This document shows, in pieces, positions 1 to 64,000 of a stretch of DNA of 64,000 bases. The position numbers and the translations under genes were made by a program. The stretch spans positions 1 through 64,000 of the forward strand of contig JAHIRD010000006.1 of NCBI GenBank assembly GCA_018818835.1, in the 5' to 3' direction. The DNA comes from Pseudomonadota bacterium. GTDB lineage: Bacteria; Desulfobacterota; Desulfobacteria; Desulfobacterales; Desulfolunaceae. Numbering within the stretch: the stretch's first letter is position 1; the number at the start of each line of letters is the position of its first letter. The notes below the pieces were generated by a model. The model made no database searches. It was not told the origin of the DNA and saw only the letters and a list, made by a program, of their open reading frames with translations.

Positions 1-3000
1 TGGGGCATACGAATAAACATTATCCCCCGCAGCAAGCCCCAGTGGATCCTGACTGATAAACGAGCCTGTCCGGGCATCAAAATACCTATGTCTGTTATAA
101 GAAAGATCAAGTTCGGGATCAAAATACTGGCCCTGGAAACGTATGGGGTTATCGAATTGATTTTCATGAATTTTTTCGATGTTTCCCAAGGCATCAAAGC
201 TGGCGGACCAGACGATGGTTCCGGCCTCATCGGTGATTTCCTGGGGAAGCCCCACAGAATCATTGTGAACGTAATGGACTTTTTTGTCTTTGTCAATGAT
301 GGCCAGGAGTTCGAAGGTGTTGGGGTAGTAGACGAATTCTCTGGGGTTGTCTTCGCCCAGGTTGTCGGATAAAAGTTGATCCCCGTCCCAGGTGAATGTG
401 GTGGTCAGGGCGTTGGTTATTTTGGACAGGCGGCGGCCCAGAGCATCATAGGTCATGGATGTCCGGGTGTATGATTCGTGATTGTATGCGGATGTTAACC
501 GGTTGCTTGCATCCCATTCAAAAGTATGGTGGCCGCGTTTGCCTTTTCTGCTGATCAGGTTGCCTGCGGCATTGAAATGGTAATCGGTTTTTTCGTGGTT
601 AAGGTGGCGTGAGCCGTCGTATTCTTCTTTGTCTCCGCGTTTGAACAGGTCGCCTGCGGGGTCATGGAGGAATTCTTTGATTTTTTGTTCGGGGTCGGTG
701 TATTGGGTGATTTGGCCCATGGGGTTGTAGGTGAAAAAGCGGCTGCCTTTGTCTGAGTCCATGCGGGCGGTGAGGTTGCCGACCGGGTCGTATTCGTAGG
801 CGCGGCTGATGGTTTTGCCTGTGGGCAGGGTGATGGCCTGGTTTGATAGAACGTTGTCGGTGGTGTAATCGTAGGTCCGGTTGAGGCCGCTGTCAAAGGA
901 TTCCGTGATGGGCAAGCCCAGGGCGTTCCGGGTGATGTCCATGCGTTTGTTGTTGATGGTGATGGCTTGGGTGCGGCCCAGGATATCATGGTCGAACCTT
1001 ATGTCGTTGCCTGTGGATGACAATCGGCGGGTGCGGTTGCCGAGGATGTCGTATTCGTGGGTGGTGCTGTGATCGCCCTGGATTTCCTGGGTCAGGCGGT
1101 TCTCGGCGTCATAGATCCGCTGGGTTTTTGCGTGTTCGTTTTCATGGGTGGTCAGGTTGCCGTTGGCATCATAGGTGTAGGATTCAAGGGTTCTGTCCGA
1201 ACCGGTTTTTTGGATCAGGCGGCCCAGGGAATCGAATGTAAAGTCGGTGATCCGGTTTAAGGGGTCGAGGCTTTGGATGAGCTGGCCTGCGGGGTCATAG
1301 GTGTAGCGGCTCTCGTTGCCCCAGTAGTCGATTTCATGGGTGATGCGACCGGCATGGTCGTGCTTGAATTCAAAGATTTCACCCCGCTGGTTGGTCAGGG
1401 TTTTTAATCGCTCTTCATTGTCATAGTCATAGGTGATGGTGGTTCCGTCGGGGTTTGTTCGTGTTTTGATCTGGCCCATGCCGGTGTAAGTGAGCCGGGT
1501 GATGTTGCCGGCTTCGTCTTTGTGGCTGACAAGGCGGTCTGCGGCGTCATAGGTGCAATAAATGTCCTTGTTCGAGGGCGTGGTGATTCGGGTCAGTCTG
1601 AACTTGTCATCGTAGGTGTATCTTGTTTTTTTGCCCTGGGGGTCGATGATGGCTGAAATATTTCCAAAGGAATCCCGCTCGATTATTTTGACCTGGCCCA
1701 GGGCGTCGGTGATTTGGGTGACCTGACCCAGTGGGTTATGATCAAACAGGGTTTTTGCGCCAATGGGGTCGGTGAAGGAGATGAGGTCGCCTTTGGTGTT
1801 GTATTCATAAAGGGTTTGGGCTCCTGTGGGGCTGATGCGCTGGGTCAAAAGGGCCCGGTCTTCGAATTTCTGCTGCCAGTGGTTGCCGTTGGGGTCGGTG
1901 ATGGAGATGGGGTTGCAATTGCCGTCATAGTCCATGGTGATTTGGGCCTCATCGGGTCGAATGACCCGGGTGAGGTTGCCCAGATGATCGTAGTGGTATT
2001 CTGTTTTTCTGCCCAGGGGGTCGATGATGGCTGTGGGCCGTCCGGTGGCATCGTATTCATGGCGGGTGACATGGTTTTTGTGATCCCGGAATGCCAGGGG
2101 GTTGAAGTTTTCATCGTATTCGATGATCCGGCTCTGGCCCTTTGAACTGGTGATTCGGGTTTCCCGGCCAATGTCGTGGTATTCGAAACGGTAGTCATAA
2201 AGGCCGTCGTCTCCCCAGGTGTGCAGGCATTTGCCCTGGGGGGTGCATTGGTCATAGTCATAGAAAAACGACTGGCCGCTTCGAAGGGTGAGGCCTGTGA
2301 GGCAGTGATTGGTGTAGGTGTAGGCAAGGGGACTGTTCAGTGAGTCGTGTGCGGTGACAAGGTCCCCGGTGTCATTATCGTAGGTGTATTCAACAAGTTT
2401 GACCGCGCTGTTGTCGGGCATGATCCGGACCATGCGCCGGATACAGCCTTTTTCCGAGATGACTGTGATCTTCTGGCCTGAAGAATCTTCGATGGTTGTC
2501 AGGTTCCGTCCCTCACGGTGAAAGACAAGGGAATTCCCCTTGGAGTCGGTGATGCGGTCACGGTAAAGGCTTGTGGCCTGGTCTTTTTTGGGGAAATAAT
2601 GGTTGATGTTGTTTTTGTCGGTGATGGTGTAATGGCTTGGGTTCTGGTGAAGGAAATAATCGCTTTTGACGTCTGCAATCGCTTTTTTATCCTTGGTTGG
2701 AGCATGGGCAAAGATACTGGCGGTTTTGCTGCCGTGGTAAAAGGTCACCGTGTCATCGTCATTTATAACAAGACGAGCATCGGCCGGGCATTGCCAGCCG
2801 GGTCCCAGAAGGCCTGTTCCGGGGGTCTGGGAACTGTAATGGCGCTCCCAGGCAAGGGGCATACGGCCAGGGAGTATAAAGTCCGTGACAGCTTCCACCA
2901 CGGCTCCGGTGATGGCGTTGACCGGATGGCCTATTTCTGCGTTTTTCTTGTTTTGTTTGTTCAGCTGGGCGTTTTCTTGCTCAAGGCTTTTTTTCACCTT

Positions 3001-4608
3001 GGGTTTTTCTATTTCGGGTGGGTCAATGGCCTTCTGTGCCCGTGATTCTGCGCGTCCGGCGCGCCCGGATGCGTCAAAATTATGCTTACCTGACAGGGCC
3101 ATGTCGATCCATTGGGAGAATTTTTCTTTGACGGCCAATTTCATGTCACCGAGCTTCCCGCTGGCTTCGGTCATGGCTTTTCTGATTTTTATCAGATCGA
3201 TGTTGACGCGTGATAATTTGTCGGCGGGTATCATGGATTGAACCCATGGTTTTTTCACATAGCTTTCTGCTTTTTTAAGGATGCTGTCCATGTTGTCAAG
3301 GGCATGCCTGAGGATCTCTTCGGCCTTGTCCATCCAGGTGCTCAGTTTGTCGGGCATGGATTTGAGAAAGCGGTGGGCATTGCCTTTACCGAATCGGTTG
3401 AGGATAGAGATGCAAAATTCCCAGAGCTTTTTTGCCTGGCCCGGGTCCAGAAGGGTACCGCCTTTTTTGAGGATGTCTGATATGTGCTTGATCATGCCTT
3501 TGAACACCCCTTTAACGGCGGAGCCCACCATGGGAATACAGCCTATGGCGATCAAAAAGACAGTGACCCACAAAAACAGTTCAAAACTCATGCCCAGGGT
3601 GTCCGGGTGTTTTTCCTTATCGGCCCGAACTTCAGGTTCAAGGCCGTAAAAATCCAGGATGGCTAAAAGGCCAGCGATGATATCCCGGATATCCAGGCCC
3701 TGGTCCACAAAGGGAACCAGCCCCAGAAGGGTGTTGGCTGCGATGTGGCTGATTTCCTGGTCTTTGTTGAAATCTCCCTGGATGAACTTCCAGAACCACT
3801 GGCCTGCTTTATAAAAGATGCCTTGGCTTTCTTTTTCATGGGGCTTGGCTTTGGGCTGCTTGTCTTCGAAGACTTCGAATTCCTGTTCATCGGCGGTAAA
3901 CAAATACCGGTATGAGCCGGTGGGATGAAGGGGCACGCCGTCGATGTGGGCCTTTCCGTTTTGATCCAAGGTGCCTTTATAGGAAAAATCCCCGCTGTCT
4001 TGACCCTTTCTGTCCGTGGATATGACCTCATAGGTGGCCCCTGCCACCGGGGTCTTGTCTGCATGAAGATACTCCAGATCAATAAAGGTGAATTCCTCTT
4101 TTTTGGGGGTCTCCTGTCCGCTGAATATGGGGATGCCTTTGGGGGTGGTTACCATCTGCCAGGAGTCTTCGGCTTCGATTTGATCGATTTCATGGCGCCA
4201 TGTGATTTTCTCAAAGATAAAGGAGACGTATTCCAGTCTATGTGCTTGGATAAGGCCTTTAACCAGGGCGTTTTCAAGGGTGATGGTATAGTAATGCTCT
4301 TCATGGGCACGTCTATTGATCCGGTACAGCCTGAGAATCACCTGGAAGATGGGCTCGTTTGTTGAAAGGGCCTGGAGAAGGCGCGGGGTGCTCTTGTCCA
4401 TGGCCTTGCATAAGGTCAGTGCCCCGTGACTCCGGGGACGGCCATAGATATACGCCCTTAATTCCTCAAGGCTGACATTCTCTTTGAGGTGACCGCTGCC
4501 GGACATGTTGAACACCTGAATGGTATCCTCACGCCCCTTGATGTCGCAGGACCCTTTGATATTTCCCTTAAAGGAGATGATTTCTGCATGGCAGATCAGT
4601 CGGGACAT
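1..4608 (-). CDS. Hcp-RHS fusion protein, putative type VI secretion polymorphic toxin (C-terminus beyond window)
   Basis: One uninterrupted frame runs from ATG at 4608 to the left edge, over 1536 codons with no stop. Residues 1-155 are an Hcp domain: they start MSRLICHAEIISFKGNIKG and resemble the free Hcp encoded just upstream. Residues about 160-235 look like a small beta domain (YLHADKTPVAGATYEV). Hydrophobic stretches follow (near residues 310-330 and 350-375, e.g. FELFLWVTVFLIAIG), then a helical, charged region. A DUF6531-like start (GHPVNAITGAVVEAVTDF) lies near residue 560. Many YD repeats follow, and the RHS core (PIRFQGQYFDPELDLSYNRH, then SFISQDPLGLAAGDN) is at about 1480-1530. 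RHS proteins form a shell around a C-terminal toxin, and that toxin and any immunity gene lie outside the window. I see no PAAR or VgrG domain. The Hcp N-terminus implies delivery by a T6SS tube. The fusion architecture is certain from sequence; the antibacterial role is inferred. Confidence 0.9.
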   Translation of the reverse strand, partial: MSRLICHAEIISFKGNIKGSCDIKGREDTIQVFNMSGSGHLKENVSLEELRAYIYGRPRSHGALTLCKAMDKSTPRLLQALSTNEPIFQVILRLYRINRRAHEEHYYTITLENALVKGLIQAHRLEYVSFIFEKITWRHEIDQIEAEDSWQMVTTPKGIPIFSGQETPKKEEFTFIDLEYLHADKTPVAGATYEVISTDRKGQDSGDFSYKGTLDQNGKAHIDGVPLHPTGSYRYLFTADEQEFEVFEDKQPKAKPHEKESQGIFYKAGQWFWKFIQGDFNKDQEISHIAANTLLGLVPFVDQGLDIRDIIAGLLAILDFYGLEPEVRADKEKHPDTLGMSFELFLWVTVFLIAIGCIPMVGSAVKGVFKGMIKHISDILKKGGTLLDPGQAKKLWEFCISILNRFGKGNAHRFLKSMPDKLSTWMDKAEEILRHALDNMDSILKKAESYVKKPWVQSMIPADKLSRVNIDLIKIRKAMTEASGKLGDMKLAVKEKFSQWIDMALSGKHNFDASGRAGRAESRAQKAIDPPEIEKPKVKKSLEQENAQLNKQNKKNAEIGHPVNAITGAVVEAVTDFILPGRMPLAWERHYSSQTPGTGLLGPGWQCPADARLVINDDDTVTFYHGSKTASIFAHAPTKDKKAIADVKSDYFLHQNPSHYTITDKNNINHYFPKKDQATSLYRDRITDSKGNSLVFHREGRNLTTIEDSSGQKITVISEKGCIRRMVRIMPDNSAVKLVEYTYDNDTGDLVTAHDSLNSPLAYTYTNHCLTGLTLRSGQSFFYDYDQCTPQGKCLHTWGDDGLYDYRFEYHDIGRETRITSSKGQSRIIEYDENFNPLAFRDHKNHVTRHEYDATGRPTAIIDPLGRKTEYHYDHLGNLTRVIRPDEAQITMDYDGNCNPISITDPNGNHWQQKFEDRALLTQRISPTGAQTLYEYNTKGDLISFTDPIGAKTLFDHNPLGQVTQITDALGQVKIIERDSFGNISAIIDPQGKKTRYTYDDKFRLTRITTPSNKDIYCTYDAADRLVSHKDEAGNITRLTYTGMGQIKTRTNPDGTTITYDYDNEERLKTLTNQRGEIFEFKHDHAGRITHEIDYWGNESRYTYDPAGQLIQSLDPLNRITDFTFDSLGRLIQKTGSDRTLESYTYDANGNLTTHENEHAKTQRIYDAENRLTQEIQGDHSTTHEYDILGNRTRRLSSTGNDIRFDHDILGRTQAITINNKRMDITRNALGLPITESFDSGLNRTYDYTTDNVLSNQAITLPTGKTISRAYEYDPVGNLTARMDSDKGSRFFTYNPMGQITQYTDPEQKIKEFLHDPAGDLFKRGDKEEYDGSRHLNHEKTDYHFNAAGNLISRKGKRGHHTFEWDASNRLTSAYNHESYTRTSMTYDALGRRLSKITNALTTTFTWDGDQLLSDNLGEDNPREFVYYPNTFELLAIIDKDKKVHYVHNDSVGLPQEITDEAGTIVWSASFDALGNIEKIHENQFDNPIRFQGQYFDPELDLSYNRHRYFDARTGSFISQDPLGLAAGDNVYSYAP

Positions 4609-4741
4609 GTCTTAATTCTCCGTTATTTATGCTTTTTAAAGTGTTTATCCACCACCCGTTCGCGTGGCTCACTGCCCCCCTGTGTCAGGATAGTTGTCGC
4701 ATGATTTAAAAAAAAGAAATCAAAAGTTGAGCAGGTGGCAC

Positions 4742-4828
4742 ATGTCCGTGTTTGTTCCTGTCAGTCCGTGTTTGTCCAGGCTATTTCTTCGTGGACGGAC
4801 ACGGACGAGCACTGACTGACACGGACAT
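4742..4828. repeat. 87-bp inverted repeat made of GTCCGTG words
   Basis: The ends are perfect 10-bp inverted repeats, ATGTCCGTGT (4742-4751) and ACACGGACAT (4819-4828). Inside, GTCCGTGTTTGTCC on the left faces GGACGGACACGGAC on the right, so most of the segment could fold into a long hairpin. It contains no gene. Origin and function are unknown. Confidence 0.75.
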
Positions 4829-4859
4829 TGAAACACCGTGGTTAAACTGTTTTTGTTTC

Positions 4860-4882
4860 GTTTCCAGGCAGCGCCTGGAAAC
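4860..4882. repeat. 10-bp-stem hairpin GTTTCCAGGC / GCCTGGAAAC
   Basis: A perfect 10-bp stem with an AGC loop. It is flanked by GGTTAAACTGTTTTTG on the left. The same design, with a 14-bp stem and the matching flank in reverse orientation, is at 50080-50110. Confidence 0.8.
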
Positions 4883-5138
4883 TTAACTTTTTTTCACCAT
4901 GAAAGTCATGACGTTTGAGGTGGAGCTGTTTTCTTTTCTTCATGAACTTTATGCTTCATGGTAAATTTGCTTTTTCTTTTTTAAACCACTCGTTCGTGTG
5001 GCTCACTGAAGCACACGGAGAGCCACGAAGAAGGGTAAAGTATTATCCCTGCCGGGTGCCAAACTTTTAAAGAGTTTGATCCGTCGTTGCCAAGGCTATG
5101 ACGGGACAGGCAAACAGGTATTGTTTTTAATTATTCTT

Positions 5139-5156
5139 ATAAGTCCCATGGGGCTA
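5139..5156. repeat. short 9-bp repeat tract (two units)
   Basis: ATAAGTCCC followed by ATGGGGCTA fits the ATRRGTCCY unit that forms longer tandem tracts at four other places in the window. Two units alone would not be convincing. Confidence 0.45.
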
Positions 5157-5231
5157 TTATTGTTGCTTGCAGCCCCGCCGCACCGAGCTTTCCGTGGTCA
5201 GCCAACCTTCTGGATCGTGCAATTAAAAAAA

Positions 5232-5672
5232 CTATGCACCGGGTTCTTCCCAGGAGTCAGTGGTTTCGATGGGCGGATTTTCCCAACGCCATGTGATCTT
5301 CCGGTAACTGAACGATACGGTTTCAGTGTCATCCTCAAGGACTATGGATTTGATCCGGGCCTGCTCAAGGAGGATGGTGTAGAACAGTTCCTCATGGCCT
5401 TCGGAGATGATTTCATAAAATTTAACAAGGACCTTGGTCAATAGTTCGCTTTCGGCCAGTGCTTGTTCGAGCAGGGGACTTGACCTGTCGATGGGTTTAC
5501 TGATGATAAAAGGAGAGTGAATACGTTTTCCTCCTTTTTCTCCGGTAGGGATTTGTACCTCATGGTTGACATACTCCACAAATATCGTTCCCTCCCGGCC
5601 CTCCATGTCACAGGAACCTTTGATGGGTCCTTGTTTTTCTCCGATAATTTCAACATGAATTGGTAAGCTCAT
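5232..5672 (-). CDS. hcp: Hcp, type VI secretion tube protein
   Basis: 146 aa, matching the Hcp family of enterobacterial type: N-terminal PIHVEIIGEKQGPIKGSCD, then the GREGTI and RIHSPFIISKPIDRSSP motifs, a YTILLEQARIKSI strand, and the closing ITWRWENPP motif. Hcp hexamers stack into the T6SS inner tube and can also carry effectors. The start at 5672 has a clear AAGGAG six bases upstream. It lies upstream of, and on the same strand as, the Hcp-RHS fusion. The 623-bp repeat-rich gap argues against tight co-translation. No sheath, baseplate or VgrG gene is in the window. Confidence 0.92.
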   Translation of the reverse strand: MSLPIHVEIIGEKQGPIKGSCDMEGREGTIFVEYVNHEVQIPTGEKGGKRIHSPFIISKPIDRSSPLLEQALAESELLTKVLVKFYEIISEGHEELFYTILLEQARIKSIVLEDDTETVSFSYRKITWRWENPPIETTDSWEEPGA

Positions 5673-5718
5673 GAAATACTCCTTAATTTAGTGCTCATTC
5701 ATAAATTGTGTCCTTCAC

Positions 5719-5736
5719 TTCAGCTCACACGCTGAA
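5719..5736. promoter_or_regulatory. inverted repeat TTCAGC-N6-GCTGAA upstream of hcp
   Basis: A perfect 6+6 bp inverted repeat about 50 bp upstream of the hcp start, in the 335-bp gap between divergent hcp and wecB. It could be an operator or a leader hairpin. The rest of this gap is AT-rich and shows nothing else I can name. Confidence 0.35.
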
Positions 5737-6007
5737 ATTTTAGTCGGCTACTAGTGACAAGTGGTATTACCAGTTGAAAAATAATAACCATTTTAAGGGC
5801 AACATTAAGCCTGATTAAAATATCACCTATGAAAATAATTTATTACTGTCAAGGGAAATTTTTAAGTTTTAATATTTCAAGAAAATGAAACTATTCATTT
5901 TGTGTGTGTCTTATGATACTTTGATTAGTCTATTAAGCTGAATGGCAAAATTGAGATTGGTGTGAACTGATTCCATGAGCGGCAAAAAATAAATACAAAG
6001 GATACCC

Positions 6008-7102
6008 ATGAAAATAATCATTGTGGCCGGTGCAAGGCCGAATTTTATGAAGATCGCTCCGATTATCCGGGCCATTGAAAAACGGGAAGAAAAAGATCTG
6101 TCTTATAAACTGGTTCATACGGGGCAGCATTATGACTTTAATATGTCCGAGACCTTTTTTGAGGATCTTGGGATTCCGAAACCGGATTATTTTTTAAACG
6201 CCGGTGGGGGGTCACATTCGGATCAGACGGCAAAGATCATGGTTGCCTTTGAAACGGTTTGCCTTGAAGAAAAGCCGGATGTTGTTCTTGTTGTGGGGGA
6301 TGTCAATTCAACGTTGGCTTGCAGTATTGTTGCCAAGAAACTTGTGGTTAAGGTGGCCCATGTTGAGGCGGGTCTCCGGAGTTTTGATCTGGCCATGCCG
6401 GAAGAAATTAACAGGATGGTTACGGATGCCATAACGGATTATTTTTTCACAACGGAAAAAAATGCCGATCAGAACCTGCTAAATGAAGGCAAGAATAAAG
6501 ATCATATCCATTTTGTGGGCCATGTGATGATTGATAATCTTTTGTATCAGCATGAAAAGATAATCAGTTGTGATGATTCTGAGTTTCAGTATGCTGCGCT
6601 TAAAAAGGAGCTTGGCGAGTATATTTTTATGACGCTTCATCGCCCGTCAAATGTTGATGATAAAGATAAGCTTGAAGAAATTATTGGGGCCTTGAATACC
6701 ATTGCAGAGGAAACGCCCATTGTTTTTCCGGTCCATCCGAGAACGGAGAAAATGCTTGAAAAATTCGGGATTGTCCTTTCGGATCGAATAAAAAAACTTG
6801 CCCCCCTTGGATTTAAAGATGCGCTTTATTTATGGAAAGACGCCTTGTGTGTTTTTACGGACAGTGGGGGACTCCAGGAAGAAACAACGGGGATTGGTGT
6901 TCCTTGCTTTACCATCAGGGAAAATACCGAGAGGCCTGTGACCGTTGAAGAGGGGACAAATATTCTTGTGGGTACGTCCGGTGCGGCCATTGTCAAGGAA
7001 TATAAAAAACTGAAATCAGGTGTGAAAAAAGCAGGGAGAATCCCTGATTTGTGGGATGGGAAAGCGGCTGAGCGCATTGTTGATGTTCTTTTTGCCGGTT
7101 AG
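6008..7102 (+). CDS. wecB: UDP-N-acetylglucosamine 2-epimerase (non-hydrolysing)
   Basis: 364 aa, the usual family length. It interconverts UDP-GlcNAc and UDP-ManNAc for surface polysaccharide synthesis. The N-terminal GARPNFMK loop, TGQHYD, GDVNST (D98), HVEAGLRS (E120), MPEEINR (E132/E133), the HRPSN histidine (H211) and TDSGGLQEE (S286) match the catalytic and UDP-binding motifs of WecB/MnaA. An AAAGGA precedes the ATG. The gene stands alone between hcp and the efflux operon, with no other polysaccharide gene adjacent. Confidence 0.95.
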   Translation: MKIIIVAGARPNFMKIAPIIRAIEKREEKDLSYKLVHTGQHYDFNMSETFFEDLGIPKPDYFLNAGGGSHSDQTAKIMVAFETVCLEEKPDVVLVVGDVNSTLACSIVAKKLVVKVAHVEAGLRSFDLAMPEEINRMVTDAITDYFFTTEKNADQNLLNEGKNKDHIHFVGHVMIDNLLYQHEKIISCDDSEFQYAALKKELGEYIFMTLHRPSNVDDKDKLEEIIGALNTIAEETPIVFPVHPRTEKMLEKFGIVLSDRIKKLAPLGFKDALYLWKDALCVFTDSGGLQEETTGIGVPCFTIRENTERPVTVEEGTNILVGTSGAAIVKEYKKLKSGVKKAGRIPDLWDGKAAERIVDVLFAG

Positions 7103-7171
7103 TTTGTGCCTGAATTTAGGTGAAAAGGGATTGGATGCTATTTCAAAAAAACGACGCCATTAAGTAATACC

Positions 7172-7220
7172 ATGGGATTTATAGGTCGTATGGGACTTAT
7201 GGGACGTATAAGTCTCATAC
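7172..7220. repeat. 9-bp tandem repeat tract
   Basis: Consecutive units ATAGGTCGT, ATGGGACTT, ATGGGACGT, ATAAGTCTC follow a degenerate unit and fit the ATRRGTCCY pattern. The tract is in the gap between wecB and the TetR gene. Just before it, at 7149-7162, ACGACGCCATTA resembles the end of the TCGTAAAAAGTC element at 52.7 kb. Confidence 0.75.
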
Positions 7221-7280
7221 CCACTAACTGGGTTTAAAACATGAAACGATCGCAACCCAGAATTTTTTGTTGCAAAATTC

Positions 7281-7318
7281 AAACAAATGTTTTAATCATA
7301 TGTATCAAACAACTGTTT
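7281..7318. promoter_or_regulatory. two palindromic boxes AAACA-N2-TGTTT, candidate TetR operators
   Basis: AAACAAATGTTT (7281-7292) and AAACAACTGTTT (7307-7318) share the inverted repeat AAACA-NN-TGTTT. They lie 26 bp apart centre to centre, ending 15 bp before the TetR start codon. Paired boxes in the leader of a TetR-type gene suggest autoregulation of the whole efflux operon. Confidence 0.6.
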
Positions 7319-7333
7319 ACATACGAGGTATCT

Positions 7334-7987
7334 ATGAACCCATCACAACTTTCAACCAGGGAAAGAATCCTTGAATATGCTGGCGACATGTTCGGGAAAA
7401 AAGGGTTTAAATCAACGACTATCCGAATGATTGCCCAGGAAGCCGGTGTGAATGTGGCTGCCGTCAATTACCATTTCAGGGACAAAGAAGGTCTGTATGC
7501 TGAGGTGATCGAGGATATCTTTTCCAAAGGATTTGCACGGTTCCCCTCCCTGGACCCGAAGTCTGATCCGGCCATGTCGGCTGAAGATAGATTGAAACTC
7601 TTTATTCGCGGAACCATATACAGGATCTTAAGCCCCGAAGGATGGGGGGGCTTGAATGGTAAGGGGCGTCTGATCGCACGGGAGATGATGGAGCCCACAT
7701 CAGCCTTTACCCAGGTCATCGAAACGTATATACGGCCCCACAAGGACAGGCTGGTGGCGATTTTATGGGAAATTGTGGGAAAGGGGGCCCGGCAGGAAGA
7801 TATCCTTCTGTCCGTGGTCAGTATTTTGGGTCAGTGCATTTATTATGTTTACGCAACATCTATTATTGAACGGGTTGCTCCGGAATACACACCGGTTGAA
7901 AATAATATTGATAAGATCATAGACCATGTGTTCCGTTTTTCTTTGGGTGGGTTGGAAAATATCAAAGCGGATAAGGAGATAGCATGA
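7334..7987 (+). CDS. TetR-family regulator, CecR (YbiH)-like
   Basis: 217 aa from ATG 7334, which has GAGG five bases upstream; a longer in-frame start at 7241 lacks such a site. The N-terminal helix-turn-helix (ILEYAGDMFGKKGFKSTTIRMIAQEAGV, AAVNYHF) is typical TetR, and the C-terminal part resembles the CecR ligand domain. In enterobacteria cecR heads the ybhG-ybhFSR drug-export operon, and the same order is seen here. The stop overlaps the next start (ATGA). Likely a local repressor acting on the paired boxes upstream. Confidence 0.88.
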   Translation: MNPSQLSTRERILEYAGDMFGKKGFKSTTIRMIAQEAGVNVAAVNYHFRDKEGLYAEVIEDIFSKGFARFPSLDPKSDPAMSAEDRLKLFIRGTIYRILSPEGWGGLNGKGRLIAREMMEPTSAFTQVIETYIRPHKDRLVAILWEIVGKGARQEDILLSVVSILGQCIYYVYATSIIERVAPEYTPVENNIDKIIDHVFRFSLGGLENIKADKEIA

Positions 7988-9189
7988 AAAAACGTCTGAG
8001 AATAATAATCCCCCTGGGGGTGATTGCCCTGGTGGTGTTGATCTATATCCTGGTTGTTCGTAAAAACCATAACGGTGATACGATTCGTGTTTCGGGTAAT
8101 ATCGAGGTGATTGAATCCCGTCTGGGTTTCAGAATTCCGGGTAGGCTTGAAAAACGCCTGGTGGATGAGGGGGATGACGTCGTAGAAGGCCAAGTCCTTG
8201 CCATTTTGGATTCATCGGATCAGCGGGCGGCCCTGGATCGGGCCCAGGCCAATTTCGCATACAGCGAGTCGGTCCTTGAGGAGCTTTCAACCGGCAGCAG
8301 GCCCCAGGAACTGGATAAGGCACAGGCCCGGAAGAATCAGGCCAGATATGCGTTGGATGAGTTGAAAAAAGGGAGCCGGACTCAGGATATTGAACGGGCT
8401 CGTGCTGAACTGGAACGGGCCACGGCCGCTTTGGGAACCGCCGAGGCCCAGCTTGCCCAGGCCAAATCGGATTTTGAACGATTTGAGGCCTTGTACACCA
8501 ATGCGGGTATAAGTCAGCGGGAATATGAGCGATATAAGACACAGTACGAAACAGCAAAAAACCAGAACCTTGAAGCAGCGGCACGGGTGACCAATGCCCG
8601 GCAAGCCTTGAGTCTGAGTGAGGAAGGTCCACGGAAAGAAGAGATCAAGCGGGCTGAGTCCGCCTTGAAACAAGCAGAAGCCGAATTCGCTCTGGTGAAG
8701 ATTGGACCCCGAAAAGAAACCCTGGATCAGGCCACGGCCCAGATGAATGCGGCCAAAGCCGCCTTGGAACAGGCCCGTCTGCAGCTTTCATATACAGAAC
8801 TTCACTCTCCCATAAACGGGGTGGTACTGACCAAGGCCGCGGAAGTTGGGGAATATTTGAATCCAGGTTCTGCCGTGCTTGTGGTGGGAGATCTGGCCCA
8901 TCCCTGGGTCAGGGCCTATATTCATGAGAAAGATTTGGGACGGCTTCGCCTTAAAGACAAAGCCCAGGTGAAAATTGATGCCTTTGAGAACAGGGTTTTC
9001 ACGGGAATGGTGAGCTTTATCAGCAGCCAGGCTGAATTCACGCCCAAGGCGGTTCAGACCTTTGAAGAACGTGTCAAATTGATGTTTAGGATCAAAATTG
9101 ATCTTGAAAATTCTGAGAATTACCTGAAGCCCGGTATGCCTGCCGATGCCTTGATTTTCTGCCCCAACAACTGGGCAGCCAGACCCTGA
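7984..9189 (+). CDS. ybhG: HlyD-type periplasmic adaptor (membrane fusion protein), YbhG-like
   Basis: 401 aa. It has one N-terminal membrane anchor (IIIPLGVIALVVLIYILVV), then a lipoyl half-motif (GFRIPGRLEKRLVDEGDDVVEGQVL). A long Ala/Glu-rich coiled coil spans about residues 75-265. The returning lipoyl segment (SPINGVVLTKAAEVGEYL) and a beta-barrel follow. The protein should link the inner-membrane ABC exporter to the TolC-like channel. The coiled coil is longer than in E. coli YbhG (about 330 aa in all). It overlaps the TetR gene by four bases. Confidence 0.92.
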   Translation: MKKRLRIIIPLGVIALVVLIYILVVRKNHNGDTIRVSGNIEVIESRLGFRIPGRLEKRLVDEGDDVVEGQVLAILDSSDQRAALDRAQANFAYSESVLEELSTGSRPQELDKAQARKNQARYALDELKKGSRTQDIERARAELERATAALGTAEAQLAQAKSDFERFEALYTNAGISQREYERYKTQYETAKNQNLEAAARVTNARQALSLSEEGPRKEEIKRAESALKQAEAEFALVKIGPRKETLDQATAQMNAAKAALEQARLQLSYTELHSPINGVVLTKAAEVGEYLNPGSAVLVVGDLAHPWVRAYIHEKDLGRLRLKDKAQVKIDAFENRVFTGMVSFISSQAEFTPKAVQTFEERVKLMFRIKIDLENSENYLKPGMPADALIFCPNNWAARP

Positions 9190-9198
9190 CGGGAGTTT

Positions 9199-11169
9199 AT
9201 GGATATGGACAGGACAAAGGCTGCCATACAGGCAATAGATCTTTGCAAAAAATTTGGAGATTTTGATGCTGTTTCCCATCTTAATCTTGAAGTGTATCCG
9301 GGTGAGATCTTCGGATTGGTGGGGCCGGACGGGGCAGGGAAGACAACGACCTTGCGCATGCTGTCGAGCATCATGGACCCCAGTTCGGGAACAGCGTCCA
9401 TTGCAGGTTTTGATGTGGCCGGACAATCGGCGGAGGTCAAGGACCATCTTGCTTATATGAGCCAGCGTTTCAGTCTGTATTCAGATTTGACGGTCAATGA
9501 AAATATCGCGTTTTACGCAGATCTTTATGGGGTTCCGAAAAAAGGACGGTCCCAGCGCATCGACGAACTTCTGGATTTCAGTTCCATGGGGCCGTTTAAA
9601 AAAAGAAGGGCAGGAAACCTGTCCGGGGGTATGAAACAGAAATTACAGCTGGTCTGTGCCCTTGTGCATACCCCCAAGGTCCTTCTTTTAGATGAGCCGA
9701 CCAATGGGGTGGATCCGGTGAGTCGAAGGGATTTCTGGCGGATTCTCTATCAGTTGCTCAAACAGGATGTGGCGATTCTGGTGACCACAGCCTATCTGGA
9801 TGAGGCGGAACGCTGTAACCGGGTGGGGCTTTTGAACCAGGGCAAATTGATGGCCACGGGGACTCCCGGGGAGATCAAAACCCTGATGACCGGCGAGATT
9901 ATTGCCATCAAAAGCCCGGATGCCTGGGCGATCACCCGTTTGATCCGTGATAATCTGGATTGCCAGAGTGTGAATGTGTTTGGCGATACGGTCCATGTGG
10001 TCTGCCAGAATCTGGAAAAGGTCTCGGCCATGTCCAGGGATTTGATCGAAACAGCCGGGTTTACTGTTGAGAGTATCCGGCCGGCACTACCCACCCTGGA
10101 AGACGTGTTTGTGAGTGTCCTTGGAACCAAAACTACGGGAAAAGAGGAGGATGATCATAAACGTCTGATGGCATCGGGCATGACCAGGGTCAAACACGGG
10201 AACGAAGGGGAGTTTGCGGTTCAGGTGACCGGTCTCACGCGTAGGTTTGGAGATTTTACAGCGGTGAATGCCTTGAGTTTCCAGGTGCCCCAGGGAGAAA
10301 TTTTCGGTTTTCTCGGGCCCAACGGTGCGGGTAAAAGCACCACCATCCGTATGCTCTGCGGCCTTCTGGAGCCCAGCGAGGGCCAGGGCACCGTGGGGGG
10401 CTTTGATATCCGTAAAAACCCGGAATCCATCAAGCAGCATATCGGCTACATGAGTCAGAAATTTTCTTTGTACGAGGATCTGACCGTGGAGGAAAATATT
10501 CGATTTTACGGTGGAATTTACGGCCTTGAAGGGGCCAGGATCAAAGAACGGAAAGAATGGGCTGTGGCCATGTCCGGTCTTTCGGGTCACCAGAAAAATC
10601 TGACGCGAAATCTCAGCGGAGGCATCAAACAGCGGCTGGCTCTGGCCTGCGCCTTGCTGCACCAGCCGCCCATCATATTTCTGGACGAGCCCACCAGCGG
10701 TGTTGATCCTCTGAGCCGGCGGCGGTTCTGGGATTTGATCTACGCCATGGCAGATCTTGGAGTCACCGTGTTTGTGACCACCCATTACATGGAAGAGGCC
10801 GAGTACTGTGATCGGGTGGCTTTGATTTACGGGGGCAATATGATTGCCATGGGCACACCCCTTGAACTGAAAACAAAACGGATGACCGATACCATTCTGG
10901 ATTTGAAATGTTCAAGGCCCCAGGACATTGCATCTGATCTTGCGGCCCTGCCCCAGGTGCGTGATGCAGCCATGTTTGGCGCCGGGCTTCATCTTGTGGT
11001 GGATGATGCACAGGCGGGGGAACAGGCTGTGCGTGAGAAACTTGGTGCTCTGGGAGTAAATATTTTAGGTCTTGAACAGGTGACGCCCAGCATGGAGGAT
11101 GTGTTTATCTCCCTGATCGAGGAAGTGGATCGAAATGGGAAGAATACCTCAAACGGAGGCGTTTCATGA
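9199..11169 (+). CDS. ybhF: ABC exporter ATPase with two fused nucleotide-binding domains, YbhF-like
   Basis: 656 aa with two complete ABC domains. In the first, Walker A GPDGAGKTTT, signature LSGGMKQKL and Walker B VLLLDEPTNGVDP lie at about 45-175. In the second, GPNGAGKSTT, LSGGIKQRL and IIFLDEPTSGVDP lie at about 375-510. The two are joined by a charged linker near residue 310. A second in-frame ATG at 9205 is better spaced from GGGAG and may be the real start. The fused double ATPase is characteristic of YbhF. It powers the two ABC-2 permeases encoded next. Confidence 0.94.
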   Translation: MDMDRTKAAIQAIDLCKKFGDFDAVSHLNLEVYPGEIFGLVGPDGAGKTTTLRMLSSIMDPSSGTASIAGFDVAGQSAEVKDHLAYMSQRFSLYSDLTVNENIAFYADLYGVPKKGRSQRIDELLDFSSMGPFKKRRAGNLSGGMKQKLQLVCALVHTPKVLLLDEPTNGVDPVSRRDFWRILYQLLKQDVAILVTTAYLDEAERCNRVGLLNQGKLMATGTPGEIKTLMTGEIIAIKSPDAWAITRLIRDNLDCQSVNVFGDTVHVVCQNLEKVSAMSRDLIETAGFTVESIRPALPTLEDVFVSVLGTKTTGKEEDDHKRLMASGMTRVKHGNEGEFAVQVTGLTRRFGDFTAVNALSFQVPQGEIFGFLGPNGAGKSTTIRMLCGLLEPSEGQGTVGGFDIRKNPESIKQHIGYMSQKFSLYEDLTVEENIRFYGGIYGLEGARIKERKEWAVAMSGLSGHQKNLTRNLSGGIKQRLALACALLHQPPIIFLDEPTSGVDPLSRRRFWDLIYAMADLGVTVFVTTHYMEEAEYCDRVALIYGGNMIAMGTPLELKTKRMTDTILDLKCSRPQDIASDLAALPQVRDAAMFGAGLHLVVDDAQAGEQAVREKLGALGVNILGLEQVTPSMEDVFISLIEEVDRNGKNTSNGGVS

Positions 11170-12302
11170 TCAGTTCCGGACGATTGAGAGCCGTTGCCAG
11201 AAAGGAATTCATCCATGTGATACGGGACTGGCGAAGTTTGTTTCTGGCTTTGGCCATTCCCGTGATTCTTATCCTTTTGTTCGGCTATGCCCTGACCCTG
11301 GATTTGAAACATGTTCCCACCGTTGTCTGGGATCAGTCCCGGACATCGGAAAGCAGGGAGCTGATCAGTTTGTACAAGGGCTCACCCTATTTTTCTATTC
11401 TTGACTTCAAACAGTCTTATCCGGAGATCCAGGAAGCCCTGGACCGGGGACAGGCCATGGTGGCCCTTGTGATTCCTGGGGATTTTGCAGAAAAGATCCA
11501 TGGAAACAAAACGGTGAGCATCCAGATTATCGTGGATGGAAGTGATGCCAATACCTCCCGTCTGGCCTCGGGATATGCCGAAAGCGTGGGCATGATCTAT
11601 AATCTGAAACTTCGGGCCAGGCTGAACCATTTTAACCCAGGCTCTGATACGGACAATCCGGTGGAGCTGGTTTCACGGGCCTGGTATAATCAGGGGCTCA
11701 GGGGCCAGAACGTGCTTATTCCCGGCATCATCGCCATCGTGATGATCGTGATCGCAGCCATGCTCACCAGCGTTACCGTGGCCAGGGAGTGGGAAACAGG
11801 GACCATGGAACAGCTGATCAGCACGCCGCTTAGGGGACCTGAGCTGGTCTTCGGCAAGGTGATTCCCTATTTTCTCATCGGCATGACTGATGTGACCATT
11901 GCTGTGGCCTTGGGGAGAGTTCTTTTTGGAGTACATATTGTGGGAAATGCGGGGCTGTTGTTTGCCATGGCCGCTCTTTTTTTAACCGGGGCCCTGTTTT
12001 TCGGCATGACCTTGAGCATTGTCCTGAAATCACAGGTTCTGGCCAATCAGATCGCCATTATCTCTGGGTTTATACCCACCCTGGTGCTGAGCGGTTTTGT
12101 TTTTGCCATTGAAAATATGCCCGTGGTGATCCAGGGGATTACCTGTCTTGTTCCGGCCCGATATTTCATCGCTATCATGCGGGGGATTTACATGAAAGGT
12201 GTGGGGCTTGAAATCCTCTGGCTGGATGCGTTGCTTCTGACGGTGTACGCCGGTTTGATGGTGATACTTGCCAATCGGAAATTTAAATTCAAACTGGAGT
12301 AG
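11166..12302 (+). CDS. ybhS: ABC-2 type permease, YbhS-like
   Basis: 378 aa. N-terminal VARKEFIHVIRDWRSLFLALAIPVILILLFGYAL gives the first membrane helix, followed by a large extracytoplasmic domain and five further hydrophobic segments from about residue 180. The motif REWETGTMEQLISTPL is the typical ABC-2 coupling helix. The start overlaps the ATPase stop (ATGA). It should form a heterodimer with the following permease. Confidence 0.93.
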   Translation: MISSGRLRAVARKEFIHVIRDWRSLFLALAIPVILILLFGYALTLDLKHVPTVVWDQSRTSESRELISLYKGSPYFSILDFKQSYPEIQEALDRGQAMVALVIPGDFAEKIHGNKTVSIQIIVDGSDANTSRLASGYAESVGMIYNLKLRARLNHFNPGSDTDNPVELVSRAWYNQGLRGQNVLIPGIIAIVMIVIAAMLTSVTVAREWETGTMEQLISTPLRGPELVFGKVIPYFLIGMTDVTIAVALGRVLFGVHIVGNAGLLFAMAALFLTGALFFGMTLSIVLKSQVLANQIAIISGFIPTLVLSGFVFAIENMPVVIQGITCLVPARYFIAIMRGIYMKGVGLEILWLDALLLTVYAGLMVILANRKFKFKLE

Positions 12303-12305
12303 CCC

Positions 12306-13433
12306 ATGTTCAATCGAATCCGACATATGCTGATCAAGGAATTCCTTCAGATGTTCAGGGACCCCCGCATGCGGATGGTGGTCTTTGGCTTTCCGGTGAT
12401 CCAGATGATGGTCATGGCCTTTGCCCTGAATACGGATGTCATGAACATCCGTACAGCGGTTCTGGACATGGACAAGAGTCCTGCGTCCAGGGAACTGATC
12501 GATACCTTTACGGCCGGGGGATATTTTAAGATTATCAAAGATACCGATTCCTGGACCGAGCTTCAGTCTTATCTCGATCAGGGCGATGTCCGGGTTCTGA
12601 TCGCTATCCCTTCCGGGTATGCCCAGGACATTAAAAGCGGGCAAACCGCAAAGGTCCAGATTATCAGCGATGGAACAGACAACAATACATCGGCCATTGT
12701 TTCCGGGTATTCGGAGAGGATTATCCGGGAGTACTCGAACCGTCTGCTTAAAAACAGATTGAATGCAAAAGGGGTGACCCAGCCGCCCATCGCCATGGAA
12801 ACCGTGACACGGGCCTTTTTCAACACCAATCAGGAAAGTCGTTATTACTATGTCCCGGCCCTGATTGCGGTGATGCTATTTATTTTCAGTATCATGTTGA
12901 CAAGCATTGGTATTGTCAAGGAAAAGGAAATTGGAACCATTGAACAGGTGATGGTGACCCCCATTCGGAAAATCGAATTTATTTTAGGGAAAACATTGCC
13001 CTACATGTTCACCGGCTATTTCACCATGACCATGATGCTCATCGTTGCCCGGCTGATTTTCGGGGTCACGGTCAAGGGGAATTATCCCCTTCTTTATTTT
13101 CTTACCGGGATTTATCTGTGTGGCAACATGGGTGTGGCCCTGGTCATCAGTGCCAGTGCCACCACCCAGCAGCAGGCCCTTTTGACCAGTTTTCTTTTTA
13201 TCATGCCGGGAGTCATGCTCAGCGGGTTCATGTTCCCGATCAACAACATGCCGGTGGTTATCCAATACCTGACGCACATCAATCCCATTCGCTGGTATCT
13301 GGAAATTTTAAGGGGAATCGTCATGAAGGGCGTTGGAATCGGAGTACTCTGGCATCAGGTGATGTGGCAGGCATCCCTGGCTGTTTTTTTTATATTTCTT
13401 GCTGCGAAACGGTTCAGGAAAACCTTGTCGTAA
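12306..13433 (+). CDS. ybhR: ABC-2 type permease, YbhR-like
   Basis: 375 aa, paralogous to the preceding gene and three bases after it. It has the same layout: first helix after IKEFLQMFRDPRMRMVVFG, an extracytoplasmic domain, then a membrane block with VKEKEIGTIEQVMVTPIRK. It is the partner permease of the YbhFSR-type exporter. E. coli YbhFSR has been linked to drug and cation export; the substrate here is not evident. Confidence 0.93.
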   Translation: MFNRIRHMLIKEFLQMFRDPRMRMVVFGFPVIQMMVMAFALNTDVMNIRTAVLDMDKSPASRELIDTFTAGGYFKIIKDTDSWTELQSYLDQGDVRVLIAIPSGYAQDIKSGQTAKVQIISDGTDNNTSAIVSGYSERIIREYSNRLLKNRLNAKGVTQPPIAMETVTRAFFNTNQESRYYYVPALIAVMLFIFSIMLTSIGIVKEKEIGTIEQVMVTPIRKIEFILGKTLPYMFTGYFTMTMMLIVARLIFGVTVKGNYPLLYFLTGIYLCGNMGVALVISASATTQQQALLTSFLFIMPGVMLSGFMFPINNMPVVIQYLTHINPIRWYLEILRGIVMKGVGIGVLWHQVMWQASLAVFFIFLAAKRFRKTLS

Positions 13434-13464
13434 TGAAGGGGGGGACTATGTTAAAGGAGATCGT

Positions 13465-14790
13465 ATGCTAAAACAAATTGTGATGATGACAATGATCAGT
13501 GTGTCTATGGCATCCTGGGGATTTGGAGATGATGCGGGCGCGGTGAAAAAGGTATCCCTTGCAACGGCCATTCAGACCGCGCTTTTGAATAATTCGGCCA
13601 TCAAGGCGGCACAGGGGGGAGAAAAGAGCGCTCTTGAAAACCTCAAGAGCAGCCGGGCGGATTTCCTGCCCAAAGCCACGGCCAGATACAGCTACACGCA
13701 CCTTGAAGATGCGCCTTATCAAAATGTGGGCGGAATTCAGCGTACGGTGGGAGATACGGACAATTACCACTGGGATGTGACGGTGGTCCAACCTTTGTTT
13801 ACCGGGTTTAGCCTCTGGTCAAGCTATGGTCTGTCCAAAGCCGATGCCGAGATTGGCCGACTTGAGCTGGAAAAGACGGTTCAGGATGTGATACGGGATG
13901 TGAAAACCGCTTATTTCGATGTGCTTTTGTCCGAACGTATCCAAAATGTGGCCATGGATAAGGTCAAAACACTGGATGCCCAGGAAAAGGATGCCACGAG
14001 TTTTTTTGACAATGGCATTATTCCCAAAAATGATCTTTTGAAATCCAGAATCGCACGGGCTGCAGCTGTTCAGGAGCTTGAAAAGGCGCGGGCCGATGCC
14101 ATGATTGCCATGTCCCGTCTGAGTGTTATCATGGGGGATACTATCAATGCGGACATCGTCCTCGAACAGGTCCAACCCATGGTCGCGGATAAGGAAAGCA
14201 TGGAGGTCCTGATTGAGGAAGCCTTACAAAACAGGCCGGAGCTTAGAATCATGGCCCAGGGGCTTGAAAAATTCAGCAGGAATATCCGCCTGAAACAAAG
14301 CGATTGTTATCCGGAGCTGTCCCTTGTGGGCCGTTATGAACAGAACGGGGATGATCCCGGGGCCACGGAAAATGAATTTTCCAATGACCACAACACCAGT
14401 GTGTCTGTCCAGGCCAACTGGACCTTTTTCGAATGGGGGAAATCCCGTGCGGATATTGCCAAGGTCCGTTATGATCAACGGGCATTCCGTGAGAATATCC
14501 GGTCCATGGAAGATCAGGTCCGCCTTGAAATCAAACAGGAATACCTGAATTTGAGTGTCCGGGAGAAAAATATCAAGACCGCCGAGGAAGCCCTGGAGCA
14601 GGCCCGGGAAAATTTTCGAATCACCAAGATCCAGTATCTTCAACATGTGACCACGTCAACGGAAGTTCTGGATGCCCAGAGTTATCTGAGCGGAGCTGAA
14701 AGTGATTACTACAAGGCCCTTTACGGTTACATGATCGCCCGTGCCCGGCTGGACCGTGCTGTTGGAAGGAAAGTTGTTGGGGGGGATTGA
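13465..14790 (+). CDS. TolC-family outer membrane efflux protein
   Basis: 441 aa from ATG 13465, which follows AAAGGAGATCGT. Signal peptide (MLKQIVMMTMISVSMASWGFG), then two repeats of the OEP type: VSLATAIQTALLNNSAIKAA starts the first, and the second contains LRIMAQGLEKFSRNIR and NWTFFEWGKSRADI. Long coiled-coil helices are visible. It would give the operon a dedicated outer-membrane duct, which the E. coli ybh operon lacks. It ends five bases from the convergent kinase gene. Confidence 0.92.
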   Translation: MLKQIVMMTMISVSMASWGFGDDAGAVKKVSLATAIQTALLNNSAIKAAQGGEKSALENLKSSRADFLPKATARYSYTHLEDAPYQNVGGIQRTVGDTDNYHWDVTVVQPLFTGFSLWSSYGLSKADAEIGRLELEKTVQDVIRDVKTAYFDVLLSERIQNVAMDKVKTLDAQEKDATSFFDNGIIPKNDLLKSRIARAAAVQELEKARADAMIAMSRLSVIMGDTINADIVLEQVQPMVADKESMEVLIEEALQNRPELRIMAQGLEKFSRNIRLKQSDCYPELSLVGRYEQNGDDPGATENEFSNDHNTSVSVQANWTFFEWGKSRADIAKVRYDQRAFRENIRSMEDQVRLEIKQEYLNLSVREKNIKTAEEALEQARENFRITKIQYLQHVTTSTEVLDAQSYLSGAESDYYKALYGYMIARARLDRAVGRKVVGGD

Positions 14791-14795
14791 TGGCC

Positions 14796-17240
14796 TCAAT
14801 CTTCCAGAACCCTTCTTATCTTTAAGGCCAGGTCCATTTTTGCAAATGGCTTCTGGATGAAGTTGACGTGTTCATCCAGAACACCGTGGTGGGCGATGAC
14901 GTCGGCTGTGTACCCGGACATGAACAGACATTTGAGATTCGGGTAAAGGGACAGGATGGACAGGGATAGCTCCCGGCCATTCATCTCGGGCATGATGACA
15001 TCGGTCATCAGAAGATGAATTTCCCCGGTGTGTTTTTGGGCCAGGGTGACTGCCTCTTTTGGCGAGGATGCTGCCAGTAGGGTGTAACCCTGATTCTCAA
15101 GCATGATGGAGGTCATTTTAAGGATTGCGGGCTCATCTTCAACCAGCAGGATGGTTTCCTGCCCTTGCAGGCTTTCTGCCGTGGGTGGGGATATGCTGGC
15201 TGCATCGTCTTTGCCCTCATATCGGGGCAGATAAATCCTGAACGACGTGCCCTGGCCAGGTTCGCTTTCAACACGAATGAATCCGTTGTTCTGCTTGACA
15301 ATGCCGTACACCGTGGCCAGCCCAAGGCCGGTGCCCTTGCCCATCTCCTTGGTGGTGAAAAAGGGTTCGAAAAGATGGCCCAGTGTTTCCTGGGTCATGC
15401 CCAGGCCATTGTCGCTGACGTTGAGCAGCACATAATCGCCTGGGACAACCTCGGAAAGATTTGAACAATAATCCTTATCAAAGGTTTCAGTTGAGGTTTC
15501 GATGGTGACTGTACCCACGTCTGTGATGGCATCCCTGGCGTTGACGCAGAAGTTCGCCAGAATCTGGTCTATCTGCCCGGGGTCCATTTTAACGGGCCAC
15601 AGGCCCGTTCCCGGCAGCCAGGCCAGATCAATGTCTTCACCGATGAGGCGCCGCAACATCTTGAGCATTCCTTCCACGGTATCGTTTAAATCCAGGATTT
15701 TTGGGGCCACGGTCTGCTTGCGGGCAAAGGCCAGCAACTGTCGGGTAAAGTCGGCAGAGCGCATGGCCGCCTTTTGGATTTCCATCAGATCTGAATGCAG
15801 AGAAGACCCGAGATCCACCTGTTCCAGTGCAAGCTCGGTGTTGCCCAGGATCACCCCCAGCATATTGTTGAAATCATGGGCCACACCCCCGGCCAGGCGG
15901 CCCACATATTCCATTTTCTGGGCCTGGTTCAACTGGGCTTGAAGTGTCTCCTGTTCGGCTTCAGCCTGTTTGCGCCCGGTGATGTCCACCCGGGTCCCCA
16001 TCATGTGAAGGGGCTTCCCGTCAGTATCGTGCTGGACAACGTAGCCCGACACATGCTGCCAACGATACGTTCCATCTGCATGTCTTAATCGCGCTTCATA
16101 GATATATTCGGAGTCTTTTCCTGACAGAATCCGTTCAATTTTTTCTTTTACGAGACCACGATCATCGGGATGGACCCTTTCCAACCAGACCTCCCGATCC
16201 GAAAAGTCCGGATCCGGGTTATATCCCAGAAGGGTGTGATAGTGAGGTGATGCATGCCATTGATCATTTTTTATCTCCCAATCCCATGTCGCGGTTTTTG
16301 TTGCTTCAAGGGTCATTCTCAGGCGTTCCTCGCTTTCTATGAGCGCTTCTTCAGCCTTTTTACGCTGGGTGATGTCTTTGGCCATGCTGATGACGGCGCG
16401 TCGTCCATCGGGGAACTGTCCCAGGGATGCCGAGCTGAAATCCCAGACAAGCACCATGCCGCTCTTTGTTCTCACCTGGTATTCACCTTCATCTTTTTTG
16501 CCCTTTAAATCATAGAGATCATCTATATCTTTTTGGACAATGGTCCTTCTTTCACCATAGGCCTTTTCAGTCCATTCAGCCGTGGTGGGGATATCCGAAA
16601 GGGTATAGCCGGTCAATTCAGACCATGTGGAATTGATCATTTCCACATGACCATCCTCTGCATGGATCATGATGGGAAATGGGGCATTATCAAGCGCGAT
16701 GCGGAGACGGGCCTCGTTTTGAATCAGAGCCTCATCTGCCCGCTTGCGTTCCGCAAGTTCGAGGGCAAGCGCCTGGGTACGCTCTTCAACAAGGGCTTCC
16801 AGATGGTCGCTCTGCCACTGAATTTCCTGCCTCTGGCGGTCAATTTCAAGAAATACCCGGACCTTGGCAAGCAGCACTTCCGGTGCATAGGGTTTGATAA
16901 TATAATCCACACCCCCGGCCTCGTATCCATTGAATATCTGTTGCTCATCCTGGTAGGCAGCGGTGACAAAGATAACGGGGAGCAATCCGGTCGATTTGTC
17001 CTTTCGTAAGTGCTCCGCCAGCTCGAATCCGTTCATCTCCGGCATCATGACATCCAGAATTGCCAGGGCAAAGGTGTGGTCAAGGGTCGCAGCCAGGGCA
17101 TCGTTGCCATTGGTCGCTTCAATGATTTCGACATGGATACTCCGGAGGACCTGCTTGAGGGCCACAAGGTTCTCTTTCCTGTCATCGACAATCAGAATTT
17201 TCTGTGCTGGGGTCATTCCCTTCTCCGATGTATGCATCAT
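14796..17240 (-). CDS. hybrid sensor kinase REC-PAS-PAS-HisKA-HATPase-REC
   Basis: 814 aa, no membrane segment. An N-terminal receiver has phosphoacceptor D63 (LAILDVMMPEMNG). It is followed by a short coiled coil and two PAS/PAC modules (about 175-295 and 305-430, the second ending GTRVDITGRKQAE). The HisKA motif GGVAHDFNNML has its His near 445. HATPase boxes DNGLGM and GTGLGLATVYGIV follow, then a C-terminal receiver (LLMTDVIMPEMNG). Its start overlaps the cheB stop, so it is the last gene of a four-gene signalling operon. The cytoplasmic PAS domains suggest an intracellular cue. Confidence 0.93.
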   Translation of the reverse strand: MMHTSEKGMTPAQKILIVDDRKENLVALKQVLRSIHVEIIEATNGNDALAATLDHTFALAILDVMMPEMNGFELAEHLRKDKSTGLLPVIFVTAAYQDEQQIFNGYEAGGVDYIIKPYAPEVLLAKVRVFLEIDRQRQEIQWQSDHLEALVEERTQALALELAERKRADEALIQNEARLRIALDNAPFPIMIHAEDGHVEMINSTWSELTGYTLSDIPTTAEWTEKAYGERRTIVQKDIDDLYDLKGKKDEGEYQVRTKSGMVLVWDFSSASLGQFPDGRRAVISMAKDITQRKKAEEALIESEERLRMTLEATKTATWDWEIKNDQWHASPHYHTLLGYNPDPDFSDREVWLERVHPDDRGLVKEKIERILSGKDSEYIYEARLRHADGTYRWQHVSGYVVQHDTDGKPLHMMGTRVDITGRKQAEAEQETLQAQLNQAQKMEYVGRLAGGVAHDFNNMLGVILGNTELALEQVDLGSSLHSDLMEIQKAAMRSADFTRQLLAFARKQTVAPKILDLNDTVEGMLKMLRRLIGEDIDLAWLPGTGLWPVKMDPGQIDQILANFCVNARDAITDVGTVTIETSTETFDKDYCSNLSEVVPGDYVLLNVSDNGLGMTQETLGHLFEPFFTTKEMGKGTGLGLATVYGIVKQNNGFIRVESEPGQGTSFRIYLPRYEGKDDAASISPPTAESLQGQETILLVEDEPAILKMTSIMLENQGYTLLAASSPKEAVTLAQKHTGEIHLLMTDVIMPEMNGRELSLSILSLYPNLKCLFMSGYTADVIAHHGVLDEHVNFIQKPFAKMDLALKIRRVLED

Positions 17241-17851
17241 TGATGCTGATTTGATTTTTGCCCAAGTGCCATGAGTTTATTCCCGATTTTTTCAGCTGTA
17301 AGAATATAATCCACAACGCCGGCATCAATGGCTGCCTGGGGCATCACGGGATACGCGGAACTGTTTGGATCCTGTGCCATGGTCAGGCCTCCGGCCGTCT
17401 TTATGGCTCCCATGCCGACGGTACCGTCCGCACTTGCCCCCGAGAGGATGATTCCAATCACCCGGTTTCCATAACAAAGGGCTGCGCTTTCAAAGAGCAC
17501 GTCGATGGACGGTCGTGACCAGTTTACTTTTTCATCTGTGGATAGAGCGATGGTTTTGTTCATCTCCACGAGCATATGATAGTCTGCCGGTGCGGTATAA
17601 ACGATCCCGGGTTCAATTGTTTGTTTGTCATATGGCTCGATCACAGGTATCTTCAAGGCGTTTGACAGGTGACGGGAGAACATGCCGTCATCATTGTGAT
17701 GCAGATGCTGGACCAGTAGAATCGGCAGAGCATAATCCTTTGGCAATGACGAAAGGATGGCAATGAATGCCTTAAATCCTCCGGCTGAGCCGCCCATGAC
17801 CACAGCATGATAGCTTACCTCACGACGTGGCTTGTGTTCTTTGTTATTCAT
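17237..17851 (-). CDS. cheB: CheB methylesterase catalytic domain (no receiver)
   Basis: 204 aa from ATG 17851. Catalytic Ser22 (GGSAGG), His49 (VQHLHH) and Asp142 (GASADGTVGM) match the CheB triad. The usual N-terminal receiver is missing, so it is a stand-alone esterase domain. It overlaps cheR by eight bases and the downstream kinase by a few bases. Methyl-accepting receptors are absent here, so it may act on other targets or serve as part of a CheR/CheB-kinase signalling complex. Confidence 0.92.
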   Translation of the reverse strand: MNNKEHKPRREVSYHAVVMGGSAGGFKAFIAILSSLPKDYALPILLVQHLHHNDDGMFSRHLSNALKIPVIEPYDKQTIEPGIVYTAPADYHMLVEMNKTIALSTDEKVNWSRPSIDVLFESAALCYGNRVIGIILSGASADGTVGMGAIKTAGGLTMAQDPNSSAYPVMPQAAIDAGVVDYILTAEKIGNKLMALGQKSNQHQ

Positions 17852-18695
17852 TACTGGGTCGCCTTTTTTTATAAATGCGCGATTTTTTATCCACGACATC
17901 AAATGTGTCTTTGACATCGGTGAATCGGAGGCTCTCCTTGGTCCCCAGGCAAAGAAATCCGCCATGGATAAGACTCTCCGTGAAAAGATTCAAGGCTCGG
18001 TTCTGCAGGTCACGATTGAAATAGATCAAAACGTTACGGCAGAACACCAGGTGCATTTCTCCGAACACACTGTCTGATGCCAGGTTGTGGGTGGAAAAGA
18101 CCACCCGCGTTCTTAGTGATGAGTCCATGGCCGCAGCGTTATACATGGCATGGTAATATTCCGAAAATGATCGTTTGCCCCCGGCCTGTTGATAGTTCCG
18201 GGTGGCATCCTGAAATTTTGCTGTTTCATAGATTCCCTCACGGGCTCGGTCCAGGGCGTCATCATTGAAGTCGGTGGCATAGATGGTCGAACGATCGTAG
18301 AGCCCTTCTTCCTTGAGCACGATGGCCAGGGAGTGAACCTCCTCGCCCGTGGCGCAACCGGCATGCCAGATTTTGACATGGGGCCAGGTTTTGAGCATGG
18401 GAACCACCTTTTCACGAACAGCACGATAAACCATTGGGTCGCGAAACATTTCGGTCACGGCAATGGAAAAATTCCTGGCCAGACGCGAGAAAAACGCTCT
18501 GTCATGGATGACTTTAGGAATCATCTCAGACACCGAATCACAGCCCGAACTCGACAGGAAATTCCTGACCCGACGATCAATGGATGCCCGGGCATAGGAT
18601 CTGAAATCATACCCGTAGCGCCTGAAGATCGCTTCCAGCAGAAGGTCTATCTCCATGGTTTGGATCTGGGGTTTTAGATGTTCATTCTGGTCCAT
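17844..18695 (-). CDS. cheR: CheR-type methyltransferase
   Basis: 283 aa from ATG 18695 (a TTG at 18713 would add six residues). The N-terminal CheR helical domain (IDLLLEAIFRRYGYDFRSYA) is followed by the SAM-binding domain with HAGCATGEEVHSLAI and LVFCRNVLIYFNRDLQ. It methylates glutamates of chemoreceptors in classical systems. Here it is encoded with cheB between two hybrid kinases and no chemoreceptor, an arrangement typical of non-chemotaxis CheBR-kinase modules. Confidence 0.92.
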   Translation of the reverse strand: MDQNEHLKPQIQTMEIDLLLEAIFRRYGYDFRSYARASIDRRVRNFLSSSGCDSVSEMIPKVIHDRAFFSRLARNFSIAVTEMFRDPMVYRAVREKVVPMLKTWPHVKIWHAGCATGEEVHSLAIVLKEEGLYDRSTIYATDFNDDALDRAREGIYETAKFQDATRNYQQAGGKRSFSEYYHAMYNAAAMDSSLRTRVVFSTHNLASDSVFGEMHLVFCRNVLIYFNRDLQNRALNLFTESLIHGGFLCLGTKESLRFTDVKDTFDVVDKKSRIYKKRRPSNE

Positions 18696-18789
18696 GATCA
18701 ATGACCTATTCAAACTTTTTCTATGCTCCGGTTGGGGCGCGAGATTCGCATTTTCCCATTACCGTCAACAAAAAATTATCAATTCAACA

Positions 18790-21700
18790 TCATCTGTTCA
18801 ACCAAACCCGCATCATTGAAAACAAACGATCCTGATTCATGGGCTTGGGCAGATAATCATTGGCCCCGGCTGCCAGTGATTTTTCACGATCCTCGGGCAT
18901 GGCTTTGGCCGTAAGCGCGATGATGGGAAGGTTGCGGAACCTGTCTTGTGCTCGAATTTTCTGCATGGTCTCGTAGCCGTCCATGACAGGCATCATGATA
19001 TCCATCAGCACCAGATCCATATCAGGATTTTCGTCAAGAATTTTCAGTGCCCTTTCGCCGTGTTCAGCTTTCAGCGGTGTTATGCCGGCCTCAGCCAAAA
19101 GACGGGCAACGGCGAAGGTTGTACGCATATCATCGTCCACCACAAGTACTTTTTTGTTCTTGAAAATCGTATCTGTGTTATGGAGATCCTGAATCACTTT
19201 CCGGTTTTTCTCAGACATCCGGCTGACCACCCGGTGCAGGAAAAGAGACACGTCATCAAGCAGGCGTTCCTGGGACCTTACATCCTTGATGACGATGGAT
19301 TCGGCATGTTCCCGAATGGTGGATTCCTCTTTTGGGGTCAGATCCCGTGCTGTGTAGACAACCACAGGGGGTAGTGAAACACCCTCACGCTCAAGAATTG
19401 ACAAGAGTTCGTTTCCATCCATATCGGGTAGTCCAAGATCCAGAACAACGCAGTCATACAGGCCAGTTCGGAGGGCTGCAAGGGCCTGTTCGCCGCTTTC
19501 GGCTTCATCGGCCGTGACATCTCCGTTGCCGATCAATGCCACCGTGGCCCTGCGGATTGATGCATCGTCATCCACCACCAGCAGTCGTTTGGGTTTTCCC
19601 GCAGCCATCTGTTCCAGCTTCCGGAAGGCGTCTTCGAGATCCTCTTGTTTGACCGGCTTGGTCACATGGCCCACGGCACCTTTGCCCATGGCCCGTGTGG
19701 ATGCATCTTCAGCGGAAATGATATGCACTGGAATATGCCGGGTTCGGATATTCTCTTTGAGGAAGCCCAGAACGGTCCAGCCATCCATTCCCGGAAGGCG
19801 TAAATCGAGAATCACCGCCTGGGGCACGTATCGAATTGCCAGCTCCAGCCCTGTTTCTCCTGTGACGGCGGCCAGGAATTTGAATCCCTTTTCATGACAT
19901 TTTTTAGATAAGAGCCGTGCGAAAATAGGATCGTCTTCAATGACCAGCATCACCCGGTCCGACGGGTCAATGCTGTCCCGATCGTCGGGAATCTGGATGG
20001 CGGGCTCAAGGGTGGCCGGTTTCAGTTCAAACGGTTTGGGGACAGTGAGGTTCTCAATGGGTTTCATGGGGCCTTTCAGGGGCAGGTAAGCCGTGAAGGT
20101 CGAGCCCTTGCCCGTGTTACTTTCCAGATGGATTTTCCCACCGAGAAGGATCACCAGCTCACGGGATATGGAAAGTCCCAACCCCGTGCCGCCGTATTTT
20201 CTGGATATACCGCCATCGGCTTGTTGAAAGGCTTCAAAAATGAACTTGTGCAGTTCCGGGGAAATTCCGATACCTGTATCCTTGACCGAAATGGCCAGGC
20301 TGTCTTCAGGCGATAGTCCGCTTATTGAAAGATCTGTCCCAGGTGCGGGGCAGCCGATGGTGACGGTAATGCTTCCTGCTTCCGTGAATTTGAGTGAATT
20401 TGCGATCAGATTGCGGAGGACCTGTTCCAGCTTCTGCCGGTCGCTTGTGATCACCTCCGGGGTATCCTTATCCACACGGAATGTAAGCGCAATGCCCTTT
20501 TCATCGGCAAGATGCTGAAATGAGTCTTTCAGATTGTTTACAAGGTCAAGGACGTGAACTGTTCCGAAGGTGAGAGAAATTCGTCCTGCCTCAATTTTGG
20601 ACAGATCCAGGATTTCATTGATCAGTGTCAGCAATTCACTGCCTCCGCCATAAATGATCCGAGCCGATTCAACCTGTTCCTCGGTCAGATTCCCCTCTTT
20701 GTTGCGGGTCAGTCCCAGGGCCAGCAGAAGCAGGCTGTTGAGGGGGCTGCGAAGTTCGTGGGACATGTTTGCCAGGAATTCTGACTTGTATTTGCTGGCC
20801 AGGGCCAGGGCCTCGGCCTTTTCTTCGATATTGCGACGGGCAAGCTCAATGTCCTTGTTCTGACGCTCCAACAGATCGCTTTTTTCTTCAAGCTCTTCAT
20901 TGGTCACAACCAGCTCTTCCTGCTGGGCCTTGAGTTCCTCTTCGGATTGCTGCAGCTGCCGAGCTTGTTCCTCCAGTTCTTCGTTGGAAACCCGGAGCTC
21001 TTCCTGTTGTGACTGGAGTTTCAGGTTTTGTTCTTCGAGATTTTCCGAAAGGGCCTGTATACGCTGGAAAGCCAGCACCCCATTCATCCGATCCGTTAGT
21101 GTCATTAAAACCCCCTCCAGAAGCTGGACAGCTTCAGGGGTATACCCTTGGATACTTGAAAGAGAAAGCATGCCGGACGTCTCATGGTTCACGACCAGGG
21201 GCATGGTGATGATCTCTTTGGGCCTGAAATCCCCTCCCACCGTGGCAAAGGTGAATCGGGAATCTTCGGGGATATTGGTGACCCGTTGCATCTTTCCGGT
21301 GGCCAGGGCTGCACCGAACTCACCTTCAGCCTCCACAGCGGAAAACGCATTGCGTTTCCCAGGGCCTAATCCGATGGATTCAAAATGATCAAATATGGTT
21401 TTCTCAGGGTTCAGCAGATAAATGGCACCCATCTGTGAGTCTGTGAGGCGGAGGAGTACCTTGAGAAGTTCCCGGCAGAAGGAATGTGCTTCGGTTTCCC
21501 TGAGCATGATATTGCTGATTTGATCGGATTGTTCATTGATTCGCATCTGTTTTTCAAGGGCTTCAGCCATTTTGTTGAACATGTGGGAAAGGACACCGAA
21601 TTCGTTTGCGGAAATATAATCGCACCGCACGTCCATATTCCCCTGGCCGAACTGATCGGCAGCCTGGGTCAATTGCCGGAGAGGGTTTTTGATACTTGCA

Positions 21701-23010
21701 AGCAGTCGCCAGGAAATGATCAGGCCTATCAGAAAAATGCTGCTGATAATGACGAACAGTTCCCGGTTTAATGAATTTTTTTGTTCCAAGGATTCCTGGT
21801 ACAGGTGATCACCCATGTTTTGTGCGAAATCTTCCACATTCAGGATATGTCCCATCAACACGATTTTCTGGTCACCGCCAGGGCCACCGGTTTTGGTACG
21901 AGCCACTGCTTCTGAAGATTTTCCTGCCCTGAGCAGCCGAAGTGTTTCATCATGGATGGCATTCCATGTGACAAATTCGTCGACAAGCATGGAGATATCG
22001 CTTGGGGGACCCAAATAACGGTTATACAAGATGTCCAGCTGCCTGAATGCGTTGGTTTTTCGGGTTTCCATTTCCCGAACGGCCATTTCAATTTCCTGGG
22101 AGTTTTTTGCCAGAATCACATCTTTCATGGCCCGGTGAATGGTCAGAATGTCGGCTTCAAGGGCGCCAAGGGCAATGCGGACCTGGAGGGGATGATCATA
22201 CATGGTCCTGGTGTTTGTCCATAGCAGGTCGGTCTGTTTCCAGGCCACCACGCCGAGGATCAGAACCAGTGACAAGCCGACACTCAATCCAAGGTTCAGC
22301 TGGATCCCGATGGGCATGTCGTTCAAGGTCCGGTACCATCGTCCCGATGCCGGGCCATGGAACATGGCAGTCATGACCAGGGCACACCCGATAAACAAAA
22401 AGGAAAACGAGCTTGACAAGGCCATGGGGGTGATCGAGCGTCCATAAAGTAAGGGTTTTCCCAGGCTGTAACCAATGAGGAAGAGTATCCCGGTTAACAT
22501 GATGGCCAGGCCGGAATACCCTGATAAAGATAACCAGACTCCGGCGTGCCTTTTTCGTGGAATCCCCCGGATGAGGGAGAACAGGGAAAAACCGGAAAGC
22601 AGAAAAAGAAATCCTGTGACAGGAGACATGCCTCCTGTGCCATGGTCCCCCAGTGTTGCCATCTCTTTAAACAGAAGAATGTCGGGGCTTATGGGCAAAC
22701 CTGTCAGCCACCCGGAGACCACAAGGAGTCCGTAGAGGGCAACCAGGCCACCGGAAATCATGGCCCATGGGTTTTCTGCCGGACCTTCCACGGGGCGAAT
22801 TGTGATCAGCAAGGGCAGGGCGATAAGGATAAAGCAAATGGCAGTGCTCGGGGCCATGGGGATGAATTCTTTATGGTAATCCGCAAGGATCTGAACCCCG
22901 GTCACCCTGTCGAACAGGCTGAAAAAGGGCATTGTCATGGCTGCAGAAATCACTATCAATGAAATTCGTCGTGCATGGATGGTGGTTCCGCCTGAAACCG
23001 TTTGTGCCAT
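18790..23010 (-). CDS. membrane hybrid sensor kinase with HAMP, GAF, kinase core and three receivers
   Basis: 1406 aa. An N-terminal membrane block has about six to eight helices (residues 15-255), then a four-helix-bundle type sensor region ends in a helix near 450. A HAMP (PLRQLTQAADQFGQGNMDV), a GAF-like domain (about 540-690) and a long Glu/Gln-rich coiled coil (SNEELEEQARQLQQ repeated) follow. HisKA has FLANMSHELRSPLN, and HATPase has DTGIGIS and GGTGLGLSI. Three receivers follow, with AVILDLRLPGMDG, CVVLDLGLPDMDG and LVLMDIMMPVMDG. AAGGAA precedes the ATG. It is the first gene of the cheR-cheB-kinase operon, 94 bp upstream of cheR. Confidence 0.93.
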   Translation of the reverse strand: MAQTVSGGTTIHARRISLIVISAAMTMPFFSLFDRVTGVQILADYHKEFIPMAPSTAICFILIALPLLITIRPVEGPAENPWAMISGGLVALYGLLVVSGWLTGLPISPDILLFKEMATLGDHGTGGMSPVTGFLFLLSGFSLFSLIRGIPRKRHAGVWLSLSGYSGLAIMLTGILFLIGYSLGKPLLYGRSITPMALSSSFSFLFIGCALVMTAMFHGPASGRWYRTLNDMPIGIQLNLGLSVGLSLVLILGVVAWKQTDLLWTNTRTMYDHPLQVRIALGALEADILTIHRAMKDVILAKNSQEIEMAVREMETRKTNAFRQLDILYNRYLGPPSDISMLVDEFVTWNAIHDETLRLLRAGKSSEAVARTKTGGPGGDQKIVLMGHILNVEDFAQNMGDHLYQESLEQKNSLNRELFVIISSIFLIGLIISWRLLASIKNPLRQLTQAADQFGQGNMDVRCDYISANEFGVLSHMFNKMAEALEKQMRINEQSDQISNIMLRETEAHSFCRELLKVLLRLTDSQMGAIYLLNPEKTIFDHFESIGLGPGKRNAFSAVEAEGEFGAALATGKMQRVTNIPEDSRFTFATVGGDFRPKEIITMPLVVNHETSGMLSLSSIQGYTPEAVQLLEGVLMTLTDRMNGVLAFQRIQALSENLEEQNLKLQSQQEELRVSNEELEEQARQLQQSEEELKAQQEELVVTNEELEEKSDLLERQNKDIELARRNIEEKAEALALASKYKSEFLANMSHELRSPLNSLLLLALGLTRNKEGNLTEEQVESARIIYGGGSELLTLINEILDLSKIEAGRISLTFGTVHVLDLVNNLKDSFQHLADEKGIALTFRVDKDTPEVITSDRQKLEQVLRNLIANSLKFTEAGSITVTIGCPAPGTDLSISGLSPEDSLAISVKDTGIGISPELHKFIFEAFQQADGGISRKYGGTGLGLSISRELVILLGGKIHLESNTGKGSTFTAYLPLKGPMKPIENLTVPKPFELKPATLEPAIQIPDDRDSIDPSDRVMLVIEDDPIFARLLSKKCHEKGFKFLAAVTGETGLELAIRYVPQAVILDLRLPGMDGWTVLGFLKENIRTRHIPVHIISAEDASTRAMGKGAVGHVTKPVKQEDLEDAFRKLEQMAAGKPKRLLVVDDDASIRRATVALIGNGDVTADEAESGEQALAALRTGLYDCVVLDLGLPDMDGNELLSILEREGVSLPPVVVYTARDLTPKEESTIREHAESIVIKDVRSQERLLDDVSLFLHRVVSRMSEKNRKVIQDLHNTDTIFKNKKVLVVDDDMRTTFAVARLLAEAGITPLKAEHGERALKILDENPDMDLVLMDIMMPVMDGYETMQKIRAQDRFRNLPIIALTAKAMPEDREKSLAAGANDYLPKPMNQDRLFSMMRVWLNR

Positions 23011-23505
23011 GTGCCTGTTCCTTTTATTTTTTGCTGAATCTTAGGGTGTGCGATCCACGGAAACATGTATATAAATTACGTTAAAATAATTCTATCGTAA
23101 ATTAATGGCCTTATAGCCAGTCATTTTGGAGGTTCCGGTGTAATCTTATAATCCTTACAAACCGCTGAGAAATGTATAGTTTTGCCTGAAAGACAGGTCG
23201 GAATATTGAAAGGTTTACAAAAAAATATTATCAGTTTTGGCGTACGATTTCAATTTTAAAAAGAAACAAGCCAAACACTGTAGCGCTGGATATGTTTTTT
23301 TTCGTCGCCATCAACGGTGATGCCCATAAGTCATATGAGTTATATAGGTCCTATATGCCCCAATTAAGTATGATTTTTTGTTTGTTACACTGTGCCCGGT
23401 CATGGTATACACATTGATCATTATTTCAATTGTTAAACGTTCGCCCCCTTTACCTAAACGCGTAACACAACACAGAGTACATGACCCAATCATAAGGAGA
23501 ATCCC
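23011..23505. other. 495-bp divergent intergenic region
   Basis: It separates the big kinase (minus) from the DUF362 gene (plus). It is AT-rich with a 9-bp repeat tract at 23326-23361 and no credible gene. Promoters for both genes should lie here, but I could not single one out with confidence. Confidence 0.5.
23326..23361. repeat. 9-bp tandem repeat tract
   Basis: Units ATAAGTCAT, ATGAGTTAT, ATAGGTCCT, ATATGCCCC. It belongs to the same degenerate ATRRGTCCY family as the tracts at 7.2, 29.5 and 53.9 kb. Confidence 0.7.
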
Positions 23506-24576
23506 ATGCATCGTGTGATGATACATCCAGCCACATACGCCAATTGTAGAAATGCAGTGGATCAGGCCTTTACTCTTTTCCCCATGGATATGAGGAATAA
23601 AAAGGTGTTGATCAAACCCAATGTGCTTCGTGCATCCAATGCAGATGAACATATCGTGACTCATCCGGCTTTGTTGAAGGCCGTTGTTGAAAAGATCGAA
23701 GGTCTGTCTCCGTCTCAGATTATGGTGGGGGACAATCCCGGTATATTCAGCTACGGTGACAATGAAAAAAGTTTTATAGAGACCGGTTTGATGCAGGCAT
23801 GTAAGGGCTATTACCGGAATCTGGGCAATCATCCCCGGCATCTTGCCTTTAATCCGGAGTACATGGCTGAAGTTGCGGTTTCCGAAGAAATTTTAGACGC
23901 AGACATTGTCATCAGTCTGCCCAAGTTCAAGACCCATGGCCTTACCGTGATGACCGGGGCCATCAAAAACAGTTACGGCATCCTGCCCGGAGCCCAGAAG
24001 GCCCGATTGCACCAGATCGCCGGGACTCCGGAGCGGTTTCATGAGGTGATCGTGGATGTGTTTTGTCTGAGGGTTCCGGATTTATTTATTGTTGATGCGG
24101 TGATGGGTATGGAAGGAAATGGCCCGGCATCGCCTGACCTGAGAGAGATCGGACTGGTTCTGGCGGCGGATAACGCCGTGGCCTTGGATGGGGTCATCGC
24201 CACCATGATGGGCCTTGATCCCTCACGGCTGAAATTTCTCAGAAAAGCAAAGGACCTGGGTCTGGGAGATTATGATCCGGCCATGATCCGTATTGAGGGG
24301 GAGTTGACTGTCCTTGAAAATTTCAAGCTTCCCCCCCTGGGCGGCGAGGCCATTGCCGGAAATCCCATTATCCAGGAATTCATGGACAGCAAAGTGAAAG
24401 TAAGGCCCATGGCGGACAAGGATCTGTGTACCTCATGCGGTGCCTGCATTGATCATTGTCCGGTCAGCGCCCTTTCCATGAATGATGATGACCTGCCTGT
24501 TGTGGATATGGATCTGTGCGTTACTTGTTTCTGTTGCCAGGAGATCTGTCCGGAAAAAGCCATGCGGTTGGCCTGA
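23506..24576 (+). CDS. DUF362 protein with C-terminal 4Fe-4S ferredoxin domain
   Basis: 356 aa with AAGGAG before the ATG. Residues 1-290 are DUF362 (KVLIKPNVL, VGDNPGIFSYGDNE, ISLPKFKTHGLTVMTGAIKNSYG). The C-terminal part has two cluster motifs, CTSCGACIDHC-P and CVTCFCCQEIC-P, typical of a 2x[4Fe-4S] ferredoxin. Members are common in anaerobes and presumed to be redox proteins; the reaction is unknown. No operon partner follows. Confidence 0.9.
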   Translation: MHRVMIHPATYANCRNAVDQAFTLFPMDMRNKKVLIKPNVLRASNADEHIVTHPALLKAVVEKIEGLSPSQIMVGDNPGIFSYGDNEKSFIETGLMQACKGYYRNLGNHPRHLAFNPEYMAEVAVSEEILDADIVISLPKFKTHGLTVMTGAIKNSYGILPGAQKARLHQIAGTPERFHEVIVDVFCLRVPDLFIVDAVMGMEGNGPASPDLREIGLVLAADNAVALDGVIATMMGLDPSRLKFLRKAKDLGLGDYDPAMIRIEGELTVLENFKLPPLGGEAIAGNPIIQEFMDSKVKVRPMADKDLCTSCGACIDHCPVSALSMNDDDLPVVDMDLCVTCFCCQEICPEKAMRLA

Positions 24577-24692
24577 GGATTAACCCGTGATTTTTAGTGG
24601 AATTTTTTAATGACGGCTGATACAGTTCATTTAATACTTGATCATCACGCGATTTATAATCGTATCTGATATTGGCAGATTGTATACATTGA

Positions 24693-25028
24693 ATGACAGA
24701 GACATTTGTTATGAACAAGACGTTGAAAACCAAAGATTATATTTTACGCATCATCCTGGACAACCGGACAAAGCTTTCATTCTTCGGAGTCAAGAAAATT
24801 GGTCTTTTCGGTTCATTCGTACGTGGTGAACAGACATTCACAAGTGATGTGGATATTCTAATCGACTTCTTTCCTGAAAAACATACATTCGACAATTTTA
24901 TGGATGTTTCTTTCTTTCTTGAAGATCTCCTTGGCTGTAAGGTCGATCTCGTCACTTCGAAGTCCCTGAGTCCCCATATAGGGCCATATATTCTAAAGGA
25001 GGTAGAGTTTGTCACTCTCGCCGCATGA
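24693..25028 (+). CDS. MntA-like minimal nucleotidyltransferase (antitoxin)
   Basis: 111 aa from 24693, or 105 aa from the ATG at 24711. The nucleotidyltransferase motif GSFVRG...SDVDILIDF (GSx10DxD type) is intact, as in MntA proteins that add AMP to a tyrosine of the HepT toxin. The stop overlaps the start of the HEPN remnant, the normal mntA-hepT coupling. The partner toxin is gutted, so this gene is probably a relict or may act on another HepT in the genome. Confidence 0.85.
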   Translation: MTETFVMNKTLKTKDYILRIILDNRTKLSFFGVKKIGLFGSFVRGEQTFTSDVDILIDFFPEKHTFDNFMDVSFFLEDLLGCKVDLVTSKSLSPHIGPYILKEVEFVTLAA

Positions 25029-25179
25029 ATACATCCGTCACATACTCGATGAAATTGACTTCATTCACGACTATTTTGGTGTCGATTACACGATTGTGTG
25101 GGATGTAGCGACAACCAAGCTTCCTATCTTTCGTTCGGAACTTATCAAATTACTTGCTGTTCTTGAGGGCCATTCTTAA
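25009..25179 (+). pseudogene. internally deleted HepT (HEPN/DUF86) toxin
   Basis: TTG at 25009 with AAAGGAGG six bases upstream opens a 56-aa frame. It begins LSLSPHEYIRHILDEIDFI, the normal HEPN N-terminus, and jumps straight to HDYFGVDYTIVWDVATTKL, the normal C-terminus. About half of the usual 110-115 residues is missing, in frame. The RX4HXY RNase motif keeps H and Y (HDY), but the arginine five residues before the His is replaced by Glu. It should be inactive as a nuclease. Confidence 0.85.
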
Positions 25180-25191
25180 AATGGGGCCAAT

Positions 25192-25207
25192 GGGTGAACG
25201 TTCACCC
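25192..25207. promoter_or_regulatory. perfect 16-bp palindrome GGGTGAACGTTCACCC
   Basis: A perfect palindrome, 190 bp upstream of the NIPSNAP-OYE pair, in a 217-bp gap. Its 8-bp half-sites without spacer suit a dimeric regulator such as a TetR or MarR protein. No regulator gene is adjacent. No second copy was noticed in the window. Confidence 0.5.
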
Positions 25208-25396
25208 GATGATTATGTGATGAAAAATCCATGACGGATGGTGATGAATTTTAAGCAGATGAGTGCCGGATTGTCGGGCGGGATCCCGGCCTTCGTTATC
25301 GCATGGCAGGAGGGTATCGTTGTTCGATCAACACTTGCGCACCACACATTTTAAGGACACTGACTAAATCCTCATAGGATAAAAGGAGCTCGCCCT

Positions 25397-25717
25397 ATGT
25401 TTTTTGAACTCAGGTTTTACCCGGTAAAACCGGGAAGGATGGATGAATGGGTTGATCGCATGGAAACGGTGGTCATCCCGTTTCAGGTCTTTAAGGGAAT
25501 GACCTTTGTTGCAAGCTTCGTATCGCTGGATAATCCCGATGAATACATCTGGATCAGGCGTTTTGAAAGTGAAGAACAAAAAGAAGCCCTTTACAAGGCC
25601 GTTTACGATAGCCCAGAATGGAAAGAGACCATCGGCCTGAAAAACGGAGAGATGATCGATCGGGAAAAGATACGGGTCATTCGCATGGCAGCCACACCCA
25701 AATCGGTGATCCGTTGA
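25397..25717 (+). CDS. NIPSNAP-family protein
   Basis: 106 aa, dimeric alpha-beta-barrel type: FELRFYPVKPGRMDEWVDRM at the start, then EYIWIRRFESEEQKEALYKAVYDSPEW. A strong AAAGGAG lies upstream. NIPSNAP and related small proteins are often encoded with oxidoreductases, as here with the OYE gene 41 bp downstream. The molecular role is unknown. TTACGACGCCATCA at 25729-25742, in the gap to the next gene, is a half-copy of the inverted-repeat element at 52.7 kb. Confidence 0.8.
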   Translation: MFFELRFYPVKPGRMDEWVDRMETVVIPFQVFKGMTFVASFVSLDNPDEYIWIRRFESEEQKEALYKAVYDSPEWKETIGLKNGEMIDREKIRVIRMAATPKSVIR

Positions 25718-25758
25718 GTTCTGGCTTATTACGACGCCATCACTATTGGAGGTAAATC

Positions 25759-26988
25759 ATGACAAATACATACGATATTCTGAATACGCCGTTGAGTCTT
25801 CCCTGCGGTGCTGTGATCAAAAACAGGTTTATGAAATCCGCTATGAGCGAAATCCTTGGGACGCCTGCCTATGGCCCAAGCAAGGAACTGGCAACCCTTT
25901 ACGGGACCTGGGCCCAAGGGGGAACCGGCCTTTTGATCACGGGAAATGTGATGATCGATCCCACGGCCCTGGGCGAACCCAAAAATGTTGTCATTGAAGA
26001 TGAACGGCATCTTGGGGCACTGAGCAGGTGGGCAACGGCCGGGACAAAAAACGGAGCCCACATCTGGGTTCAGCTCAATCATCCGGGAAAGCAAAGCCCG
26101 AGAAATCTGTCACGCCAGCCGGTTGCGCCCTCAGCCATCGGGTTTGAGTCCGCACTGAAAAATTTTTTTGCCACACCAAAAGCCCTTGAAGAAAACGAAA
26201 TCCAGGAGCTTATTCAGAAGTTCGCACGTTCCGCAGGGATTGTTAAAAAGGCCGGATTCACGGGCGTTCAGATCCATGCAGCCCATGGATATCTGGTGAG
26301 TCAGTTTCTCTCGCCCCTGCATAACCGGAGAGCTGACGCCTGGGGAGGTTCCATTGAAAACAGAATGCGTTTTGTCATGGAAATCTACAGGGCCATCAGG
26401 CAGGAAGTGGGGCCTGACTTCCCCGTCGGGATCAAGCTTAATTCCGCAGATTTTTTAAGGGGCGGGTTCACGGAAGAAGACGCTGCCGAGGTTGTGGCCG
26501 CCCTTGCCCATGAAGGCATTGATCTTGTTGAAATGTCCGGCGGAACCTATGAAGCCCCGGCCATGACCGGAAGCAGGAGGAGCCAAAGCGGAGAAGAGGC
26601 CTATTTCATGGGATTTGCCAGAAAAATCAGAAAGAATGTCCAGGTGCCCCTGGTGGTTACCGGCGGGTTTAGAACATCAGAGGCCATGGCCTCCGCCCTT
26701 GCAGGAGGTGAAATTGACATGGTGGGTCTTGCCAGACCCCTTGTGGTCGACCCGGATTTGCCTTCAAAGATTCTGTCAGGCCAAGAGTACAGAAGCTCTG
26801 TCAAACCCCTTACAACCGGGATTAAATTGATTGACCGGCTTGCCATGCTTGAAATCACCTGGTACGAAAACCAGATCGGACGAATCGGTCGAGGCAACAA
26901 AACACGGCCCAATGAAAATGTCTGGGTATCATTGATCAAGATGGCCACCCGGGGTGGCATGGAGCAGTTCCGGCGCAGACGGGCTTGA
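25759..26988 (+). CDS. old yellow enzyme family NADH:flavin oxidoreductase
   Basis: 409 aa, a single TIM-barrel domain with FMN-binding features: KNRFMKSAMSE at the start, QLNHPGKQSP, GVQIHAAHGYLVSQFLSP, NRRADAWGGSIENRMRF, and VTGGFR near the phosphate site. It lacks the C-terminal iron-sulfur and FAD domains of 2,4-dienoyl-CoA reductases. It probably reduces activated C=C bonds or electrophiles, and with the NIPSNAP protein may form a small detoxification operon. GGAGG precedes the ATG. Confidence 0.92.
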   Translation: MTNTYDILNTPLSLPCGAVIKNRFMKSAMSEILGTPAYGPSKELATLYGTWAQGGTGLLITGNVMIDPTALGEPKNVVIEDERHLGALSRWATAGTKNGAHIWVQLNHPGKQSPRNLSRQPVAPSAIGFESALKNFFATPKALEENEIQELIQKFARSAGIVKKAGFTGVQIHAAHGYLVSQFLSPLHNRRADAWGGSIENRMRFVMEIYRAIRQEVGPDFPVGIKLNSADFLRGGFTEEDAAEVVAALAHEGIDLVEMSGGTYEAPAMTGSRRSQSGEEAYFMGFARKIRKNVQVPLVVTGGFRTSEAMASALAGGEIDMVGLARPLVVDPDLPSKILSGQEYRSSVKPLTTGIKLIDRLAMLEITWYENQIGRIGRGNKTRPNENVWVSLIKMATRGGMEQFRRRRA

Positions 26989-27031
26989 GGTAGGCGTATG
27001 GGTTTTATCCGAGTTGTTGGGATAATCAATC

Positions 27032-27072
27032 CCGAAGCACTGGACGCGCATTCTTCGCGCCCAGTGCTCCTT
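27032..27072. repeat. REP-like palindrome with CACTGG core, copy 1
   Basis: AGCACTGG-A-CGCG (27036-27048) pairs with CGCG-C-CCAGTGCT (27056-27068). It sits between the convergent OYE and CocE genes and could end both transcripts, although no U-run follows. A closely similar sequence, including the CAAGGA flank, lies after fusA at 47251-47286. Confidence 0.75.
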
Positions 27073-27074
27073 GG

Positions 27075-29312
27075 TTAGTGGGTGCTGTCCAGCACGTAAT
27101 CTGTGACATCCTCATCCACCCAGATCGCACCGTCCTGATTGATCACACGGGTGAATTCAAGGTTTGCCGGGTGGTCTTCATCGATGACGATGGTGTTGTC
27201 CGATGGCCTGAATACAGGGAATAAATGGGGGAAATCCGAAGCAGACAGGCTGAGCCGCAGTCGGTGCCCCTTTTTGAATACATTGACCACGGGCCAGATT
27301 TCCACCACATACTTATACAGCTGGTCCTGCGTGATGGGGCTTGGGTTTCTATAGGAATGATCGTAAAAAGGATCAAAAGCCACATAATTGTCTGTGTCGA
27401 ATTCATCGGGATTTCCCGGGTTATAGGGCCTGTTCTCCGCACTCAGCCAGCCCGATGTGATGTTTCGGGCACGGCCTGTTGGAAATACGTCATTGACTTC
27501 AACCACCCATTGAACATCTTTTTTGTCCATAAAGGGCCCGACGGATGTGCCTGAAAGGCCGTAATCTCCAAGGTTGGCAATGAGATCATCAACCTGTTTC
27601 TGGGCAAGGGGTTTGGTGAACTCTGTCTTTGCCCAGAATGTAAGTTTCATGGGACCGGCGATTTCCAGATCCTCGTTTAGTTCCGGTGTGGTGAAGGTCA
27701 GGCATCCCACTTCATCATTCCGTTCGTCTTCCCAGGACTTTTCGGCATCATTATCTATGTTGTCCTGAAATTTGGACATCTGGGAGCCCATGGCGGTAAC
27801 ACCCATGAGCCATCGTGTGGACGAACGTGATATGAGGCCGTGCAGAAGAAGCGGCCGATGTTTGAGAATGGGATCATCTTTGGGGGTATAGTATCGTTTG
27901 AAAAACCAGTACGAGTCATAATAATCCTTTTTTTCAGGATCGTTGACCAGGGAATAGTTGTTTTTACTGTTCCATGTTGAAAACCAGTCCTTGTCTATTT
28001 TGTCTGCCTTTTGCTTGGACAGGTAAAGGTTTTCTGTGCGGGTCCGATTCGGGGGAAGGGGCCATGCTTTTTCAGCACGCCATTTTTCTTCACCAAGAAT
28101 GTAAAGCAATACCGGGTGGTCTTCCATGAAGGGATCTTCGATCCCCTTGATTTTCCAGTCGAACCATCGGGCCGGTATGTCACAGGACATGAGCCCGGGT
28201 AGGCCCAGTCCCATGGACCCGTCAATGTGATACCATGGACCGACGATTAGGGATTTATCCGCGTTGCTGTGATTTTTAAGGCCATATTCCCAGGTGTTTA
28301 GAGTTCCCCGGGTGAAAATATCAAACCAGCCTCCAATAAGAAAGGTGGAAAGTTTGGACGGTATCACTGTACTTCCGAGATTCGGAGGATATTCCGGTCC
28401 CAGGTCCCAGCCCCCTTCGGGTTTGTCCGGCCAGTAGAGCATGGTTGATTTGCTGTCATAAAAATTATTTTTGTTCACGTTGTTTTCCGAGAGAATCCAG
28501 TTGATGGTCTTAGGAATGTTGCTGGTGTGATCTCTCCAGATGTCGTCGGCTTCCTGGATGTTTTCCGGGCTGGGCTTGAGCAATGTGTCTTCACCTAAAT
28601 AGAGCAGGGGGGGCAGGATACCCATGATGTCCACCATACCCAGCCACATGGGAATGAATTCCAGATCCAGGTTCCCCCCATGCATGACTATATCCCGGTA
28701 AACATCAGACATGGGAAGGATGGGGAAGAGGGCTTTTAAGTGAGTGGGCACCCCGTTTTCCGATTCGATTTGTCCTGCGGCCAGGATCTGGCCGATGGCC
28801 ATGTATGAGGGGCCGATCATGCCGACGGTTTTGTCGGACCAGTCCTGCTGGGGAATGTAATGATCGATCACGTATCCAAGGTCATAATGCTCTTCGGGCG
28901 CAAAGGACAGCCAGTCTCCACCGGATGATCCGCTTCCACGGACATCAAAGCAAAGAATATTGTAATCATATTCCAACAGATTCATGTAGAGCATGATCAT
29001 GAATTCACGCCGGTACGGTGTGGCGACAACGATGGTGGGTCGTCCATAAGGTCTGTCTTCGCAGTATGAGGGATCGGCCGGAGAGATATGCCGGAGAACC
29101 GTGGCAAAAAGTTCCACGCCTTTTATGCCGGTTTCGGGGTTGTCAGGAATGGAAATCCTGACATTCAAATCAAGGGCGACATCACCAAATTTTAAAACCG
29201 ACATTTTTTCTAAAATCGGTTCCTGTGCCTGATTGCCAAGAACCCCTGCAAACAGATAGCCCGGAATCATCATGCAAAGCATGGCTCCATAGAAAATAGC
29301 TCGCTTCAGCAT
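27075..29312 (-). CDS. secreted CocE/NonD-type hydrolase (X-Pro dipeptidyl-peptidase family)
   Basis: 745 aa with a signal peptide (MLKRAIFYGAMLCMMIPGYLFAG). The alpha/beta-hydrolase part has the nucleophile Ser169 in GPSYMAIG and the oxyanion region VVATPYRREF. The C-terminal half is the jelly-roll domain of the CocE/PepX group (AGPMKLTFWAKTEF, HRLRLSLSASDFP). Substrates of relatives are acyl esters or peptides. It probably acts in the periplasm. Preceded by GGGAGGGAG. It is monocistronic. Confidence 0.88.
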   Translation of the reverse strand: MLKRAIFYGAMLCMMIPGYLFAGVLGNQAQEPILEKMSVLKFGDVALDLNVRISIPDNPETGIKGVELFATVLRHISPADPSYCEDRPYGRPTIVVATPYRREFMIMLYMNLLEYDYNILCFDVRGSGSSGGDWLSFAPEEHYDLGYVIDHYIPQQDWSDKTVGMIGPSYMAIGQILAAGQIESENGVPTHLKALFPILPMSDVYRDIVMHGGNLDLEFIPMWLGMVDIMGILPPLLYLGEDTLLKPSPENIQEADDIWRDHTSNIPKTINWILSENNVNKNNFYDSKSTMLYWPDKPEGGWDLGPEYPPNLGSTVIPSKLSTFLIGGWFDIFTRGTLNTWEYGLKNHSNADKSLIVGPWYHIDGSMGLGLPGLMSCDIPARWFDWKIKGIEDPFMEDHPVLLYILGEEKWRAEKAWPLPPNRTRTENLYLSKQKADKIDKDWFSTWNSKNNYSLVNDPEKKDYYDSYWFFKRYYTPKDDPILKHRPLLLHGLISRSSTRWLMGVTAMGSQMSKFQDNIDNDAEKSWEDERNDEVGCLTFTTPELNEDLEIAGPMKLTFWAKTEFTKPLAQKQVDDLIANLGDYGLSGTSVGPFMDKKDVQWVVEVNDVFPTGRARNITSGWLSAENRPYNPGNPDEFDTDNYVAFDPFYDHSYRNPSPITQDQLYKYVVEIWPVVNVFKKGHRLRLSLSASDFPHLFPVFRPSDNTIVIDEDHPANLEFTRVINQDGAIWVDEDVTDYVLDSTH

Positions 29313-29699
29313 CTCTCCCTCCCGTATTTTTTAGATGTGTATTGGATTAAACGGTGTTTTTGTTACTAAACTGAGTTATTGACCCTATAATGTCACGATC
29401 GTTAAATAAATACAAGAGTATAAATTTAGAATAATAAATAACGTTCGGCATTGACAAATATTATTCCTGAGATCGGCTATCCACCCTTCTGCGGGGGATG
29501 ATAACCAGGCTCCATACGTCCCATGGGTCCTATAAGTCCTATCTGTCCCATAAAATAATAGGCTCCACCGTTTCCCCACAGAGCATTCTAATCACCCTCA
29601 CACCATTCATCTTGAACCCATAGACTGATCATGCTAAAGTTTTGTGCTTATTTTGTATTGATGTAAGACCACACCCTGTTTATCACACAAGGAAACGAC
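29313..29699. other. 387-bp divergent intergenic region
   Basis: It lies between the CocE-type gene (minus) and the MscS gene (plus), and is AT-rich. It contains a 9-bp repeat tract (29514-29549) and no credible gene. Confidence 0.5.
29514..29549. repeat. 9-bp tandem repeat tract
   Basis: Four units: ATACGTCCC, ATGGGTCCT, ATAAGTCCT, ATCTGTCCC. This is one of the cleanest ATRRGTCCY tracts in the window. Confidence 0.8.
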
Positions 29700-30794
29700 A
29701 TGAATGATCTGTTTAAAATGATTGATGAGATGATTGACAGATTGGGAGCCTCTTCTCCCCTGTTGATTTCATTTTATAAACTATTGGCTGCGGTTTTGGT
29801 TGCTATGGGGGCATGGGTTATTCTTCATTTTCTGATTTCATCCATTGAAAAAAAAATGGAGAAAACACGTTTTTCAGAAGTCAGTGGGGGCTTGGCTCTT
29901 CCCACACGTAAAATCGGGATGTTCGGTATTGTTTTGATTACGGGAACCTACGTGATCAGGGTCTTTCATGTGTCGATCCTTGAACATGTCTTTTATGCGG
30001 TGCTTCTCCTTCTGATGACACGCCCTGTGCTCGCTTATGTCAAAATCGTTCTTGAATTCCTTGAGAATAATGTTGCGGCACGGACTGAGACCCATCTTGA
30101 TGATATTGTTTTTGAGTTGCTCAATCGATTTATCGGTGTGATCATCGGCCTGACCTCCGTGGTGCTTGCCCTGGATATTCTGGGGATCAATGTTATGCCA
30201 TTCATTGCCGGTGCCGGGATTGTGGGTGTGGCCATTGGCTTTGCTGCCAAAGACACACTGTCCAACCTCATCGCAGGCATTCTTTTGATCATTGACCGGC
30301 CCTTTGAAGTAGGAGACCGCATTGAAGTCTGGAGCACGCCGGCCGGAAGTTCATCCTGGGGTGATGTGGTGGATATCGGTCTAAGGGCCACTAAGATCAG
30401 GACCACCGACAACATCATCGTGATCATTCCCAACAATGAAATCATGATGAGGGATATCGTGAATTATACTATCAACTCCGCTTCCATACGGGTTCGTGTC
30501 AATATCGGTGTGGCTTACGATACGAATATCGCCAAGGCCAAAGAGGTGATTGCATCGGTTGCCAGGGATGTTACGTGGGTGATGACGGATCCCCCACCCA
30601 AGGTGGTGGTCAGGAATTTCGGGGAATCATCCGTGGATCTTCAACTCCGGGTATGGATTTCTGATGCCCGGAAGCGGATGGATACCATTTCTGAAATAAC
30701 AGACAGAGTCAAAGAGGCCTTTGACAATGCCGGTATCGAAATACCCTATCCCAAACGGGACATCACCATCACGCATAAAAATGAGGGTGTGTAA
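29700..30794 (+). CDS. MscS-family mechanosensitive channel
   Basis: 364 aa. Four hydrophobic segments precede the conserved pore helix and neck (GAGIVGVAIGFAAKDTLSNLIAGILLIIDRPFEVGD, about residues 165-205). The beta domain follows (DNIIVIIPNNEIMMRDIVNYT) and then the C-terminal alpha/beta domain. It is longer than E. coli MscS because of an extra N-terminal helix. It releases solutes on hypo-osmotic shock. AAGGAAACGAC precedes the ATG. Confidence 0.93.
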   Translation: MNDLFKMIDEMIDRLGASSPLLISFYKLLAAVLVAMGAWVILHFLISSIEKKMEKTRFSEVSGGLALPTRKIGMFGIVLITGTYVIRVFHVSILEHVFYAVLLLLMTRPVLAYVKIVLEFLENNVAARTETHLDDIVFELLNRFIGVIIGLTSVVLALDILGINVMPFIAGAGIVGVAIGFAAKDTLSNLIAGILLIIDRPFEVGDRIEVWSTPAGSSSWGDVVDIGLRATKIRTTDNIIVIIPNNEIMMRDIVNYTINSASIRVRVNIGVAYDTNIAKAKEVIASVARDVTWVMTDPPPKVVVRNFGESSVDLQLRVWISDARKRMDTISEITDRVKEAFDNAGIEIPYPKRDITITHKNEGV

Positions 30795-30943
30795 GTCAGT
30801 TTGCTTGTATTATCGCCTTCCATGTAATCCGGGCTTGATTTTCAGGGTGAACTGTGGTTCTTTTAGAGGTCAAATCGTTGAGCTTTAGAGCAAAACGCGT
30901 CAGTGAAAAAAAATCCGAGAAAAGGATGGATTGGGGAGGCTTT

Positions 30944-31600
30944 ATGGGATACAAGTCTGGATTTTCCATGGTGGGTATTGCCTTGCTTTTTATGAGTATC
31001 ACCCTTTGGGGATGCGCCCGCTATCCGGCACGTCAGACCCCTGACGAAAGAGTCCTGCTCAAGGCACCCCTGGCACCCGGAGAACATATCGTCCTTGCAA
31101 ACAGTTGCTCAAAAGTTGATCGTGCCGATTTTCTGGGTGGAGGCACCGCCGTGTTTGGTTCCTGCTTTCTGACGAACCTCAGGTTGATCTATGAGGAGTC
31201 CAAATGGGCGAAAAATCTGGCTGCCATCGGTAAAGCAGTGCCGACCCAAGGAGACTTCGGGATCAAACATATCCTCAAAGGGGCCTATGAACTTTTCAAC
31301 GCTAATTATCTGATTGAGGTGGGCAATCGCGGGGATCTCCATCTGGTGGTCAGGGAGGGTCAGGTCATCATTCCCCTTTCGGATATCACATCCATGGAAT
31401 TGAGTGGAACCAGGTTTTCGTCGGCAAGTCCCTCTGATATCAGCATGTCTCGGTGGGTGACCATTACCACGCGGGACAGTTCCTCATTTGTATTTGAAAT
31501 TTATAATCTGCCCCCTGATAACACCGGCTGGATGCCCGTGTATGAAAGCGGGCACTGGAAAAAAGAAATCGAACGTGTCCGTGCATCGTCTTTTCATTGA
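30944..31600 (+). CDS. lipoprotein with GRAM/PH-like domain
   Basis: 218 aa from ATG 30944 (GGGGAGG upstream; longer in-frame starts look unlikely). The signal ends in LWGC, a lipobox, so Cys26 should be lipidated. The mature part reads like a GRAM or bacterial PH domain: APGEHIVLANSCSK, CFLTNLRLIYEE, VIIPLSDITSMEL, WVTITTRDSSSFVFEI. GRAM-like domains bind lipids or proteins. It is encoded 46 bp before the MglA-type GTPase, so a shared role in envelope or polarity control is possible. Family assignment is by pattern only. Confidence 0.7.
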   Translation: MGYKSGFSMVGIALLFMSITLWGCARYPARQTPDERVLLKAPLAPGEHIVLANSCSKVDRADFLGGGTAVFGSCFLTNLRLIYEESKWAKNLAAIGKAVPTQGDFGIKHILKGAYELFNANYLIEVGNRGDLHLVVREGQVIIPLSDITSMELSGTRFSSASPSDISMSRWVTITTRDSSSFVFEIYNLPPDNTGWMPVYESGHWKKEIERVRASSFH

Positions 31601-31646
31601 AATGAATCTTTTATAATCGGTCTGAGCCCTGACATGGAGGTGGCGT

Positions 31647-32252
31647 TTGGCGTTTGTGAATCTTAAAAAAAGAGAAATGCAGGCCAAGATAGTTTATTAC
31701 GGTCCTGGGCGCTGCGGAAAGACATCCAACCTGCAGTATATTTTTTCGAGAATGCGTGACCAGATCAAATCCAATATGGTCAGTGTGAAAACAGAAGGAG
31801 ACTGCACACTTTTTTTTGATTACATGCCCTTGGATATTGGCAAGATCAAAGGATTTGATGTGAAAATTCAGCTTTACACGGTGCCTGGGCAGGTTATGTA
31901 TGAGTCCACCCGAAAACTGGTTCTTAAAGGAGCGGATGGTGTTGTTTTTGTGGCAGATTCCAGGGAAGAACGGCGCCAGAAAAACCGGATATCCCTGAAG
32001 AGCCTCCAGGACAATCTTAAGTTTTACGGTAAAAGTATTTTCAAGGTTCCTCTGGTCATACAATACAATAAACGAGATCTGGCAGGCAGTGATATTCCTG
32101 TTCTTGATATCGACAGCCTTGAGAATGATTTGAACCGGCAGTTGAAGGTCCCCTATTTTGAAGCAAGCGCTGTCTCCGGAGACATGGTGATCCCAACATT
32201 AAAAAAAATCATGGGGATGACCATGGCATCCCTTGAGGATGAATTCTCTTAA
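31647..32252 (+). CDS. mglA: MglA-type small Ras-like GTPase
   Basis: 201 aa. TTG start with GGAGG six bases upstream. P-loop GPGRCGKTSN, switch region FFDYMPLDIG, YTVPGQVMYESTRK and GADGVVFVADS, then base-recognition QYNKRDL closely track Myxococcus MglA, the polarity and gliding-motility switch. A partner GAP (MglB, roadblock) is not in the window. Neighbours are a GRAM-like lipoprotein upstream and a membrane AraC regulator downstream. It probably serves cell polarity, motility or type IV pili. Confidence 0.93.
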   Translation: MAFVNLKKREMQAKIVYYGPGRCGKTSNLQYIFSRMRDQIKSNMVSVKTEGDCTLFFDYMPLDIGKIKGFDVKIQLYTVPGQVMYESTRKLVLKGADGVVFVADSREERRQKNRISLKSLQDNLKFYGKSIFKVPLVIQYNKRDLAGSDIPVLDIDSLENDLNRQLKVPYFEASAVSGDMVIPTLKKIMGMTMASLEDEFS

Positions 32253-32384
32253 GATTCTATATCAGAGATTGACATATTCGATGGGTTTCATATAAACCAT
32301 GCGTGGCACTATCTGTGCGATCATTTTTCTGTGCCTCATAGAAGGCGTTCATTATTTATATAACAGACATCCGAAATCTGAATT

Positions 32385-33989
32385 ATGTGGAAAATCTCTT
32401 ACAGTGATATAACAAGGCTGGTGTGTTTGCTTATTTTAGCAGGGGCTCTCCTTATTGTATGTGCCTGTAAGGGGTATGACACCAAAAAAGAACGTGTCAT
32501 CTCCCCATGGCAGGTGTCTTATATCCAAACCCCGGATAAGGACGTGGCTCTCCAGGACGCCTCCTGGACTCCAATTGAACTCCCCTCACTGTTTTGCCCT
32601 CCCCGTAGCGCGAAAAAAGATGTCACCCATGCCTGGCTGAAATCGGACGTGGAGATTGACAATCCAGAGAATTTATATGGGATATCTCTTGGAAGAATCT
32701 ATTTTTCAGACAGGGTTTATGTCAATGATAAGCTTTGCGGAGAGCATGGAAATGACGGTATCCGGGAATTCCACTTTCCCAGAAATTATATTTTACCCCA
32801 GGATTCCCTGAAAAAAGGAAAGAACCGGATCATGGTTTATCTGGGGATTTACGGCCGTGAATATGGTGGAATTCATGGCCATGTAAGTCTGCTTTCAAAA
32901 GATCTGTTTGTAAAAAATGCCATACTTGAAAATATGTTGTTTCTTCAGATCCCTCTGGGGGTCATCATTCTTTATGGGGGGATGATCATCCTGGTGGCTT
33001 TGAGCTACGAAAAAGGGAAGAACGGGCCCCCGGTGGTCATCCTCATGGGCATCATCTGTGTCTGGTTGACCCATCTTTTTATGATCTATTCGCCCTACCA
33101 GCCCGTTGGTATGGAATTTCGCGTTAATTGTCTCTGGCTATGCACCTACATCAATTCGATATTTTTTATAGCGTTCATCCAGTATAATTTTCGCTATTTC
33201 TTTACGTCACTGAATCGGATTATTTTTCCTCTCATCGGTTTTTTCGCATTGGTCACATTGCTTTTCAACAATACAACGGCCCCATTCTATCCGGGACGGA
33301 TTTTCGGCGTATTGAATCTTTTGCTGACGAATCTTGTCAGTGTCTATATGCTTTTGTTTCTGCAAAAGATAAGAAGGAGCACTTCAACCCGCCTGTTTTG
33401 GCTTTTCGGCTATCTCCCAAGTCTGGCCATCAGTATGGATATTTTGAATTATCTGTATGGATCCCATGTGCCGCCTCTTTATCATGTCTATGTCATTCCG
33501 CTGATGAATATTCTGGTTATTCTTCTTTATCGCCAGCAGATTATTTTTTATAGAACCAGGCTGAAAAAACTCAGTGAACAAATAACTGTATCACCTGTCC
33601 AGAATAAACATGACCGGGACAAGTTCGTTCCCACAGTCCAGTTGGAGTCAAAGCTCCAGGCCCTCAAAGAGCATATTGACACGAATTTCAGGTCGCCATT
33701 GACCCGCGAAATCCTTGCGGAAAAAATGGATTTGAATCCCGATTATATGGGCCGGATGTTCAAGGTCCATGTTGGAGTTAAAATTAACAATTATATAAAT
33801 GACTTGCGTGTTGATGCGGCCTGCAGAATGCTCCAGGAGACAAACAGCAAGATCATTGATATCGCCTTTGCCGTGGGATTTGAAAGCCTGGCGACGTTCA
33901 ATCGGGTCTTTATCAAAAAGACCGGGATTTCACCCTCGGAATATCGCATGCCTTATACTTACAATGATCAGGACCCTTCATTCGAGTGA
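32385..33989 (+). CDS. membrane-bound AraC-family regulator with extracytoplasmic sensor
   Basis: 534 aa. An N-terminal signal or anchor (RLVCLLILAGALLIVCAC, possibly lipidated) is followed by a beta-rich domain of about 150 aa (WLKSDVEIDNPENLYGISLGRI, DRVYVNDKLCGEHG) that looks like a jelly roll. Seven or so membrane helices span about 185-390. The C-terminal AraC HTH pair comes last (LTREILAEKMDLNPDYMGRMFK and IIDIAFAVGFESLATFNRVFIKKTGISPSEYR). It resembles 7TMR-DISM receptors fused directly to a DNA-binding domain. It would sense an external ligand and bind DNA from the membrane. No obvious RBS. Confidence 0.87.
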   Translation: MWKISYSDITRLVCLLILAGALLIVCACKGYDTKKERVISPWQVSYIQTPDKDVALQDASWTPIELPSLFCPPRSAKKDVTHAWLKSDVEIDNPENLYGISLGRIYFSDRVYVNDKLCGEHGNDGIREFHFPRNYILPQDSLKKGKNRIMVYLGIYGREYGGIHGHVSLLSKDLFVKNAILENMLFLQIPLGVIILYGGMIILVALSYEKGKNGPPVVILMGIICVWLTHLFMIYSPYQPVGMEFRVNCLWLCTYINSIFFIAFIQYNFRYFFTSLNRIIFPLIGFFALVTLLFNNTTAPFYPGRIFGVLNLLLTNLVSVYMLLFLQKIRRSTSTRLFWLFGYLPSLAISMDILNYLYGSHVPPLYHVYVIPLMNILVILLYRQQIIFYRTRLKKLSEQITVSPVQNKHDRDKFVPTVQLESKLQALKEHIDTNFRSPLTREILAEKMDLNPDYMGRMFKVHVGVKINNYINDLRVDAACRMLQETNSKIIDIAFAVGFESLATFNRVFIKKTGISPSEYRMPYTYNDQDPSFE

Positions 33990-34403
33990 CATTCATTATA
34001 TTTCGCATTAAATAAGACGGACATAATTGGCAGGACAGTTACGGATTTTTTGCCAACATCGTTTGTCCGTTATGGCCTGTTTAAAGGACCACGCATGGGG
34101 CAATTGCCATCCCAAGTCCTCCCTGTCTTATTTTGACCATGACCCATGAAAAAATATGGTTTTTTTAAAATGAGTTCCACAGACCCTGATATCAGGCTCA
34201 TGGACTCCTTGGGACCATGGAATTTCCGGAATTGGCGTAATCATTTTCAGTAAAGTCTTTTTTTGAAAGGAGCAGATTCTTGTCCCATGGTAGTCACAAC
34301 AAGACTCAAACAAGGGCCGCCTCGTTTGGTGGGGTAAGATTTATGATTTATGGTTTTCTTGTGGCTCTGGGAATGCCTGTTTATGGGGGGTAAGTGGTTT
34401 AAG
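33990..34403. other. 414-bp intergenic region without a recognisable gene
   Basis: It lies between the AraC-type gene and the reductase gene. Short frames have neither ribosome binding sites nor recognisable products. I see no strong promoter or repeat. Confidence 0.5.
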
Positions 34404-35423
34404 ATGGAACAGAAGAATGTTTTGATTACGGGTGGTGGCGGGTTTCTTGGCCAGGTTATTTCAAAAAAATGTGTGGAACGGGGAGACAGGGTTTGGAGTT
34501 TTTCAAGACGAAATCACTCGAACCTTTCAGGGATGGGGGTCACACAGATTCAAGGTGACGTGGCCGATGAAAATGCCATAAATAAGGCGTGTGAAGGAAA
34601 GGATCTTGTCTTTCATCTGGCGGCCCGGATGGGTTTGTGGGGCCGATTTTCAACCTACTATAAAACCAATGTCAAAGGAACACGAAACGTCATTGCCGCA
34701 TGCAAAATGGCCGGGGTTCCTGTGTTGGTATACACCAGCAGCACCAGTGTTATCATGGATAATACAGGCCACTATCTGCCCATAGGTGGGAGGTATCCTG
34801 AAAAATTCGGGTCCAATTACGCCATGTCCAAGGCCTTTGCAGAACAGGCCGTGATCAGAGCCGCAGACCAGGATTTGCGTTGCGCGATCCTTCGGCCTCA
34901 TATGATCTGGGGGCCGGGAGACATGTCCGGGGGGCCTTCTTTTTTAAGAGAGCGCCGATGGATTGTCAAAATCGGAAATGGAATGAACAGTGTCAGCGGA
35001 ATATACATTGATAATGCCGCCCACGCCCACCTTCTGGCTGCTGATAAAGTGGCTTTGGACCCGTCCCTGTCCGGGAAGACGTTTTTTCTGGCCCAGGATG
35101 ATCCCTTTCTACTTTGGGACTTTATTGAACGGATCCAACAATGGTCAGGGCAAAAAAGAATCATAGGCGCTATCCCTTATACGGTGGCCATGAACATCAG
35201 CGGGATGATGGAATGGGTTTATAAGAGTTCCTGCATAAAAAGCACTCCTTTTTTGACGAGAAATCTGGTGGGGGAACTTTCGGGTTTCCACGTGTTTGAC
35301 ACAAAGGCGTTGAACAATGAATTGGGCTTTTCTCCCGAGATATCCGTGGACACAGGTCTTGAGATTTATCAAAAATGGCTGAAAAAGGAATACCCGGCCA
35401 TGGGGAAAAGGGGGGCAGCATGA
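34404..35423 (+). CDS. NAD(P)-dependent epimerase/3-beta-HSD-type reductase
   Basis: 339 aa from ATG 34404; an upstream in-frame start at 34350 adds an unlikely Trp-rich stretch. Extended SDR features: NVLITGGGGFLGQ dinucleotide site, HLAARMG, TSSTSV, and the YxxxK pair in NYAMSKAFAEQ. The closest style is 3-beta-hydroxysteroid dehydrogenase or OleD ketoacyl reductases. It overlaps the downstream lipoprotein hydrolase by four bases. No oleABC genes are nearby, so an olefin pathway is not supported. Substrate unknown. Confidence 0.85.
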   Translation: MEQKNVLITGGGGFLGQVISKKCVERGDRVWSFSRRNHSNLSGMGVTQIQGDVADENAINKACEGKDLVFHLAARMGLWGRFSTYYKTNVKGTRNVIAACKMAGVPVLVYTSSTSVIMDNTGHYLPIGGRYPEKFGSNYAMSKAFAEQAVIRAADQDLRCAILRPHMIWGPGDMSGGPSFLRERRWIVKIGNGMNSVSGIYIDNAAHAHLLAADKVALDPSLSGKTFFLAQDDPFLLWDFIERIQQWSGQKRIIGAIPYTVAMNISGMMEWVYKSSCIKSTPFLTRNLVGELSGFHVFDTKALNNELGFSPEISVDTGLEIYQKWLKKEYPAMGKRGAA

Positions 35424-36364
35424 CCATGAAAACCTATGGATTGATCATGTGTGTGTTTCTTCTCATTGTTTTTTTCATGGCAGGGTGCAGTTCCATGGGA
35501 CTGGGGTCAATACCCCTTGATACCTTGAAGAAAAAATACGCTGTCACGGAAAAGGATTTTATGCGGGTCCAGGGGATCGATATTCATTTTCAAGATGAAG
35601 GAACGGGGCCGGTCCTGGTTCTTTTTCATGGGATCTGCGCCTCTCTATATACCTGGGATGGTTGGGCCGAAGCATTGAAGGGCAAATACCGGATCATCCG
35701 GCTGGATCTTCCGGGCTGGGGGCTGACCGGGCCTGTGGGAGAAGACGCCTATGACCTGGACAAAATGACCTCGGTTATGGAAGAGTTTTTTGAGATTTTG
35801 GGCATTGATTCCTTTTACCTTGCAGGTAATTCCCTGGGGGGCTATTTTGCCTGGAACTATGCCTTGAAGCATCCCGAGCAGGTCAAAAGAATGATTTTGC
35901 TTGATCCGGTCTGTTATCCCCAGGATCCCCCCTGGTTTATTGGTTTGGCCAAATACCCCCTGCTCAGTTTTTTACCACGGTACATGCTCCCGAGGTGGAT
36001 GATTACCATGAATGTTAAAGCGGTTTACGGGGACAGAAAACGGATTGATGAGAAGCTCTATGACCTTTATTTTGACCTGGCCATGAGAAAGGGGAACAAA
36101 GGATCCTATATGGACGTCTTCCGCTTCATGGCCGAAGAATGTCATAAAGACAATCTGTCCAAGGGTGTTTCGGATATTAAGACGCCGGTTCTTCTCATGT
36201 ATGGGGCCAAGGACAAGTGGGTGCCACCCGAACAGGGAGACCTTTGGAAACAGGACCTCCCTGGTGTGGAATGTATTATTTATGAGGGGGTGGGTCATGT
36301 GCCCATGGAAGAAATCCCCGTTCAGACAGCACAGGATGCAGACCTGTTTTTTAACCGGTCCTGA
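35420..36364 (+). CDS. lipoprotein alpha/beta-hydrolase
   Basis: 314 aa from ATG 35420, preceded by GGGGGG. The signal ends in FMAGC, a lipobox, giving a lipidated Cys near residue 21. The hydrolase fold has the oxyanion HGICAS, nucleophile Ser in GNSLGG, acid Asp in GAKDKWV, and His in GVGHVPMEE. It is a serine hydrolase of esterase or lipase type tethered to a membrane face. Translational coupling to the SDR reductase suggests a shared lipid-related substrate. Confidence 0.87.
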   Translation: MTMKTYGLIMCVFLLIVFFMAGCSSMGLGSIPLDTLKKKYAVTEKDFMRVQGIDIHFQDEGTGPVLVLFHGICASLYTWDGWAEALKGKYRIIRLDLPGWGLTGPVGEDAYDLDKMTSVMEEFFEILGIDSFYLAGNSLGGYFAWNYALKHPEQVKRMILLDPVCYPQDPPWFIGLAKYPLLSFLPRYMLPRWMITMNVKAVYGDRKRIDEKLYDLYFDLAMRKGNKGSYMDVFRFMAEECHKDNLSKGVSDIKTPVLLMYGAKDKWVPPEQGDLWKQDLPGVECIIYEGVGHVPMEEIPVQTAQDADLFFNRS

Positions 36365-36365
36365 T

Positions 36366-37403
36366 TCATGGGAGATTTAAGGAAGCCCCTGAGCCCAATT
36401 GCCCGCAACCCGCTGAAAGGCTGCTTCCTTTGCTCCATCGTTTGATGACATATATCCCTTTGTCCTCAAGGAACGCGGCAAATCGGTGAACGTCTTTGTC
36501 ATGGGTGTGATCATGGGGAAACCCGTGGGTTTTGTTCAGGGGAATCAGGTTGAGTCGCACAGGCAAAGGCGCAAGAAACTCAGCCAGTTCCCGGGCATGG
36601 GTTTCAGAATCATTCAGGCCGTTGATCAGGACGTATTCTATCAGAAAAAGCCCTTTTTTCCGTAAGGGATATGAGATCAGGGCTTTTTTTAATTCAGCCA
36701 TGGGATATCGCTTGTTGACAGGCATGAGATAAGAACGGATCTCATCGTTGGGGGCATTTAAAGACAGGGCCAGGTTGATACGGGGCCAGTTCAGTTTCCC
36801 CAGGCGGGTGATCCCCTCAATAAGTCCGGCTGTGGACACGGTGATTCTACGGTGGGCAAAATCAAAGCCTCTCTGGTCACTCAGAACCTCTATGGCCTGT
36901 CGGACCTGTTCGAAATTGTCAAAAGGCTCTCCCATGCCCATGAAAACAAGATTGCGGATCTCTTTCTTCAGGATAAAGCGGGCAGCAAAAACCTGACCCA
37001 CAATTTCCGATGCCGAGAGATGACGTTTGAAACCCATGTTCCCGGTTTCGCAAAAGCGACAGCCCATTTTGCACCCGATCTGGGATGAGATGCAGAGGGT
37101 GTTGTGCCTCTGCATGGGTATAATCACGGATTCCGATTCCAGCGAGTCCTTGAAACGGCACAGAAATTTGATGGTGCTGTTTTCACTGACACAGCGGCTG
37201 ACTTCAGGAATGGGGATTTCAAGATCCATGGTCAACTGTCTGGTCAGTTTCTGCGATTGCCTGAATTCCGGGGCATTATGCCAGTTTACGTTTCCGGACT
37301 TGAGGATTTCGCGCATGAGGACCTTTGCATGAAAGGGGCCTTTGCCATAAACAGAGCCCAGCTGTTCAGAGAGTTCATGAAATGTCAGTGTAAAAATATC
37401 CAA
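36366..37403 (-). CDS. rlmN: RlmN/Cfr-type radical SAM RNA methyltransferase
   Basis: 345 aa from the TTG at 37403, chosen because AGGG lies five bases upstream and the product then starts with the usual RlmN segment; starts at 37445 (ATG) and 37478 (TTG) are open. The radical SAM motif CKMGCRFC, the preceding CISSQIGC cysteine, GMGEPFDNF and the C-terminal AGCGQL cysteine needed for methyl transfer are all present. The ETGNMGFKRHL segment after the cluster differs somewhat from housekeeping RlmN (usually STG or TTG), so it may be a paralog. RlmN methylates A2503 of 23S rRNA and some tRNAs. Confidence 0.87.
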   Translation of the reverse strand: MDIFTLTFHELSEQLGSVYGKGPFHAKVLMREILKSGNVNWHNAPEFRQSQKLTRQLTMDLEIPIPEVSRCVSENSTIKFLCRFKDSLESESVIIPMQRHNTLCISSQIGCKMGCRFCETGNMGFKRHLSASEIVGQVFAARFILKKEIRNLVFMGMGEPFDNFEQVRQAIEVLSDQRGFDFAHRRITVSTAGLIEGITRLGKLNWPRINLALSLNAPNDEIRSYLMPVNKRYPMAELKKALISYPLRKKGLFLIEYVLINGLNDSETHARELAEFLAPLPVRLNLIPLNKTHGFPHDHTHDKDVHRFAAFLEDKGIYVIKRWSKGSSLSAGCGQLGSGASLNLP

Positions 37404-37575
37404 AACGACCCTATATCCCACTCCATATCGTAAAAAAGTCGACATGCCCACCATACATGAAATAACGTTTAATATCAAAGCCCTTCATATCCGGCACCTT
37501 TGAATTGTATTTACAAAGATAGTGAATGTGTTAGAATATCATACTGATAATCGTGCATAACAAGACGAGGACCGA

Positions 37576-39021
37576 ATGATCAAAGGTAGACGACGATTCT
37601 GGACGGCAGTGTTACTGACCATTTTTTGTGTTTTTCATAGCAACCCATCTTCGGGGTTGACCGTCAACGAAGAGAATGAAATTTCCCGGGAATTCATGAC
37701 TTATATTTTCACCAATTATGAATTGGTGACTGATCCTGAAATTGCCAGCTATATCCAACGAATCGGGGACCGGATTTTGGCCAACTATCCTCCGCAGCCC
37801 TTTAAATATCAGTTTTACGTGATCAAAAATGATACCTATAATGCCTTTGCCGGGCCAGGTGCCCAGATTTTTATCCATACGGGGCTTTTTGAAGCCCTTG
37901 ATACTGAAGACCAGCTGGCAGGGATTATCGGTCACGAGATTTCTCATTCAGTCTGCAGGCATATTTCCGAAAATATCGCCCGATCAGGGAAAATTGGCCT
38001 GGGAACACTTGCCGGTGTGGCTGCGGGTATTTTTATGAGTATTTACGGTGATCCGGCAGCAGGAAGTGCCCTGACCGTGGGTTCCATTGCCGGGTCCCAG
38101 AGCGTTGCCCTGTCTTACAGCCGTGACGATGAACTCCAGGCAGATCAGATGGGGCTTCAGTTTTTGACAAAGGCAGGATACAGTGCCAAAGGGCTGATTG
38201 AGGCACTGAATATCATTCGTAGCAAACAATGGTATGGCAAGGAACAGATTCCTGCGTATCTGACCACCCATCCTGCCCTGGAGGATCGTATCGGTTTCAT
38301 CAAGAACTGGATGGATGGTCATCCGGAAAAACAGATCCCCAAGGAACCTGCCAGTGATTTTGGCTTTAATTTGATCCATACAAAAGTTTTGGCGTTATAC
38401 GGGGATATCAATGCCGCAAAGGCACAGTTCAATGGCATTCTTGAAAAGGATCCGGACAATCTGTTTGGCCTTTACGGTATGGGGCTGGTTCTTGCCCGAT
38501 CAGGGAAAATGGATGAGGCCATTGTCAACCTCAAAAAGGCCCTGGAAAAGAGAGCGTTCAATGTGGTCCTTTTGAAAACCCTTGGGGAAGTTTATTTCAA
38601 TACCGGCCGGTATGCCAATGCGCAAAATGTTTTCGAAGGGGCATTAAGCCTTGTTCCCCGTGACTATGAGTGCAACCTTTATCTCGGGCGTATTATGGCT
38701 GAGTCCGGGAAGTATGAACAGGCCATAGGGCTTTTGCTGCCCTTTGCCAATGAAGAAAAGGGAAAAACCTGGGCTTATTACTACCTGGGAGATATATACG
38801 CCCGTCAAGGCGAAATGATGGAGTCCTATTATCACCTTGGGCTTTATTACCGGAATAAAAAGGATGTGAAAAATGCCCTGATACAGTTTGAACGGGCATT
38901 TAAACTGGCCGAAAAACCTGAGATGAAAGAAAAAATAAAGGCGAATATTGATGAGCTGAAAGGCCAGGGCAAAAAGGATAAGAAAAAGGAAGAGCAGGGA
39001 AAATCTCTCCTTTTTGAGTGA
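37576..39021 (+). CDS. periplasmic M48 metalloprotease with TPR repeats, BepA-like
   Basis: 481 aa. Signal peptide (FWTAVLLTIFCVFHSNPSSG), then the M48 domain with HEISH (H120, E121, H124) and third ligand E186 in YSRDDELQAD. A glycine-rich hydrophobic stretch lies between them, as in BepA/YfgC. TPRs cover about 280-470. BepA acts on outer-membrane assembly intermediates. The next gene, a kinase, starts 29 bp downstream. Confidence 0.92.
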   Translation: MIKGRRRFWTAVLLTIFCVFHSNPSSGLTVNEENEISREFMTYIFTNYELVTDPEIASYIQRIGDRILANYPPQPFKYQFYVIKNDTYNAFAGPGAQIFIHTGLFEALDTEDQLAGIIGHEISHSVCRHISENIARSGKIGLGTLAGVAAGIFMSIYGDPAAGSALTVGSIAGSQSVALSYSRDDELQADQMGLQFLTKAGYSAKGLIEALNIIRSKQWYGKEQIPAYLTTHPALEDRIGFIKNWMDGHPEKQIPKEPASDFGFNLIHTKVLALYGDINAAKAQFNGILEKDPDNLFGLYGMGLVLARSGKMDEAIVNLKKALEKRAFNVVLLKTLGEVYFNTGRYANAQNVFEGALSLVPRDYECNLYLGRIMAESGKYEQAIGLLLPFANEEKGKTWAYYYLGDIYARQGEMMESYYHLGLYYRNKKDVKNALIQFERAFKLAEKPEMKEKIKANIDELKGQGKKDKKKEEQGKSLLFE

Positions 39022-39050
39022 GGTTTGATTCAGGCACCCATGGAGATGTG

Positions 39051-40172
39051 ATGATAAATCAGTTGCTGACCAGGCAGAAAATTCTCATCGTTGATGATAT
39101 GTCCTCCAATATCAAAGTTCTCGGGGAAGCCCTTAGGGATTTGTATGATATCTGCTTTGCCCGGAGCGGAAAAGAAGCTTTGACGATTGTTGAAGACAAT
39201 CCGCCGGATCTGATCCTTCTGGATATCATGATGCCTGGTATTGATGGGTATGACGTGTGCAAGAGCCTGAGAAATGAGCAGAAAAACAGAGAAATTCCAA
39301 TTATTTTTATCACAGCCCGGGATGATGCGGGGGACGAAACCAAGGGGTTTCTTCTGGGTGCCGTGGATTATATCATCAAACCGTTTAATCCGGATATTGT
39401 CAGGGCAAGGGTCAAGACCCATCTGGAATTGAAACGCCATCGGGATAACTTGAGTGAACTGGTCAAAGAACGAACACGCCAGTTGATCCATTCGGATCGT
39501 TTGGCCACCTTGGGTACAATTTCCGCTGCCGTGGCCCATGAAATAAAAAATCCTTTGTTTTTTATCAGTGGTAATGTTGAACTGGTTCAGCAGTATTTCA
39601 AACAGGGAAAATACGACGATATCCCCCCAAAGTTGGATAAAATTCTTGAAGGGACACGGCGCATTGATCGATTGATCGAGAATCTTCGGGGTTATTCACA
39701 GAACAAGGACGGTGGACGGCTGGTCTGTCGGGTGTCGGACATTGTTACGGATGCCCTTGATTTGGTCAGTTACCGTTTAAAACAATGCCGGGTCAAGGTC
39801 TTATTGGAAGATATCCCCAATGACCTGAAAATTTTATGCGATATCCAAAAGATATCCCAGGTATTTGTTAATTTGATCACAAATGCTTTGGATGCCATCG
39901 GTGATAAAGAAGGAAGAATCATTATCACGGGTGAGCGTGACGGTCATCATGTGATGGTGCGGGTCAGGGACACGGGGACGGGGATAGAGCCAGGGAAAAT
40001 GGAAACGATCTTTGATCCCTTTGTCACATCCAAATCCTCGGAACAGGGAACAGGGCTTGGATTATTTATCGTGAAGCACCTGATCGAAGAGCATGATGGA
40101 CAGATCACTCTTTCAAAAAATAACAAGGATGGCGCAGAGTTTACAATTTGCCTTCCGGAGGCAAGCTCATAA
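39051..40172 (+). CDS. soluble REC-HisKA-HATPase hybrid kinase
   Basis: 373 aa from ATG 39051 (GGAG upstream; a GTG at 39018 overlapping the protease is less likely). N-terminal receiver with D58 (LILLDIMMPGIDG), short coiled coil, HisKA His163 (AAVAHEIKNPLFF), then HATPase boxes NLITNALDAI, DTGTGIE and GTGLGLFIVKHL. There is no membrane segment and no output domain. It probably works in a phosphorelay. The frame sits close to the M48 protease gene, hinting at envelope-stress signalling. Confidence 0.92.
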   Translation: MINQLLTRQKILIVDDMSSNIKVLGEALRDLYDICFARSGKEALTIVEDNPPDLILLDIMMPGIDGYDVCKSLRNEQKNREIPIIFITARDDAGDETKGFLLGAVDYIIKPFNPDIVRARVKTHLELKRHRDNLSELVKERTRQLIHSDRLATLGTISAAVAHEIKNPLFFISGNVELVQQYFKQGKYDDIPPKLDKILEGTRRIDRLIENLRGYSQNKDGGRLVCRVSDIVTDALDLVSYRLKQCRVKVLLEDIPNDLKILCDIQKISQVFVNLITNALDAIGDKEGRIIITGERDGHHVMVRVRDTGTGIEPGKMETIFDPFVTSKSSEQGTGLGLFIVKHLIEEHDGQITLSKNNKDGAEFTICLPEASS

Positions 40173-40206
40173 TATTTATATATTTTCACCCTTCACTTAA
40201 AATAAA

Positions 40207-40605
40207 TCACACCGCCATTTTTTCAATCTGACTATCAAACGCCACATTGATGCCTTCTTTGGCTACGGTGGCTATGTGCCCTTTGGCTTTAATCTGCCGA
40301 CCGTCTGACCTGTGCTCAAAGGTAAGCGTTATGCTCTCCCCTGTGCAAAAAAGTTCAGTGGTTTCTATGAACATCCCATAGGACGTAATTGAACGGCCAA
40401 TTCCTTTGCAGAAACGCTTGTCCACGGAAAACACGACTTCGACCATGGCTTCACCCCGTGAACCATTCAAGGGGTTGTTGTACTTTTTCTCGACAAGATG
40501 AAGGGTTTCCATGATTTCCTTGGGCGGCATTTGCAGAATCAGGCTTATCAATGTTGATGTGGCCTTTGAAACGGATAGTTTGTTTTTATTTACTGTGGAA
40601 ATCAT
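40207..40605 (-). CDS. PilZ-like domain protein
   Basis: 132 aa. Residues 1-45 are helical. The rest reads as a PilZ beta-barrel: VEVVFSVDKRFCKGIGRSITSYGMFIETTE, then GESITLTFEHR, then KAKGHIATVAKEGINVAF. The usual RxxxR and DxSxxG signatures for c-di-GMP binding are degenerate (SITSYG; one Arg pair unclear), so it may not bind the nucleotide. It is convergent with the kinase gene. Confidence 0.7.
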   Translation of the reverse strand: MISTVNKNKLSVSKATSTLISLILQMPPKEIMETLHLVEKKYNNPLNGSRGEAMVEVVFSVDKRFCKGIGRSITSYGMFIETTELFCTGESITLTFEHRSDGRQIKAKGHIATVAKEGINVAFDSQIEKMAV

Positions 40606-41550
40606 AATTACCCCCGGCTCATGGTTCGGATAAAAACCCCAAAAACTAAAGGGTTTACTTTACCAATAGTGTATTTCAAAGGTTGTGCCACTGCACTGTG
40701 AATGACGTTTAAGGAATATAATAAATGATTAAAGTAAGCTATTTATTTATAAGTATAATGCTCATATTCACATTATAATTATCTGTAATAATTAAATAAT
40801 AATAATTATTTCATACTATTTAGGTAATAAATTTTTATGTATATATCTGTAAAAAATATTTTTGATCGGTTTTTTATTGAACCAATTGAAATGGGTATAA
40901 TTTTTTAATAAGCTGATAATATAGGTTTAAATTAATTATTAAATTAAAGATATATGGTATGCCCCATGTGCACTGATGTCGTCTTATGCACTATAATGTT
41001 CGAATTTAATATCTTGTCATCTTAGGTTAAATATATAAATTAAAGTAACATTAGGCGGGCGGAAAGGATCATGATATCTCCGTGTGCGCGCCTAATATTC
41101 CGAACAGTGTTTAATATTTATAACGTTTTCCGTAAATTTTTTCAGGTTGTTAAGATAATTTTATGTGTGGAAGATTTGGTTATGCTTTGGATCACATGAG
41201 CCAAATCTTATGAAGGCCTGGCGCGACGTTCTTCGGATGACTCATTTCTATTTCGATCTGTGGTGAAATATCAGATAAATGATTATATGCCGATAGGATA
41301 GGATGGGATTTCACTAAAGGATGATTGACCATTTCATTTTATTTGTATATAGAGAGATAAAGATAACGATTTAATCCCTTACCCAATGATATTTTAACCC
41401 TGTTGAAGGCCGCTATAATATAATTACGAGCGGTTAATGTTTTGATAATAGGGTGTTACCTTTTTCGGTGTATCTGACGAACGTTAGGAAGGGGTTATTT
41501 GTTGGATCCTGGCATAGTAATTGCTCCATGGAAATGGTAGTTATACTATC
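40606..41550. other. AT-rich non-coding tract with several inverted repeats
   Basis: About 0.95 kb with no credible gene. Inverted repeats seen: ATTAGGCG (41050-41057) with CGCCTAAT (41089-41096); AAGATTTGG (41171-41179) with CCAAATCTT (41201-41209); GTGAAAT (41263-41269) with ATTTCAC (41308-41314). The composition is clearly more AT-rich than the flanking genes. It may contain structured RNA or be decayed acquired DNA. Confidence 0.55.
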
Positions 41551-41645
41551 TCGTAAAAAGTCGCTTTATGATCGATCGGATGTCCATCCTCCCCATCCCC
41601 CCCCCCACCGGATGTCTGCAAAGAGATTAAAGTGACTTTTTACGA
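41551..41645. repeat. 95-bp element with TCGTAAAAAGTC / GACTTTTTACGA ends, copy 1
   Basis: Perfect 12-bp terminal inverted repeats at 41551-41562 and 41634-41645. The interior differs from copy 2 at 52.7 kb and contains a run of ten C. Short, gene-free and dispersed, it resembles a MITE or REP-like element. It lies upstream of the Cys/His-rich gene. Confidence 0.8.
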
Positions 41646-41717
41646 ATCCTTACTTCATAGCAGTTTTACCGCTTTACCGATAATCCTGTGTTGAAGATTT
41701 CAAGAGGGGATCGTATT

Positions 41718-42503
41718 TTGGAAAAAGTATGTATCAAGTATTATTTCCTGCTTGAAAACGGGACCCAAAAAAGTTTTGCCTTCCAGTTTGAACCTTTCAA
41801 TACAGAACTTCCCGAAAACATTTCGAAAAAAATTCCTTCATGGACACGGTTGGATTTTTATCAGTGTTCCAATTGCCCCTATACGAATATGGATCGGATT
41901 TATTGCCCCCTTGCCGTTAATTTGGTGGATATTATCAAGCGTTTTGATGGCCTGTTATCCTATGAAAAGGTTTATCTGAAGGTGGTTACGGAAGAGAGGG
42001 ACGTGTCCAGATACACCACGGTTCAACATGGAATGAGTTCTTTAATGGGACTTGCCATTGCCGCCAGCGGGTGCCCGCATACATCTTTTTTTGCGCCCAT
42101 GGCCCATTTCCACATGCCCCTTGCCAGTGTTCAGGAAACGGTTTTTCGTGCGGTGACATCCTATCTTTTGTCCCAGTATTTTTTAAAGCAGGATGGGCAA
42201 TGGGCGGACTTTGATCTGGAGGGCCTGACAGATATCTATAAGAATCTTCAAGTGGTCAATATTGCTACAGCCAACAGGTTGCGTTCGGCCACGGAAAGTG
42301 ATTCCACGGTCAATGCCATTATTCTGCTGGATACCTTTGCCCAGGCCCTTCCTATTGTTATGGAAACAGCCTTGGAAGAAATCAAGAAAATGTATGCACC
42401 CTACTATGCGAGCTGCTTGAAGTTGCCTGAGAAAAAAGCTCCCCATTTACCGGATGACAAGGCAAGGTCCCTGGGACGTTTGGATCAACCCATTTCCGGA
42501 TAG
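41718..42503 (+). CDS. conserved protein of unknown function with Cys/His cluster
   Basis: 261 aa from a TTG at 41718 (AGAGGGG about nine bases upstream; a TTG at 41688 is the alternative). The N-terminal 45 residues form a beta-type segment (IKYYFLLENGTQKSFAFQFE). A conserved-looking block follows with C50-SNC53 and C63 (QCSNCPYTNMDRIYCPLAVNL), then GCPHTSFF (C119, H121) and HFH (H130, H132). These residues could bind a metal. I associate this layout with uncharacterised proteins (possibly DUF6901), but cannot confirm it. Confidence 0.7.
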   Translation: MEKVCIKYYFLLENGTQKSFAFQFEPFNTELPENISKKIPSWTRLDFYQCSNCPYTNMDRIYCPLAVNLVDIIKRFDGLLSYEKVYLKVVTEERDVSRYTTVQHGMSSLMGLAIAASGCPHTSFFAPMAHFHMPLASVQETVFRAVTSYLLSQYFLKQDGQWADFDLEGLTDIYKNLQVVNIATANRLRSATESDSTVNAIILLDTFAQALPIVMETALEEIKKMYAPYYASCLKLPEKKAPHLPDDKARSLGRLDQPISG

Positions 42504-42516
42504 ACGCGAACTCGTG

Positions 42517-44211
42517 TCAAAGGACTTGTGATCTGTCCGAATCACGCCTTATTTTTTCGCCGCCGATGTTTCCCACGCGCCATGCTTCGAATAATTCTTC
42601 CTGCTCGTCAAGAATATCTTTCAGGACGTCAATGGTTGTGAGCGGATTCATGAGAACGCATCGAAGCACCACGATTTTTCCGGGAGGAAATCCGGGGAAA
42701 ATATTTTCCTGTTCAAGGACTGTTCTTGAGACGAAACTGTTTCCTGCTTCCCGTTGAACCTGCTGGAGGGTCCGGTTCAGTTCATTAAGCTCGTCATTGA
42801 TGGCGATAATTCGTTCCGAACCGGCTGTTTCAAACTCATCACGGAGATTTTTCGGGCAGAGACGATAGGTCAGAATATTGAGTTCCGGTTCGGTAATCAG
42901 CTGGAAATTTTCACGAGTTTTGATTTCCTCGGAAAAATTGTAAGCAAGCTCGATTCCATGTTCGATGAGCATGCCGTAACCCCTTGTTCCCATGATTTTT
43001 AGTGCACTGTCCAGAATCAGGGAGTTGGCCTCACGTGATCCGGCAAGGGTTTTGATGCCCAGGTCCACGCTTCCTTTTCTGTTCACGTAATTTGCATGGT
43101 AGGAAATAGCATCAAGGCTTCTGGGGTTTCTGAAATAAATCATACCGCAGCTCATGGGCATATAAAACTGTTTGTGCCCGTCAATGGTCACGGAATCGGC
43201 CAACTGGATTCCGTCGAGCAGGTGTTTGTATGTCTCGCTCATCAGGGTGGGGCCACCCCATGCCGCATCTGCATGGAAATGGATTTTTTCCCGGGCACAG
43301 ATCTCCGCGATGCGTAACAGGGGGTCCACGGTCCCTGTTTCAGTTGTTCCTGCAATCCCTACAATGGCGATGACCTTTGTTCGTTTGTTTTTATTAATTT
43401 CAGCAAGGCATCGTTCCAGATCATCAATGTCCATTTTATTTCGTTGGTCCACATCCACGGAAATAATGTTTTCATTGCCTATTCCGAGAATGCCCCCTGA
43501 CTTCCTGAACGAGTAATGGCCCCGCCGTGAGACCATAACCACGCATCGGTCGATGTCATAGGCTTTATAGGCAGCAAAAAGACCTTCCTTTTCAATGCCC
43601 CTGAAACCGTTTTTGGGTTTAAGCGCTGTATTCCTGGCCACCCAGAGGGCCGTGAGATTGGCTGTGGTGCCACCTTCCATAAAAGAGCCAAGGGATGTTT
43701 CCGTGTTTTGAACATGCTCCTGATAGAAGGCATTACTGAGCCCGTATATCAATCGGTGGATTTTGGAAATGACCTGTTTTTCAAGAATGGAAACAACTTT
43801 GGAGGTTTCAAGCTTGACCACATTCTGATTCAGTGCAGCGACAATGGCTTTCAGGTGAACCATAAAAAAGGGTATGGCCGCTGTCATATGACCCACAAAA
43901 TAGGGGGATGCCACATTCACAGCATGGGGGGCAATGGTTTCGAACACGCCGGTGACCACCTCGGCCAGTTTTTTTTCCGGGAATTTATTGATGATCGTGT
44001 CCGTAAAATCATTGGAGAGTTCCTTCAAACTTATTTCTTCGGTGATGCCCACATTTTTGATCAGAAAATCATGGAGTTCGAAAAGGATCTGTTTCATATG
44101 GCCGATGAGGGTTGCCCTGGTTTCTGCATCCGCTGGGCACGTAAATACTTCAATCAAACCGATCCAGTCTTTGACCAGTTCAAAATTGTCGGTAGAATGG
44201 TTGTTTTCCAT
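42517..44211 (-). CDS. panP: PLP-dependent decarboxylase, PanP-type (aspartate 1-decarboxylase)
   Basis: 564 aa, group II decarboxylase fold. PLP site: D315 in HADAAWGG and the Schiff-base Lys347 in TIDGHKQFYMP. The text around them (HADAAWGGP-LMS, HLLDGIQLADSVTIDGHKQ) follows the PanP group, which replaces pyruvoyl-type PanD in some proteobacteria and makes beta-alanine for coenzyme A. A glutamate or other amino-acid decarboxylase is the alternative. It is monocistronic and convergent with the gene before it. Confidence 0.83.
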   Translation of the reverse strand: MENNHSTDNFELVKDWIGLIEVFTCPADAETRATLIGHMKQILFELHDFLIKNVGITEEISLKELSNDFTDTIINKFPEKKLAEVVTGVFETIAPHAVNVASPYFVGHMTAAIPFFMVHLKAIVAALNQNVVKLETSKVVSILEKQVISKIHRLIYGLSNAFYQEHVQNTETSLGSFMEGGTTANLTALWVARNTALKPKNGFRGIEKEGLFAAYKAYDIDRCVVMVSRRGHYSFRKSGGILGIGNENIISVDVDQRNKMDIDDLERCLAEINKNKRTKVIAIVGIAGTTETGTVDPLLRIAEICAREKIHFHADAAWGGPTLMSETYKHLLDGIQLADSVTIDGHKQFYMPMSCGMIYFRNPRSLDAISYHANYVNRKGSVDLGIKTLAGSREANSLILDSALKIMGTRGYGMLIEHGIELAYNFSEEIKTRENFQLITEPELNILTYRLCPKNLRDEFETAGSERIIAINDELNELNRTLQQVQREAGNSFVSRTVLEQENIFPGFPPGKIVVLRCVLMNPLTTIDVLKDILDEQEELFEAWRVGNIGGEKIRRDSDRSQVL

Positions 44212-44492
44212 GATCTATCCTGAAAAGCCGAAAATTGTGAAAAATACAAATTAACATATAAAAGCCTCATTATATAAACGCCTTTGATAAAAAAAACAAT
44301 AGAATATCGGGCATTAATCAATATCAAAATGCAGATGGCGTTTCCTTGTTTAACAATCAACCGGCTTTGGGAAATTTAGACAGGGCCGGAAGCTTATACC
44401 GGGGTGTATTCAGGGTTGGTTTTATAAGTTACTAATATATTGATCTAATATATACTTAAGTGATGGATGATTCAATAAATAATATGCTTGTC

Positions 44493-44521
44493 TTGACATA
44501 TAGCCTGTTTTAGCCTAAATT
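44493..44521 (+). promoter_or_regulatory. sigma-70-type promoter for the GerMN gene
   Basis: TTGACA (44493-44498), 17-bp spacer, TAAATT (44516-44521). It lies 65 bp before the GerMN start. The remaining 375-bp gap to panP is AT-rich with nothing else evident. Confidence 0.6.
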
Positions 44522-44586
44522 TTGCTGGTCTCGGGCCATGCTAAGGACATACAAGACGTCTTGATTCAACGGAAGATGAAAAAAAG

Positions 44587-45150
44587 ATGACCAAAAAAAC
44601 ACTCAGAAATTCTCTGTGGGCCATTCTGGCTCTTTGTGCGTGTGTGGTGATCGTTGTCTATATGGTCGGGGGTGATAGGGCTGAAATGGATGACATGGGT
44701 GTTCCCCCGGGAAATAGTAACCGGTATACCGTAGAATCTCCTGTCTATCTGTATTTTCAAGACCGAAAGCTGGCCTTATTATGCCCGGAAGAACGGTTAA
44801 TCGCTCACCCGGAAACCCCGGTTGAGTTTGCCCGGACAATTATTGAATGGTTGATCAGGGGGCCTCGGCAGGGTCTGGTGCGGACTCTTCCTGGGGAATC
44901 CGTTTTGAGGGCCCTTTATATTCATGAAGAAACGGCTTTTGTGGATTTATCCCAGGAGACGTGTGACAATCATCCCGGGGGCGTTCAAACGGAGTATTTG
45001 ACCATTGTGTCCATCGCAAATTCGTTGATTTTGAATATTCCGGAAATTAAAAGGGTTAAAATTATCATTGAAGGCCGGGAATGCGAAACCCTTGCCGGGC
45101 ATATCGATATAAGCCAGCCTTTTTCTGCAAATATGCTGCTCGTAAGATAG
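44587..45150 (+). CDS. GerMN-domain protein, membrane anchored
   Basis: 187 aa. An N-terminal anchor (LWAILALCACVVIVVYMVGG) is followed by a GerMN domain: SPVYLYFQDRKLALLCPEERLI, FARTIIEWLIRGP, TAFVDLSQE, YLTIVSIANSLILNIPEIKRVKIIIEG. GerMN domains are extracytoplasmic and occur in spore germination and lipoproteins of unknown role. It is followed by fusA after 30 bp, so the two may share a transcript. Confidence 0.88.
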   Translation: MTKKTLRNSLWAILALCACVVIVVYMVGGDRAEMDDMGVPPGNSNRYTVESPVYLYFQDRKLALLCPEERLIAHPETPVEFARTIIEWLIRGPRQGLVRTLPGESVLRALYIHEETAFVDLSQETCDNHPGGVQTEYLTIVSIANSLILNIPEIKRVKIIIEGRECETLAGHIDISQPFSANMLLVR

Positions 45151-45180
45151 TGTGATTTATCAGGAACCATATGTGATATT

Positions 45181-47229
45181 ATGAAAAAAATTAAAACGGA
45201 ACAGATCAGAAACATAGGCATTATGGCCCATATCGATGCAGGAAAAACCACCGTGACAGAACGGGTCCTGTATTATACCGGCCGATCATACAAACTCGGT
45301 GAAGTCCATGACGGTGAAGCGGTGATGGACTGGATGGTCGACGAACAGGAACGGGGCATCACCATCACATCCGCTGTCACCACCTGCCACTGGAAAGATA
45401 ACCAGATTCAGATTATCGACACACCCGGACACGTGGATTTTACCATTGAGGTGGAGCGGTCTTTACGGGTTCTGGACGGTGCCATTGGCGTATTCTGTGC
45501 CGTTGGCGGAGTGGAGCCCCAGTCTGAAACCGTGTGGCGACAGGCTGATAAATATCATGTCCCCCGTATTGCCTTTGTGAACAAGATGGATCGTGTGGGG
45601 GCTGATTATCTGAACACCATTCAGATGATGAGAGATAGACTCCATGCAAGGCCACTGCTCCTTCAAATTCCGGTGGGGATTGAAGAACACTTTAAAGGTG
45701 TGGTGGATTTGATTCAGATGCAACAAATTCTCTGGGATAATGAAGGCCTGGGTGCAGCCTATACCCTGTCGGATATTCCCGAGGACATGCGTGCCGAGGC
45801 TGAATCATACCGGGACAAACTGATTGAGACCCTTTCGGATCATGATGATACAATCATGGAGGCCTATCTGGCCGAAGAGCCTGTTTCAAACACCGACCTG
45901 ATGGCAGCCATCCGCAAGGCAACCATTGATTTGAAACTGGTTCCGGTTTTTTGCGGTAGTGCATTGAAAAATAAAGGCATCCAACCCTTACTGGATGCCA
46001 TTGGCAATTATCTGCCCAGCCCCCTGGATGTTCCGCCAGCCCATGGAGTCCATCCGGAAACAGGGGAACCTGTCAGTTTTGAGCCCAAGGATGGAGCGCC
46101 TCTTTCAGCATTGATTTTTAAAGTGTCCATGATTGAAGGACGGAAATTATCCTTTGCCAGGGTTTACAGTGGAAAACTGAAAGTGGGAGATGATGTCTAC
46201 AACCCGGTGCTTAAGCGCAAGGAAAAACTTGCCCGTATTCTCAATATGCATGCCAACAAACGGGAGCGTGTTGAAGAAGCTGGCGTGGGGAGCATCGTGG
46301 GCGTGGTTGGTCTCAAGGATTCATCAACGGGAGATACCCTCTGCAATGCGGCCCATCCTATTCTCCTGGAACGCATGGAGTTTTACGAGCCGGTGATTTC
46401 CATCGCGGTGGAGCCAAAAACCGTGACCGATCAGGACAAGCTCCAGTCTGTTCTGGAAAAATTTGTTTCCGAAGATCCCACCCTCAAAGTCCGAATCGAT
46501 GAAGACACGGGCCAGACTCTTTTATCCGGCATGGGCGAGCTTCATCTTGAAATTATTATTAGTCGTATGCTTAGGGAATTCAACACCTTAGTGAATGTTG
46601 GAAAGCCTCAGGTTGTTTATCGAGAGACCATTGCAAAAATATCAACCGCCACCGCATCCTTTGAACGGGACATCGCCGGTCAGAAACACTTTGCCGAAGT
46701 ATCACTCAAAATGATTCCTCTGGACCGTGGATCCGGGAGTAGTTTCAGGTCTGAGGTGACAGCGGAACAAATCCCGGACATGTATATTCCTTCCATTAAA
46801 AAAGGCGTCATGGACCTCTTTGAAAGCGGAACACTGATGGGGTACCCGGTTGTGGATGTGGAAGCGGTTCTCGTGGGTGGTTCTTTCAAGGAGACCCTGG
46901 GCTCGGATTTGGGCTATACGGTGTGCTCGTCCATGGCTGCCCGGGAAGCCCTTGAAGCCGGGGAACCTTTTTTGCTGGAGCCCATCATGAATGTTGAGAT
47001 TTTTGTTCCCGATGCATTTATGGGTGAGGTGATAGGTGACTTGAACAGCAGGGGCGGTAAAGTGGAATCCATCAATCCCAAAGCAGGGATTCAAACCATC
47101 CATGCTTCGGTGGCCCTTTCCAGGATGTTCGGTTATTCCACATCCATTCGATCAGCCACCCAGGGACGCGGAACCTTTACCATGCAGTTTTCGCATTTTG
47201 ATAAAGCTGCGGCTAAAAAGAACCATTGA
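45181..47229 (+). CDS. fusA: elongation factor G (EF-G paralog)
   Basis: 682 aa, near normal EF-G length. G motifs [25 protein letters not shown] and NKMDR, then domains II-V ([29 protein letters not shown] near the end). It translocates tRNA-mRNA or, for some paralogs, recycles ribosomes. It is not in a str operon (no rpsL, rpsG or tuf nearby), so it may be a second copy of EF-G2 type; sequence alone does not decide this. Confidence 0.93.
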
Positions 47230-47250
47230 TCGTATTTAGGAGTTAACACA

Positions 47251-47286
47251 AGGATCACTGGCGCGGAGAATGAGCGTTCAGTGCAT
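47251..47286. repeat. REP-like palindrome with CACTGG core, copy 2
   Basis: CAAGGATCACTGG-CGCGGAGAATG-AGCGTTCAGTGCATC closely matches the reverse complement of the 27032-27072 element, including the CAAGGA flank. It lies just after the fusA stop and may act as a transcript end or RNA stabiliser. Confidence 0.7.
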
Positions 47287-47363
47287 CCGTTAGTTGGGAT
47301 TTAGTTTCTTCTGGATCGAAATCGAAATTGATTGCGGTCCCCACCCGCATGGGGGGGCAGAGT

Positions 47364-48185
47364 CTATAGCATGGCCTGTATGGCCTCACAGACCCCTTCA
47401 TGATTGTTCGATGCCACCACTGAAAAACGTTTTTTCATGTCCGGCGGACTGTTTGCCACAACAAAGGCCTGGCCGACCCACTCAAGAAGATCCTCATCAT
47501 TGTAATCATTCCCCACAGCCACAATGTCATTCCGGTCAATCTTCAGTTGGTTGGACAGCCACGTTGCCGCCTTACTTTTGGACACCGATTTTGGAAAAAT
47601 TTCAATCCACATTGTTTTACCATCAAAGGGAGAGGACGAGTTGATGACAGTATACGCGTGAAGTGTACGTCTCAAACAGTCCAGTGTTTCCTTGCCATTC
47701 CCCCCAGGAATCATGGCAAGGAATTGGGATGATGGGCCAAGATCCATTATGTTGGGGCTAATGGCCCGGTAATGGCCCTTGTAAAAGTCGAGCCGGGTGT
47801 TAAAGTCGCTGTTTTCCCTGCCAAAATGACGAAAGGCAAAGGCATGATTGTCCGGGACCGGATCCTGGATCATATAGTCCACACCAAGGTTTTCAAGGAG
47901 GGATGCGATTGTTTTTGTGTCCTCGTGGGAAAGGGTTTCTGTTTTGAGGGTATGCTTATGGGGGTCAGGATAGCTGGCCACACCCAGGCCTGTTGAAAAA
48001 ATCAGGTAATCCACAGGCAGGTGAAAGGGGATGGAGCGCTTTAGGGAAAATAGGGACCGACCAGTGGCAAGAACCCGGATGACACCCAGCGAACCCAATT
48101 TTTCAAGCATATCCAGATCGTTTTTTGAAAAGCTGTGGTCTGACCGGAACAAAGTTCCATCAAGGTCGGTGATAAACATTTTCAT
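47364..48185 (-). CDS. Cof-type HAD-superfamily phosphatase
   Basis: 273 aa from ATG 48185 (AAAGGGG upstream). HAD motif I is FITDLDGTLF; motif II is the Thr in LATGRS; motif III/IV are the Lys in SKSKAATWL and GNDYNDEDLL. The C2B cap is typical of Cof/YidA sugar-phosphate phosphatases. Substrate unknown. It is divergent from the small lipoprotein gene. Confidence 0.9.
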   Translation of the reverse strand: MKMFITDLDGTLFRSDHSFSKNDLDMLEKLGSLGVIRVLATGRSLFSLKRSIPFHLPVDYLIFSTGLGVASYPDPHKHTLKTETLSHEDTKTIASLLENLGVDYMIQDPVPDNHAFAFRHFGRENSDFNTRLDFYKGHYRAISPNIMDLGPSSQFLAMIPGGNGKETLDCLRRTLHAYTVINSSSPFDGKTMWIEIFPKSVSKSKAATWLSNQLKIDRNDIVAVGNDYNDEDLLEWVGQAFVVANSPPDMKKRFSVVASNNHEGVCEAIQAML

Positions 48186-48341
48186 ACGGTCCACCCCTTT
48201 GGTTGAAATGGTATGGCCGAGGCCCTGGTTGACGTCGCCCTTTTTTTTTCGTATCATTTTCTCATCCGGATCGATTATGATCATGATAAGGATTTTTTGT
48301 TTTATCACCATATCGGGGACGTATACAAAGGAAAAAATCGT

Positions 48342-48614
48342 ATGACAATGACCAGAGTGTGTTTCATAGTATTAGTGCTTCTTTGTTTTCAGGGCTGTTT
48401 TTCAGCCCGCTGGGAAATCAGACAGATTGAAACAACATTTGTCAACCAGGAAAACAACCAGGAATATGTTCAAAAAAACGCTGTTCTTGTTAATGGGCAT
48501 ACCGGGCAGACCTGGGTGTTTTCAAGTGATCGGGACAGCCACTACTATTGGATTGAAATGCCGGTTCTGGATCGGGAATCGGGCAACCTCACACCTTTGA
48601 ATGAAAACGAATAA
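48342..48614 (+). CDS. small putative lipoprotein
   Basis: 90 aa from ATG 48342, with AAAGGA about eight bases upstream. The signal VCFIVLVLLCFQGC ends in a slightly atypical lipobox (FQGC). The mature 70 residues (VLVNGHTGQTWVFSSDRDSHYYWIEM) look like a single beta-sheet domain. I do not recognise a family. It is 12 bp before the phosphofructokinase gene, so the two are probably co-transcribed. Confidence 0.7.
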   Translation: MTMTRVCFIVLVLLCFQGCFSARWEIRQIETTFVNQENNQEYVQKNAVLVNGHTGQTWVFSSDRDSHYYWIEMPVLDRESGNLTPLNENE

Positions 48615-48626
48615 CAGGTTTATCAC

Positions 48627-49979
48627 ATGGAATTTGACAGTGTTGAAACGCATATTGAGTCCCTTGGGGAGGCAAAAATTGACTCTCCCTTCATGAAGAA
48701 CGATCACGGCCGGAAAAATTCAATTTTTATTGAAGACGATATGAGGGTTCTGATTCATGTGAATGAAAAACATATCACCCGGATGATTGACCAGGGGAAA
48801 AAACCACCAGCCTTTGAAATAGCAGGACCCAGGAAAAAGATTTTTTTTGATCCCAGTAAACTTCGATGTGCCCTGGTGACCTGTGGGGGTCTGTGTCCGG
48901 GTTTGAATGACATTATCCGTTCAGTGGTTCTTGAATTGTACCACCGTTACGGCGTTAAACAGATTTATGGGATGAAATACGGTCTACAGGGGTTTATCCC
49001 CGAATACGGCCATGATGTGATTGAGCTGGACCCCGAGTCCGTGGTCAGGATTCTTGAACGCGGAGGCTCCATTCTGGGCTCGTCCCGGGGGCCCCAGGAT
49101 ATTGAGGCCATTGTGGATTCCCTGGAGCGAATGAACATTGGCATTGTGTTCATGATTGGCGGGGATGGTACGTTGATGGCTGCAACACGCATAACCGAGG
49201 CGATTCGCAAACGGAAGCTCAAGATCAGTGTGATCGGGATTCCAAAAACAATTGATAACGATGTGTATCTTGTGGCCCGGTCCTTTGGATTTGACACGGC
49301 TGTGGAGATTTCCACCCAGGCCATCCGGGGTGCCCATAACGAGGCCGAAGGGTATCCCAAGGGAATCGGTTTGATCAAGCTCATGGGGAGGCATTCGGGC
49401 TTTCTGGCTGCAACGGCAGCCCTGGCCCAGCAGGATGTCAATTTTGTTCTGATCCCAGAAGTGGATTTTGATCTGGATGGTGAAAATGGGCTTCTGGCAT
49501 GCCTTGAAAAACGTTTGCAAAACCGTATGCATGCGGTCATCCTGGTGGCCGAAGGAGCTGGACAGAAATTCTTCGGAGACGAAAAAACCGAGCATGATCC
49601 ATCGGGAAATGTGAAACTTAAAGATATCGGTATTTATATCAAAGAAAAGATCGTCGATTATTTCAAGGCTAAAAACATACCCATTTCATTGAAATACATT
49701 GATCCCAGCTATATGATTCGGAGCCTGCCTGCCAATTCCAATGACCATGTGTTCTGCAGTTTTCTGGGCAGGGATGCTGTCCATGCAGGCATGGCAGGGA
49801 AAACAAATATGCTGGTGGGACACTGGAACAACCACTTTGTCCATGTCCCCATGGAAGCCTCGGCAGGCAAACGCAAACAGGTCTCTCCCCATGGAAAACT
49901 ATGGGTGTCTGTCCTTGAAGCCACCGGGCAAAGCTCCTTGAAAAATAAGGCTAACCATGAAACACAGGAAGAAGGCTAA
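48627..49979 (+). CDS. 6-phosphofructokinase, long-form ATP-type
   Basis: 450 aa with an N-terminal extension of about 75 residues before the catalytic fold, as in the plant/protist-like group. TCGGLCPGLND starts the phosphate loop. GGDGTLMAA has Gly where PPi enzymes carry Asp, and PKTIDND is the catalytic loop. These point to ATP rather than PPi as donor. MGRHSGFLA and EGAGQ follow. It catalyses the committed step of glycolysis. Confidence 0.9.
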   Translation: MEFDSVETHIESLGEAKIDSPFMKNDHGRKNSIFIEDDMRVLIHVNEKHITRMIDQGKKPPAFEIAGPRKKIFFDPSKLRCALVTCGGLCPGLNDIIRSVVLELYHRYGVKQIYGMKYGLQGFIPEYGHDVIELDPESVVRILERGGSILGSSRGPQDIEAIVDSLERMNIGIVFMIGGDGTLMAATRITEAIRKRKLKISVIGIPKTIDNDVYLVARSFGFDTAVEISTQAIRGAHNEAEGYPKGIGLIKLMGRHSGFLAATAALAQQDVNFVLIPEVDFDLDGENGLLACLEKRLQNRMHAVILVAEGAGQKFFGDEKTEHDPSGNVKLKDIGIYIKEKIVDYFKAKNIPISLKYIDPSYMIRSLPANSNDHVFCSFLGRDAVHAGMAGKTNMLVGHWNNHFVHVPMEASAGKRKQVSPHGKLWVSVLEATGQSSLKNKANHETQEEG

Positions 49980-49994
49980 AAAAGAGGCCTCCGG

Positions 49995-50215
49995 CAGCCC
50001 TGTAACTTGATCTTCTTCGTCCTCTTCGTGTTCTTCAGAGAGCGTAGCGAACGGGTGGTGGATAAAAAAGAAAACAACATTTCAATCCCAGGCGTTGCCT
50101 GGGATTGAAACAAAAACGGTTTTACCATGGAGTACATGAAGGCCATGAAGAAAAACGATTAAATAGTTTAACCACCCGCTCCCTTTGGTCGCCCAAGAGC
50201 ACGAAGAAAAACATG
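49995..50215. repeat. composite intergenic repeat cluster B (inverted relative to cluster A)
   Basis: The reverse complement reads in the order of cluster A. GGTAAAACCGTTTTTGTTTC is followed by a perfect 14-bp hairpin (50080-50110, TTTCAATCCCAGGC / GCCTGGGATTGAAA). After it come a poly-T stretch and TATCCACCACCCGTTCGC..GCTCTCTGAAG..CACGAAGAGG. A CCATGGAGTACATGAAGG stretch and a second CCACCCGCTCC..CACGAAGAA module lie on the other side. No gene is visible in this 562-bp gap. Confidence 0.7.
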
Positions 50216-50370
50216 CCACCGGCGGCCAGATCCCAGCTTCCACCGGGACAAGCTTTAGAAATCTGGACCGGTCTTCGCAAAGGCTTCGCCCCGACACGCA
50301 AATGGGTGGGGGTGTTTGGTGTGTAAGAATATGTTAAATATGAAGCATTCGAAGAAAAGCAATATATGTT

Positions 50371-50405
50371 TATCAAACTTTTCAAAAGTTTGGCCCCCGG
50401 CAGGG
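50371..50405. repeat. CAAACTTTT palindrome module
   Basis: ATCAAACTTTTCAAAAGTTTGG followed by C-rich CCCCCGGCAGGG. The reverse complement of 5048-5081 gives the same arrangement with few changes. Each copy accompanies one of the two composite clusters. Confidence 0.7.
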
Positions 50406-50484
50406 CTGCCAGGGGCACAATTTTTCCGTGAGAGACGAGGTTTTTTGGTTGTGGTTTTGCCGCGTTGTGGTCTCCTGATGCCAT

Positions 50485-50524
50485 AAAAAAAGCCCTCGTT
50501 GCATTGAGCAGCAAGGGCTTTTAA
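50485..50524. terminator. bidirectional intrinsic terminator
   Basis: AAAAAAAGCCCT-CGTTGC, five-base loop, GCAGCAAGGGCTTTT forms a GC-rich stem flanked by A and T runs. On the minus strand it ends the repeat-protein transcript 18 bp after its stop. Confidence 0.8.
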
Positions 50525-50541
50525 AATGACAGGAACGTCTT

Positions 50542-51780
50542 TTATTTATAAGCGTTCATAATGGCTTTGACTGCGGCGATTTTCCGTTTGGCCATCTGTT
50601 TTTCCTCGGGGCTCTGTGCGCAATCAAGGGCCTGATTGAGTTTGCAGGAAATGGCATTGAAATCAGGCGATCCAGGCTGTTTTTTCAAATCGTCTGCCTG
50701 TCCCATATAGTAAGAGAAAAGAAGGGGGAGGACCGCTTCTTTTGTATAAACATCTTTAATCTCTGCAGGTGCCAGCTTCCCCGGGATTTTGGCGATCAAG
50801 GTTTTCCCCATTGGGGCAAAGGACCCTTGGTACACCATCGTGGCACCCTGTTTTGACGAAACATAGTAATTGGATGTGTTTCTGATGCTTAAAAGGGTCA
50901 GGACAAACACAAGAATAGCAATGCCTGCGGCAATGGGGACCATATTGATGGACGGTCTGGGAGCCTTGAGCATTTCAACTCTGTTGACAGATTCTGAAGG
51001 GGATGCCTGAGCCTCTGTTGTTTCTGCTTCAGCTTTTGCCTTAGCCTCTGCTTCAGCCTTTGCCTTAGCTTCTGCTTCAGCCTTTGCCTTAGCTTCTGCT
51101 TCAGCCTTTGCCTTAGCTTCTGCTTCAGCCTTTGCCTTAGCTTCTGCTTCAGCCTTTGCCTTAGCTTCTGCTTCAGCCTTTGCCTTAGCCTCTGCTTCAG
51201 CTTTTGCCTTAGCCTCTGCTTCAGCTTTTGCCTTAGCTTCTGCTTCAGCTTTTGCCTTAGCCTCTGCTTCAGCTTTTGCCTTAGCCTCTGCTTCGGCTTT
51301 TGCCTTAGCCTCTGCTTCGGCTTTTGCTTTAGCTTCTGCTTCGGCTTTTGCCTTAGCCTCTGCTTCGGCTTTTGCTTTAGCTTCTGCTTCGGCTTTTGCC
51401 TTAGCCTCTGCTTCGGCTTTTGCTTTAGCCTCTGCTTCGGCTTTTGCCTTAGCCTCTGCTTCGGCTTTTGCTTTAGCCTCTGCTTCGGCTTTTGCTTTAG
51501 CCTCTGCTTCGGCTTTTGCTTTAGCTTCTGCTTCGGCTTTTGCCTTAGCCTCTGCTTCGGCTTTTGCCTTAGCTTCTGCTTCGGCTTTTGCTTTAGCTTC
51601 TGCTTCAGCCTTTGCCTTAGCTTCTGCCTCTTTTTTGATCATGGCTTCTTTTTTGGCAGAATCATCTGTTTGCTTTGCTGGAGTGCTTTTACTTGCTGCA
51701 GGTTTTTGTGCAGTTTTTTTTGCAGCTGATTTTTTGGGGGTTGTTTCCTTTTTCGTTGATTTCTTCTTATCTTTGGCCAT
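50542..51780 (-). CDS. membrane protein with about 25 AEAEAKAK repeats
   Basis: 412 aa. Residues 1-45 are Lys/Ala/Thr-rich ([20 protein letters not shown]), like histone-H1-type tails. Residues about 50-255 are perfect 8-residue repeats AEAEAKAK. A linker and one membrane helix ([19 protein letters not shown], about 282-302) follow. The C-terminal domain has about 110 residues ([19 protein letters not shown], two Cys, helical end). With Lys-rich N-terminus inside, the C-terminal domain should face the periplasm. E and K spaced four apart favour a long single alpha-helix. The repeat unit is also that of the EAK16 self-assembling peptide. Family unknown; TolA-like only in style. Confidence 0.85.
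51023..51628 (-). repeat. 24-bp minisatellite coding AEAEAKAK
   Basis: About 25 copies of a 24-bp unit with only synonymous differences (AGCC/GGCT and CCTTA/CTTTA variants). Identical variants cluster in blocks: AGCC-type at about 51050-51190, GGCT-type in the middle. This indicates recent copy-number change by slippage or recombination while the protein stays in frame. Confidence 0.9.
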
Positions 51781-51917
51781 GTGAATCCCCTTTGAACTTA
51801 TATTGAATTTAGCTTATAATGCGTAAAATAAAAATCGATTCTTGGGCTAACCGCAACAACATATATAATGTTGAAGGATAATTGTAAACCATTTTTGAAA
51901 GATTTTAGGCCTAACTA

Positions 51918-52736
51918 ATGAAAAATAATGATGTTTCCGGAAAAATGGATGCTTTAAAATCCATCATTCAAAGTCTGGGCCCCATGTCCGTGGCATTTTC
52001 CGGTGGTGTTGACAGCACCTTTCTCTTGGCCTTTGCCCATGAAATTATCGGGGAAAAGGTCCAGGCCATCATCGCCAGGAGCCCGGTTTTTCCAAAGGAT
52101 GAGGATGATGCAGCACATGTATTCCTCAAAAAAAAAGGGATTTGCTATCATGTTGTTGAGCCTGAGTTGATGACGAACGACGAATTTATCCGTAATGATA
52201 AAAACAGGTGCTATGTCTGCAAGAAAATTTTATTCAAGGAAATTTTTCAAACAGCGTTAAAAACAGGAAAAAACGTCGTGGTCCACGGGGTTAATATCGA
52301 TGACTTTAAGGATTATCGGCCTGGTTTGAAGGCAGCGGATGAAATGGGTGTCCTGAGTCCGCTTGTGGATGCGGGATTCACAAAACAGGATATTCGTGAT
52401 GCCTCGCGGATGATGGGACTCCCCACGGCAGATAAACCGTCCATGGCCTGCCTTGCCAGCAGGATTCCATATGGGGATGTTTTAAGCCTTGAAATGTTAG
52501 GCCGTGTGGAACGATCCGAGGCATTGCTCACAAAGCTGGGCTTTATTGGGGTAAGGGCACGGCATCACGGGGTTCTTGTCAGGCTTGAAATCCCCGGGAA
52601 GGACTTTGGAAGACTCCTTGGGGAAGACATCAGGAAGACCGTGGTAAGCGGTCTGAAAGAGCTGGGGTATCTCCATATTGCATTGGATCTGGAAGGGTAT
52701 ACTCAAGGCAGCATGAACCGCATGCTTTCCCTGTGA
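51918..52736 (+). CDS. larE: LarE-type ATP-dependent sacrificial sulfur transferase
   Basis: 272 aa. PP-loop SGGVDSTFLL at 28-37, CYVCKK (C98, C101) and C178 in ACLASRIPYG, the cysteine position known in LarE. LarE supplies sulfur for the nickel pincer cofactor of lactate racemase and related enzymes. C98 and C101 plus C178 also fit the [4Fe-4S]-type LarE forms that are not sacrificial. larB and larC are not in the window. Confidence 0.88.
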   Translation: MKNNDVSGKMDALKSIIQSLGPMSVAFSGGVDSTFLLAFAHEIIGEKVQAIIARSPVFPKDEDDAAHVFLKKKGICYHVVEPELMTNDEFIRNDKNRCYVCKKILFKEIFQTALKTGKNVVVHGVNIDDFKDYRPGLKAADEMGVLSPLVDAGFTKQDIRDASRMMGLPTADKPSMACLASRIPYGDVLSLEMLGRVERSEALLTKLGFIGVRARHHGVLVRLEIPGKDFGRLLGEDIRKTVVSGLKELGYLHIALDLEGYTQGSMNRMLSL

Positions 52737-52741
52737 TGGCG

Positions 52742-52822
52742 TCGTAAAAAGTCCCCTATGCGGCGGCGTTATCGTGTTTGGCCTATGGACCTTTTCCATA
52801 GCCATCCACCGACTTTTTACGA
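52742..52822. repeat. 81-bp element with TCGTAAAAAGTC / GACTTTTTACGA ends, copy 2
   Basis: Perfect 12-bp terminal inverted repeats at 52742-52753 and 52811-52822, followed by GTTCATCA. Its left flank TGATGGCG continues the motif whose reverse complement occurs at 25729-25742. It sits right after larE. Confidence 0.8.
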
Positions 52823-52833
52823 GTTCATCACTA

Positions 52834-52878
52834 AAAAAGCGTCAAGCAGAACGGTGATGGTTTTGCATGACGCTTTTT
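52834..52878. terminator. bidirectional terminator between larE and the TPR gene
   Basis: AAAAAGCGTCA (52834-52844) pairs perfectly with TGACGCTTTTT (52868-52878). The loop is 23 nt. A and T runs form the stem base, so it can act for both convergent genes. Confidence 0.7.
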
Positions 52879-52893
52879 AAGGGTTCATCAAGA

Positions 52894-53643
52894 TTAAAGT
52901 TTTGCTTGAAGCTCGTTGCTCCATTTGGTGAAAAAGGGACTGTCCGTTTTAAACGTGGAAAGTATCTGACGCGCTTCTTCCTTATTCTTTTTGCCGCCCA
53001 GATCAATCAGAAGTTCGGAAATATAGACGAAACTTTCAGGCTCCTTGCCGAAGAATTCAGTGGACTGGAATTCTCTGTAGTATTCCAGTGCTTTTTTCTT
53101 CTTGGCCAGGGGCCAGGGAAGAACAGACCAGAAACGGCCCATTCCAAGAACCGCTCCGGAATTATCGTAGTTTTTGTCAAGCTCAAGAACCTTTTCAAAA
53201 CTGGTCTGGGTTTTATCTTTCAGCCCTTCTTTGAGTGCCGTCAGAATGCTGACTCCGTCAGCATAAATTCCCACATTTAATGCGAAATAATAATAACCAT
53301 CGGGTTGATCCGGCTTCATGTCAATGGCTTTCTGAGCATAGGTCATGCCTTCTTTCCCTATTTGGGCACAGATTTTTTTCCAGCCATCCACGCTATTTTT
53401 CTGGGCTGTATATGCATAAAATCGCAAGGCCTTGGCACATTTCCAGGTGGCATCGTAATTGTCCGGTTCAGTTTCAAGGATCTGCTTATAAATGTTGGCA
53501 GCGGCAAGATAGTCGTCCATACTCCCGCTTTTGGACTTGGACAAACCATCGGCCTGGCTCATCAACTCAGCCGTATCTGCATGGACAGATGAAAGGCTGA
53601 GTAACAGGAAAGAGAATACAAATAGGTAAATGATTTTTTTCAA
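52894..53643 (-). CDS. periplasmic TPR protein, TatT-like
   Basis: 249 aa with signal peptide (IIYLFVFSFLLLSLSSVHA). TPR-like repeats: AAANIYKQILETEPDNYDATWKCAKALR, GMTYAQKAIDMKPDQPDGYYYFALN, TSFEKVLELDKNYDNSGA. The layout resembles TatT, a TPR protein of some TRAP transporters, but no TRAP genes are present. Function unresolved. Confidence 0.75.
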   Translation of the reverse strand: MKKIIYLFVFSFLLLSLSSVHADTAELMSQADGLSKSKSGSMDDYLAAANIYKQILETEPDNYDATWKCAKALRFYAYTAQKNSVDGWKKICAQIGKEGMTYAQKAIDMKPDQPDGYYYFALNVGIYADGVSILTALKEGLKDKTQTSFEKVLELDKNYDNSGAVLGMGRFWSVLPWPLAKKKKALEYYREFQSTEFFGKEPESFVYISELLIDLGGKKNKEEARQILSTFKTDSPFFTKWSNELQAKL

Positions 53644-53848
53644 GGTGACCTCCTTACATGAACGTTAAGTAGAACGTTTGTGCTGACCGTGGCCTTCATG
53701 ATTGCCGCCCATCCGCGATTTTTGACATTATGGGGGTATATAGAAGGTTTATAGATGTGTACGCAATCTATGCATATGATCGTTGTTCAATATCATAGAA
53801 TGGTATTTTTGCAATTATTTTTTACAGGGAAGTCCCCGTTCAAATGAC

Positions 53849-53911
53849 ATAGGTCCCATAGGTCTTATGAGTCCCATACGTCCTATGGGACCTATAAGTC
53901 CTATTATTCCC
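53849..53911. repeat. 9-bp tandem repeat tract (seven units)
   Basis: Units ATAGGTCCC, ATAGGTCTT, ATGAGTCCC, ATACGTCCT, ATGGGACCT, ATAAGTCCT, ATTATTCCC: the longest tract of this family here. It ends six bases before the stop codon of the LolA-like gene, so it lies in its 3' UTR. The inverted GTCC/GGAC words allow hairpins. Confidence 0.85.
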
Positions 53912-53917
53912 ATCGTA

Positions 53918-54727
53918 TCAAAGACCTTTTTCAAGCCTTCTTTTGGAAAATATGTCATCGGCAAGGTTCTGATTGAATGCAACCTGGCTGATGGTGATGT
54001 CTGTTTTGTGAACAACGTCATCACCGCGTTTTTTGATTACCTTGATGCTCAGGCTGACCCATATCCCTTCAATTTTCTGAAGATCATCAAAATCAATTAG
54101 CTTGATATAATCTCCTTCGGTTGTCCAGGCTTTAATCCGGGTGACCATATAATTGTCCTGCCTGATAGCATAAATGGATTTTTTGTACCCTGTTTCATCC
54201 ATGACTTTTTCGGAACGGGGCGTGGATTCAATCAACCAACACTGGGCTCCTTTAAGATCAAGTTCCTTGAGGAGTTTGAAATCGTAGTCCGGCAACTCAC
54301 GGGAACTCATATCCGAATAGTTCATGTCCGAACCCATGAAACTTCCATTCTTGTCATTGGATGCAATGCGCTTGGATTTTCCCAGGGCTGGCAGGTAAAG
54401 GAACTGGTCGTCATCTTTTGTGGGGTCATCATAATCAAGGGTGAGAAATCCTGTGTTTTTGATACTGGGCGGATCCACGATGAACATGATGGTATGGGTG
54501 TCCTTGCCATGGTCCTTGGAAAAAATTTTGAAATATTTTTTTCTCTCATCGTTGTTCTTATCGATGAGGACCATAAGCATGTCATTGGTGCGATTGTCGC
54601 CATTATCCCTGTCGTCGACCTTCTGCATGATCTCACGGGCTTTGGGATCATCGGCAAAAGAGAAGGCAGGGGTAATCAGGGTCATGGTGATCATGAGGAT
54701 GAAAAGGGTGGCCAGATGTTTTTGCAT
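53918..54727 (-). CDS. outer-membrane lipoprotein-sorting (LolA-like) protein
   Basis: 269 aa with signal peptide (LATLFILMITMTLITPAFSFA). The mature protein follows the LolA-like group often encoded with RND exporters: DPKAREIMQKVDDRDNGDN, IMFIVDPPSIKNTGFL, FLYLPALGKSKRI, DYDFKLLKEL. No RND gene is adjacent. TTGGAGACC lies upstream of the ATG. It has its own promoter and stands downstream of the GEMM riboswitch-terminator unit. Confidence 0.85.
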   Translation of the reverse strand: MQKHLATLFILMITMTLITPAFSFADDPKAREIMQKVDDRDNGDNRTNDMLMVLIDKNNDERKKYFKIFSKDHGKDTHTIMFIVDPPSIKNTGFLTLDYDDPTKDDDQFLYLPALGKSKRIASNDKNGSFMGSDMNYSDMSSRELPDYDFKLLKELDLKGAQCWLIESTPRSEKVMDETGYKKSIYAIRQDNYMVTRIKAWTTEGDYIKLIDFDDLQKIEGIWVSLSIKVIKKRGDDVVHKTDITISQVAFNQNLADDIFSKRRLEKGL

Positions 54728-54847
54728 ACAAGGTCTCCAATGTGAATGTGTTGCCGGTCCAAAGATCTGTCTGATAGCTTTTTTTTATTGATGCCAAGGG
54801 TGTTTCGGGTTCGTGTCTGTTTGAACCAGATGTTAAACTCTTGGGTA

Positions 54848-54876
54848 GAATTATGGTGGATGGGGGAAAATGTCAA
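54848..54876 (-). promoter_or_regulatory. sigma-70-type promoter of the LolA-like gene
   Basis: On the minus strand, TTGACA (54876-54871), a 17-base spacer, and TAATTC (54853-54848), leaving a leader of about 115 nt. It lies downstream of the riboswitch terminator, so the gene may be transcribed independently of the riboswitch. Confidence 0.55.
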
Positions 54877-54967
54877 GTTCAACCTGGGTTTAGGGAATCT
54901 ATGAGGAGTTAATTTTGTGTTTGAAAATGTCTGTGTACAGCCTTAATAAAGATTTTATGTATTCATC

Positions 54968-55004
54968 AAAAAAAACCGGGTTCCCAAGGGGGATGGGAAC
55001 CCGG
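54968..55004 (-). terminator. intrinsic terminator of the GEMM riboswitch unit
   Basis: On the minus strand CCGGGTTCCC, a nine-base loop, and GGGAACCCGG form a perfect 10-bp stem. Eight U follow (54975-54968). It begins eight bases after the last P1 base of the aptamer, so aptamer folding could affect it. Confidence 0.92.
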
Positions 55005-55012
55005 ATAATCGG

Positions 55013-55245
55013 CAAGCTAAGGCAGCCCTGCTACCATGTCTCTATACACTTTCCAGGATTTACAAACTATTCTTTCGAGATCATTATTTTTTTTACGTTG
55101 ATGTTAGATGAATCTGCCTTGTTTATTAACAAAACGATTCGTTTAAAATCGATCTCTACTTAAATTAAACCCGAACGTTAATGTTATAAAGGGTTAGGCC
55201 AGTGGCTTTGCGTCCCACTCTTTCGGGTGGTTTGCTTTTAGCTTG
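55013..55245 (-). ncRNA. GEMM-I cyclic-dinucleotide riboswitch with large P3 insertion, GEMM-Ib-like (A20)
   Basis: Read on the minus strand. P1 5' strand CAAGCTAA (55245-55238), then AAGCAAACC. The P2 hairpin is closed by CCAC..GTGG with a CGAAAG tetraloop, followed by GGGACGCAAAGCC (A47 kept) and ACTGGCCTAA. After about 145 inserted bases come GAGACATGG, TAGCAGGGCTGCC (C92 kept) and the P1 3' strand TTAGCTTG (55020-55013), a perfect 8-bp match. P3 can form as CCA-c-TG with CATGG. Standard aptamers are about 85-90 nt; this spans 233. The base before GCAAACC, position 20 in Vc2 numbering, is A. A20 is the mark of GEMM-Ib riboswitches selective for 3',3'-cGAMP in Geobacter. Promoter and terminator abut it. 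Confidence 0.85.
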
Positions 55246-55250
55246 ATTCC

Positions 55251-55279
55251 ATTATAATGGGCTTCTTTGGGGAAATCAA
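55251..55279 (-). promoter_or_regulatory. sigma-70 promoter of the GEMM riboswitch
   Basis: On the minus strand TTGATT (55279-55274), a 17-base spacer and a perfect TATAAT (55256-55251). Transcription would start six to eight bases further on, right at the P1 stem of the aptamer. It is located after the GT2 stop codon, so the riboswitch has its own transcript. Confidence 0.8.
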
Positions 55280-55347
55280 GAGAAATTGTCAATAAAACTT
55301 TGTTCTTTTTAAGGGACAAAGTCTCGAAGGGGTATCGTGATTTAAGG

Positions 55348-56082
55348 TTATGTATTTGCACGAAAATATAAAGATAATCCGGGAATGAGCCGTTTGGTGA
55401 CACAGAGGCTGAACAGATGCGAAAACTTATAGAGTCCTTCATGGGTGAGATTGAAACGGCTTTTTCGCAAATCATGGCAGCCCACAGGAATCTCCATAAT
55501 ACGTTTTTCATCGTGATAGGCACTGAAAAGAATCAGAACCACATAAAAGGTATGGCTGTCCAAAAAAGGGAGATAGGGGAGAATGGCCGATTTTCGGTAA
55601 GCTTTGGCTGCAATGGAATAGTCACTGTATGAAATCCCCAGCAGAACTTCTGCAGAGTAGATAAAGATTCGGCTGGCGGCTTTCCGGAGGAGTGATCGCT
55701 TCTGGTTCCCGTTTTTCTTTGACCCCACCACCACATGGACACGGGACAGGAGATGATAGGCTGTTTCAATAAATGAAAGGTCAATGGAAAGATCCATATC
55801 CACCGTGATGATACGGTCGAAACTGGCGATTTTTACACCCAGAGCAAAGGCACGGCCAACGCCTTTCCGGGGAAGGTGGAAAAATCGGACATAAGGTCGT
55901 TTTTTTTCAAGTGATTCAAGGATAGCGCACGTACGGTCCGTTGATCCGTTGCTTCCGATGATGATTTCAAAGGGAAGACCCAGGGTTTCAAGGTGGGTTG
56001 CCAGGATTTGGATATGGCTTTCTATAAGGGATTCTTCATTGAAAACCGGAATAAAGATAGATAAGCCGGGTATCTGGGTCAT
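55348..56082 (-). CDS. GT2-family glycosyltransferase
   Basis: 244 aa from ATG 56082 (overlaps the upstream gene by four bases, ATGA). GT-A fold: GLSIFIPVFNEESLIESHI, IIIGSNGSTDRT, GVGRAFALGVKIA, and the metal-binding DMDLSID. It resembles polyprenyl-phosphate sugar transferases. With the upstream multi-membrane protein it probably supplies a lipid-linked sugar for a cell-surface glycan. Confidence 0.88.
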   Translation of the reverse strand: MTQIPGLSIFIPVFNEESLIESHIQILATHLETLGLPFEIIIGSNGSTDRTCAILESLEKKRPYVRFFHLPRKGVGRAFALGVKIASFDRIITVDMDLSIDLSFIETAYHLLSRVHVVVGSKKNGNQKRSLLRKAASRIFIYSAEVLLGISYSDYSIAAKAYRKSAILPYLPFLDSHTFYVVLILFSAYHDEKRIMEIPVGCHDLRKSRFNLTHEGLYKFSHLFSLCVTKRLIPGLSLYFRANT

Positions 56083-58685
56083 GGTTGTCTGCTTTCGTGT
56101 AAACGGGCCAGGGCTTCCGGAGCCCAAGGGCTCTGAAAATAATCCCGGGCAAGTTGTCTGAAATACGTCATGGCCATGGTTTCATCTCCGGATTTTTGAC
56201 AGCATAATCCCATGTGGAAGAGGGCTTCGGCAGATCGTCTGCTTTCTGGGTAGTCCAGGACAAGGTCTTTAAAAACTCTGAGACTTTGATCCCATTCCCC
56301 GACATTAAAATAACACAAGGCAAGATGAAAGCACGCGTCATCGGAAATCATGGTTTCAGGATACCGTGTGACCACATCCTTAAACATGGATTTTGCCTGG
56401 GTATAATCCTTTTCGGAAAAAAGTTTCAGGGCTTTGATGTACTGGGGAACAGGATAGGACGGCGGCAGAAAAAAAAGAGCCGTAAGTAGCATAACAAGAC
56501 TTGATGACCCCACGACCAGAACGCAAATCCAGCCGGGGGCTTGGGCCGAATCAGGCCTCAAGAGGTCAGTTTTTCGTCCTGCTGTGAAAAATAAAAGGAT
56601 GGGTATCAGGCAAAGGCTCAGGATGGAGACGATCAGGCCCGTATGCTCAATCATGGAGGCTTCATAATAAAGACGAACCGTGGATGATGTGGGATAAACC
56701 AGCATGAAGCCGGGTGATGCCAGGTAGATTTTATCCGCGCCTCTAACGTGCCAGTTGGGATGATAAGACACCTTGACAAGTAAGGGCTGGCCAGGGGTGG
56801 CCTGATCAATAAGGATCTCATCCTGGGATAAGCGGGCCGAGATTTTTTTCAGTGCCTTGTCCAGGGCAATGGGCCGGAGATGCTCGATTTTGGTAGGGTC
56901 AATGGGTGTCATACGCTCCAGATCTATGGGATCAGGATGGGTGGTATACACCAGGGGAATGGACAGGTTGCCTTTTCTGAACCAGGTGAAGAACAGACGT
57001 CTGAAATCTCCTTGGACCAAAAGGGCAGGTTTGAATGGCAGAGCCTCCACATACCCGCTCCCTATATCCGCAAGATCGAACACCATAAAGGGGCCGGATT
57101 GATATCCAAGGGTATAGGCTGGGTTTTCAAGGGCTGCCTTCTGGGTTCCGGGCTCTGTCAGTATAATCTGTCCCACATGAAAAAGGCGAAGATGTTGAAT
57201 CGCACGATTGAGATCCAGGCCAGGGTAGACATAATCCGCAAAGGGCGTGGAGGGATGGGCCGATATTTCCGCCTGGATGTAATAAATATAGGGAGACAGA
57301 AGGCTTGCCTGGATGTATAGGCCTTCTAAGGTGCTTCTGCCGCTGAAGAAGGGCAAGGACTCAAAGGCCCTTATACTGCCTGCCTTTTCATAGAGGGGGC
57401 TGTGCTCATAGACGACCCTTGGATCGTTCTCAGAGCCCTTCAGATAGCTTGTTACAGCAAGAAAATCTCCATAAAGGGGCATGTTCTCGAACCCTTTGAA
57501 ATTGTGCATGGACCAGTCCCTGATATGCACTTCCCGGCTATGAATCCAGGCAAAGGTCGAGAACAGAAAAAAGACCATAAAACAGGCCGATGACGTTTTT
57601 TCCCATGGCAGATGTTTGAACACAAAGGCCCCGGAAATGATCAGGAAAAATTGAAAAAAAGGCAGGAAACGCACATCCACAAGATTAAAACGGTAGCCCA
57701 GGGCATAGAGCAAAAGACCCGTTAGGGCCAGATAAGCAACAAAAAAGGGGGCGGCATCCAAGGGTTTTTGCCTGTCCCCAGGGCTGAGACGTCGGATAAA
57801 AATGGATATGACCGGGGCGGCAAGGGACAAAAGCATAAAGGGCCGGATCAGGACTGGGAAAACCTGGTCCAGGACCTGGTTCAGGTCCGAAAAAATCCAG
57901 ATAAATCCGAATTTTGTGGTCAAGGGCATGTGTGCCATAAGGGGAAAGAGCCAGAAGGCCATGAGGCCTATGGCCAAACCGTGGATCAGGATCAGATCAA
58001 TGAGGTGTCTGATGAACCGTCCGGGTGTAAGCAAAAAGTACAGGGATCCGAATCCTGCAAAAAGAAGGGCGTAGCCATGGCTGAACCCCGTGAGGCATAA
58101 AAGCAGGGCGCATGATACATAACGGGGTTTTTCATGGAAATGATTGTACAAGACGCCAAGAAACAGGACAGCCAGGGAAAAGCCCAGGGCATAACAAAAG
58201 GTGCCGGAAAGGGTGGACAGGATATTGCCGCCCCAGATGGACTGGCCTTCCATGAAAAGAAACGCAAGGCTTGAAATTGCTCCGGCCAGGCAGACCGCCT
58301 TGGTTTGTTTCAGTTGATGGAAAAAGAACCATGTGGCCCATGGCAGGGTGAGAACGCCTATAATCGTAACCAGCTTGAATGCGATGGTCAGAGGTAGGAA
58401 CCATGAGAGTCCTGCCATGATAAGGAAGGGCAGGAAAAAATAATTTTGAAGCATGGAAAAACCACCCAGATTTCCCATGCACCATCCGGTCAGGTTTCCT
58501 TTGGGCAGAAGCTGGTGTTTGAGATACCATGCCGTGAAAACATGGGATGCCGTGTCTCCTCCGGTTTCGGTGCTGTTCAAAAATACAAGGGAGGGGGTGA
58601 GAAAATAAAGAGTGAACCCGGATATCATGACGAGAACGATGCAATCAAAAAGGCGGTTGGTCCATGTGGCTGGGGTCGTGGCCAT
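56079..58685 (-). CDS. large membrane protein, GT-C/PTPS-related type, with C-terminal TPRs
   Basis: 868 aa. At least ten membrane helices span residues 15-400. The first extracytoplasmic loop has NSTETGGDTASHVFTAWYLKH, an acidic motif like the catalytic loop of GT-C enzymes. A large soluble domain (about 400-690) is followed by two more helices and three TPR-like repeats (ALKLFSEKDYTQAKSMFKDVV; ALCYFNVGEWDQSLRVFKDLV). It resembles the 6-pyruvoyl-tetrahydropterin-synthase-related membrane family, whose role may be glycan transfer. Coupled to the GT2 gene. Confidence 0.78.
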   Translation of the reverse strand: MATTPATWTNRLFDCIVLVMISGFTLYFLTPSLVFLNSTETGGDTASHVFTAWYLKHQLLPKGNLTGWCMGNLGGFSMLQNYFFLPFLIMAGLSWFLPLTIAFKLVTIIGVLTLPWATWFFFHQLKQTKAVCLAGAISSLAFLFMEGQSIWGGNILSTLSGTFCYALGFSLAVLFLGVLYNHFHEKPRYVSCALLLCLTGFSHGYALLFAGFGSLYFLLTPGRFIRHLIDLILIHGLAIGLMAFWLFPLMAHMPLTTKFGFIWIFSDLNQVLDQVFPVLIRPFMLLSLAAPVISIFIRRLSPGDRQKPLDAAPFFVAYLALTGLLLYALGYRFNLVDVRFLPFFQFFLIISGAFVFKHLPWEKTSSACFMVFFLFSTFAWIHSREVHIRDWSMHNFKGFENMPLYGDFLAVTSYLKGSENDPRVVYEHSPLYEKAGSIRAFESLPFFSGRSTLEGLYIQASLLSPYIYYIQAEISAHPSTPFADYVYPGLDLNRAIQHLRLFHVGQIILTEPGTQKAALENPAYTLGYQSGPFMVFDLADIGSGYVEALPFKPALLVQGDFRRLFFTWFRKGNLSIPLVYTTHPDPIDLERMTPIDPTKIEHLRPIALDKALKKISARLSQDEILIDQATPGQPLLVKVSYHPNWHVRGADKIYLASPGFMLVYPTSSTVRLYYEASMIEHTGLIVSILSLCLIPILLFFTAGRKTDLLRPDSAQAPGWICVLVVGSSSLVMLLTALFFLPPSYPVPQYIKALKLFSEKDYTQAKSMFKDVVTRYPETMISDDACFHLALCYFNVGEWDQSLRVFKDLVLDYPESRRSAEALFHMGLCCQKSGDETMAMTYFRQLARDYFQSPWAPEALARLHESRQP

Positions 58686-58901
58686 GGAGAATATGAAATC
58701 CTAACTTGAAATTTTAATCTGCAGCTGATATTATTCTAAAAAAAATGACTCATCAGTTATCCAATCCCTTATTATTCCATTGTTACACATGATTTTCAAT
58801 TGATTTCCCAGGATGTCCTGACCCAAGGGCACATTCGGCAAACAAATAACGCAGCCGAAATCATAGCCAGGGGATATTCCCAAACAGTATGGGGGCGCAT
58901 T

Positions 58902-60446
58902 GTGAACACAAAGATCATATCTGAGATGGCGGCAACGTATTTCTTGGTGAGCATGATGGTTGCGTTGGCCTTGCCTGTCCAGGCTGAACAGGGCGGTCTG
59001 GGTATGAATTATTTTGTGGATGGCCTTGAGGCCTATGACAATGGGGATTATGATACGGCCTTGAACGCCTTTGGTCAGGCCATTGAAATGGACGGTGGGA
59101 ATCTTCAGTTTCAGTATTATTCGGCCCTGGCTTACAGCAAAATGGGAAAAGAAAAAGAGGCCGGTTCAATTTTTTCCGCCATTGTGGCCAGGGAACCCCA
59201 GGCCTACAACCATGTGTTTTTTGATCTTGCAGGGATCTATATCCGCCAGAAAGACTATGACAGGGCCAGAAAAACACTCGACGATGCAGAACGGGCAGTC
59301 CCTGACAATCCGAGGGCCTCTATGGAAAAAGGATATCTGGCAAGGGCCATGAAGGATTTCAAAGGGGCCGAGGTGAATTTCAAACGGGCCATGGAACTGA
59401 ATTCACAGCTGGCCCAGGTTGTGTACTATGAGATGGGGTTGATCCACCTTGAAATCAGGCAGTTCGATTCGGCAAAGGACATGTTTCGGAAGGCTGTGGC
59501 CCTTGGGCCGGATTCGGACATAGCACGTGCGGCAAAGCAAGCCCTTGAAAACATCGGAGGTATGAAACGGTCAGCCAAACCCTGGCATCTTGTTTCGTCA
59601 CTGGGTTGGGCCTATGACAGCAATATCCCCAACGATCCCTTGGATCTTCCGGGAATTTCAACCACACCGGCCACGGACCTGGGAGACCAATACCAGACTT
59701 TTGCGCTGAACGGGTATTATCGTATCGCATTTAAAAACGCCATGACACTGGATACAGGATACCTTTTCTCCTATCTGAATTACAGTGACCCGGACAATGA
59801 GTCATCCATGGGAAATAGTCCCTATGTCCGGTTGAGTTACTCGAAGAAAAATTGGACTGGGGATCTCAGATACAGTTATGGGTATTATTCCGCTGACGGT
59901 CATAGTAAGCAGATGCAGCATGCCCTGGCTCCCACGATTGTTTTTTTTGAGCCCTGGGACATGCAGACTGTTTGTGGTCTGGTCTATCAAGACAAGGACT
60001 ATCTGGATGACGGACTGACCCCCGATGCCACCCACCTGGCCCTTAAAATCAAACAAGGATTCAAAATTCCTGGTAAAGCCATCACCCCCATGATCGGCGT
60101 CACCTTTGGAGATGAAAATGCCGATACCGACGCCTCGTCATACCGTTATTTCGAAACCATGGCAGGGGTCTCCCTGGCTTTGCCCTATGGAATCGGTGGG
60201 GATTTTTCCTTTACCGATATCCGTTCAACCTATGATGTGACCTATGGGTCCAGTAAAAGAAAAGACACGGGTTATATGATTTCAGCCCTGTTTTCAAAGA
60301 AGGTGGTGGATGCTGTGACAGCCCGTTTATTTTATCTTTACGTGAAAAACGATTCCAATGTGATGACCTCGTCAATGGCCCCGGATTATGATCCTTATGA
60401 GTATGAAAAGCATATTGTGCAGATCCAGATGGAGGTGACCCTGTGA
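58902..60446 (+). CDS. TPR plus outer-membrane beta-barrel protein, Slam-like
   Basis: 514 aa from GTG 58902 (GGGGG six bases upstream), which gives a signal peptide MNTKIISEMAATYFLVSMMVALALPVQA; ATG 58926 is the alternative. TPRs cover about 35-220 (YDTALNAFGQAIEMDGGNLQFQYYSALAYSKMG). From about 225 to the end, alternating strands ending in aromatic residues form a barrel (LVSSLGWAYDSNIPNDP, YQTFALNGYYRIAF, final IVQIQMEVTL). TPR plus C-terminal barrel is the layout of Slam, which moves lipoproteins or secreted proteins across the outer membrane. It overlaps the FecR gene. Confidence 0.8.
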   Translation: MNTKIISEMAATYFLVSMMVALALPVQAEQGGLGMNYFVDGLEAYDNGDYDTALNAFGQAIEMDGGNLQFQYYSALAYSKMGKEKEAGSIFSAIVAREPQAYNHVFFDLAGIYIRQKDYDRARKTLDDAERAVPDNPRASMEKGYLARAMKDFKGAEVNFKRAMELNSQLAQVVYYEMGLIHLEIRQFDSAKDMFRKAVALGPDSDIARAAKQALENIGGMKRSAKPWHLVSSLGWAYDSNIPNDPLDLPGISTTPATDLGDQYQTFALNGYYRIAFKNAMTLDTGYLFSYLNYSDPDNESSMGNSPYVRLSYSKKNWTGDLRYSYGYYSADGHSKQMQHALAPTIVFFEPWDMQTVCGLVYQDKDYLDDGLTPDATHLALKIKQGFKIPGKAITPMIGVTFGDENADTDASSYRYFETMAGVSLALPYGIGGDFSFTDIRSTYDVTYGSSKRKDTGYMISALFSKKVVDAVTARLFYLYVKNDSNVMTSSMAPDYDPYEYEKHIVQIQMEVTL

Positions 60447-61366
60447 TGAGATCACGGACAGTTATAATTGGAATTAGTCATATGGCAATGATGGTGGCTT
60501 TTGTTTTGATGCTTAGTCTTGCCCTGATACAAACGGCCGAAGCAGTCGTGGTGATTGGAAAGATTACCCGCATCAAAGGTGAGGTTGATGTGCTTCGCGA
60601 GGGCTTGCCCCGGGTGATTAAAGGGGTGATGGGAATGGATCTGTTCCCGAACGATCGAATCACCACAAAGGCCAAGGCCTATTTGCGTTTTCAGATGGCT
60701 GACGGCAGCATTATGACCCTGGGTGAAAAGGGGGAATTGCGCCTTGATGAATTTACATACAAGCCCAAGGAAGAAAAGCGGGTGGCTTATTTCAGCCTGG
60801 TTATCGGAAAAATCAGGGTCTTTGCCAATGAGATGCTCAAATTCAGGGATAACCGGTTTAATATAAAGACACCCACGGCCGTGGCCGGGGTTCGGGGGAC
60901 TGTCTTTGTGGTCTGGGTTGAATCGCCCACCGTCACCCAGGTGGCCTGCCTGGACCGGGCCGTTGATGTGACCAGTGTTCTTTATCCCAAAGAGCCGGTT
61001 GTCTTGACCAAAAATATCGTTACCCGTGTTACCGGAAAAAATAAGCCCAGCCCTCCGGAACTGATGACCGTGGATCAGTTCAAGGCCTTTCAGCAGGGTT
61101 TTGGGGAAGATATTCGTCCGGGTAAAGAGGAAACAAATCAAGGTCCCGGTAAGGACGGCCCCGGGTCTGCAGATCGGTCCGTGCCCAGGGCAACATTGGC
61201 ACAGCCTGATGTTTCAAGGGTGGTGGCGGATTCAAGCACAACGACCACCGTACCTACCACCACCACAACAAGTACAACGACAACAACAAGTACCACCACC
61301 ACGAGTACAACGACGACGACCACCCTACCTGCCATGCTGCCTGATCCGCCGGGTCTGCCCCAATGA
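60443..61366 (+). CDS. secreted FecR-domain protein with Thr-rich tail
   Basis: 307 aa from GTG 60443 or ATG 60446 (GGAGG upstream; both overlap the previous gene). A signal peptide precedes VVVIGKITRIKGEVDVLREG. The FecR domain has DRITTKAKAYLRFQMADGSIMTLGEKGELRL and NIKTPTAVAGVRGTVFVV. Residues about 265-297 are nearly pure Thr with Ser spacers, coded by mixed ACN codons, then a Pro-rich end. FecR domains with this motif occur in surface and secreted proteins. It is a likely cargo or partner of the Slam-like protein. Confidence 0.87.
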   Translation: MMRSRTVIIGISHMAMMVAFVLMLSLALIQTAEAVVVIGKITRIKGEVDVLREGLPRVIKGVMGMDLFPNDRITTKAKAYLRFQMADGSIMTLGEKGELRLDEFTYKPKEEKRVAYFSLVIGKIRVFANEMLKFRDNRFNIKTPTAVAGVRGTVFVVWVESPTVTQVACLDRAVDVTSVLYPKEPVVLTKNIVTRVTGKNKPSPPELMTVDQFKAFQQGFGEDIRPGKEETNQGPGKDGPGSADRSVPRATLAQPDVSRVVADSSTTTTVPTTTTTSTTTTTSTTTTSTTTTTTLPAMLPDPPGLPQ

Positions 61367-61419
61367 TAAACGTATCCATGGGTGATGGCGAACCAAGGAT
61401 GATCATCAGGAGATGCCCC

Positions 61420-63561
61420 ATGAAAGAAAAAAACAGATCTAAAATAATAGGATTGGGAATCATTCGGATACTTCTTTTATTGTGTATGGTGATTTTTTCA
61501 TGGACCCCGGTCTTTGCCGTGGATTATTATCTTGATGTTGCCACGGGGAATGATTCAAATACGGGTTTGTCTTCAGGCCAGGCCTGGTTGACCCTGTCCC
61601 ATGCCATATCGGAGATCAATCTTCTTGATCTTACATCTGACAGCGCAACCCTCTATGCGGCTCCTGGAAATTATGGGGTGCCCAACGAGCCGGATTCGGC
61701 CTCGGCGTTTATGATTTCAAACTCCAATATTGCCATCAAAGGGGCTGATAATACAACAACCATCATCAATGGTTCGGGACTTTCTGCCTGGACAGACGGA
61801 CTCACGATTCAGGAAGGCATGGCAAATGTCACCATCACGGGTGTGCGGTTTTACGGGTTTTCGAACTCGGGTGTTCGCATCAATCCCAGTGTGAATGTTA
61901 AAATAATAAATTGTTATTTTGAATCCAATGGCTATGGAATTTTCATGGAGAACTATTCCACCATAGACAACTCCCCTGAAATTGTTCGCAACACCATTGA
62001 CAGCAGCTTTTATGATGGAATCCGCATGGCCAATGACAGCAGTACAGCAGACGTTTCCCCGAGAATTGCCGATAACATCATAAGCGGCAGTGCCTCCAAC
62101 GGAATTTCCATGAATGCCATGTCATCGACTCTGTCAGCCCAGATCCTCAAAAATAACATCAGTGGAAGTGGGTATGCAGGAATTTACATGTATGGGGATA
62201 TGGGAGACGCCACACCCTTGGTCAAGGGAAACAGGATTTATACATGCCCCACGGGGATTTATATCTCAAATTATAATGGCACAAGCTCTCCGTTCATCAA
62301 GAATAATCTGATCACCAACCCCACTGCTGCCGCCCATGATTATGCCATAAGCATCTCTGCCCCCATGGCAGGTTCTGTGAACCCTGAAATTCTTTATAAC
62401 ACCATAGATGGGGGCGGCACCACCAACGTGGGGATCAATATCGGGGGCAGCATGAACATGGCCCCTGTGATTCGCTACAACATCGTCACTCGCTTTGCTC
62501 AATATGGCATTCAGAAAGACATCAACCTTTTGACGGCTATTAATGCGGATTACAACAATGCCTATGGCAACCTGATAAATGATTTTGAGAACGTGACCAT
62601 CAGCGACGGGGCAAATAATAAATCCTTTGACCCTGTGTACGAACCGGATTTCAGCATCCCGCAGAATTCGCCCTGCGTGGATGCCATTCCCCAGTCCGTT
62701 GGCAATGCCGACGGTGTGGACGATGATATCATGGCAACATCACGGCCAAGGGCCTCGACGTCCGGGGGAGCCATGGATTATGACATGGGGTGTTATGAAT
62801 ATCCTTTTCAGGAATATACCTTTGTCATGCCCACGGGCACAGGGCTTGCCACGGATTATCGCCTGATGGCCATGCCCATGGCTCTGGACAACCCTCTGGC
62901 AATTCTGTTCGAGGGGGCCTTTGGGACCTATGATGCTGAAATCTGGCGTTTGTTTGCCTATAATGCCCAGGGTGCACCGGACATTTATCTGGAGATGAAC
63001 GATCCTATCTTTGGAGAAATGTTTTCCGATTATCAGGGCAAAGCCTTCTGGGTGATCAGCCGGACAGCCTCACTGCCACAGGCCGCCCATACCTTTGCAG
63101 GCAGTCTGGTTGGAAACAGGGCGCCTTATTATATGTATATGGATCAGGGCTGGAAACTGATTTCTCTTCCCTGGCCCAATAACCCGGGTAATCCTGAAAA
63201 CATTTTGCTCGGAAACATCATTGTGGATGACGGGGTCGGGACGTATCCCTTGACAGATCCTTCGAATAGCGCCACCCAGAACGGTCTCTGGGATTATACA
63301 GCCGCCGGTTATGTTCAGTTGATTTTGCCCACAGATGCGATGATACCTGGGAAAGGGTACTTTTTTTACGTGGAATCGAACAATGTGAAGCTATGGATAC
63401 CCCCGGATAATGCAGGCACCTATTTCACGGTGGCAAAGGCAAATGTCAGAAAACATGCAAAGAATGTCAATGAATTGACTCCACCTGCACCTCCGGGTTC
63501 AGGCCTGAGGGCCCAAGGAGGCAACGGCTGTTTTATCGGGGCTTTGTTTTCGGGATTGTGA
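61420..63561 (+). CDS. secreted right-handed beta-helix protein
   Basis: 713 aa from ATG 61420 (AGGAG seven bases upstream). A signal peptide ends near VFAVDYYLD. The start DVATGNDSNTGLSSGQAWLTLSHAI is the usual opening of DUF1565/right-handed parallel beta-helix proteins. Rungs with NCYFESNGYGIFMEN and RNTIDSSFYDGIRM follow up to about 470. The last 250 residues are a different, beta-rich domain. The extreme end, GGNGCFIGALFSGL, has the start of a GGGCFIATAAYG-type C-terminal signal and then stops early. It is last in the Slam-like operon. Confidence 0.85.
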   Translation: MKEKNRSKIIGLGIIRILLLLCMVIFSWTPVFAVDYYLDVATGNDSNTGLSSGQAWLTLSHAISEINLLDLTSDSATLYAAPGNYGVPNEPDSASAFMISNSNIAIKGADNTTTIINGSGLSAWTDGLTIQEGMANVTITGVRFYGFSNSGVRINPSVNVKIINCYFESNGYGIFMENYSTIDNSPEIVRNTIDSSFYDGIRMANDSSTADVSPRIADNIISGSASNGISMNAMSSTLSAQILKNNISGSGYAGIYMYGDMGDATPLVKGNRIYTCPTGIYISNYNGTSSPFIKNNLITNPTAAAHDYAISISAPMAGSVNPEILYNTIDGGGTTNVGINIGGSMNMAPVIRYNIVTRFAQYGIQKDINLLTAINADYNNAYGNLINDFENVTISDGANNKSFDPVYEPDFSIPQNSPCVDAIPQSVGNADGVDDDIMATSRPRASTSGGAMDYDMGCYEYPFQEYTFVMPTGTGLATDYRLMAMPMALDNPLAILFEGAFGTYDAEIWRLFAYNAQGAPDIYLEMNDPIFGEMFSDYQGKAFWVISRTASLPQAAHTFAGSLVGNRAPYYMYMDQGWKLISLPWPNNPGNPENILLGNIIVDDGVGTYPLTDPSNSATQNGLWDYTAAGYVQLILPTDAMIPGKGYFFYVESNNVKLWIPPDNAGTYFTVAKANVRKHAKNVNELTPPAPPGSGLRAQGGNGCFIGALFSGL

Positions 63562-63860
63562 AAAGCTGTTCATACATCCTGAACATTCCACCAAGGCATT
63601 TGTATACCGGATGCCACAATTTTAGGAAATAATGTTCGCTAATTTAAATTTTGATTTTTACATATCACGTCAAATCATCAGGCCTGTCAAAGGTGGATTT
63701 TAATAAGGCCCCTCTCGGAATTATGGTATAATCATTGCATGCTTTTTTGTATGTTAGGATTGCATGTGATAATTATATTTCATGGCCGTGGTAGGGTGTA
63801 CCATAAAAAACTTTTCATTTGCGTCGTATTTTGTTAAAAAACGCGTGGAAAAAGGCCAGA
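63562..63860. other. 299-bp intergenic region
   Basis: AT-rich. A TATAAT at 63727-63732 could be a -10 box for the PilZ gene, but no good -35 precedes it. TATGGTA (63723-63729) and TACCATA (about 63799-63805) form a distant inverted pair. No gene. Confidence 0.4.
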
Positions 63861-64000
63861 ATGGAGATAAGGCAAATCATGGAGAGCGAAAAAGAAAAAC
63901 AGGATCGACGGAGACATTTGCGTTATAAGGTCAGTGAAGGCGCATACGCCGCTCTAAGCCCGGATTCAGCGAAAATGGGCCAGATTATTGATATCAGTCG
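63861..64000 (+). CDS. PilZ-domain protein, N-terminus only (runs off right edge)
   Basis: The frame opens at ATG 63861 (AAAAGG upstream) or ATG 63879. It reads KQDRRRHLRYKVSEGAYAALS...MGQIIDIS. The Arg-rich RRHLRY and the DIS of DxSxxG are the c-di-GMP-binding signature of PilZ, apparently intact as far as seen. The rest lies outside the window. Confidence 0.8.
   Translation, partial: MEIRQIMESEKEKQDRRRHLRYKVSEGAYAALSPDSAKMGQIIDIS

What the first reader, a model, noticed from the sequence alone, without database searches (positions are those of the whole stretch)
1..4608. Hcp domain fused to a full RHS polymorphic toxin
RHS effectors usually ride on the T6SS spike through PAAR or VgrG. Here residues 1-155 are Hcp, followed by membrane-like segments and a complete RHS shell. 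An RHS shell seems too large for the lumen of an Hcp tube. The fusion raises the question of how it is loaded: at the tube tip or end, or outside it. Hcp proteins with small C-terminal toxins are known; I am not sure an Hcp-RHS arrangement has been described.
Basis: partly seen in the sequence, partly recalled or inferred. Interest (0 to 1): 0.85.

Follow-up and report, generated by a model that had tools for sequence, protein, structure and literature searches.

The report
T6SS tube protein fused to Rhs toxin
A bacterium, probably of the order Desulfobacterales, carries a very large toxin-delivery protein in which the tube subunit of its type VI secretion needle is fused, in one reading frame, to a toxin-enclosing Rhs shell; this pairing was not found in some 1,500 other genomes or in the open literature searched, and it makes it testable whether such a shell has to travel with the needle at all.

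Summary
Window 1-4608 (-) is one stop-free ORF of 1536 codons: an Hcp domain (Pfam E 3e-21), a linker, and a nearly complete Rhs shell matching solved T6SS Rhs effectors (E 4e-88 to RhsA). The contig starts here, so toxin and immunity gene cannot be read. A chimera is unlikely: frame and coding statistics are continuous. The linker (residues ~172-505, prealbumin/TTR-like domain plus helical, partly hydrophobic module) is a T6SS effector part: the same region sits behind a VgrG in Pseudoalteromonas, and the helical module in a stand-alone protein beside vgrG in Rahnella. Among about 300 Hcp-bearing genomes of roughly 1,500 searched, no other listed Hcp ORF reached 900 aa (next longest 881). At the linker/shell border lies GHPVNAITGA, aligned to the proven N-terminal self-cleavage site of RhsA (H304|P305). 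I propose that the PAAR/TMD head of an RhsA-like effector has been replaced by Hcp-TTR-helical module, and that self-cleavage at H561|P562 leaves a 64-kDa Hcp carrier that need not drag the 111-kDa shell into the tube. New variant of a known kind (specialised Hcp / Rhs polymorphic toxins), known from one truncated instance.

The parts
1..4608 (-). hcp-rhs gene, 1536 codons seen, 3' end (toxin) beyond contig edge
4618..4621 (-). likely ribosome-binding site GGAG, 9 nt before the ATG
   Evidence: sequence
4144..4608 (-). Hcp domain, residues 1-155 (Pfam 13-139); long L2,3 loop, 12-residue loop lost relative to the canonical Hcp
3874..4095 (-). TTR/prealbumin-like beta domain, residues ~172-245 (ADKTPVAGA...)
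   Evidence: homology to the VgrG-borne region of L072, where Pfam SpaA (prealbumin-like) matches at E 0.0014, below its curated cut-off; strands in a low-confidence model
3094..3831 (-). helical module, residues ~260-505 (GDFN...P.VDQ..D.RDI), shared with other T6SS-linked effectors
3490..3606 (-). strongly hydrophobic stretch, residues ~335-373, possible membrane segment
   Evidence: Kyte-Doolittle
2923..2928 (-). predicted N-terminal self-cleavage site H561|P562 (GHPVNAITGA, aligned to RhsA H304|P305)
   Evidence: PMC8765631
1..2925 (-). Rhs shell, residues 562-1536: DUF6531 (2722-2931), 13 RHS repeats, RHS-associated core (4-192)
34..48 (-). first DPLGL motif of the C-terminal aspartyl autoprotease; the second motif lies beyond the contig edge
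   Evidence: sequence; related 3' ends of the genome carry both
5232..5672 (-). free accessory Hcp, 146 aa, upstream of and on the same strand as hcp-rhs

Best explanation
[quoted passage not shown] Proposed mechanism: the shell folds around the C-terminal toxin; the protein cuts itself at H561|P562 (and near DPLGL at the C-terminus); the 64-kDa Hcp-TTR-helical fragment takes a subunit place in an Hcp ring of the genome's single T6SS and, still holding the plug and/or the toxin non-covalently, is fired. The shell serves mainly as a folding and storage chamber, as reported for Tse15, rather than entering the ~40 A lumen. Shown here: domain order, single open frame, homology of linker and of the cleavage site, presence of a T6SS. 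Inferred: cleavage, ring incorporation, toxin tethering, antibacterial target.
For: Hcp, RHS-repeat and DUF6531 models are all well over cut-off. Rhs matches T6SS Rhs structures from residue ~560 on. GHPVNAITGA aligns with RhsA THPVHAATGA, where H304A/P305A blocks cleavage (PMC8765631). The linker (176-442) is homologous to the C-terminal part of a VgrG that carries a WHH/colicin-type nuclease (L072; E 2e-26), and its helical part to a protein directly after vgrG inside the Rahnella T6SS cluster. Hcp followed by a TTR-like domain also occurs in Hcp fusions of relatives (L038). The genome has one T6SS cluster with sheath and canonical Hcp, a VgrG and no PF05488 PAAR. Precedents: Tse15 N-terminal and toxin domains are secreted far more than the cage (PMC11461821); Hcp-fused toxins are T6SS-delivered (Ma 2017, as reviewed in PMC6730261).
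Against: No experiment. Only one instance, truncated before toxin and immunity. The linker alone past Hcp is 45.6 kDa, itself large for the lumen given that a 30-kDa addition to Tse1 arrested assembly (PMC8262886). RhsA's own cleavage mechanism is unknown, so conservation of H-P may not guarantee cutting; the +7/+8 glutamates of TseI-type sites are absent here, as in RhsA. The structure model was too poor to use (pLDDT 45). The Hcp domain has lost a 12-residue loop kept by the canonical Hcp.
Confidence: 0.5

Rival explanations
1. The whole Hcp-Rhs protein is carried uncut: its Hcp domain forms or joins a ring at one end of the tube (next to VgrG or at the distal end) and the shell sits outside the lumen.
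For: The Hcp domain covers nearly the whole Pfam model and keeps a long L2,3 loop, a loop needed for Hcp secretion in APEC (PMC5874247). RhsA and Rhs1/Tre23 fragments stay associated after cleavage (PMC8765631, PMC8636562), so a shell can travel with its head.
Against: A shell at the distal end would hinder further ring addition; next to VgrG it would compete with the VgrG base (inference). The cleavage motif suggests separation.
Confidence: 0.25
2. The Hcp domain is no longer a tube subunit but a docking head that binds another Hcp or VgrG, and the protein is loaded as cargo.
For: The Hcp domain is only 39-43% identical to the other four Hcps compared in this genome and lacks a 12-residue loop; the helical module is also used by stand-alone proteins without any carrier domain.
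Against: Nearly full-length Pfam/TIGR match. The free Hcp and the two Hcp fusions of the same genome share the same loop loss, so it is an accessory-Hcp trait rather than decay of this one gene.
Confidence: 0.15
3. Assembly or frameshift artefact joining an hcp gene to an rhs gene, or a pseudogene.
For: The contig ends inside the gene; fragmented assembly of 334 contigs; no second example of the full architecture.
Against: One frame of 1536 codons with steady coding statistics; Hcp->TTR joins also exist in relatives and a carrier->TTR->module join in Pseudoalteromonas; the contig break lies in the repeated Rhs core end, not at the Hcp join.
Confidence: 0.05

Closest known systems
RhsA of Pseudomonas protegens (prePAAR-TMD-PAAR-Rhs, PDB 7q97)
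   Same: Rhs shell, DUF6531/plug region, HPV..TGA N-terminal cleavage motif, DPLGL C-terminal motif
   Different: Head here is Hcp-TTR-helical module, not prePAAR-TMD-PAAR
Hcp-ET effectors (Enterobacteriaceae; Ma 2017, read through reviews)
   Same: Toxin-bearing protein with N-terminal Hcp
   Different: Described extensions are nuclease, DUF2235, pyocin S3 or peptidase domains, no Rhs shell
Tse15 of Acinetobacter baumannii
   Same: Helical N-terminal region before an Rhs cage, separated by self-cleavage, thought to tether the toxin to the machine
   Different: Tse15 is cargo that binds the Ig-like domain of VgrG15; no Hcp; a relation between the two helical regions was not tested
VgrG-TTR-module-nuclease of Pseudoalteromonas piscicida (L072)
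   Same: TTR plus helical module between carrier and toxin, E 2e-26
   Different: Carrier is VgrG and there is no Rhs shell

Membership tests
Specialised Hcp effectors (Hcp with C-terminal extension) | N-terminal Hcp domain covering the family model, with an extension of at least 60-120 aa | tested here: met
Specialised Hcp effectors (Hcp with C-terminal extension) | Delivered with the Hcp tube | not testable with these tools
   needs a secretion assay
T6SS Rhs polymorphic toxins | YD/RHS repeat shell with DUF6531 and RHS-associated core | tested here: met
T6SS Rhs polymorphic toxins | N-terminal cleavage motif in front of the shell | tested here: met
   sequence motif only, aligned to RhsA; cleavage itself untested
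T6SS Rhs polymorphic toxins | C-terminal aspartyl-protease motif pair, variable toxin, immunity gene | tested here: inconclusive
   first DPLGL present, rest beyond the contig edge; related 3' ends in the genome carry different tips
PAAR-type Rhs (RhsA class) | PAAR or PAAR-like domain at the N-terminus | tested here: not met
   no PAAR in the Pfam/NCBIfam scans of the protein; none in the genome by PF05488

The most novel reading that the evidence does not exclude
An Rhs toxin that is loaded through the tube rather than the spike: Hcp subunits, one or more per ring, bring self-cleaved Rhs toxins to the growing T6SS tube, so that the T6SS could carry several Rhs toxins per shot instead of one per PAAR tip.
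Probability: 0.25. Interest if true: 0.8.

Novelty: new variant of a known kind. Interest (0 to 1): 0.6.

Why it matters
T6SS Rhs toxins are thought to be mounted on the VgrG-PAAR tip. An Hcp-borne Rhs departs from that rule and gives a natural test of whether the cage travels or stays behind, and of how large a tube-borne cargo can be. The TTR-helical module, unnamed in Pfam and NCBIfam, looks like an interchangeable adaptor used behind Hcp, behind VgrG and alone.

Tried and rejected
Genome-contig scan with the 536-aa Hcp+linker: nothing; with the linker alignment: six module loci, none with Hcp+Rhs. tblastn in plasmids and phages: no record covers >=80% of Hcp+linker or of linker+Rhs. Viral contigs: nothing. 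AlphaFold2 of residues 1-559 with 8 rows gave pLDDT 45 and was not used for fold searches. PHROGs and PADLOC gave nothing of use. Considered and rejected: CDI/surface delivery (no such N-terminal domain), phage tail-tube origin (best solved matches are T6SS Hcps).

Full report
Observation. The minus-strand frame 4608->1 is open for 1536 codons and runs off the contig, which starts at window base 1. It begins at an ATG with a GGAG site 9 nt upstream. Pfam and NCBIfam place Hcp at residues 13-151, DUF6531 at 560-629, 13 RHS repeats, and the RHS-associated core at 1473-1535, cut by the edge. By sequence, the first 155 residues match solved Hcps (best 3he1, 5e-13), and the remainder matches T6SS Rhs effectors such as RhsA (7q97, 4e-88), RhsP, Tse15 and Tre23. 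Position-specific GC is steady across the frame. An artefactual in-frame join of two genes is therefore unlikely, though only long reads can exclude it.

Surroundings. A free accessory Hcp of 146 aa (5232-5672, -) lies upstream on the same strand. The rest of the window shows no T6SS genes by inspection of the ORF list (not scanned by model). The genome (about 6.75 Mb in 334 contigs, 98% complete) has one sheath gene, in a cluster on C233 with the canonical Hcp and further T6SS genes that I read as tssK, tssL, tssM, tssB, tssE, tssF, tssG and clpV from their order and sequence (not each tested by model). It has one VgrG, cut by a contig edge, and no match to the PAAR model PF05488 (PAAR-like families not tested). 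It holds eight Hcp matches, among them two fusions in frames of 486 and 491 aa. The free Hcp and these fusions share with Hcp-Rhs the loss of a 12-residue loop of the canonical Hcp, while Hcp-Rhs has a longer L2,3 loop. The host's order is inferred: the module proteins of the same-order genome G094 (L027, L048) are identical to those of contigs titled Desulfobacteraceae bacterium Nau_4 (L067, L071), so the host is probably of Desulfobacterales.

Why the contig ends here. The end of the Rhs core is 69-85% identical in DNA to four other Rhs 3' ends in the genome (C61, C183, C291, C225), which carry different tips; the one on C183 is followed by a DUF7674 protein. This is the usual picture of an Rhs family with exchangeable toxin cassettes, and such repeats tend to break assemblies. 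No other Rhs N-terminal half was found in the genome.

The linker. Residues 176-442 match a region of a Pseudoalteromonas VgrG (697-942, E 2e-26), where a prealbumin-like domain and the helical module stand between the VgrG and a WHH/colicin-type nuclease. The helical module also begins stand-alone proteins, one of them directly after vgrG inside the Rahnella aceris T6SS cluster. Other carriers are Jannaschia, Tritonibacter, Herbaspirillum, another Burkholderiales genome, [Pseudomonas] boreopolis, Acinetobacter and the Desulfobacteraceae genome above. All four genomes of this set that I searched have Hcp. No Pfam or NCBIfam model covers the module. I read it as a T6SS effector adaptor used behind Hcp, behind VgrG and alone.

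The cleavage site. RhsA is cut between H304 and P305, and H304A/P305A blocks the cut (PMC8765631). In the alignment of the shell with 7q97, RhsA THPVHAATGA lies against GHPVNAITGA here, so the cut would fall at H561|P562. The +7/+8 residues are A and V (A and K in RhsA), not the glutamates of TseI. The two halves would be 63.6 kDa (Hcp-linker) and 111 kDa (the part of the shell that is seen).

How it may work. The Hcp lumen is about 40 A (PMC10433429), and a 30-kDa addition to the cargo Tse1 arrested sheath assembly (PMC8262886), so a folded shell inside the tube is not credible. For Tse15, N-terminal and toxin peptides are secreted much more than cage peptides (PMC11461821). I therefore favour a self-cleaved protein whose Hcp half joins a ring and carries plug and/or toxin, the shell acting mainly as a chamber (confidence 0.5). 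The difficulty is that the linker alone is 45.6 kDa. An uncut protein placed at a tube end is the main rival (0.25).

How rare it is. T6SS_HCP was searched in 395 genomes of the phylum (43 with Hcp), 389 of the order (101), 369 of the class of Herbaspirillum (71) and 349 of its order (92), with small overlaps. Apart from the gene in question (frame 1537 aa) no listed Hcp frame reached 900 aa; the longest was 881 aa, which reads as Hcp-TTR/LysM-like-DUF2235 (DUF2235 by my reading, not by model). The last list was cut off, so a weak match could be missed, and genes broken by contig edges would not show. Plasmid and phage records gave no protein with most of linker plus Rhs. In the open-licence literature 'Hcp-Rhs' does not occur. 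The 2012 survey of polymorphic toxins describes short Hcp1-fused toxins and long RHS toxins as separate groups (PMC3482391), and reports on specialised Hcps name nuclease, DUF2235, pyocin, colicin and peptidase domains (PMC8262886, PMC10433429). Subscription papers and full protein databases were not searched, so 'not described' is provisional.

Verdict. A real, in-frame Hcp-Rhs fusion; new variant of a known kind; one truncated instance; mechanism inferred.

Noticed in passing
L084 690-5923 (G000:C233 about 19690-24920): Downstream of the tssE-like gene and before the tssF-like gene lie four to five near-tandem copies of a gene pair (about 115-aa protein plus about 230-aa protein with a signal-peptide-like start), perhaps an amplified effector/immunity or accessory array.
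   Followed up: no
L041 (G000:C293) and L035 (G000:C254): Two Hcp fusions with closely related C-terminal parts of roughly 320 aa; the one scanned (L041) matches no Pfam family there, so possibly an undescribed toxin domain; each is followed by a similar short ORF.
   Followed up: partly
L053 and L054, base 1 (contigs C241 and C238): Two more contigs start inside hcp genes about 91-92% identical in DNA to the free Hcp of the window, with a related upstream leader; more accessory hcp loci are hidden by assembly breaks.
   Followed up: partly
L027 and L048 (G094): Two proteins with the helical module in tandem and different C-terminal parts (one a WHH/colicin-DNase), both cut at the 5' contig edge; whether an Hcp precedes them is unknown.
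   Followed up: partly
window 55162-55246 (-): c-di-GMP-I riboswitch above its gathering score, upstream of the gene at 53918-54727 (-).
   Followed up: no

Follow-up and report, generated by a model that had tools for sequence, protein, structure and literature searches.

A c-di-GMP-I-class aptamer with a long P3 arm in a probably free-standing RNA of sulfate-reducing bacteria

The closest described counterpart of the RNA considered here is merRNA, a 445-nt non-coding RNA that contains a c-di-GMP riboswitch, is followed by no conserved ORF and has been proposed to serve as a reservoir; merRNA is reported to be massively expressed in the attack phase, and its authors report no conservation outside Bdellovibrio (PMC3627812). 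In the literature searched, subscription papers excepted, merRNA was the sole free-standing cyclic-dinucleotide aptamer RNA found described, and no description of the long-arm RNA presented below was found. Studies of cyclic-dinucleotide specificity are also relevant. In Geobacter, an A20G substitution is reported to convert a cGAMP-selective riboswitch to a c-di-GMP-selective one, and the Hypr signature is described as Ser348/GGDE[F/Y] in a GGDEF protein (PMC6456294). An A at position 20 is given as common in c-AMP-GMP-responsive variants in a review (PMC9481103).

The aptamer and its genomic setting

The window, meaning the whole stretch of 64,000 nucleotides that was analysed, carries the locus on its minus strand, and all window coordinates given below refer to features of that strand. 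Downstream of a family 2 glycosyltransferase gene (55348..56127) lies a sigma70-type promoter, TTGATT-17-TATAAT (55251..55279), which agrees with the consensus at 10 of 12 positions, occupies a register shared with relatives, and is predicted to start transcription at ~55244, the first base of P1. The 5′ half of the aptamer (55194..55245) comprises the 5′ strand of P1, an A at position 20 (55236), P2 with its GAAA tetraloop, the 5′ strand of P3, and the CCUAA receptor strand within P3. An AU-rich arm of ~155 nt follows (55039..55193), is predicted to form an irregular helix that prolongs P3, and has counterparts of similar length in relatives, which covary in one genus. The 3′ half of the aptamer (55013..55038), which falls within a match to RF03167, supplies the receptor partner strand, the 3′ strand of P3, a ligand-pairing C and the 3′ strand of P1, UUAGCUUG. 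The receptor partner strand is CAUGG, the usual strand in c-di-GMP-I aptamers being UAUGG.

An extended P1 can be formed by CAAGCUAA (55245-55238) and UUAGCUUG (55020-55013), and exactly eight bases, CCGATTAT, separate it from the stem of an intrinsic terminator, as the original prediction had claimed. With ligand bound, either this 8-bp P1 or a canonical short one may form. The terminator (CCGGGUUCCC...GGGAACCCGG-UUUUUUUU, 54968..55004) has a stem of 11 pairs (55004-54976), eight of them G-C, with an energy of -22 kcal/mol, followed by TTTTTTTT, which is eight T in the DNA and hence eight U in the RNA; it forms with P = 1.00 in the full-length fold and would leave an RNA of ~277 nt. Since the U-run ends at 54968 and the ATG of the LolA-like gene (53918..54727; PF17131, E 1.6e-49) lies at 54727, the gap of 240 bp originally given between terminator and gene is correct. 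This gene is regarded as a neighbour and is probably not the target of the RNA. The interval first proposed, 54848-55245, does contain the aptamer and terminator, but the RNA's own promoter lies just outside it, and the long P3 arm and A20 had both been overlooked. Elsewhere in the window, at 50542-51780, an open frame encodes an extended KAEAEA repeat and, after it, a C-terminal region free of repeats.

A promoter with the form TTGACA-N17-TAATTC had also been proposed for the LolA-like gene. A promoter-like site is indeed present, but TAATTC (54853-54848) matches the consensus at only two of six positions. A better reading, by consensus match only, is TTGACA (54876-54871)-N15-CATAAT (54855-54850), which spans 54850..54876 and matches at 11 of 12 positions with a short spacer, a score that was equalled in none of 200 mononucleotide shuffles of the interval. 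The presence of this site between terminator and gene would suit an arrangement in which the LolA-like gene has two promoters, namely a housekeeping promoter after the terminator and that of the RNA itself, from which weak read-through, tuned by ligand, would reach the gene. We give this arrangement only a slim chance, given the strength of the terminator (stem energy and U-run as above) and the fact that coupling to a LolA-like gene was not seen in any relative.

At the Rfam gathering threshold, a match to RF01051 was obtained at 55246-55162 (39.7 bits, E 0.00028; cut-off 35), the alignment of which misplaces the 3′ half of the aptamer onto arm sequence. The true 3′ half, CAUGGUAGCAGGGCUGCC, which includes the P1 strand, is located ~150 nt farther on and immediately precedes the terminator, indicating that P3 bears the ~155-nt arm. 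With permissive settings, RF03167 matches the whole aptamer (55245-55017, E 2e-11) with a skip of 152 nt within P3, its score of 52.4 bits, for the full length with the insertion, being below the cut-off of 59. By these matches the locus carries an aptamer of the c-di-GMP-I class (RF01051/RF03167). Within the P3 arm, neither a further known aptamer nor any other Rfam family scored above threshold.

Doublets and triplets of aptamers of this type are listed in a review (PMC9481103). The genome to which the window belongs (G000) contains tandem arrays of five (C122:8549-8972, L074) and four (C136:52378-52727, L073) c-di-GMP-I-type aptamers, both of which precede genes whose products carry a TAQAG motif, and six such aptamers are arranged in tandem in a relative (G016, C109:691-1207, L080). 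In most of the remaining aptamers of this genome (L001-L006, L008-L010 and L013, on contigs C122, C136 and C324), GGCAAACC...GACGC is replaced by GCCAAACC...GACGG, a difference that resembles a compensatory flip of a single core pair.

Members in related genomes and neighbouring genes

When 40 related genomes were scanned with RF03167, two long forms came to light, in genomes G001 and G004. An exact pattern built on the A20 core, which is blind to members with G20, matched nine of the 389 genomes of the order, seven of them with the long arm and two with a short P3. Without the A20 requirement, matches were obtained in 10 of 389 genomes and in nine named records that by sequence are genomes found before, this second pattern having missed G001 and G216 because the length of their arms falls outside its range. 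The named records include Desulfobacteraceae and Desulfococcaceae assemblies, a Desulfococcus sp., a Deltaproteobacteria assembly and Desulfoluna limicola (NZ_AP024488). One further member (G229) emerged when 14 selected genomes were searched with BLAST, bringing the total to 13 genomes with the promoter-aptamer-arm RNA, from three families (f1, f34 and f59) of one order; members were recruited by exact sequence patterns, with a resulting bias toward conserved ones. The register of P1 varies across the set. Within the genus Desulfoluna (g3), BLAST detected the RNA in one of six genomes, with the controls found, which indicates a patchy distribution. Two models were also used, of which R1 cannot tell long-arm from ordinary aptamers, and R2 missed the known members G000, G001 and G299, such that its absences carry no meaning; absence from the other Desulfoluna genomes and a few others rests on BLAST. 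Spread by viruses was considered and rejected, as there were no matches to the long-arm RNA among viral contigs. Separately, two A20 aptamers with a short P3 (G344:C37, L085; G306:C66, L088) have a 3′ strand that almost abuts the U-run, and are apparently ordinary attenuators.

The promoter occupies a fixed position with respect to the aptamer. Among the 12 members known at the time of the analysis, the -35 and -10 boxes are spaced by 17 bp and the -10 box stops 14 nt short of position 20 in 11, the distance in the remaining RNA (L093) being 13 nt; agreement with the consensus at the 14-nt register averages 8.58/12, versus 3.59 +/- 0.59 at other registers, although the promoter of one member (L097) is weak at 6/12. 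This fixed register leads to a predicted start at P1. Similarly, a terminator lies 3′ of the aptamer in 12 of the 13 members, with a sequence that varies between families. The exception, L099, has no terminator and its aptamer runs directly into the AGGAGG-ATG of a gene for a cNMP-binding-domain protein (PF00027, E 2.1e-15); from this layout it is an ordinary cis leader. Full-length folding of 11 RNAs gave terminator probabilities of 0.96-1.00 in every case, these being equilibrium values, beyond the reach of which a kinetic switch would lie.

The genes that follow the RNA are diverse. The first downstream gene is LolA-like in the window, arginyl-tRNA synthetase-like in G001, kinase-like in L090, L096 and L097 (the synthetase-like and kinase-like labels being recognised from sequence only), cNMP-binding in L086, L087, L091 and L099, and short and unknown in L093; L094 stops before any listed downstream gene. 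A downstream gene is shared only inside genus g86, where it is the cNMP-binding one, and otherwise differs between families. In D. limicola no same-strand gene was found downstream, there being only opposite-strand genes for ~4.9 kb. The upstream glycosyltransferase gene is present in G001 also (L068), where the downstream neighbour differs from that in the window. Conversely, seven orthologues of the LolA-like gene (L046-L052, 49-53% identical) have no aptamer within flanks of 1.5 kb or less, and were rejected as aptamer hosts. These orthologues, together with the occurrence of the RNA before other genes elsewhere, speak against the original suggestion that a cyclic-dinucleotide-controlled promoter serves the LolA-like gene.

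Aptamers of the c-di-GMP-I class usually act in cis, and it could feasibly be that the RNA is an attenuator in which ligand binding shifts termination so as to control the downstream gene, whether LolA-like as in the window or cNMP-binding or histidine-kinase-like as in relatives. A precedent exists in the Cd1 riboswitch, whose aptamer and terminator are reported to be present together, in competition with an antiterminator (PMC9262584). In L099 the aptamer is itself a direct leader, and the best cis argument comes from within genus g86, in that the cNMP-binding gene lies downstream in four f59 genomes, in three of them beyond the terminator. However, in the 11 RNAs analysed the terminator begins 13-73 nt past the end of the aptamer with no overlap, in contrast to the ordinary attenuator of a relative (G110, L181), the terminator of which is built from the 3′ strand of the aptamer. 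Nor was a conserved antiterminator found in these 11 RNAs (pairing z from -2.18 to +1.44). Indeed, in nine of them pairing between the 5′ arm of the terminator and upstream RNA was within the shuffled range (z -0.98 to +1.44). Possible pairing of this 5′ arm with the P3 arm was seen in G177 and G216 (z -1.8 and -2.2) via an element containing CCGG, which is weak evidence for cis control because the element is self-complementary. Terminator sequences and downstream genes both vary between families, and D. limicola offers no gene to control. Considering both sides, control in cis seems improbable.

The varying neighbours, the lack of a gene in D. limicola, the LolA orthologues without an aptamer, the stable terminator and the lack of an antiterminator signal are best read as indicating a free-standing RNA. 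The original prediction of a free-standing short transcript is thereby well supported, with the fixed promoter register in 12 RNAs and the terminator in 12 of 13 adding to the case, and judged on these sequence features the locus very probably encodes such an RNA. The exceptions to the pattern of own promoter, own terminator and no conserved gene downstream are L099 and the gene shared in genus g86. Since the layout recurs beside different genes, the RNA probably acts away from its neighbouring gene.

The P3 arm, the candidate ligand and modes of action

The window RNA folds with a z of -4.2 at full length and -3.1 without the terminator; an f59 member folded singly (L087) has a z of -1.3, a stability that is unremarkable. 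Seven f59 sequences gave a structure of 77 pairs, of which 13 are changed on both sides, versus 4.1 in shuffles, the number of paired cells being inflated because these very sequences were used to derive the structure. None of 500 shuffles reached 13, and slid controls gave 3 to 5. Ten of the 13 double-sided changes are in the arm and three in the terminator, and on this covariation the arm forms a structure, at least in f59. The sequence of the f59 arm is conserved too, including unpaired stretches. In an alignment of 12 sequences covariation support was limited to the base of the arm, and f1, with three diverged sequences, is too small for covariation of the window-type arm, which modelling predicts to prolong P3. 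Past the base of P3 the f1 arm cannot be aligned with that of f59, and the function of the arm may therefore not be common to both. Two other proposals for the arm were rejected: a CsrA-type sponge, as the GGA motifs of the f59 arm are not retained in the window or G001 when judged by eye, and a coding insertion, as arm lengths in close relatives differ by single bases.

Position 20 of the aptamer contacts one base of the ligand. In the window it is the A at 55236, in the column that we take to be Vc2 position 20, and this residue predicts recognition of the cGAMP type as opposed to pure c-di-GMP recognition. GGDEF matches number 26 in the window genome; 24 of them are readable at the specificity site, and a single one of the 24 has Ser. 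The protein in question is a GAF-GGDEF protein with GGDEY (C21:111997-112467, L130) and is a candidate cGAMP synthase by signature, such that A20 and a putative cGAMP source occur in the same genome, as expected for GEMM-Ib. A DNA pattern for the Hypr signature matches 110 of the 389 genomes of the order. Seven members of the RNA set have A20 (the window and six of the 12 others) and six have G20; the signature is present in five of the seven A20 genomes, being absent from G004 and G317, versus none of the six G20 genomes. Fisher's test (two-sided) on the first 12 genomes gave p = 0.028, which is suggestive only since the genomes are related.

The reading we prefer is that of a free-standing cyclic-dinucleotide-binding RNA that acts in trans via a ligand-gated arm, with a probability of roughly 0.6. 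Transcription would start at P1 from the RNA's own promoter, the aptamer would fold with its long P3 arm, and the ligand-independent terminator would end an RNA of the predicted length, which would then accumulate. The RNA would bind a cyclic dinucleotide, being 3′,3′-cGAMP as judged from A20, and perhaps also c-di-GMP. Most likely, the ligand would lock the docking of P2 and P3 and so alter how the arm is presented or how stable it is, and the arm would serve as the effector surface for action in trans.

Alternatively, a free-standing RNA might store or buffer cyclic dinucleotide, the role suggested for merRNA in Bdellovibrio, with the arm being merely stabilising. The anatomy is shared, in that merRNA too is non-coding, contains a c-di-GMP-I aptamer and is followed by no conserved ORF (PMC3627812), and a terminator that is predicted always to form would suit such a role. 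However, conservation of the f59 arm, unpaired stretches included, goes beyond the needs of passive storage, and the sequence gives no sign of very high expression; storage is accordingly considered unlikely. With respect to the ligand-gated arm, a broader proposal, which is tentative and perhaps somewhat doubtful, is that these RNAs constitute a class of ligand-gated trans-acting RNAs, in which the aptamer would have moved from leaders, the conserved P3 arm would be the effector, and a one-base switch between c-di-GMP and cGAMP would track the presence of a cGAMP synthase.

Comparison with described systems

The RNA resembles several known systems in part. The Rfam families RF01051 and RF03167 share with it the core, the GAAA tetraloop and the P3 strands, whereas the window RNA has in addition the 155-nt P3 arm. 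As in the Bc1 c-di-GMP-I riboswitch of Bacillus thuringiensis, which is reported to have a terminator that forms at any ligand level, termination here is predicted to be independent of ligand; Bc1, unlike the present RNA, serves mcpE as its leader and carries two terminators (PMC11218506). The GEMM-Ib cGAMP riboswitches of Geobacter have in common with the window RNA the c-di-GMP-I fold, A20 and a GGDEF protein with the Hypr signature in the genome, but are described as cis leaders with cGAMP-responsive downstream genes, whereas the window RNA ends at a separate terminator (PMC6456294).

The likeness to merRNA of Bdellovibrio bacteriovorus is one of anatomy, as judged from the published description of merRNA: both are non-coding RNAs with a c-di-GMP riboswitch aptamer, no conserved downstream gene and a proposed role other than in cis. 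They differ in that merRNA is 445 nt long and belongs to Bdellovibrio, whereas the RNA described here is ~277 nt, occurs in sulfate reducers, has a covarying P3 arm, and has either A20 or G20. Its natural A20/G20 variation would allow the co-evolution of ligand specificity with enzyme repertoire to be tested. As a second free-standing family beside merRNA, found in three sulfate-reducer families and, within Desulfoluna, in a named strain, it would open trans-acting second-messenger RNAs to comparative and experimental tests.

Follow-up and report, generated by a model that had tools for sequence, protein, structure and literature searches.

The minus strand of the window, that is, of the whole 64,000-nucleotide stretch of DNA analysed here, carries a GEMM-I aptamer with A at the ligand-selectivity position 20 (A20), and the P3 loop of this aptamer is expanded into a large RNA domain of a kind that recurs, in the same loop, in other genomes. 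The element has its own promoter and its own terminator, as a free-standing small RNA does. GEMM-I ranks with the most thoroughly studied classes of riboswitch and is regarded as a switch acting in cis. We favour, giving it about an even chance, the reading that the locus produces a free-standing RNA of about 275 nt that binds a cyclic dinucleotide; its chief rival is cis attenuation of the neighbouring LolA-like gene. If the favoured reading is true, a separate small RNA in place of the usual switch ahead of a gene would be a new cellular use of this sensor, and a GEMM-I sub-class with an added conserved domain and without a link to a neighbouring gene would represent the sensor used as a mobile RNA part.

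Organization of the locus and the core aptamer

The features of the element and of its surroundings are listed in Table 1. All motifs described by an earlier sequence-only reading were present at their places on the minus strand when the sequence was checked, including the TATAAT promoter (TTGATT-17-TATAAT, 55279-55251) and the P1 strands CAAGCTAA and TTAGCTTG, which pair perfectly across a span of 233 nt. The promoter matches the consensus at 10 of 12 positions (p 0.015 against shuffles), and a TTGnnn-16/17-TAnnnT site lies at the equivalent place in most other copies with a long P3 loop. P1 should mark the transcription start expected from the TATAAT promoter.

Table 1 Features of the GEMM-I element and its neighbours in the window
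Feature	Position	Strand	Basis or remark
Whole element: promoter, GEMM-I core (A20), P3 loop, P1, terminator	55279-54968	minus	
Promoter: -35 TTGATT (55279-55274), 17 nt, -10 TATAAT (55256-55251)	55251..55279	-	sequence
P1 5' strand CAAGCTAA	55238..55245	-	sequence; paired in minimum-energy fold
A20, GEMM-I ligand-selectivity position	55236	-	alignment to RF03167 and to relatives
P2 hairpin GCAAACC-ACC-CGAAAG-AGT-GGGACGC, with CGAAAG tetraloop and conserved GGGACGC	55210..55235	-	RF03167 alignment
P3 5' strand AGCCACTGGCC (55207-55197) and CCTAA half of tetraloop-receptor-like loop	55194..55207	-	RF03167 alignment; kept in relatives
P3 extension domain, 158 nt	55036..55193	-	G001 homologue; long domains of this loop in 13 other genomes; folds
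Outer helix of the insert: CTTTATA with TATAGAG, then irregular rod	55191-55185 with 55046-55040	-	folds
P3 3' strand GGTAGCAGGGCT (55035-55024) and GCC; C92 equivalent at 55021	55021..55035	-	RF03167 alignment
P1 3' strand TTAGCTTG	55013..55020	-	sequence and fold
Intrinsic terminator: 11-bp stem (8 GC), 7-nt loop, 8 U; 8 nt past P1	54968..55004	-	sequence
Possible separate promoter of the LolA-like gene, TTGACA-15-CATAAT	54848..54876	-	pattern only; p 0.01 against gap shuffles; spacing unusually short
LolA_like protein (PF17131), 269 aa; next gene downstream, start 240 nt past terminator	53918..54727	-	
Upstream gene: glycosyltransferase family 2	55348..56127	-	also upstream of the G001 copy
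Next gene further up: membrane protein with PTPS_related domain	56079-58685	-	also upstream of the G001 copy

The GEMM-I aptamer and its A20 are firmly identified. The RNA combines a GNRA-type tetraloop on P2, the GGGACGCAAAGCC element, P3 with its tetraloop receptor and a closing P1. The model RF03167 (c-di-GMP-I-GGC) aligns to it end to end over all of its 80 positions, with a 152-nt local end across the insert, at 52.4 bits (E 2.5e-11 in a search of 901 bases), which is below its gathering score of 59. RF01051 (c-di-GMP-I), the family that the earlier reading had proposed searching, scores 39.7, above its gathering score of 35, but its alignment (55162-55246) is wrong in the 3' half, which it takes from within the insert. 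Both models are built for a short P3 loop, unlike that of the window. The predicted A at position 20 (55236) is borne out by the RF03167 alignment and by the relatives alike. GGTAGC-AGG-GCTGCC, also pointed out previously, is present, although GGTAGC and GCTGCC form no hairpin of their own; in the RF03167 alignment they are the P3 3' strand, paired with GCC-A-CTGGCC.

The full RNA folds better than all of 200 shuffles (z -4.4). Over AGCAAACC...GGCCTAA, the window sequence recurs unchanged in L093, a short A20 relative whose loop measures 24 nt. The window genome contains 14 GEMM-I copies; the others inspected have G20, mostly with a swapped closing pair (read by eye).

A conserved domain in the P3 loop

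A20 cores were searched in 389 genomes of the order, and the core regardless of position 20 in 389 order and 395 phylum genomes; P3 loop length was measured on the fetched copies as the distance between the halves of the tetraloop receptor. The approximately 100 GEMM-I copies from these 389 order and 395 phylum genomes form two size classes, about 84 short copies with loops of 12-31 nt and 15 long copies with loops of 118-188 nt, with none between 31 and 118 nt. The earlier estimate of about 145 extra bases was a fair one, because the window loop measures 158 nt against 12-31 nt in those short copies whose loop was measured. Long domains sit on A20 (eight copies) and G20 (seven copies) aptamers alike, and all 15 inserts share their position, a roughly similar size and an irregular rod that stacks on the tetraloop receptor.

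Eleven of the long inserts, from genera g86, g82 and g114, can be aligned along their whole length. A structure of 42 pairs holds in 89.5% of the cells of this alignment, and 11 pairs show changes on both sides, compared with 5.7 in shuffles; the covariation score of 0.183 was reached by none of 500 shuffles and dropped to 0.078 or less once partners were slid. The comparison with relatives that the sequence-only reading had called for thus reveals covariation in these 11 inserts. Their internal loops are conserved and their helices covary, with loop conservation strong only within genus g86. A covariance model of this domain (R1) finds it in 11 of 379 genomes, once per genome and only inside GEMM-I; one of the 11, read on the opposite strand, gives a twelfth, weak match. 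The P3 domain is real and conserved. A single domain common to all 15 long copies was considered and rejected, because the model misses the other four inserts, which are also mostly unalignable.

The window insert is one of these four, the R1 model having no match at its locus, so what was found for the 11-member domain carries over to the window only by analogy. The window insert groups with that of G001 alone, a genome of the neighbouring genus (alignment z 8.4); both have kept the outer helix CUUUAUA/UAUA(G/A)AG, and one pair of their common outer structure has changed on both sides. It is weakly like the G053 insert (z 2.7), and no sequence likeness was detected to the G004 insert or to the 11-member group (z 0.4 against the G110 insert). 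It gives no match to any Rfam family. Known RNA families were rejected as candidates, the weak matches to atoC, ErsA and P36 falling on or around the terminator hairpin.

The insert might have arisen by neutral expansion of a permissive loop, or as a mobile element that settled there. P3 loop length does vary in GEMM-I, the window insert alone is no outlier in folding against shuffles (z -1.1), and four inserts resist alignment, as noted above. Such an origin is nevertheless very unlikely given the empty interval between the size classes, the homology with G001 and its retained outer helix, the covariation in the 11-member group and the lack of any other copy of the insert in 96 genomes. A repeated or mobile element was accordingly rejected, the other matches being short and AT-rich, and the inserted element that the earlier reading had offered as one option is not supported. 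Its other option, an extra domain, agrees with the long domains at the equivalent place in other lineages, 11 of them covarying, and with the preservation of the window insert in G001. The window insert is no accident.

It is somewhat unlikely, though plausible, that the domain is a second sensor, either by recognizing a different ligand as an aptamer or by binding a protein, which would make this a two-input RNA. The conserved internal loops and covarying helices of the 11 relatives would suit a sensor, and so would the retention of the domain on both A20 and G20 aptamers, which makes it independent of the cyclic dinucleotide sensed. On the other side stand the lack of a matching Rfam family, the confinement of strong loop conservation to genus g86 and the fact that the window version is not detectably the same domain.

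Predicted ligand and the associated GGDEF enzyme

A20 marks cGAMP-selective GEMM-Ib RNAs, and an A20G change turns Gmet_0970 to c-di-GMP (PMC6456294); the window RNA has the A of GEMM-Ib at 55236. One GAF-GGDEF protein in the window genome (L123, contig C21) has Ser for the canonical Asp and Asp in the GGDEF motif, the combination published as the Hypr signature (PMC6456294). In its signature, GHMDGS with GGDEY, Ser replaces the Asp after GHxxG, and the Asn of NDxxGH is Val; its best match among solved GGDEF structures is 6d9m, the Hypr domain of G. metallireducens.

Orthologues of this Ser-type protein were found in G001, G053, G177, G216 and G342, all of which have long A20 RNAs. Ser-type GGDEF proteins thus occur in 6 of the 8 genomes with long A20 RNAs (window included) and in 0 of the 7 with long G20 RNAs (Fisher p 0.007, uncorrected for shared ancestry), the latter having either no such GGDEF match or the Asp form. 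G004 and G317 have A20 yet no Ser-type GGDEF among the hits inspected, and the Ser form also occurs in three genomes with short A20 RNAs. One orthologue (L311, in G289) has Thr at the signature position (GHLMGT).

Because a Hypr-like enzyme is encoded in the same genome and co-occurs with A20, the proposed preference for cGAMP is strengthened, and cGAMP is the probable ligand of the window RNA. Sensing of c-di-GMP, or of both dinucleotides, would fit the abundance of c-di-GMP enzymes (26 GGDEF matches in the window genome) and the G20 of the other copies inspected there; it is unlikely, however, in view of the Ser-type GGDEF that accompanies A20 in the window genome and in five of the seven other A20-long genomes, and of the published switch in selectivity upon A20G (PMC6456294). 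Within one genus, A20 (G342, G317) and G20 (G110, G253, G246, G299, G229, G337) versions are both found, and the cGAMP-type enzyme is present in G342 and in none of its G20 genomes, which provides a natural test of coevolution between ligand choice and enzyme.

Terminator and downstream genes

Terminators were placed by hand, and their coupling to the aptamer was evaluated with nearest-neighbour energies, without tertiary contacts or kinetics. By this measure, no complementarity between the 5' arm of the terminator and the aptamer was found in 13 long copies with a terminator (z -0.1 to 1.4; average about 0.5; window 0.7). In three short A20 switches of the order, the P2 hairpin can pair with the 5' arm of the terminator (z -2.9, -2.2 and -1.7); the fourth short A20 control, L102, has no complementarity either (z +0.8). 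The minimum-energy fold of the window RNA contains both aptamer and terminator, and no antiterminator emerges if the terminator is forbidden: the terminator arms stay without a partner, and the fold goes from -78.6 to -56.2 kcal/mol, a cost of 22. In the pilM switch, aptamer and terminator are mutually exclusive; Cd1 has both at once, in competition with an antiterminator (PMC9262584). Neither mode is seen in the window RNA, for which these energies gave no exclusion or coupling between terminator and aptamer fold. The insert as antiterminator was also rejected, its resemblance to the terminator being no higher than chance in most copies and suggestive only in G216 and G177, whose inserts resemble their own terminator arm (p 0.005 and below).

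No conserved same-strand target gene follows these RNAs; partial recurrence was seen within genus g86 only. The LolA-like gene was rejected as a conserved target, with a GEMM match at none of nine orthologue loci. The window and G001 have both upstream genes in common, and their downstream genes are unrelated, LolA-like in the former and reading as arginyl-tRNA synthetase in the latter (assigned by eye). The next same-strand open reading frame (ORF) lies at a median of 215 nt from long copies, compared with 64 nt from short ones (p 9e-5), and in the window, G216, G177 and G342 the gap before the gene contains promoter-like sites above chance. In G004 and G053, the genes downstream all lie on the opposite strand. 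In genus g86, a cNMP-binding protein follows in four genomes and an MEKQISV protein in several. Four long RNAs (L168, L172, L173 and L095, in G171, G253, G229 and G317) are followed by a conserved protein of some 120 aa that starts MEKQISVAKHENSILPGFRNKI; no Pfam match was found in the piece searched. The copy in G299 (L175 / L289) has no terminator, and just 21 nt separate it from the following cNMP-binding-protein ORF, which has a ribosome-binding site, a natural RNA-gene fusion. Further along the minus strand of the window, 50542-51780 encodes a 412-aa protein in which AEAEAKAK-type repeats form a long run.

Control of the LolA-like gene by an ordinary cGAMP riboswitch that attenuates transcription, with the P3 extension as a structural ornament and with kinetics, or pairings outside simple energy rules, governing the terminator, is possible, though short of probable. 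It would account for the conventional succession of promoter, aptamer and terminator on the same strand as the following gene, for a same-strand ORF within about 520 nt of 13 of the 15 long copies (that of G004 being a doubtful 83-aa frame) and for the gene fusion in G299; the recurrence of downstream genes within genus g86 is what cis control predicts, and GEMM-Ib switches of Geobacter use terminators (PMC6456294, PMC9262584). The non-complementary, coexisting terminator and aptamer, the missing antiterminator and the LolA-like orthologues devoid of GEMM argue against it, as do the 240 nt between terminator and LolA-like start, behind a possible promoter of its own, and the two relatives with only opposite-strand genes downstream. 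Of what the sequence-only reading described, a GEMM-I aptamer that has A20 and a giant insertion in P3 is supported; its word riboswitch is in doubt, because no alternative pairing couples terminator to aptamer and the next gene downstream is far away and lacks conservation.

Proposed function and relation to known systems

According to the favoured reading, that of a free-standing RNA, the locus would encode one transcript of about 275 nt with its own promoter and its own ligand-independent terminator. Its core, a GEMM-Ib (A20) aptamer, would bind 3',3'-cGAMP better than c-di-GMP, and the Ser-type GAF-GGDEF enzyme of the same genome would be the source of cGAMP. The rod-like domain of about 150 nt would extend the P3 helix past the tetraloop receptor and therefore leave the aptamer fold intact. 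The RNA would work in trans, or as a ligand store; the P3 domain is the proposed effector part, which may bind a protein or pair with target RNAs, and ligand binding would set the fold or the stability of the RNA. More broadly, and tentatively, Desulfobacterales may make free-standing small RNAs in which GEMM-I reads the cyclic dinucleotide and the output is the P3 domain or, in other lineages, a bare aptamer with a U-run right after P1; the A20 versions would then be the first cGAMP-controlled trans-acting RNAs. A literature search, largely confined to non-subscription journals, turned up neither a large P3 insertion nor a free-standing GEMM RNA.

Riboswitches for 3',3'-cGAMP of the GEMM-Ib type were reportedly described in Geobacter by Kellenberger and by Nelson in 2015. 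The window RNA resembles the Geobacter GEMM-Ib RNAs (PMC6456294, PMC8835794) in its A20 GEMM-I core, in the Ser-type GGDEF of the same genome and in the promoter and terminator around the aptamer; unlike them, it has a P3 extension of about 150 nt, a terminator uncoupled by base pairing and no conserved target gene. With respect to the Rfam families, it resembles RF03167 in aligning throughout, and differs in scoring under the cut-off. The trans-acting riboswitch RNAs of Gram-positive bacteria include SreA, Rli55 and EutX, whose aptamer class differs from GEMM-I. Such RNAs exist as a class (PMC7266159), and the proposed likeness is an aptamer on an RNA whose site of action lies apart from the neighbouring gene.

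Other GEMM-I arrangements

Four short A20 copies (L093, L096, L098 and L149) have a run of 7-9 T within a few bases of P1, so the aptamer itself could be the terminator hairpin; no gene start lies nearby. Multiple aptamers in direct tandem were observed in G000, five at C122:8549-8972 (minus strand; L003, L004, L007, L010 and L013) and four at C136:52378-52727 (minus strand; L001, L002, L005 and L008). The consulted portion of a survey of the GEMM-I class gives 347 doublets and 12 triplets and shows no larger array (PMC9481103). In G000, each of the two tandem arrays is closely followed by a DUF6160 protein gene.
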